Source: an uncultured Rubrobacteraceae bacterium (GTDB taxonomy: Bacteria; Actinomycetota; Rubrobacteria; Rubrobacterales; Rubrobacteraceae). From it: DNA of 17,630 nucleotides. How positions within the stretch are numbered: position 1 is the first letter of the stretch; the number at the start of each line of letters is the position of its first letter. The stretch is taken from positions 1 to 17,630 of the forward strand of contig CADCVI010000015.1 in the NCBI GenBank assembly GCA_902806105.1, written 5' to 3'. The notes beneath the pieces are model-generated. The model saw nothing but the letters and a program-made list of their open reading frames with translations. It did no database searches and was not told the DNA's origin. Positions 1 through 17,630 of this stretch are shown one piece after another. A program made the position numbers and the translations under genes.

Positions 1-429
1 TTCGAGGATCGCCATCTGTTCGACGGTGACACGGTGAGAGCGAAGCACGGGGCCCCAAAGCTTGCTGGCGATCTTCTCGCCCTTGGCGTAATCCTCCTCC
101 GGCCCGCTCATGAGCGCGTTAACGATCGCCTGCTTGGCTTTTCCGCTGCCGAAGTAGTCCCGCCGAGCCTCGGGGTCCGTCTCGTCGTTGTAGATCGGCG
201 GGTGGGCAGGATGGGTTACGAAGTAGGAAATGTCTCCGCGCTCCGGCAGCTCCCCGCCGTAGGCGGCGGCCGGATCCAGGGTGACGACCATCGTCCCGGC
301 CTTGAGCGAGGGTACGATCTCCCTCGCCAGCGGACCGACGACGGTGTCGGGCACCGCGAAGATGACGACGTCGGCGTCCCCGATGGCCTCCTCCTGGGCG
401 GTCGGCTCGATGCCCCTCTCGCCGGCTCC
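1..429 (-). pseudogene. N-terminally truncated NAD(P)-dependent dehydrogenase (phosphogluconate dehydrogenase C-terminal-domain family)
   Basis: The complement strand is open from 429 to the left edge and reads as a dehydrogenase of the group with a Rossmann domain followed by a PGDH_C-type domain. Visible pieces in order are ADVVIFAVPDTVVG (end of the Rossmann fold), GTMVVTLDPAAAYGGELP, THPAHPPIYNDETDP, then a stretch ending SHRVTVEQMAILE at the edge. These blocks match what I remember of uncharacterised sugar-acid type dehydrogenases. The nucleotide-binding N-terminus (GxGGxMG motif, roughly the first 40-45 residues) is absent. A TGA in frame at 430-432 blocks the frame, and no start codon lies between it and the conserved part. 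The DNA upstream instead encodes an unrelated small gene. I call it a 5'-truncated remnant; a sequencing frameshift is a less likely explanation because the missing part is not found in another frame. The C-terminus lies outside the window. Confidence 0.7.
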
Positions 430-431
430 TC

Positions 432-446
432 ACGCGCATCGCGCGT
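432..446. repeat. Perfect 6-bp inverted repeat at the dehydrogenase break point
   Basis: ACGCGC-ATC-GCGCGT forms a perfect hairpin. It lies between the stop codon of the 61-residue gene (449-451) and the first codon of the truncated dehydrogenase frame. It could be the terminator of the small gene or a mark of the rearrangement. There is no T-run after it on either strand. Confidence 0.4.
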
Positions 447-448
447 CG

Positions 449-634
449 TTACTGGCCTGGAAGCGGCCCCTGTTCGAGTCTGGCGACCCTTATTTCGAGG
501 CCGACGAGGTATTCGGCAAGCTCTGGAGTCGCGCCGAGTTGCACGAGTTGTTGTATGCGCGCCCCGTAACGCCGTCGTTGGGCCTCTGCAATCTCTTGAG
601 CGCCCTTAGCGGCTATGGGATTTAGATCGTCCAC
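449..634 (-). CDS. Small hypothetical protein, 61 aa
   Basis: A GTG-start ORF reading VDDLNPIAAKGAQEIAEAQR onward and ending LEQGPLPGQ. I do not recognise the family. It is hydrophilic, probably helical (the stretch around LVGLEIRVARLEQG has a heptad-like pattern), and has no signal peptide or membrane segment. The start is supported by a strong purine-rich site AGGAAGGGGAG about 5 bases upstream of the GTG. Third codon positions (CTA, AAT, ATA, CAA, ACT, CCA) are much less GC-biased than in the housekeeping genes here, suggesting acquired DNA. It reads toward the truncated dehydrogenase, ending about 20 bases before it, so it may have been inserted there. A chance ORF cannot be fully excluded. 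Confidence 0.55.
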   Translation of the reverse strand: MDDLNPIAAKGAQEIAEAQRRRYGARIQQLVQLGATPELAEYLVGLEIRVARLEQGPLPGQ

Positions 635-1074
635 AGCAACTCCCCTTCCTGATCGCCCTAACCAATACTACCCCAAACGCCACGGAATTCGGCCTCGTAA
701 GAAACCACCCCCGCCTCTTCCGCGTCGTTACGAGATGATTGTTTCCTCCGAGAATACAGCAGTCCCCGATGGTGCGTCGAGCATGCACCCCCTCACATCT
801 TCATGCACCGTTATTAGAGGTTGTAGTCGCAGCTTCCCGAAGGGGCTGGTATTGACGCCCCTTTGGGGTTCTTTGGGGCCGATCAATGCACGATTCTGAG
901 TAAGGGCTTTCGAGAACTTCGACTCCCGACATCCGGGTTGATAGGGGAGAGAAGGTTCGCGATCCTCAGCTTCTGTGCTCGGTCTTTTGCGGTGGCGGCC
1001 CGCGAGAATGGATTCACAAACCGGATCGAAACCTTGCCGCAGGCGCTAAAGTCCTTACTCTGGCGTTCCGATAA
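635..1074. other. Gene-free stretch with a competing GGGG/CCCC hairpin region
   Basis: About 440 bases with no convincing coding. The only structure I see is a hairpin at 840-863 with arms AAGGGGC / GCCCCTT (7 bp, 10-base loop). Its right arm can instead pair with the following TTTGGGG repeats. No clear -35/-10 pair could be assigned for the downstream riboswitch transcript. Confidence 0.4.
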
Positions 1075-1170
1075 TTCCTTCGACGGACGACAAAGGCAAA
1101 CCCGCCGCGAGGCGGTGACGCAAAGCCAGGGGCCTCACGCCAGGCAGCCCGGTTACCGAAACCGAAGGAG
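1075..1170 (+). ncRNA. Cyclic di-GMP-I (GEMM-I) riboswitch
   Basis: The core matches the GEMM-I consensus from memory: AAAGGCAAACC (1092-1102), hairpin P2 with stem CCGCC / GGCGG closed by a GCGA (GNRA) tetraloop at about 1107-1110, the joining segment GTGACGCAAAGCCA (1115-1128), the P3 arm, and the closing CAGCCCGGTTACCG (about 1145-1158). A possible closing stem P1 is TTCCTTCG (1075-1082) with CGAAGGAG (1163-1170): seven Watson-Crick pairs and one G-T wobble. The 3' strand of this stem contains the AAGGAG Shine-Dalgarno site of the gene starting at 1177. Ligand binding, which stabilises P1 in this class, would therefore be expected to hide the ribosome site, an OFF switch acting on translation. 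The aptamer call is strong; the direction of control is inferred. Confidence 0.93.
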
Positions 1171-1176
1171 AGAAGC

Positions 1177-1743
1177 ATGAGCAACCGGATCGTTTTCGTG
1201 CTGGTGGCGGCGCTGTTGGTCGCGATGACCGCAGGGATGGCCCAGGCGAAGGGCAAGCCGGCGAAGAAGCCGCCTGTGGTCGTCCACGAATTCCGGGGGA
1301 CCGTCGCCTCCGTGGATGCGGCGAGCGGCTCCGTCGCCGTTGACGTGAAGCAGACGAACCAGGCCGCGCGCCCCTTCGTGAACCGCACGGTCTACTTCAA
1401 GGCGGTGGCGAGCACGAAGATCAGCCTGGACGGGCGGAGGGCGCGGCTGGGCGACCTGAGATCCGGGGACTCGGTAGTGGTCCATTCCAAGGCCCCCAGG
1501 GGCGCGGCCAGCTTCACCGCAAGCATCGTCAACGCCCAGAGCCCCGCCGCGCAGCCCTACTACCCGGACTTCGACGGCGACGGGATCGGAGCGGGGGACG
1601 CGGTGCAGTTCGCGCCGAACCGGGTGGGGGAGGGCTACGTGGCCCAGGGCGCCGACAACTGCGCCGACGTCTTCAACCCCGGCCAGGAGGACGTCGACGG
1701 CAACGGTGTAGGCGACGCCTGCGAGCCTGCCCCGACGATCTAG
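1177..1743 (+). CDS. Secreted protein with DUF5666-like domain and thrombospondin type-3 calcium-binding repeats
   Basis: 188 residues. A Sec signal peptide (SNR, hydrophobic core to about residue 22, AQA cleavage near residue 24) shows export. Residues about 37-120 form a small beta-rich domain (FRGTVASVDAASGSVAV...TKISLDGRRARLGDLRSGDSVVV) resembling DUF5666/OB-like domains. The C-terminus carries thrombospondin type-3 repeats: DFDGDGIG (131-138), then DNCADVFNPGQED (160-172) and VDGNGVGDAC (173-182). Their Asp-rich loops bind Ca2+ in this family, and C162 and C182 are the usual pair. No LPXTG or membrane anchor is seen, so it is probably released or wall-associated. The ATG follows AAGGAG by six bases. 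It lies directly behind a c-di-GMP riboswitch, which fits a surface or matrix protein controlled by the motility/biofilm messenger. Its precise role is unknown. Confidence 0.88.
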   Translation: MSNRIVFVLVAALLVAMTAGMAQAKGKPAKKPPVVVHEFRGTVASVDAASGSVAVDVKQTNQAARPFVNRTVYFKAVASTKISLDGRRARLGDLRSGDSVVVHSKAPRGAASFTASIVNAQSPAAQPYYPDFDGDGIGAGDAVQFAPNRVGEGYVAQGADNCADVFNPGQEDVDGNGVGDACEPAPTI

Positions 1744-1772
1744 GCGTCAGCTTGTAGCAAGCATCGAGCAAA

Positions 1773-1801
1773 GGGCCGGGTCCTCGTCGAGGGCCCGGCT
1801 C
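1773..1801 (+). terminator. Strong hairpin after the TSP3 protein gene
   Basis: A stem of 13 pairs (1773-1785 with 1789-1801, two G-T wobbles) around a GTC loop, 30 bases after the stop codon. There is no U-tract downstream, as with other hairpins in this window, so the terminator call rests on stem stability and position. Confidence 0.65.
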
Positions 1802-2294
1802 ACTGGCGCTCGTAACATCTTGCGGAGTCAAGCTTCTGAGAAGGCTAGCCCTCGGAAGATGCGTGAATAGGATGGGAGAAAGGATGGAGTCCCGATCGAG
1901 ACTCCATCACCCTCAAGCTCGACAGCCTTTTCACCGTAGTCCCTATCGACCAAATACGCGGATCTCCGGAAGCACAACGCCATTATTCTTAGCTCCTCCT
2001 CGCGGTGCCCCGTCCACCTATGGCTCACGGACACGGGGACGCATGTATTCGCGCCCCTTTTCGACACCCAGGGGTTTTCCCCTGGCTCACATTCCGTCCG
2101 GTACACTCCCTCGGCGCCCTTTCGGAAGGTCAACCGAACGGCCCGCTTTCCCTCGCAGGTCAGGAGCGCTAATGGCTTGGTTTAGCCCTGTAGCCGATGT
2201 GTTCGGGCTTGGCGTTGTTGTTGGATGAGGTGGCCGTGTACTATCCATTGGACCTCCCGCGGAGGGGCCACGGAATCGTAGAGGTGGAAAACGG
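1802..2294. other. Structured gene-free stretch upstream of the betaine-binding protein
   Basis: No convincing gene. Two hairpins are visible: 2008-2038, CCCCGTCC pairing with GGAC..GGGG through a 2-base bulge; and 2068-2085, CCAGGGG-TTTT-CCCCTGG, a perfect 7-bp stem. ORFs over this stretch lack the third-position GC bias of the neighbours. It may hold a transcribed leader or terminators. I do not recognise a known riboswitch class. Confidence 0.45.
2215..2244 (+). promoter_or_regulatory. Possible promoter for the betaine-binding protein gene
   Basis: TTGTTG (2215-2220), an 18-base spacer and TACTAT (2239-2244) lie about 50 bases before the ATG at 2295. The match to the sigma-70-type consensus is only partial. 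Confidence 0.3.
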
Positions 2295-3185
2295 ATGGCG
2301 AAGACGAGCGGGAAGCTCTTGGCGGTGGTCCTCGCGCTTGCGCTGAGTGCCCTCGCGTCCGGGTGCGGCGCCTCCGCGGAAGGGAATGAGGGGATCAAGC
2401 TCGGCAACATAGGTTGGGACGAGAACGTGGCGGTCGCCAACCTGACGAAGGCCCTGCTGGAGGACGAGCTCGGATACGAGAGCGTCGAGATCCGCACGGC
2501 GGACCTCGACTCGACGTACCGGGAGGTGGCGAGCGGCGAGCTGGACGCGTTCCAGGACGTGTGGCTGCCGAACCAGGAGGCCTTGCTCGGCGAGGTCGCC
2601 GAAGACGTCGAGGAGCTCGACCCGTGGTTTCTGGGCGAGCCCGTGCAAGGCATGGCGGTCCCGGCCTACATGGACGTGGGGAGCATCGAGGAGCTCAACG
2701 GCACGGGTGCAGACACGATCGTCGGCATCGAGCCGAGCGCGGTGATGCAGCGAGTGGTCGCCGAGGAGGTCATCCCGGCTTACGGCCTCGAGCAGATGCT
2801 CGTGGAGGGGCCCACCGCGGGCATGCTCGCCGAGGTCGAACGAAGGTACAACGCCAGAGAGGAGTTCGCCTTCCTCGCCTGGTCGCCCCACTGGATGAAC
2901 CGGACGTTCGATTTCAGGTACCTCGAGGACCCGAACGACGCCTTCGGCGACCTGAACGACCCGGTCGAGGTCTCGACGATCGTGAACGGGGATCTGCGTG
3001 AGGAAGACCCCGCGGCCCATGCGTTCATGGACGCGCTGGCGCTCACGGAGGAGCAGATCAACGGCCTGGAGTACACGATCAACGAGGAGGGCGACCCGCT
3101 CGCGGGCGCGAGGAGATGGGCATCCGAGAACCGCGGCGTCGTGCTGCCCTTCATCGAGGCCGCGAGGGACGCCCGAGAGACCTAG
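2295..3185 (+). CDS. Glycine betaine/quaternary amine ABC transporter substrate-binding lipoprotein (OpuAC/ProX-type)
   Basis: 296 residues. The N-terminus is a lipoprotein signal (KLLAVVLALALSALASGC) with the lipidated cysteine at residue 24. The mature part is a type-II periplasmic-binding fold of the OpuAC family: IKLGNIGWDENVAVANLTKA, a GELDAFQDVWLPN block, VPAYMDVGSIEELN, IVGIEPSAVMQRV, a LVEGPTAGMLAEVE stretch, LAWSPHWMN and YLEDPNDAFGD. The tryptophans in GW, DVWLPN, DPWF and SPHW occupy positions where related proteins build an aromatic cage for trimethylammonium groups. It would capture glycine betaine, proline betaine, choline or a similar osmolyte outside the membrane. No ATPase or permease gene lies beside it, so the partner transporter must be elsewhere or the protein has another role. 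The exact ligand cannot be read from sequence. Confidence 0.9.
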   Translation: MAKTSGKLLAVVLALALSALASGCGASAEGNEGIKLGNIGWDENVAVANLTKALLEDELGYESVEIRTADLDSTYREVASGELDAFQDVWLPNQEALLGEVAEDVEELDPWFLGEPVQGMAVPAYMDVGSIEELNGTGADTIVGIEPSAVMQRVVAEEVIPAYGLEQMLVEGPTAGMLAEVERRYNAREEFAFLAWSPHWMNRTFDFRYLEDPNDAFGDLNDPVEVSTIVNGDLREEDPAAHAFMDALALTEEQINGLEYTINEEGDPLAGARRWASENRGVVLPFIEAARDARET

Positions 3186-3208
3186 AGCGGCCGATTCTTC
3201 GAGAAGGG

Positions 3209-3236
3209 GGGGCCTGGACGCTCCCCGAGAGGCCCC
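3209..3236 (+). terminator. Hairpin after the betaine-binding protein gene
   Basis: Perfect 7-bp arms GGGGCCT (3209-3215) and AGGCCCC (3230-3236) with a 14-base loop, starting 24 bases after the stop. There is no T-run, so this is a probable terminator by position. Confidence 0.5.
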
Positions 3237-3693
3237 GGCCCACAGAGCGGCGCACCATCCTACTTCCCCAGTAGCGGTCCGAGGTCCTCCGGTCGAGCTG
3301 AAAGAGGCCGACCGTAAGGGCCACGACGACCGTCAGCACCATAGCCTTGTCCGCCGCGAGCACCGTGGCCCCGGCGTGCCGTTCCCGGCCGTGGGCGAGC
3401 GGTTCGAACGGCTGGACAGGGCTCGGCGGACTCGTCCAGCCCGCCGAGCGATTGTTGAACTCCCGAGAGGGGCTAGAGGTTCTGCCCTATGCGTACCCCT
3501 GCTCCTCCGGGTCGAAAGGCATGCTCGGATCAAACCTAGCCGTAGAGCGCGCGACATATAGGTGAACCTGAGGCGTCAGCAAAACCGCAAGTACGGTCCA
3601 CTCGGGGGGCAGCGTACAACACCACGTAAATACCACATTAATGCTACACTTCGCATCCCAAGGAACGTAAGCGTTGGTGAGGAGGTGGCCGAG
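3237..3693. other. Gene-free stretch upstream of the hydrolase
   Basis: No supported gene. On the complement, a frame from GTG at 3363 begins MLAADKAMVLTVVVALTVGL, which looks like one membrane segment. It lacks a ribosome site and runs into arginine-rich sequence typical of a non-coding frame. Another complement frame ends at 3487 with the natural-looking tail FDPSMPFDPEEQGYA, but it has no recognisable body. Both could be remnants. The last 100 bases are AT-richer (around 3620-3670), consistent with a promoter region. Confidence 0.35.
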
Positions 3694-4407
3694 ATGAAGA
3701 TCGTCTTCGTACATGGCGCCCTGGTCTTCGACGGGGCGTGGTGGTGGCATCGCATGGTCGAGCCGCTCGCCGCCCTCGGCCTGGGGAGCCGGGCCGTGGA
3801 GCTGCCGAGCTGCTTGGCGCCGTCGGGGGCCTCCGGGGAGGCTCCGGGGGACATGTACGCCGACGCCGACGCGGTCAGGGCGGCGCTCGACGAGGAGGAC
3901 GAACCCCTGGTGCTCGTGGGCCACTCCTACGGCGGCATGGTCGTCACCGACGCCGCGGCGGGCCACGGGAACGTCGAGCATCTGGTCTACGTGACCTCCG
4001 TGATGCCCGAGCTGGGCGAGACGATGGCCAGCTTCGGCGGGTCGGGGGAGCCAGGGCCGTGGATGGACCCGCGCCCGGACGACGGCACGATGGGCATCAA
4101 GGCCGAGCTCGTGCCCGGCGCCTTCATGCAGGACTGCGATGGGGAGGCCGTGGCGGGGGCGCTGGAGCGCCTGACCCGCCAGCCGTTGGGGGTCTTCGGG
4201 CAGGCGCCCCGCGGGGTGGCGTGGCGGGAGAAGCCCTCGACCTACGTAGTGTGCGCCGAGGACCTGGCGACGCCTCCCGAGGCGCAGCGGGGGTTCGCGA
4301 GGAGGGCGGATCGCGTGGTGGAGCTTGCGACCGGCCACCATCCCATGCTCTCGCGGCCGGGGCTGCTGGCCCGGGTGCTCGCGGAGGCGGCCGCCACGCC
4401 GCACTGA
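3694..4407 (+). CDS. Alpha/beta-fold hydrolase (esterase-like)
   Basis: 237 residues, starting MKIVFVHGALVFDGAWWWHR. The ATG at 3694 is chosen because GAGGAGGTGG precedes it by a few bases; the frame is open further upstream but that part is AT-richer and unlike the family. It has the oxyanion-region HGA motif near residue 8, the nucleophile elbow GHSYGG (Ser78), Asp190 in VCAEDLATPPEAQR and His215 in ATGHHPMLSRP: a complete Ser-Asp-His triad in the expected order. Length and motifs fit the small cytosolic hydrolases related to EstC and plant methylesterases, which cleave esters or similar bonds in small molecules. No signal peptide is present. The substrate is unknown and the gene stands alone, with a hairpin after it. 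Confidence 0.88.
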   Translation: MKIVFVHGALVFDGAWWWHRMVEPLAALGLGSRAVELPSCLAPSGASGEAPGDMYADADAVRAALDEEDEPLVLVGHSYGGMVVTDAAAGHGNVEHLVYVTSVMPELGETMASFGGSGEPGPWMDPRPDDGTMGIKAELVPGAFMQDCDGEAVAGALERLTRQPLGVFGQAPRGVAWREKPSTYVVCAEDLATPPEAQRGFARRADRVVELATGHHPMLSRPGLLARVLAEAAATPH

Positions 4408-4428
4408 TCAGGAGCCGCGATCCGAGGA

Positions 4429-4447
4429 CGACCCGAAGGGTGGGTCG
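4429..4447 (+). terminator. Hairpin after the hydrolase gene
   Basis: CGACCC (4429-4434) and GGGTCG (4442-4447) form a perfect 6-bp stem about 20 bases after the stop; an inner ACCC-GAA-GGGT pairing is an alternative. There is no T-run. Confidence 0.4.
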
Positions 4448-4597
4448 CTGCGCATGCACCCGCCCGGACCATCCGTAAAGGCGCGGTCAGAGGGCGTCCG
4501 TTGCTGCCCACGTGCGGTTCCCCCTTGCTTCGCCCTCCCGCGGCGACCTCGGGCCGTGCCGGGGGACGGCGGAGCAAGACACAGAAGGAGCATTATC

Positions 4598-4675
4598 GTG
4601 AGACCGGGTCTGCCGGCGGCCCGGGTCCCGCCATGCGTCGCGCGCTTCGTGGCCAGGTTTGCTCAGATTGTGTGA
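4598..4675 (+). CDS. Possible 25-residue leader ORF upstream of the flavoprotein
   Basis: A GTG at 4598 with AGAAGGAG about 7 bases before it opens a 25-codon frame (VRPGLPAARVPPCVARFVAR, then FAQIV) that stops 54 bases before the flavoprotein start. The strong ribosome site is the only support; composition is arginine-rich like non-coding frames. It could be a leader peptide or chance. The rest of 4408-4729 shows no other gene. Confidence 0.2.
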   Translation: MRPGLPAARVPPCVARFVARFAQIV

Positions 4676-4684
4676 CATTATACA
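4667..4684 (+). promoter_or_regulatory. AT-rich inverted repeat / possible operator-promoter before the flavoprotein
   Basis: TTGTGT-GACATT-ATACAA is an imperfect dyad (five of six positions in each arm match) around a TATACA hexamer, in otherwise GC-rich DNA 46 bases before the TTG start. Such dyads are typical regulator sites (for example GntR- or TetR-type). No good -35 lies at the usual spacing. Confidence 0.35.
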
Positions 4685-4729
4685 AGGTAGGGGAACCCGA
4701 AAGGCACGTGGCAAGGAAAGGAGCAGGTT

Positions 4730-6160
4730 TTGCCGGAGTACGACGTGGTGGTCGTCGGTAGCGGTTTCGCGGGCTCGACGGCTACGTTGAGCTTCTTGGA
4801 GGCGACGGAGAAGGCCGGCCGGGTCGGTCGCGCGGCGTTGGTCGAGGCGGGAACGAAGGGCACGTGGCCGGGGGCTTCGCGCTGGACGAAGCCCTTTCTG
4901 CGACTCGACCGCGACAACGCGCTCTCGCGCGATCGGGTTGGAGGAGCGGAGCCGGAGGAGGGTCGGCGGGGCCCGTCGGACCTCGACTACTGGCGAAAGT
5001 TCGAGGACGAGGTGCCGGACACGGTCAAGTTCATGGAGGACCACGGTGTCAAGCTGATCCGTCACGACGAGAAGAATGCCGCCGTGGATTTCGAGGAGCA
5101 GCACTTCGCCTACCCGGTAGGCGGCGGCAAGGAGATCCTCGACAACTACCTGATAAGCATCGCGAAGTATGAGACCGCCGACGTACTCTACGGGCACGAA
5201 GCGACCGAGTTGGCCCTGGACGACGAGGGAGGGATCAGCGGCATCGTCGTGCGCAAACCCGATGGTCAGCTGCGCACCATCACGGCCCATACGGTAGTAC
5301 TGGCCTGCGGCGGCTTCGCGGGGAACCCGGGGATGCTCGCGCAGCACCTCGGCAAGGATGCGGGTGACCTTCCGGTCATCGTTCGCGGCATCAAGTACAA
5401 CCGCGGCGCCGGCCTCCGCATGGCGACGGAGATCGGGGCCGGCACGGCCGGGCAGTTCGACATGTTCCACGCCGAGCTCGTCGACGCGCGATCAAAGAGG
5501 GATCACGCGGTCTTCTGGGGCCAGAACTACGGGATCGTGGTCAACGAGGACTGCGAACGCTTCCACGACGAGGGCGAGGACTATGTCTTCGCCTCGACCG
5601 AGGCGATCGCCTACGACACGTGGCGTCACCAGAACCAGAAGTCGTACTTCGTCACCGACAGGAGCGTGATGGAGCGCTTCGAGGGTAGCTGGGTCTACGA
5701 GACGATAGAACTCCCGCCGGAACAGGCCGACACGATCGCCGGCCTGGCCGAGAAGCTCGGCCTCGACCCCCGGAAGCTCGAGGCGACCGTCGGCGAGTTC
5801 AACGAAGCCTGCGGCCCCGGCGAGTGGGACCCGGTCAAGATGGACGGCAAAAAGACAACGGGGATCGAGCCTCCGAAATCGAACTGGGCGAACCCGATCG
5901 TCGAAGCGCCGTTCTCGGGGTTCCCGATGACGGCGCGCGTCAAGTTCACCTTCGGCGGGCTGAAGGTCGACACGGACGGGCGCGTGCTGAACACGGACGA
6001 GGAGCCGATCCCCGGTCTCTACGCCGCCGGCGAGATCACGGGGCACTTCTACCGCAAGCACCCACCGGCAACGTCGGTGCTGCGGGCGAGCACCTTCGGA
6101 CGCATCGTCGGCGAGAACGTGGCCGAATTACCCCCGGAAACCCCCGCGGCAACCAACTAG
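4730..6160 (+). CDS. FAD-dependent oxidoreductase, fumarate reductase / tricarballylate dehydrogenase-like flavoprotein
   Basis: 476 residues of the FAD_binding_2 family. The TTG at 4730 is preceded by AAAGGAG at a spacing of 7, and the protein begins directly with the FAD-binding strand YDVVVVGSGFAG (GxGxxG at residues 10-15), with the ribose-binding Glu39 in LVEAG. In the middle, YPVGGGKEILDNYL and TVVLACGGFAGNPGML are family landmarks; near the end are FTFGGLKVDTDGRVLN (about 406-421), GLYAAGEITG and the flavin-contacting ATSVLRASTFGRIVG (447-461). The C-terminal ATSVLR block resembles TcuA-type tricarballylate dehydrogenases more than respiratory FrdA, and no iron-sulfur or membrane subunit gene is nearby. 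It probably oxidises or reduces a soluble 2-ene/2-ane dicarboxylate-like compound in the cytoplasm. Substrate and electron partner are unknown. Confidence 0.87.
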   Translation: MPEYDVVVVGSGFAGSTATLSFLEATEKAGRVGRAALVEAGTKGTWPGASRWTKPFLRLDRDNALSRDRVGGAEPEEGRRGPSDLDYWRKFEDEVPDTVKFMEDHGVKLIRHDEKNAAVDFEEQHFAYPVGGGKEILDNYLISIAKYETADVLYGHEATELALDDEGGISGIVVRKPDGQLRTITAHTVVLACGGFAGNPGMLAQHLGKDAGDLPVIVRGIKYNRGAGLRMATEIGAGTAGQFDMFHAELVDARSKRDHAVFWGQNYGIVVNEDCERFHDEGEDYVFASTEAIAYDTWRHQNQKSYFVTDRSVMERFEGSWVYETIELPPEQADTIAGLAEKLGLDPRKLEATVGEFNEACGPGEWDPVKMDGKKTTGIEPPKSNWANPIVEAPFSGFPMTARVKFTFGGLKVDTDGRVLNTDEEPIPGLYAAGEITGHFYRKHPPATSVLRASTFGRIVGENVAELPPETPAATN

Positions 6161-6182
6161 GACCCGTTTCGCCCATCGCTTG

Positions 6183-6217
6183 TGCGCTGGAGCGGGGAAG
6201 CGCTTCGCCCCTGCGCA
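6183..6217 (+). terminator. Compound hairpin after the flavoprotein gene
   Basis: TGCGC (6183-6187) pairs with GCGCA (6213-6217), enclosing GGGGAAGC / GCTT-CG-CCCC. It begins 22 bases after the stop codon. A probable terminator without a U-tract. Confidence 0.5.
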
Positions 6218-6424
6218 ACCGTCTCGCCGACGTGTCGAAAGTAACGGCCCTATGAATGTCCCGCCGATCGGGCGCGTGCGAGGCTGAAAGGATACATTCG
6301 TTGGTCGTGGTGCCGTCCAGCCGCGAGTACGGTCCTGCGGGGACAACGAAGCACGGCAGGAGCGACGGGAGGCCCGAAGTACCGGATGGCTGTCGGGAAC
6401 TGCGGACCGCCGCCCGGGCGGTAG

Positions 6425-6755
6425 GGGACACGCGGGACGAGGATCGCCGCGTCGTCGCGCCCGGCGCCGCACCGGAAGGCGAGGACCTCCCTCTCAAGCT
6501 TCTCGAAGATCGCATCGATGGAGAGCTTCGCGCACCCCCCCCAGGGTCGCCCGAAGCCGCTCCTCGCCGAAGAAAGCGCCCTCGGGCGTCCGGGCCTCCG
6601 TCACCCCGTCGTCGTAGAAGACCGCCGCGTCCCCGGGTCGTAGGCGGGCCTTGCTCTCGGGAGCTTCGGGTCAGGCCGTATCCCGAGCACGGTGCCGGGC
6701 TCACCGAGCTCCTCCACGGCCCCGCTGTCCTCGGCGGCGCGCAGGGGTAGCGCCG
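6425..6755 (-). pseudogene. Fragment of a SpoIIE/PP2C-type serine phosphatase, frameshifted
   Basis: Reading the complement, three successive frames together give the C-terminal half of a SpoIIE-like phosphatase: first AVEELGEPGTVLGIRPDPKL, then ARLRPGDAAVFYDDGVTEAR followed by TPEGAFFGEERLRATLGG, then LSIDAIFEKLEREVLAF followed by GAGRDDAAILV. The order (lLGi, pGD..fYdDGvtEar, fG.erl, DDaaiLv) is that of the family, and the key metal-binding Asp region is recognisable. Two frame changes are needed, one before KARLRPGD and one in a run of Gs after ATLGG. The N-terminal half (GDWYDAF-type motif) is not found upstream. It is therefore a decayed fragment, not a gene. Intact relatives act in partner-switching stress and sporulation-type signalling. 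Confidence 0.7.
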
Positions 6756-6892
6756 CGGTAGCCCTCGTCAAAAAAGGGGTGTGGAAGCGGGACGCCGGGA
6801 ACGGCTCGGAACCGCGCCTTTCTTCCATCGGCGGAACGCCTTCATGAAACTGTAGTTTCGTTGCAGCATGGTGGCGGAACCGCCGCGCTCGG
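6756..6892. repeat. Short dyad GAAACT-GT-AGTTTC in the methyltransferase upstream region
   Basis: A perfect 6-bp inverted repeat with a 2-base centre at 6846-6859 in an AT-richer patch. It could be an operator for the gene at 6966 or for whatever was transcribed leftward. The remainder of 6756-6892 shows nothing else. Confidence 0.35.
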
Positions 6893-6936
6893 GGCAACAG
6901 GACACCGGAAGAGTCCGGTATCCTGTTGCCAGGATA
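6893..6936 (+). promoter_or_regulatory. Long hairpin with a competing alternative hairpin in the methyltransferase leader
   Basis: GGCAACAGGACACCGGA (6893-6909) pairs with TCCGGTATCCTGTTGCC (6914-6930): 16 of 17 positions complementary (one C/A mismatch), loop AGAG. The right arm's TATCCT (6919-6924) can instead pair perfectly with AGGATA (6931-6936) around loop GTTGCC. The two structures exclude each other, like an attenuator or a protein-controlled leader. The GGAGGAG ribosome site of the gene at 6966 lies 18 bases downstream. Confidence 0.55.
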
Positions 6937-6965
6937 GGCCCGAGAGAATCTCCCGGAGGAGCCCA

Positions 6966-7883
6966 GTGCCCCGCTTTTCGATACGCCGCACCCTGGCCGT
7001 AGGCAACCTGAGGGCTTTCCTGCGCCTGGAGGTCGGGGTAGGCCAGGATGCTTCGGCACCGTCCTGCGGGGGGGCCGAAAACCTCGCCGACGGACTGCAA
7101 AAGGCCCGCAGGACCTCCCAGAAGCGGGCGAAGAGGATCCGCGCGTTGAAGGCGGAACTGGCCGAGCTCGGGGCCGCCCGCGCCGGCGACGCAAGGCTCC
7201 TCGACTACCTGCTCTCGGACGCCTTCGACCGGCGCGCACCGTGGGTAACCGGGATACAGGTGGCCGGAAAGACGTACGGCAGGGGCTCGCGCCACGCGAG
7301 CCCGCGTCTGGGGGAGTTCTTCAGGGCGTTCCCCGAATCCTCCAGGGGCAGGGTGCTGGAGCCGGGCTCCCTGGAGGGCGCCATGACCGTCGAGCTCGCG
7401 AAGAGGGCGCGGGAGGTGGTCGGCCTCGAGGCAAGGCCTGAGAGCGTGGAGCGGGCGGAGTTCTTGAAGGGCCTCTTCGGCGCCCGGAACGCGGCGTTCC
7501 ACCTCACGAACCTCGAGGAGGACGACCTCTCGTCCTACGGCGCGTTCGACGCGGTCTTCTGCTGCGGGCTCCTTTACCACCTTCCCAACCCCCGCGCGTT
7601 CGTGGAGCGCCTGGCGGCGGTGTCGCCGAACCTCTACCTCGACACGCAGTACGCCAGGCCCGAGTGGGACCTCAGCAGAAGGGAAGGGCTGTGGGGCTGG
7701 GTCCGCAGGGAGGACGCGGCGGACCCCCAGAGCGGGGTCTCGGGCACGGCCTTCTGGCCGACCCTCGACGAGCTGCAGAGGCTCCTCTCCGAGAGCGGCT
7801 ACGGGCACATCGAGACGCTCTCCTTGCTGCCGGACAACCGCCACGGCCCCAGGGTGCACCTGGCCGCCCGTCGTAGGCCGTGA
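6966..7883 (+). CDS. SAM-dependent methyltransferase, class I
   Basis: 305 residues from GTG 6966, chosen because GGAGGAG ends 4 bases before it; upstream codons of the same frame run through the leader hairpin. The N-terminus is basic and helical, with a probable short coiled coil at about 43-70 (ADGLQKARRTSQKRAKRIRA, then LKAELAELG). The methyltransferase core follows: motif I as VLEPGSLEG (130-138), the acidic end of strand 2 in VVGLEARPESVERA (151-164), and motif IV FDAVFCCGLLYHLPNP (194-209), which resembles small-molecule and tRNA-modifying enzymes of the CmoB/DUF1698 style. It likely methylates a metabolite, glycan or nucleic acid in the cytoplasm; the acceptor is not evident. Motif I has Pro-Gly-Ser where Gly-x-Gly is usual, which is seen in some divergent members. 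It stands alone between a broken phosphatase and a long non-coding stretch. Confidence 0.85.
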   Translation: MPRFSIRRTLAVGNLRAFLRLEVGVGQDASAPSCGGAENLADGLQKARRTSQKRAKRIRALKAELAELGAARAGDARLLDYLLSDAFDRRAPWVTGIQVAGKTYGRGSRHASPRLGEFFRAFPESSRGRVLEPGSLEGAMTVELAKRAREVVGLEARPESVERAEFLKGLFGARNAAFHLTNLEEDDLSSYGAFDAVFCCGLLYHLPNPRAFVERLAAVSPNLYLDTQYARPEWDLSRREGLWGWVRREDAADPQSGVSGTAFWPTLDELQRLLSESGYGHIETLSLLPDNRHGPRVHLAARRRP

Positions 7884-7908
7884 GGCCGCGTTGGCGCGTC
7901 CGCGGTGA

Positions 7909-7924
7909 GGAGGACGCGTCCTCC
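7909..7924 (+). terminator. 16-base perfect palindrome after the methyltransferase gene
   Basis: GGAGGACGCGTCCTCC is fully self-complementary and lies 25 bases after the stop codon. A plausible terminator hairpin without a U-tract, or a protein-binding palindrome. Confidence 0.4.
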
Positions 7925-8005
7925 AGGAATTGGGCGTGATGAAGGGACACCGCCTCAGAGTTCGGACGAGGCGTCCCGTAACTCCGAACAGCTTCCCGAA
8001 ACGCA

Positions 8006-8189
8006 GTCCCGGTAGAAAGGTCCCGGTACTCGACCCCTCGTGGTTTGCGAGAACAAGTCGAAACGACGAGACGTGCAAGGGTTCTCTCAGAAACACTCGA
8101 ATAGGGGACGGGGACGCCGCGTCCCGGTAGGCGGCCCGTAACCCGGACCCGTGGCACCTAAACCTCGTGCCGGTAGCGGAGTCCCGGTA
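8006..8189. repeat. Four copies of GTCCCGGTA in a gene-free stretch
   Basis: Exact copies at 8006-8014, 8020-8028, 8121-8129 and 8181-8189, with a near copy TGCCGGTA about 8168. The last copy also forms CGGTA-CTTGT-TACCG with following bases, and a short T-run follows. No gene is supported in 7925-8478; a frame at 8151-8342 has weak codon bias. Confidence 0.4.
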
Positions 8190-8478
8190 CTTGTTACCGT
8201 CCTCGTTTTGAGGATACGAGGCGTGAGAGTGCCGGTCAGGGAGCGTGCGCTCGCGAGAGCCGTTGCCTCGGACCGGCGCCCGGGCACCGAGGGGGCGAGC
8301 TTCCCCGACCGCTCTCGCGGGCCGTCGAGATTCTTGTCATAGACGGCACTCGGGAGACGCATGGGCCGCGAGCACTCCCGGTCGCGTAAGAGGCCTTCCC
8401 CGCCCGCCCCGGCGTCTCGCGTTATCCTTATCGGTGAAGTGTGGCCCCGGTGGCCTACGACGAGGTAGAAGGAAGCGC

Positions 8479-9633
8479 ATGGGCGAAGGGACGAGAAAGA
8501 AACTGCTCAACGTCGAGGAGGAGCTTTCGGGGCTCTTCTTCGAGCGGAAGGAGGAGATCCGGGGTCTCGTCGTGGGCCTCCTCTCGAGGGAGCACGTCCT
8601 GCTCCTCGGCCCTCCCGGGGCGGCCAAGAGCGAGCTTGCGGAGGAGTTGTGCTCCAGGATCTTGTGGGAGGGCGGGGACCGCGCCGGCTACTTCCGTTGG
8701 CTGCTTTCGCGCACTTCGACGCCGGAGGAGCTCTTCGGTCCGGTCTCGCTCAAGGCGCTCGAGGAGGACTCCTACCGGCGCAAGACGAAGGGGAAGCTCC
8801 CCGAGGCCAGGGTAGCTTTCCTCGACGAGGTCTTCGAGTGCAACTCGGCGGTCCTCAACGGCCTGCTCTCGGTCCTCAACGAGCGGTTGTTCTTCAACGA
8901 CGGCGAGCCAACGCCGATACCCCTGGAGATGGTGGTCGCGGCCTCCAACGAGCCGCCGGACGAGAGGGAGGAGCTCGAGGCCCTCTTCGACCGCTTCTTG
9001 CTGCGCTACGTCGTCGCCTACGTGAAGGAGGACGAAAGCTTCGAGGCGATGCTCCGCAGGGAGTCGGAGGCCCCTCCGCAGAGGACGAGCCTCGCCGCCG
9101 GTGAGCTTCTCGAGGCGCAGGAGGAGATCCGGAAGGTCGACGCCTCGAGGGCGCTTCCTGCGATCGCGGTCCTGAGGCAGGAGCTGTCGGAGGCCGGGAT
9201 CTCCGCGTCGGACAGGCGCTACGCCAAGAGCCTGAAGCTCCTCAGGGCGAACGCCTACCTCGAGGGGCGCGACGAGGTCACGGACGAGGACCTTCTGATC
9301 CTGGCGAACGTGCTCTGGGTGGAGCCGGGCCAGGCCCGGGACGTGCGCAAAAAGGTCATGGTGCTGGCGAGCCCCGAGCTCTCGGAGGCCCAGGACCTCC
9401 TCGAAGAGGCCCGGGAGGTGCACAAGAAGGCCATCTCGGCGCCCCTCGAGCGCGCGGGCGAGGAGGGGCAGGAGGCGAACGCGAAGCTCAAGGAGGTGAC
9501 CAACCGGCTCCTCGCCCTCAGAAACGACGCCGAGAGGGTCTCGCGCGGGACCCAGAAGATCGACGAAGCCCTTACGGCCGTGGTCGAGATGAACAAGGAG
9601 GTGATCCACAAGTGGCTCGGCATCACGATCTAG
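8479..9633 (+). CDS. MoxR-family AAA+ ATPase (RavA-like)
   Basis: 384 residues. The ATG at 8479 follows GTAGAAGGAAG closely. The AAA+ core is clear: Walker A GPPGAAKS (44-51), a YFRWLLSRTSTPEELFGPVS block (71-90) typical of RavA, LKALEEDSYRRKTKG, Walker B VAFLDEVF (112-119), NSAVLNGLLSVLNERLF, sensor-1 AASNEPP (N157), arginine-finger region LFDRFLLR and sensor-2-like SDRRYAKSLKLL. The C-terminal 100 residues are helical and charged. MoxR/RavA ATPases form hexamers that, with a VWA-domain partner, remodel or activate other protein complexes in the cytoplasm. The next gene encodes such a VWA protein and overlaps this one by 22 bases. The closest known layout is ravA-viaA of enterobacteria. The target of this pair is not indicated by the neighbours. 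Confidence 0.93.
   Translation: MGEGTRKKLLNVEEELSGLFFERKEEIRGLVVGLLSREHVLLLGPPGAAKSELAEELCSRILWEGGDRAGYFRWLLSRTSTPEELFGPVSLKALEEDSYRRKTKGKLPEARVAFLDEVFECNSAVLNGLLSVLNERLFFNDGEPTPIPLEMVVAASNEPPDEREELEALFDRFLLRYVVAYVKEDESFEAMLRRESEAPPQRTSLAAGELLEAQEEIRKVDASRALPAIAVLRQELSEAGISASDRRYAKSLKLLRANAYLEGRDEVTDEDLLILANVLWVEPGQARDVRKKVMVLASPELSEAQDLLEEAREVHKKAISAPLERAGEEGQEANAKLKEVTNRLLALRNDAERVSRGTQKIDEALTAVVEMNKEVIHKWLGITI
9595..9606 (+). promoter_or_regulatory. Perfect 12-base Shine-Dalgarno sequence inside the MoxR gene
   Basis: AAGGAGGTGATC, the full complement of the usual 16S rRNA 3' end, lies within codons of the ATPase gene and 5 bases before the GTG at 9612. It fixes the start of the VWA gene and implies coupled but strong independent translation. 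Confidence 0.85.
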
Positions 9634-11168
9634 GGGATGAAGGGGGGCCGAGGATCGAGGACCTGCTGGGGCTGTCGTTGGAGGACCTGGAGGCCATAAG
9701 GAGCAGCATGCCACAGCGGGCGGAGGAGGCCCCTGGCCCTTCCGAGCAGAACGTCCTGCAGGACCGCTTCGACGGCCGCCTCTTCGGCGAGCTCTACGAG
9801 GCGAGCCGGGAGATCCGGGTCCTCGCCGAGTCGGAGGGTGCCCCCGAGACCTTTCCGGCCCTCCTCAGGGACTTCTTCTGCGTCTTCTACAAGGCGGCCC
9901 CTGTCCTCGCGCCCGGGGAGAATGTGGACGAGCCCCACCGGCGGCAGAACAGGCAGTTTGTAGAGGGGCTGCTCGGGGACGAGAAGACCGGCGTCGCCCG
10001 TCTCTTCACCCGCCTGGATCCCCTCTCCAGCGGCCTAGCTACCTTGGCGGCCGGCAGGCGCGTGCTGGAGGAGCTTACCGGGGACCCCGAACCGGAGGAC
10101 CCGTCCCGGCAGGCGGAGGATCCACCTCCTCCTCAGCCCCGAGAACCCGGGGAAGACGGGCCTGAAGAAGGAGTCGGAGCGCCCGCCGAAGGGGAGACCG
10201 CAGGGGGCGATCCGGACGAGGACCTGGAGCTAGCGGTCCGGGCGGCAGCCGGGGAGGCGCTTCGGGAGGCGGAGGACCTTCAAAAGGCGCTCTCCGGTTG
10301 GGGGCTTTCCCCCTCGGACCTCCAGAAGGCGCCGCTCGCGGAGCGCTTCGAACTCGCCCGAAGGCTCAGGGGGAAGGACCTCAGGCGCCTCACGGACCTC
10401 GTCGGCAGGATGCGCCGCTTGGCGGCAGCGTCACGCAGAAAGAAGGAGAGGGAGAGGCGCGAGGAGGTCCACTCGGTAACGCTGGGCGGGGACCCCGCCC
10501 GGGTACTCCCGGCCGAGCTCGCCGCGGGGCTGGCCTCCCGGAACCCCCTCAGGCGCCTCGACTTCTACCGGCGCCTGGCCGAGGAGCAGGTCCTCTCCCA
10601 CGAGCTCCGCGCCCGGGAACCCTCGGGGCGCGGACCCGTCGTTGCCCTGATCGACGCCTCCGGCTCGATGTCCGGGCAGAAGATGGAGTGGGCCGTGGCC
10701 GTCGCCCTGGCCCTCGTGGACGAGGCGGGACGTCGCAGGAGGGGCGAGCCTGGCAGGCGCGCGAGCGTCCTCTTCTTCAACTCCGGGCTGGTCCGGGAGG
10801 TGACCTTCGAGCCCAGGGAGCGCGACGCGAGGAAGCTGCTCGAGGTCGCCGGGGTCGGCGCGGGCGGGGGGACCGACTACAGGCCGGCCCTGACGCGAGC
10901 GGTCGAGATCGCCCGAGGTTCGAGGCACGAAGGGGCCGACCTCCTGATCGTAACCGACGCCCTGTTCCGCCTCCCCGAGGGATACGTGGAGGAGCTAGAG
11001 GGCCACAAGAGCCGCCTCGGCTTCAAGCTCTACTCCGTGCTCATCGGCGCCGAACGTCAACGGGCCGAGGAGGAACTCGGTCGTTACTCGGAGGAGGTGT
11101 GGTCGGTGGCGGACCTCGCCGCGGACGGGGACGGGATCGCCGGGTCAGTCTTCGGCCGCATCTCCTAG
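9612..11168 (+). CDS. VWA-domain protein, partner of the MoxR ATPase (ViaA/CoxE-like)
   Basis: 518 residues from GTG 9612, set by the 12-base Shine-Dalgarno site. Residues about 1-155 are helical and hydrophilic. Residues about 156-205 are a low-complexity Pro/Glu/Gly linker (EPEDPSRQAEDPPPPQPREP and beyond). Residues 206-335 are helical and basic. The C-terminal von Willebrand A domain (about 342-518) begins VVALIDASGSMSG, with a complete MIDAS: D348-x-S350-x-S352, T421 in GGGTDYRPAL, and D449 in LLIVTDALF. The metal site binds Mg2+ and a protein carboxylate. This order, helical N-terminal region then C-terminal VWA, is that of ViaA and CoxE-type partners. It should work with the ATPase encoded just upstream as a chaperone-like complex in the cytoplasm. 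The acidic proline-rich linker is longer than I expect from enterobacterial ViaA. Confidence 0.9.
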   Translation: MARHHDLGDEGGPRIEDLLGLSLEDLEAIRSSMPQRAEEAPGPSEQNVLQDRFDGRLFGELYEASREIRVLAESEGAPETFPALLRDFFCVFYKAAPVLAPGENVDEPHRRQNRQFVEGLLGDEKTGVARLFTRLDPLSSGLATLAAGRRVLEELTGDPEPEDPSRQAEDPPPPQPREPGEDGPEEGVGAPAEGETAGGDPDEDLELAVRAAAGEALREAEDLQKALSGWGLSPSDLQKAPLAERFELARRLRGKDLRRLTDLVGRMRRLAAASRRKKERERREEVHSVTLGGDPARVLPAELAAGLASRNPLRRLDFYRRLAEEQVLSHELRAREPSGRGPVVALIDASGSMSGQKMEWAVAVALALVDEAGRRRRGEPGRRASVLFFNSGLVREVTFEPRERDARKLLEVAGVGAGGGTDYRPALTRAVEIARGSRHEGADLLIVTDALFRLPEGYVEELEGHKSRLGFKLYSVLIGAERQRAEEELGRYSEEVWSVADLAADGDGIAGSVFGRIS

Positions 11169-11688
11169 ATGGCAACGAAACAAGGCTCCCAAGCAGCACG
11201 ACGAGACCCCGAAGGCGCGCATGAGCTTCTGACCCGGGACGCGGTCGGATGGCGCCAAGACCGGCAACCCGATCGAGAACAAGAAGGACGGCTGCGCGCA
11301 CCGGGGAAAGAGGCTTGCAGGGACGAGGCCCGGACCAAATCGGGCCGAGGAGACCAGGGAAAGACCGCCTCGGACCCGGTCTCGGCCGCTTCCGCAACGA
11401 GAGGGAAGAACCTCTCCGACCGACCTTCGACGCTTGGGTAGGGCGCGGCGTTTGACCTAGCGGTCTCCGATTCCCTTGCCCCCGGTGTTCGACAAACGAG
11501 CGTCTACGACGCTAGCGTATCCCATGTTTGTCGAGGGGTACGCTCTCAGGAGCCCCCGCCGTCGCAGCAGGCGCTGTTCGCATACCACGAGGTCTGGGGC
11601 TGAGGCGCCGGGTTTCGGGCACCGACGAGAGCCGGGACGGGACCGGGGAACGGAAGCCCCGCCGCCGCCCTCGCAGTGGCCCGTCTCC
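11169..11688. other. Gene-free stretch between convergent VWA and serine-hydrolase genes
   Basis: A 90-codon frame starts with ATG right after the VWA stop (11169-11441), but its third codon positions are barely GC-biased and its composition (Arg, Gln, Asp-rich, no hydrophobic core) looks non-coding. No other gene is visible. The notable structure is the nested inverted repeat at 11489-11534. Confidence 0.4.
11489..11534. repeat. Nested inverted repeat, possible terminator or recombination-type site
   Basis: TCGACAAAC (11489-11497) and GTTTGTCGA (11526-11534) are perfect 9-bp arms. Inside them AGCGTC-TAC-GACGCT (about 11499-11513) is a second perfect 6-bp hairpin. It sits between two convergent genes, so a bidirectional terminator is possible, but the two-level symmetry also resembles protein-binding or recombination sites. 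Confidence 0.45.
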
Positions 11689-12894
11689 TCAGCCGTCGAT
11701 CTCCCCGTAGACGGAGGCCCAGAAGTCGAGATCGACCCTGGGGGACCCGGGGGAGGCGAGGCGTTGGGTCATCAGGATTCCGACCATGTCCTCGTCGGGG
11801 TCCGAGGACCAGGACGTGCCCAGGCCGCCCTCCCACCCGTAGCGCCGGGGCGTGGCCGGCGTAGCGTCGCCGCCCGGTATGGTGGACAGGCCGAACCCCC
11901 AGCCGCGCCCCCCCAGGAAGACGGGGACGTGGTCGGAGGCCGCCCGTAGCTCGGGCGTCAGGTGGTCGGTCGTCATGAGCTCGACCGAGGCCCTCGACAG
12001 GACGCGCTCGCCTTCGTGCTCGCCCCCGTTCAGCATCATCCGGCCGAAGGCGAGGTAGTCGTCTGCGGTCGAGACCAGCCCCCCTCTCGCGTCCGGGAAC
12101 GCGGGCGGGCGGCTCCACTGGCTGTCGTAGGCGCCGTCGTAGAGCTCGAGCGCCCCGGTCTCAGGGTCCGCCGCGTACAGGCTCGCCAGCCGGTCGAGCT
12201 TATCGGCCGGCACGTGGAAGCCGGTATCCTCCATGCTGAGCGGGCCGAAGACGCGCTCGCGGAGGAAGATTTCCAGCGGCTTCTCCGAGGAGCGCGAGAT
12301 CAGCACGCCCAGCACGGCGAACGCCATCTCGTACGTCCACCGCTCGCCCGGCTGGTGCATCAGCGGGAGCTCTGCGAAGCGGCGGATCCACTCGTCCGGA
12401 TCGTGCGGCGTCGCCGGCTTCGGCGGCCCCATGCCCAGCCGCCGCTCGTTCGCGGCGGCCAGGATCGGGTACGCGTCCGGCGGCCCCATGACGAAGCCGA
12501 AGCCCATGCGCATGGTCAACAGGTCACGCAACGTGATCGGCCTCTTCGCTGGCACGGTGTCGTCGAGCGGCCCGTCGAGCCGCTTGAGGACCCTGCGGTC
12601 GGCCAGTTCCGGCAGCAGCCGGTCCACCGGCTCGTCCAGGCGTAGCCTGCCGTCCTCCACCAAGGCCATCGCGGCCGCTGCCGCGACCGGCTTGGTCAAC
12701 GAGCTGACGCGGAAGATCGTGTCACGCCGCATTGGGTCGCCGCCGACCGCCTTCGCGCCTACCGCGTCCGCGTGCACCTCGCCCCTTCGAGCGACCAGCG
12801 TCACGAGGCCCGGCACCTCGAGGCGCTCGACGTGGCTGGCCATCGCGTCGTGCAAGCGGCCTAGATGAGCCCCGGACCGTCCTCCGGCGCTCAT
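11689..12894 (-). CDS. Serine hydrolase of the class C beta-lactamase / S12 esterase family
   Basis: 401 residues. The ATG at 12894 was used; the ribosome site is weak (GGGGA nearby). The catalytic Ser65-x-x-Lys68 motif is in FRVSSLTKPVAAAA; the second motif position reads Tyr188-Glu-Met in RWTYEMAFAVLG where beta-lactamases have Tyr-x-Asn; the third, usually KTG or HTG, reads WEGGLGTSW. Other family landmarks are LRDLLTMRMGFG, PGERWTYEMAFAVLGVLI, FGPLSMEDTGFHVP and GGLVSTADDYLAFGRMMLN. The missing Asn and Lys/His make true beta-lactamase action unlikely and fit EstB-like esterases or lactone hydrolases of family VIII. There is no signal peptide, so it acts in the cytoplasm. It stands alone. 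The substrate is unknown; annotation as a beta-lactam resistance gene would not be justified. Confidence 0.87.
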   Translation of the reverse strand: MSAGGRSGAHLGRLHDAMASHVERLEVPGLVTLVARRGEVHADAVGAKAVGGDPMRRDTIFRVSSLTKPVAAAAAMALVEDGRLRLDEPVDRLLPELADRRVLKRLDGPLDDTVPAKRPITLRDLLTMRMGFGFVMGPPDAYPILAAANERRLGMGPPKPATPHDPDEWIRRFAELPLMHQPGERWTYEMAFAVLGVLISRSSEKPLEIFLRERVFGPLSMEDTGFHVPADKLDRLASLYAADPETGALELYDGAYDSQWSRPPAFPDARGGLVSTADDYLAFGRMMLNGGEHEGERVLSRASVELMTTDHLTPELRAASDHVPVFLGGRGWGFGLSTIPGGDATPATPRRYGWEGGLGTSWSSDPDEDMVGILMTQRLASPGSPRVDLDFWASVYGEIDG

Positions 12895-13200
12895 GCGCGT
12901 CCCCGCGTCGGATGTGACCTTCCGACCATGTTCGATTTTCCTCCCTGCGTCCCACCGCCGCTGACGTCCCGGTCCTCAGGGGTGGAAGCATGCCACAGGG
13001 CTAGATTCCTTACCAACCGAGCGGAGGTGCGGAGCATGGACGGAAGGTTGTTGTATCTAACGGAGTGGGATTCTGCGTAACCGCAAGGATTGGATCACGC
13101 CTGGGGGACAGGGGATGGGGATCTTTTATGGTTACGGTAGCTGTGAAGCAGATCTCGCCATAGAAGCGTTACACATATCCGTACCTCCCCCGCATGAAAA
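12895..13200. other. Gene-free stretch upstream of the TIR fragment
   Basis: No supported gene. A 14-codon frame at 13036 (MDGRLLYLTEWDSA) has a good GGAGG site 9 bases upstream and could be a leader peptide or the remains of a gene start, but nothing links it to the TIR fragment. No N-terminal TIR motif (for example a V-F-x-S-Y-S block) was found in any frame. Confidence 0.3.
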
Positions 13201-13560
13201 GTGCACGAGGAGAAGGCGGACGGGCAAGTGGGTGTCGGCTACGAGGGCGACGTGATGACCGCCGAGGTCTTATCTGATGGGCGACAGAAGAAGTTTATTC
13301 CCGTCCTACGGGCGGGAGACTGGGGTAACACCCTGCCTTCGTGGCTGCTTGGCAAGCTGAGCATCGACCTACGGGGCGATCCTTACTCCGACGAACAGTA
13401 CGGCATCTCGTTAGATGCGCTGCACGGCCGGACCCCACAGGCACCGTCCCTGGGGCTCCGGACAGACGCGAGGTCCCCTCGATCGGTGCACGAGACGACC
13501 GCGCACGAGCGCCAAGGGCAGCCCCCGGGGGCAGCGAGGCCCGTGAGGATCGTGGGGTGA
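13201..13560 (+). pseudogene. C-terminal fragment of a TIR/SEFIR-domain protein
   Basis: The frame begins at a GTG with an in-frame TGA just upstream (TGA at 13195) and reads VHEEKADGQVGVGYEGDVMT, then KFIPVLRAGDWGNTLPSWLL, GKLSIDLRGDPYSDEQYG and LDALHGR. From memory this is the second half of bacterial TIR/SEFIR domains (pattern: KAD..GGVGYE, KFIPLLR.G.W....P.wL.Gk...D.R.dpYsee.Y..Ll..LhG). The N-terminal half, which carries the first strand and the catalytic Glu region, is missing, and no ribosome site precedes the GTG. After HGR the sequence becomes low-complexity. Full-length relatives are signalling or anti-phage effectors that may cleave NAD+. This copy is probably dead or a relic of a defence gene. 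Confidence 0.68.
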
Positions 13561-13566
13561 TAGACG

Positions 13567-13583
13567 GGGAGGTCACTTCCCCG
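13567..13583 (+). terminator. Small hairpin after the TIR fragment
   Basis: GGGGAGG-TCA-CTTCCCC: 7 pairs including one G-T wobble, 6 bases after the frame's stop. No T-run. The rest of 13561-13749 shows nothing. Confidence 0.3.
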
Positions 13584-13749
13584 CGCAACGACGGCACCTG
13601 CGGGACCGCCCTGTATGCCGTCCCGTCCCGATTCTCCCGACGGCCCCCGCCCGAGAAACGTGGTCCAGCCCTGCCTCAAAAGCGCATCTTCCCGGCACCA
13701 GAAAGCTTGGACGGTAACCGGTAGTTCCTCCCCGAAGCGGTCGAACGGC

Positions 13750-15516
13750 TCACCCCCAGCTCAGGACGGGGTCCACGATCTCTTGGCGCACGCAGTCGAC
13801 GTAGCCCTTGTCCGTCACGGCGAACTGGGGGATGCCGGCGAGGGTCACGAAGGACAGGAACATGAAGGGTTCGGGCACGGTGCAGCCCATCTTTCGGGCT
13901 TCGTCCAGCAGCGCCTGGCGCTCATCGGCGAGCCTTCGGGCATCGGTATCGGTCAGCAGGCCGAAGATGGGGAGCGCAAGCTCCCCGATGATCCGGCCGT
14001 CCTGCGCCAGGGCTATGCCGCCGTCCATCTCGGCCACCCTGCCCGCGGCGAGGGCCATGTCCTCCGGGTCGGCGCCCATGACCACGACGTTGTGGTTGTC
14101 GTGGGCGACGCTGGAGGCGATTGCCCCGCGCTTCAGCCCGAAGCCCCCGAGGAAGGCCTTACCGATATTGCCGGTCTCATGGTGCCTCTCCACGACGGCG
14201 ACGTGCAGGATGTCCCGGTCCGTGTCGGCCGCCACATGGCCGTCGACCACGGGTAGCGTGGCCTCGTCGCCTTCGGTTATGGGGATCCACGGCAGGGTGC
14301 GCATGAAGCGGACGGTCGCCTCCTTCGCCCCCGGTTCGGCCCGTACGACCAGGTCACCTGCGGCCGCGGGCGCCCGCAGGTGGAAGGTGTCGGCCGAGAT
14401 CGGGGGGCGCTCCGGGATCACGAGGGGATGGGTCAGCTCCCCTCCCTCGGCGACGGTCTTGCCCCGGGCGATCGTCCTCAGCACCCGGAAGTCCTCCGGA
14501 CCGCTCACGACGTTGATGTCGGCGTAGCGGCCGGGCGCGAGGGTGCCGATCTCCCCCTCCATGTGGAAGGAGCAGGCGGGGTTGAGGGTGACCATCTGCA
14601 AGGCCGTCACGAAGCCCACGCCTTGAGCGAGCGCGACCCGGACGAGGTGGTCCAGGTGCCCGTCGCGGACCAGGGCGACGGCGCTGGTGTCGTCCGTGAC
14701 CAGGCTAAGGAAACGGGTATCCACGCCGCGCTCGGTGGCGGCCCTGATGAGCTCGGGCAGGGTCGGCACGATCAGGTTGTGGCGCAGGTGGGCGTAGACG
14801 CCGTTTCTGACCCTCAGGAGGACGTCCTCGAGATCCAAGGACTCGTGGTCGTTGGTGATGCCGGCCGCCGCGAACGCGTTCCACGCGGGCCCCTTGGTGT
14901 CGGGGCCGTGGCCGACGAGGGCCTTGCGCGCCCGTCGGGCGGCGTCCACGGAGGCCAGGAGGTCCTCGTGTCCCGCGAGGACGTAGTGCGACACCACCTC
15001 CGAGAGCCCGACCGAGTCCTCGCGCTCGAGGGCGGAGGAGATGATGCCCGTGTCGAAGAGCCCCCCGCTGGTCTCGAGACCCGGCGCGAACGGCACGTGC
15101 GAGGGGACTACGAAGTAGAGCTTCAGCGGCGTCCCCCTCGCCTCCCCAAGGGAGGCGTCTATGGCCTCCATCCCGCCTACGACCCCGACCTCGTGCAGGT
15201 CGGTGAACACGCTGGTCGTGCCGCGCGCCAGGACCGCCTCGGCGAAGCGCGTCACGCTCAGGGAGCTGCTCTCGGGGTGGATGTGCCCCTCGACGAAGCC
15301 CGGCACGATGTAGCCGTCGCCCGCCTCGACGAGCTCGGTGCCCTCCCCGATCGTGTACTCCACGTCCCCGATAGCCGCGATGCGCTCGCCGGCCACCGCG
15401 ACGCCGCCTGGGTAGATCTCGCCCGTGTTGACGTTGACCAGACGCTCCCCGCGGACGACGAGGTCCGCCTTCACCCGTCCCGAAGCGACCGCGAGCAACC
15501 TCTCGTCCAACGCCAT
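13750..15516 (-). CDS. ade: Adenine deaminase
   Basis: 588 residues, the usual length. It hydrolyses adenine to hypoxanthine and ammonia in purine salvage, in the cytoplasm. Visible parts: N-terminal composite domain (LVVRGERLVNVNTGEIYPGG), metal motif YIVPGFVEGHIHPESS (H78, H80), VGHGPD (H203), GITNDHESLDLEDVLLRVRN (H224), SLVTDDTSAV (D275/D276), TLNPACSFHMEGEIGTLAPG, and the C-terminal adenine-deaminase domain in ERHHETGNIGKAFLGG, GFGLKRGAIASSVAHDNHN. All metal-site positions I expect are present. Start: ATG 15516 touches the GGGGGAGG site, whereas the TTG two codons later (15510) sits six bases after it and may be the true start. It is a single gene; a hairpin (15565-15580) and a TATAGT hexamer lie upstream. 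Confidence 0.92.
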   Translation of the reverse strand: MALDERLLAVASGRVKADLVVRGERLVNVNTGEIYPGGVAVAGERIAAIGDVEYTIGEGTELVEAGDGYIVPGFVEGHIHPESSSLSVTRFAEAVLARGTTSVFTDLHEVGVVGGMEAIDASLGEARGTPLKLYFVVPSHVPFAPGLETSGGLFDTGIISSALEREDSVGLSEVVSHYVLAGHEDLLASVDAARRARKALVGHGPDTKGPAWNAFAAAGITNDHESLDLEDVLLRVRNGVYAHLRHNLIVPTLPELIRAATERGVDTRFLSLVTDDTSAVALVRDGHLDHLVRVALAQGVGFVTALQMVTLNPACSFHMEGEIGTLAPGRYADINVVSGPEDFRVLRTIARGKTVAEGGELTHPLVIPERPPISADTFHLRAPAAAGDLVVRAEPGAKEATVRFMRTLPWIPITEGDEATLPVVDGHVAADTDRDILHVAVVERHHETGNIGKAFLGGFGLKRGAIASSVAHDNHNVVVMGADPEDMALAAGRVAEMDGGIALAQDGRIIGELALPIFGLLTDTDARRLADERQALLDEARKMGCTVPEPFMFLSFVTLAGIPQFAVTDKGYVDCVRQEIVDPVLSWG

Positions 15517-16093
15517 CCTCCCCCTCGTACCCGGTCGAACAGAGTGCGGGCGGCACTATACACCCGCCCCCGTAGGGGCGTACAGAGCGCCGCCAGCGCC
15601 AGGCCGGGGGTCCCACGTTGGCGCGGCGAGGGCCTCCTTCGGAATCGCGCGACTCCCCCGTACGCGATCGCGTGGGGGATCAGGTCGCCCATGCGATCCT
15701 CGCTCCTCCCGCTTCCCTTCAACGCAAGGTTCAATTCGAACCTACCCCGAAACCGCGCGGGACGGAAGGTCCGGGGCGACTCCACGCTCGAACGGTTGCC
15801 TTCCGAGAACGCACCCCAGGCCGTCCTCCGGGCGGCGCTAGCCCGGGCGGATGCCGCCTGCGACGGGTTGCTTTGCGGCTCTCGACACGAACCCGAGCCC
15901 CGGGCGTCTTTGCGCGTCGGACGTCCGATCCGGTCGCCTTTTGGGCCCGTTACGCCTCTTCTCGCCGGTTCATCGGCGCCCCTTCCGTGTCTCTCTGGAC
16001 GTCGAAGGGGGCGAATGGGCCCCGCGCTCGGCGGTGCAACCCTCTCTTGGGCGCAGTCGCAGAAGGCCCCCGTGTCCGGGGTCTTCGTCTTTT
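15517..16093. other. Gene-free stretch between divergent ade and the small charged protein gene
   Basis: About 600 bases without a supported gene. It has hairpins at 15565-15580 (CGCCCC-CGTA-GGGGCG), 15654-15679 (TCCCCC..ACGC-GATC-GCGT..GGGGGA with a 2-base bulge) and about 16067-16080 (CCCCG-TGTC-CGGGG followed by TCTTCGTCTTTT, the only T-rich tail of this kind in the window). A TATAGT hexamer on the complement at 15555-15560 could be the -10 of ade. AGGTTC/GAACCT near 15729 resembles a tRNA T-arm but no tRNA surrounds it. Confidence 0.4.
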
Positions 16094-16096
16094 GGC

Positions 16097-16131
16097 GTAA
16101 TCCGGCCCGTCCTGGGCTGCGTATTACCCGC
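16097..16131 (+). promoter_or_regulatory. Leader hairpin before the 117-aa protein gene
   Basis: GTAAT near 16097 and ATTAC near 16127 pair at the base, with GCCC-GTCCT-GGGC inside. It ends a few bases before the GAGGAGG ribosome site. It may be an attenuating structure or operator. Confidence 0.35.
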
Positions 16132-16145
16132 GTGAGGAGGTTTTC

Positions 16146-16499
16146 GTGACCGAAGAAGATCGAAAGGAACGCCATCGGCAGGCGTGGGAGCGCTTCGTGA
16201 GGGCGGAGCGCCGCGAGCTGGAGGAGAGGCGAAACGGCCAGCTCGCCAAGCTGCTCGACGGTCCACTCCTGCCCGGCGAGACGGAGGAGGGGCTGGCGAA
16301 GCTCAAGGAGGAGGATCGGGCGCTCGCCGAGCTGGGCCTCCTGGAGCTGAGGGACGAGGACGGCGGCGTCGCCTACAAGCACGTAGACGAACTTCAGCCC
16401 GGGGACAGGGCTGACAGGGTCAGGGCCGAGGGCGCCCGCGTGCGGTGGATAACGGAGCGCGTGAACAAGCTCCAGGAGCAGCGCACGCGGCGGGGTTAG
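16146..16499 (+). CDS. Small charged helical protein, 117 aa, function unknown
   Basis: GTG start with GTGAGGAGG ending 5 bases upstream, and strong GC third-position bias, so it is a real gene. I do not recognise a family. The protein begins MTEEDRKERHRQAWERFVRA and is about one third Glu/Arg/Lys/Asp, with mostly amphipathic helix, a probable coiled coil at about 1-35 and a middle segment DGPLLPGETEEGLAKLKEED. Near residues 60-85 is ALAELGLLELRDEDGGVAYK, a possible small beta hairpin or winged-helix wing. There is no signal, membrane segment or metal motif. The gene is monocistronic and convergent with the receiver operon. It could be a DNA- or protein-binding adaptor; no function is claimed. 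Confidence 0.75.
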   Translation: MTEEDRKERHRQAWERFVRAERRELEERRNGQLAKLLDGPLLPGETEEGLAKLKEEDRALAELGLLELRDEDGGVAYKHVDELQPGDRADRVRAEGARVRWITERVNKLQEQRTRRG

Positions 16500-16681
16500 T
16501 AGGCGTCCCCGTCGATTCGCCCGCTAAAGCTTTCCCCCTCCCCGGCCGATACATATTCAGACCGGGCCGGCACCCGATCACCCCCCTCCTAAAGACCGGC
16601 CCGCGTCTCCTCGCCCGCGCCCCAACTCTCCCCCTTTGCCCCCGGAACGTTCCAGGCCGTCGCGGCGGGCTTCTGCGAACG

Positions 16682-16702
16682 CGCGCTCCCGGAAGGAGCG
16701 CG
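16682..16702. terminator. Bidirectional terminator-like hairpin between convergent genes
   Basis: CGCGCTCC-CGGAA-GGAGCGCG, a perfect 8-bp stem, lies 18 bases beyond the stop of the leftward receiver operon and about 180 bases beyond the rightward gene. No T-run on either side. Confidence 0.55.
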
Positions 16703-16719
16703 AATGGGGCCCGAGGCTC

Positions 16720-17067
16720 CTAGCAGTCCCCGAGCTCCCCGCCCGCCCGGGCCAACTCCACGGCCTCGTCTACGAGGGAGATGAGGTCCCCCAACTCGAC
16801 CTCCTCCAGCTCCCGCCGCCGCCCCGCCAGGCAGATCCGCGCGGGCGGGTGCTCGTAGGGGCGGAACTCCACCCAGGCGGCCGTGCCTTCGGGCGCGAAG
16901 GTGTCGGGCCGGTTCGAGAAGACGAGCCCGGGATGGAGGCGCGCGAGCGCCGCCGCGAGCGTGTCCGGATCGAGCACGGTCACCTCGACGTCCGGCCTCG
17001 AGGCCCGGATTGCCTCCCCTATCACCTGCCGGTAGGAGCGGGGCTCTATGGCCACGACGACGCGCAC
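16720..17067 (-). CDS. Degenerate receiver-like protein (pseudo-receiver), 115 aa
   Basis: GTG start three bases after the stop of the upstream receiver gene, so the two are co-transcribed. The layout copies a receiver domain: MRVVVAIEPRSYRQVIGEAI (strand 1 and helix 1), DVEVTVLDPDTLAAALARL (strand 2, helix 2), PGLVFSNRPDTFAPEG (strand 3 and loop), a middle EFRPYEHPPARICLAG strand, and a last helix GDLISLVDEAVELARAG. At the end of strand 3, where the phosphoacceptor Asp should be, the sequence is LVFSNRP, and the first-strand acidic pair is reduced to one Glu; the Lys near the end is not evident. It is therefore probably a non-phosphorylated receiver fold that binds a partner, perhaps the upstream receiver. 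The fold call is inference from pattern. Confidence 0.65.
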   Translation of the reverse strand: MRVVVAIEPRSYRQVIGEAIRASRPDVEVTVLDPDTLAAALARLHPGLVFSNRPDTFAPEGTAAWVEFRPYEHPPARICLAGRRRELEEVELGDLISLVDEAVELARAGGELGDC

Positions 17068-17070
17068 CTT

Positions 17071-17457
17071 CTACGCTCGCCCCCTCAGTAAGATCCGAAC
17101 TGCGGCGAGGATCTCCTCCACGGAGGCGTCCTTGGAGATCATCTCGTCCGCCCCCATCGACCGCACCCAGGAGTAGAGGTCGGGGCCTCGGGCCACGGTC
17201 AAAACCAGCACCGGCAGGTCGGGCTTCGCCCCGCGCAACTCCCGGATCAGGTCCGTGCCTATGCCGTCGGGCAACAGCAGGTCTATCAGCGCCAGGTCGA
17301 TCTCCCGGGCCTTGTCCCACACCTCCCGGCCGGCCTCTTCCAAAGTCCCGGCCTCGCCGACGACCTCGAGGTCCGGCTCTCGCTCGAGCATGTCGGCGAG
17401 GGCGCGGCGGAACCAGGAGTGGTCCTCGAGCAAGAATATCCGACCCAAGCGCAGCAC
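17071..17457 (-). CDS. Stand-alone response-regulator receiver domain
   Basis: 128 residues containing one complete receiver domain and no output domain. Acidic pocket E11/D12 in IFLLEDHSWF, phosphoacceptor Asp59 in LALIDLLLPDGIGTDLI, Thr87 in VLVLTVARGP and Lys109 in GADEMISKDASVEEILAAV. It looks like the receiver half of NarL-type regulators with the HTH removed. It would accept phosphate from a histidine kinase, none of which is in the window, and pass the signal by protein contact. Start: GTG 17457 is two bases from GGGAGG; TTG 17448, ten bases away, gives MGRIFLLEDH and may be the true start. It is followed after three bases by the receiver-like gene. Confidence 0.88.
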   Translation of the reverse strand: MLRLGRIFLLEDHSWFRRALADMLEREPDLEVVGEAGTLEEAGREVWDKAREIDLALIDLLLPDGIGTDLIRELRGAKPDLPVLVLTVARGPDLYSWVRSMGADEMISKDASVEEILAAVRILLRGRA

Positions 17458-17630
17458 CGCCTCCCGCTGATAGCCTATCTAAATCCCTACCCGAGCGAGG
17501 GCTGCCGTACACCGAACGAGCCTCCGTGGGCCCCCGCCGCCCGCGCCTCCGACCGGTGTAGGGCGGTCCTGCGAGCGTCCGGCTTCTCGCAACCGGATTA
17601 TCCCCGCAGCTTTGCCCCTCGGGTGCCTCA
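17458..17630. promoter_or_regulatory. Upstream region of the receiver operon with palindrome GATAGCCTATC
   Basis: The 11-base palindrome at 17469-17479 lies just before the ribosome site, in an AT-richer patch ending in CTAAAT; on the complement it includes a TAGGCT -10-like hexamer. It could be promoter, operator or both. Nothing else is visible to the window edge. Confidence 0.3.

Follow-up and report, generated by a model that had tools for sequence, protein, structure and literature searches.

A c-di-GMP class I riboswitch at a predicted WhiG-type promoter ahead of a secreted-protein gene in the Rubrobacter class

In Rubrobacter radiotolerans, c-di-GMP arms the anti-sigma factor RsiG to hold the sigma factor WhiG; 12 of 20 predicted WhiG promoters lie upstream of mapped starts there, and genes for type IV pili and for c-di-GMP enzymes are among those that the predicted promoters serve (PMC8325347). 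The Vc2 riboswitch of Vibrio cholerae (RF01051, class I) has a three-helix fold, a GNRA loop and the contact bases G20, A47 and C92 (PMC3764141 and PMC4744006). Bdellovibrio combines in one organism a sigma28-type regulon that includes surface proteins and proteases with a c-di-GMP riboswitch RNA (PMC3627812), and its FliA attack-phase regulon together with this RNA, merRNA, is the nearest precedent for the locus described here. We analysed a 17,630-nt stretch of DNA (the window) from an uncultured Rubrobacteraceae bacterium; positions are those of the window, and all features given within it lie on the + strand. An original prediction, made from the sequence, had placed a c-di-GMP class I riboswitch ahead of a secreted-protein gene with its aptamer adjoining the ribosome site, and this part of it is supported by what follows.

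A cmscan search against Rfam matched positions 1086-1161 to c-di-GMP-I-GGC (RF03167) at 64 bits (E 2.3e-13), above the gathering cut-off of 59 bits and over the whole length of the model (1-80 of 80); a lower-scoring match from the same clan that overlapped it was omitted from the output. The predicted GEMM-I-type core is recovered end to end, with RF03167, and not the RF01051 proposed for the check, as the best model. RF01051 itself recovers the ortholog leader in a related genome (G239) at 62.9 bits. Covariance-model alignment and folding place P2 at 1096-1121, with the GNRA loop GCGA at 1107-1110, and P3 at 1124-1154, and inspection of the sequence finds the GACGCAAAGCC segment at 1117-1127; tetraloop and segment are both present as predicted. 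In the Vc2 numbering of PMC3764141, the ligand contacts G20 and C92 correspond to G1095 and C1156, the latter also by alignment, and the alignment puts A47 at A1122. The window aptamer shows three marks of class I: a match to the whole-aptamer model, the three contacts and a GNRA loop on P2.

These contacts are nearly constant among the 123 leaders of our set (122 matches in relatives plus the window). G20 is a G in 122 of them. At A47, a position that our script located in 121 leaders, 119 have A, one has C and one has G, and the leader with G is a weak match of 35.8 bits. The window and these leaders differ here from RF03167, whose consensus has G at A47. The c-di-GMP-I-GGC (RF03167) family reportedly goes back to Weinberg 2017, and we infer that "GGC" in its name denotes the three contact bases. 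The candidate reading of the window as a GGC ligand variant was rejected, the base at the A47 contact being A and not G. From their sequences, we take the window aptamer and its relatives' leaders to be c-di-GMP sensors of the canonical kind, for which a subfamily model gives the best score. Since the G, A and C contacts are canonical, c-di-GMP is the expected ligand, and it is very probably the ligand of the window riboswitch. GGDEF domains occur in all 39 related genomes of the Rubrobacter class.

RF03167 matched 28 of these 39 genomes, with 122 matches at E<=0.01 (six of them below 40 bits and possibly false, retained in the counts), 82 at >=59 bits and up to 18 per genome; what the original prediction took for a link to "one surface protein" is a set of up to that size in each genome. 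The RF01051 model likewise matched 28 of the 39. In a wider draw from the phylum, 150 of 396 genomes had RF01051 matches, so such riboswitches are not peculiar to the Rubrobacter class, and the highest counts among the genomes listed were those of its members. On one contig of G373 (C432, L098) two matches lie on the same strand, and on another (C651, L132) on opposite strands, the members of each pair being about 340-430 bases apart.

The gene behind the window aptamer (1177-1743) is an open reading frame for a 188-aa protein, predicted to be secreted. Its predicted structure has a hydrophobic N-terminal helix, an OB-like barrel at about residues 34-121 modelled with high confidence, and a poorly predicted TSP3-like tail. 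A secreted TSP3-repeat protein had been proposed. The Pfam TSP_3 match of the window protein is sub-threshold (E 0.045, 13.9 bits, cut-off 25); 20 of 21 aligned members match TSP_3 at E<=1 (best 8.6e-5). The predicted barrel resembles the periplasmic copper/silver chaperone CusF, the best fold match (E 1.4e-4, target TM 0.72), and some family members show weak Pfam CusF and DUF5666 matches, in line with a CusF-like fold. A protein search gave 22 matches, including Rubrobacter marinus GBA65_09215, and 20 of them entered an alignment with the window protein. Seven of the 39 class genomes contain relatives of the gene. Those in G239, G338, G208 and G132 align from the N-terminus and all four have a riboswitch just upstream, while Rfam gave none at five loci with partial or weaker matches, three in the class and two outside it (G235, G322). 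Elsewhere in the window, adjacent genes for a RavA-like ATPase and a ViaA-like protein lie at 8245-11168, both below NCBIfam cut-offs.

Two promoter types stand out upstream of the aptamers, WhiG-type (scanned over 92 upstream bases) and TATAAT-like (scanned over 30). The window has the first, TAAA-N16-TCCGATAA, with the -35 element TAAA at 1047-1050 (TAAAG, 1047-1051) and the -10 element TCCGATAA at 1067-1074. It shows one mismatch overall to the WhiG/sigma28-type consensus TAAA/GCCGATAA taken from PMC8325347, and lies within the limit of two mismatches that this paper sets. At this limit, a WhiG-type promoter precedes 42 of the 123 leaders, where shuffled sequence would give 1.4 and control stretches from further upstream gave 2 in 117; in 38 of these 42 leaders the two elements are 16 nt apart. 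Leaders of this type are concentrated by genome: where the exact WhiG pattern occurs at least four times they make up 40 of 51 leaders, against 1 of 71 in other genomes, a threshold that was chosen after the counts were seen and that applies to counts including some of the leaders themselves. By genome, pattern count and WhiG-type leaders correlate (Spearman 0.81), and the reversed pattern, used as a control, gave 0 or 1 match per strand and genome. All six leaders of G239 are WhiG-type, as are 5/5 in G356, 4/4 in G100 and 4/4 in G175. G373 has 0 of 18, no exact pattern match and no WhiG gene above cut-off.

A WhiG-like gene above cut-off is present in 29 of the 39 class genomes, and the one WhiG-like protein tested matches PDB 7lq4_A, "WhiG", at 9.5e-51. 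Among the 28 leader-bearing genomes, those with WhiG-type leaders have the gene or lack it in the ratio 15/1, compared with 6/6 for those without such leaders (Fisher P 0.023), an association weaker than the split by pattern count. The single exception on one side is G329, with two WhiG-type leaders and no WhiG gene above cut-off. The six genomes on the other side, which have the gene and no WhiG-type leader, would fit a merely coincidental promoter match in the window, the leader being transcribed by the main sigma factor; the excess of 42 over 1.4, the near-constant gap and the contrast of 40/51 with 1/71 between genome types make this highly unlikely. An RsiG motif scan of ten whiG loci gave no match at those loci. 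Judged from sequence, a WhiG-type promoter in all likelihood drives the window leader. A second WhiG-type promoter match lies at 16525-16552 (TAAA, a 16-nt gap and GCCGATAC, one mismatch), with no Rfam match downstream at gathering scores.

The predicted transcription start is G1082, placed by the base bias after the -10 element and by the distance to G14 of the aptamer. At the eighth base past the -10 element, 26 of 41 WhiG-type leaders have a G and 80% have a purine. From predicted start to G14 the commonest distance in these leaders is 7 nt (12/41), with 25/41 at 9 nt or less and the rest reaching up to 50. In another 41 leaders, which carry a TATAAT-like box within the 30 upstream bases scanned, it is most often 6 nt (20/41). 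Two unrelated promoter types thus share a similar distance from start to aptamer, which argues for nearly the same transcript start, and we are fairly confident that transcription of the window leader begins within 2 nt of 1082.

This start bears directly on P1. The Shine-Dalgarno sequence AAGGAG occupies 1165-1170, with six bases between it and the ATG at 1177, as predicted. The original prediction further held that an 8-bp P1 (1075-1082 with 1163-1170) contains this site and closes on c-di-GMP, turning the gene off. The two strands are indeed exactly complementary in the DNA (seven Watson-Crick pairs and one G-U), and similar complementarity occurs in G100:C15, G100:C21 and G398. As a working P1, however, the stem fares badly. 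Its 5' strand corresponds to predicted positions -7 to +1, so with a start near G1082 seven of the eight bases would not be transcribed. Complementarity is near chance: when the register may shift freely, all eight pairs form in 3 of the 53 near-start leaders (5.7%) and in 2.8% of mismatched leader pairs, and at least seven of eight form in 26% and 22%, respectively. Relatives, in which loss of the pairing had been named as grounds for refutation, keep 4/8 (G239), 3/8 (G338), 5/8 (G208) and 2/8 (G132) pairs in the exact register; because the G208 leader is not WhiG-type and the start codon assigned by rule in G132 is 147 nt away, G239 and G338 weigh most. On these grounds the stem was rejected as a working P1; as a proposal from sequence it is poorly supported.

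A different register emerges from covariation, computed with our own permutation script position by position against permuted leaders, with kinship uncorrected. G14 was located in 119 of the 123 leaders, and removal of identical ones left 116, of which 40 were WhiG-type and 76 other (G398, with three mismatches, was counted as WhiG-type in this set only). The favoured register in the 116 pairs the base before G14 with the base after C93 (G14-1/C93+1) and continues outward, beyond a two-base bulge, from -2/+4. The -2/+4 cell scores z 5.5 in WhiG-type and 5.3 in other leaders, and -3/+5 scores 3.6 and 5.9; -4/+6 (z 3.5) appears in the WhiG-type list only and -5/+7 (z 3.9) in the other list only. 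In the WhiG class, some cells on the diagonal of the 8-bp stem score as well (-5/+4, z 4.1; -8/+7, z 3.2), in favour of that stem, and the unrelated cell -14/+14 reaches z 4.5; since off-register cells attain similar values, relatedness adds noise to the covariation. Duplex permutation in 23 short WhiG-type leaders gave borderline values when the strand ahead of the start was set against the 3' region (P 0.046 and 0.065), again a point for the 8-bp stem. For the transcribed P1 strand of the same 23 it did not reach significance (P 0.07 and 0.15), a point against the explanation favoured here; in the other, non-WhiG leaders the near strand gave P 0.007. Placed on the window by covariation and by the aptamer-constrained fold, in which its pairs form, the family register runs from 1084-1089 on the 5' side to 1157-1164 on the 3' side (1084-1086/1162-1164 and 1088-1089/1157-1158, with the mismatch A1087-A1161). 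Of its four outer pairs the window keeps three, G239 one, G338 two, G208 three and G132 three; the register thus varies among leaders, and the low figures for G239 and G338 speak against it. This P1 ends just before the Shine-Dalgarno sequence, which starts directly after it.

Whether the ribosome site is exposed depends on where the modelled transcript starts. Folded from 1082, the Shine-Dalgarno sequence is unpaired at 0.81-0.85 in the free RNA and 0.90-0.97 with the aptamer formed, and in a second set of folds at 0.87 and 0.98; in these folds it is open in both states, and not hidden by a ligand-closed stem as had been proposed. From 1075 the fold to 1200 gives 0.07 free and 0.19 with the aptamer, and from 1060 it gives 0.12 and 0.25, so that these folds form the 8-bp stem and hide the site either way. 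Only when a start at 1075 or 1060 is combined with a fold to 1260 does exposure fall on aptamer formation (0.45 to 0.18 and 0.73 to 0.25, respectively), as the original hiding model would have it. Longer folds would thus allow such hiding, and the case against the stem rests on the start site and the relatives. With most of its 5' strand ahead of the predicted start and 2-5 of 8 pairs kept in relatives, hiding of the site by the 8-bp stem is improbable.

The strand between the -10 element and +1 could have another role, pairing with the Shine-Dalgarno sequence only in longer transcripts from upstream, so that only WhiG-started messages are translated. Phage T4 gene e provides a comparable case of read-through silencing. 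In the window the Shine-Dalgarno sequence is unpaired at 0.85 from the predicted start, at 0.22 with 15 more upstream bases and at 0.81 once the last seven of these are swapped, and the effect is strong also in G100:C15 and G100:C21. However, among 18 WhiG-type leaders no more than 9 have a strand of their own that hides the site better than swapped strands do, and the G239 relative stays open (0.88), which leaves such silencing in the window quite improbable. An anti-Shine-Dalgarno strand hidden in the promoter was rejected as a general rule on the same 9/18.

Family geometry offers a further guide to the mode of control. With only 15 bases between the end of the aptamer and the ATG there is no room for a terminator, in agreement with the prediction that none intervenes. 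Control would probably be exerted at translation. Of the leaders given a start codon by our own scoring rule, 18 of 39 WhiG-type ones and 35 of 76 others have it no more than 25 nt from C93. Among these near-start cases, the first base of the Shine-Dalgarno sequence falls inside P1, no more than 5 nt from C93, in 29 of the 35 other leaders and in 8 of the 18 of WhiG type. When the aptamer forms, modelled exposure drops in 16 and rises in 8 of the 26 leaders that have a TATAAT-like box; among 17 near-start WhiG-type leaders it drops in 7 and rises in 5. In an ON switch or other platform, the aptamer would free the ribosome site from competing folds, shield the 5' end or work together with Rho; c-di-GMP would then raise expression after initiation while RsiG lowers it, making a band-pass. 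It draws on the slightly higher exposure with the aptamer in the window, where the aptamer state in the fold 1082-1260 lies 7.6 kcal/mol above the free ensemble; the 29/35 and the 16 against 8 argue for OFF in the family, and we consider an ON switch or other platform unlikely. Since the aptamer does not lower exposure in the window, the OFF effect there rests on a steric argument, and the direction, supported mainly by the family geometry, leans slightly towards OFF.

In the mechanism that we favour, the transcript would start near G1082 at the WhiG/sigma28-type promoter and open with the c-di-GMP class I aptamer. Binding of c-di-GMP would lock P1 against the ribosome site, and P1, crowding the site without pairing the Shine-Dalgarno sequence, would reduce translation initiation. 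At high c-di-GMP, RsiG would also hold WhiG and less transcript would be made, so that the gene would be reduced twice, in transcript and in translation. As an explanation of the whole, a WhiG-type start with a canonical aptamer and double control through P1 crowding is somewhat probable.

The proteins encoded behind the leaders, where at least 80 aa long, were clustered by BLAST, and for 20 of the 38 clusters a single representative was scanned with Pfam and gave the cluster its name. Among these clusters are subtilases (19 leaders from 16 genomes) and family 16 glycosidases (11 from 11), further beta-helix, RTX and TSP3 proteins, glycosidases of families 5 and 26, NlpC/P60 and phytase, together with ECF sigma factors and GAF-HD proteins. 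A crude test on targets of the same minimum length found a hydrophobic N-terminal stretch in 31 of 35 WhiG-type targets and 41 of 78 others. Our analysis suggests that c-di-GMP may act twice, mostly on exported proteins. For class genomes that keep WhiG, we think it rather likely that most of the class I regulon is WhiG-transcribed, with c-di-GMP gating surface and exported proteins at sigma release and at leader folding, the remaining genomes often having TATAAT-like promoters at a similar distance. Such double gating, if true, makes a quantitative question testable, namely whether it gives a sharper c-di-GMP response or a band-pass. It would also provide candidate exported WhiG/RsiG targets beyond pili in a deep actinobacterial lineage (subtilase, family 16/26 glycosidase, beta-helix, TSP3-like).

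Several leaders precede regulatory genes. Leaders at G197:C1:2064072-2064146 (L096) and G208:C188:5531-5608 (L162) lie upstream of sigma-factor genes, the first assigned by Pfam and the second by its BLAST cluster, and L096 is about 2 kb from a whiG-like gene. With six leaders in G282, G250 and G373 (for example L160, L174 and L175) standing before ECF-type sigma genes, c-di-GMP may control further sigma factors. Genes for GAF-HD proteins follow five leaders in G143, G250 and G373 (for example L164 and L165); such proteins can include c-di-GMP phosphodiesterases, and a feedback loop behind these leaders is possible.

The window riboswitch itself is a new member of an already known class. Among open-licence full texts, we found none joining Rubrobacter, riboswitch and c-di-GMP; those pairing a riboswitch with WhiG, RsiG, an anti-sigma factor or sigma28 were reviews or concerned other systems, and stacked control by one messenger, through an anti-sigma factor and then a riboswitch on the transcript, was not found in print. 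With Vc2 the window riboswitch shares the three-helix fold, the GNRA loop and the three contacts (PMC3764141 and PMC4744006); it differs in its short P1, only a few bases into the predicted transcript, and in being one of many such leaders per genome in its class. No model scores higher for the window riboswitch than RF03167, which also scores strongly across the Rubrobacter class. In Bdellovibrio, no FliA promoter is marked for merRNA in Table 2 of PMC3627812, and merRNA is proposed to be a c-di-GMP store and not a gene leader. The RsiG/WhiG switch of R. radiotolerans (PMC8325347) has its promoter consensus, its bacterial class and its messenger in common with the window locus. The paper on it, the one open-licence text found to combine RsiG, WhiG and Rubrobacter, does not use the word "riboswitch" in its main text; in the window a c-di-GMP riboswitch stands directly behind the WhiG-type promoter.
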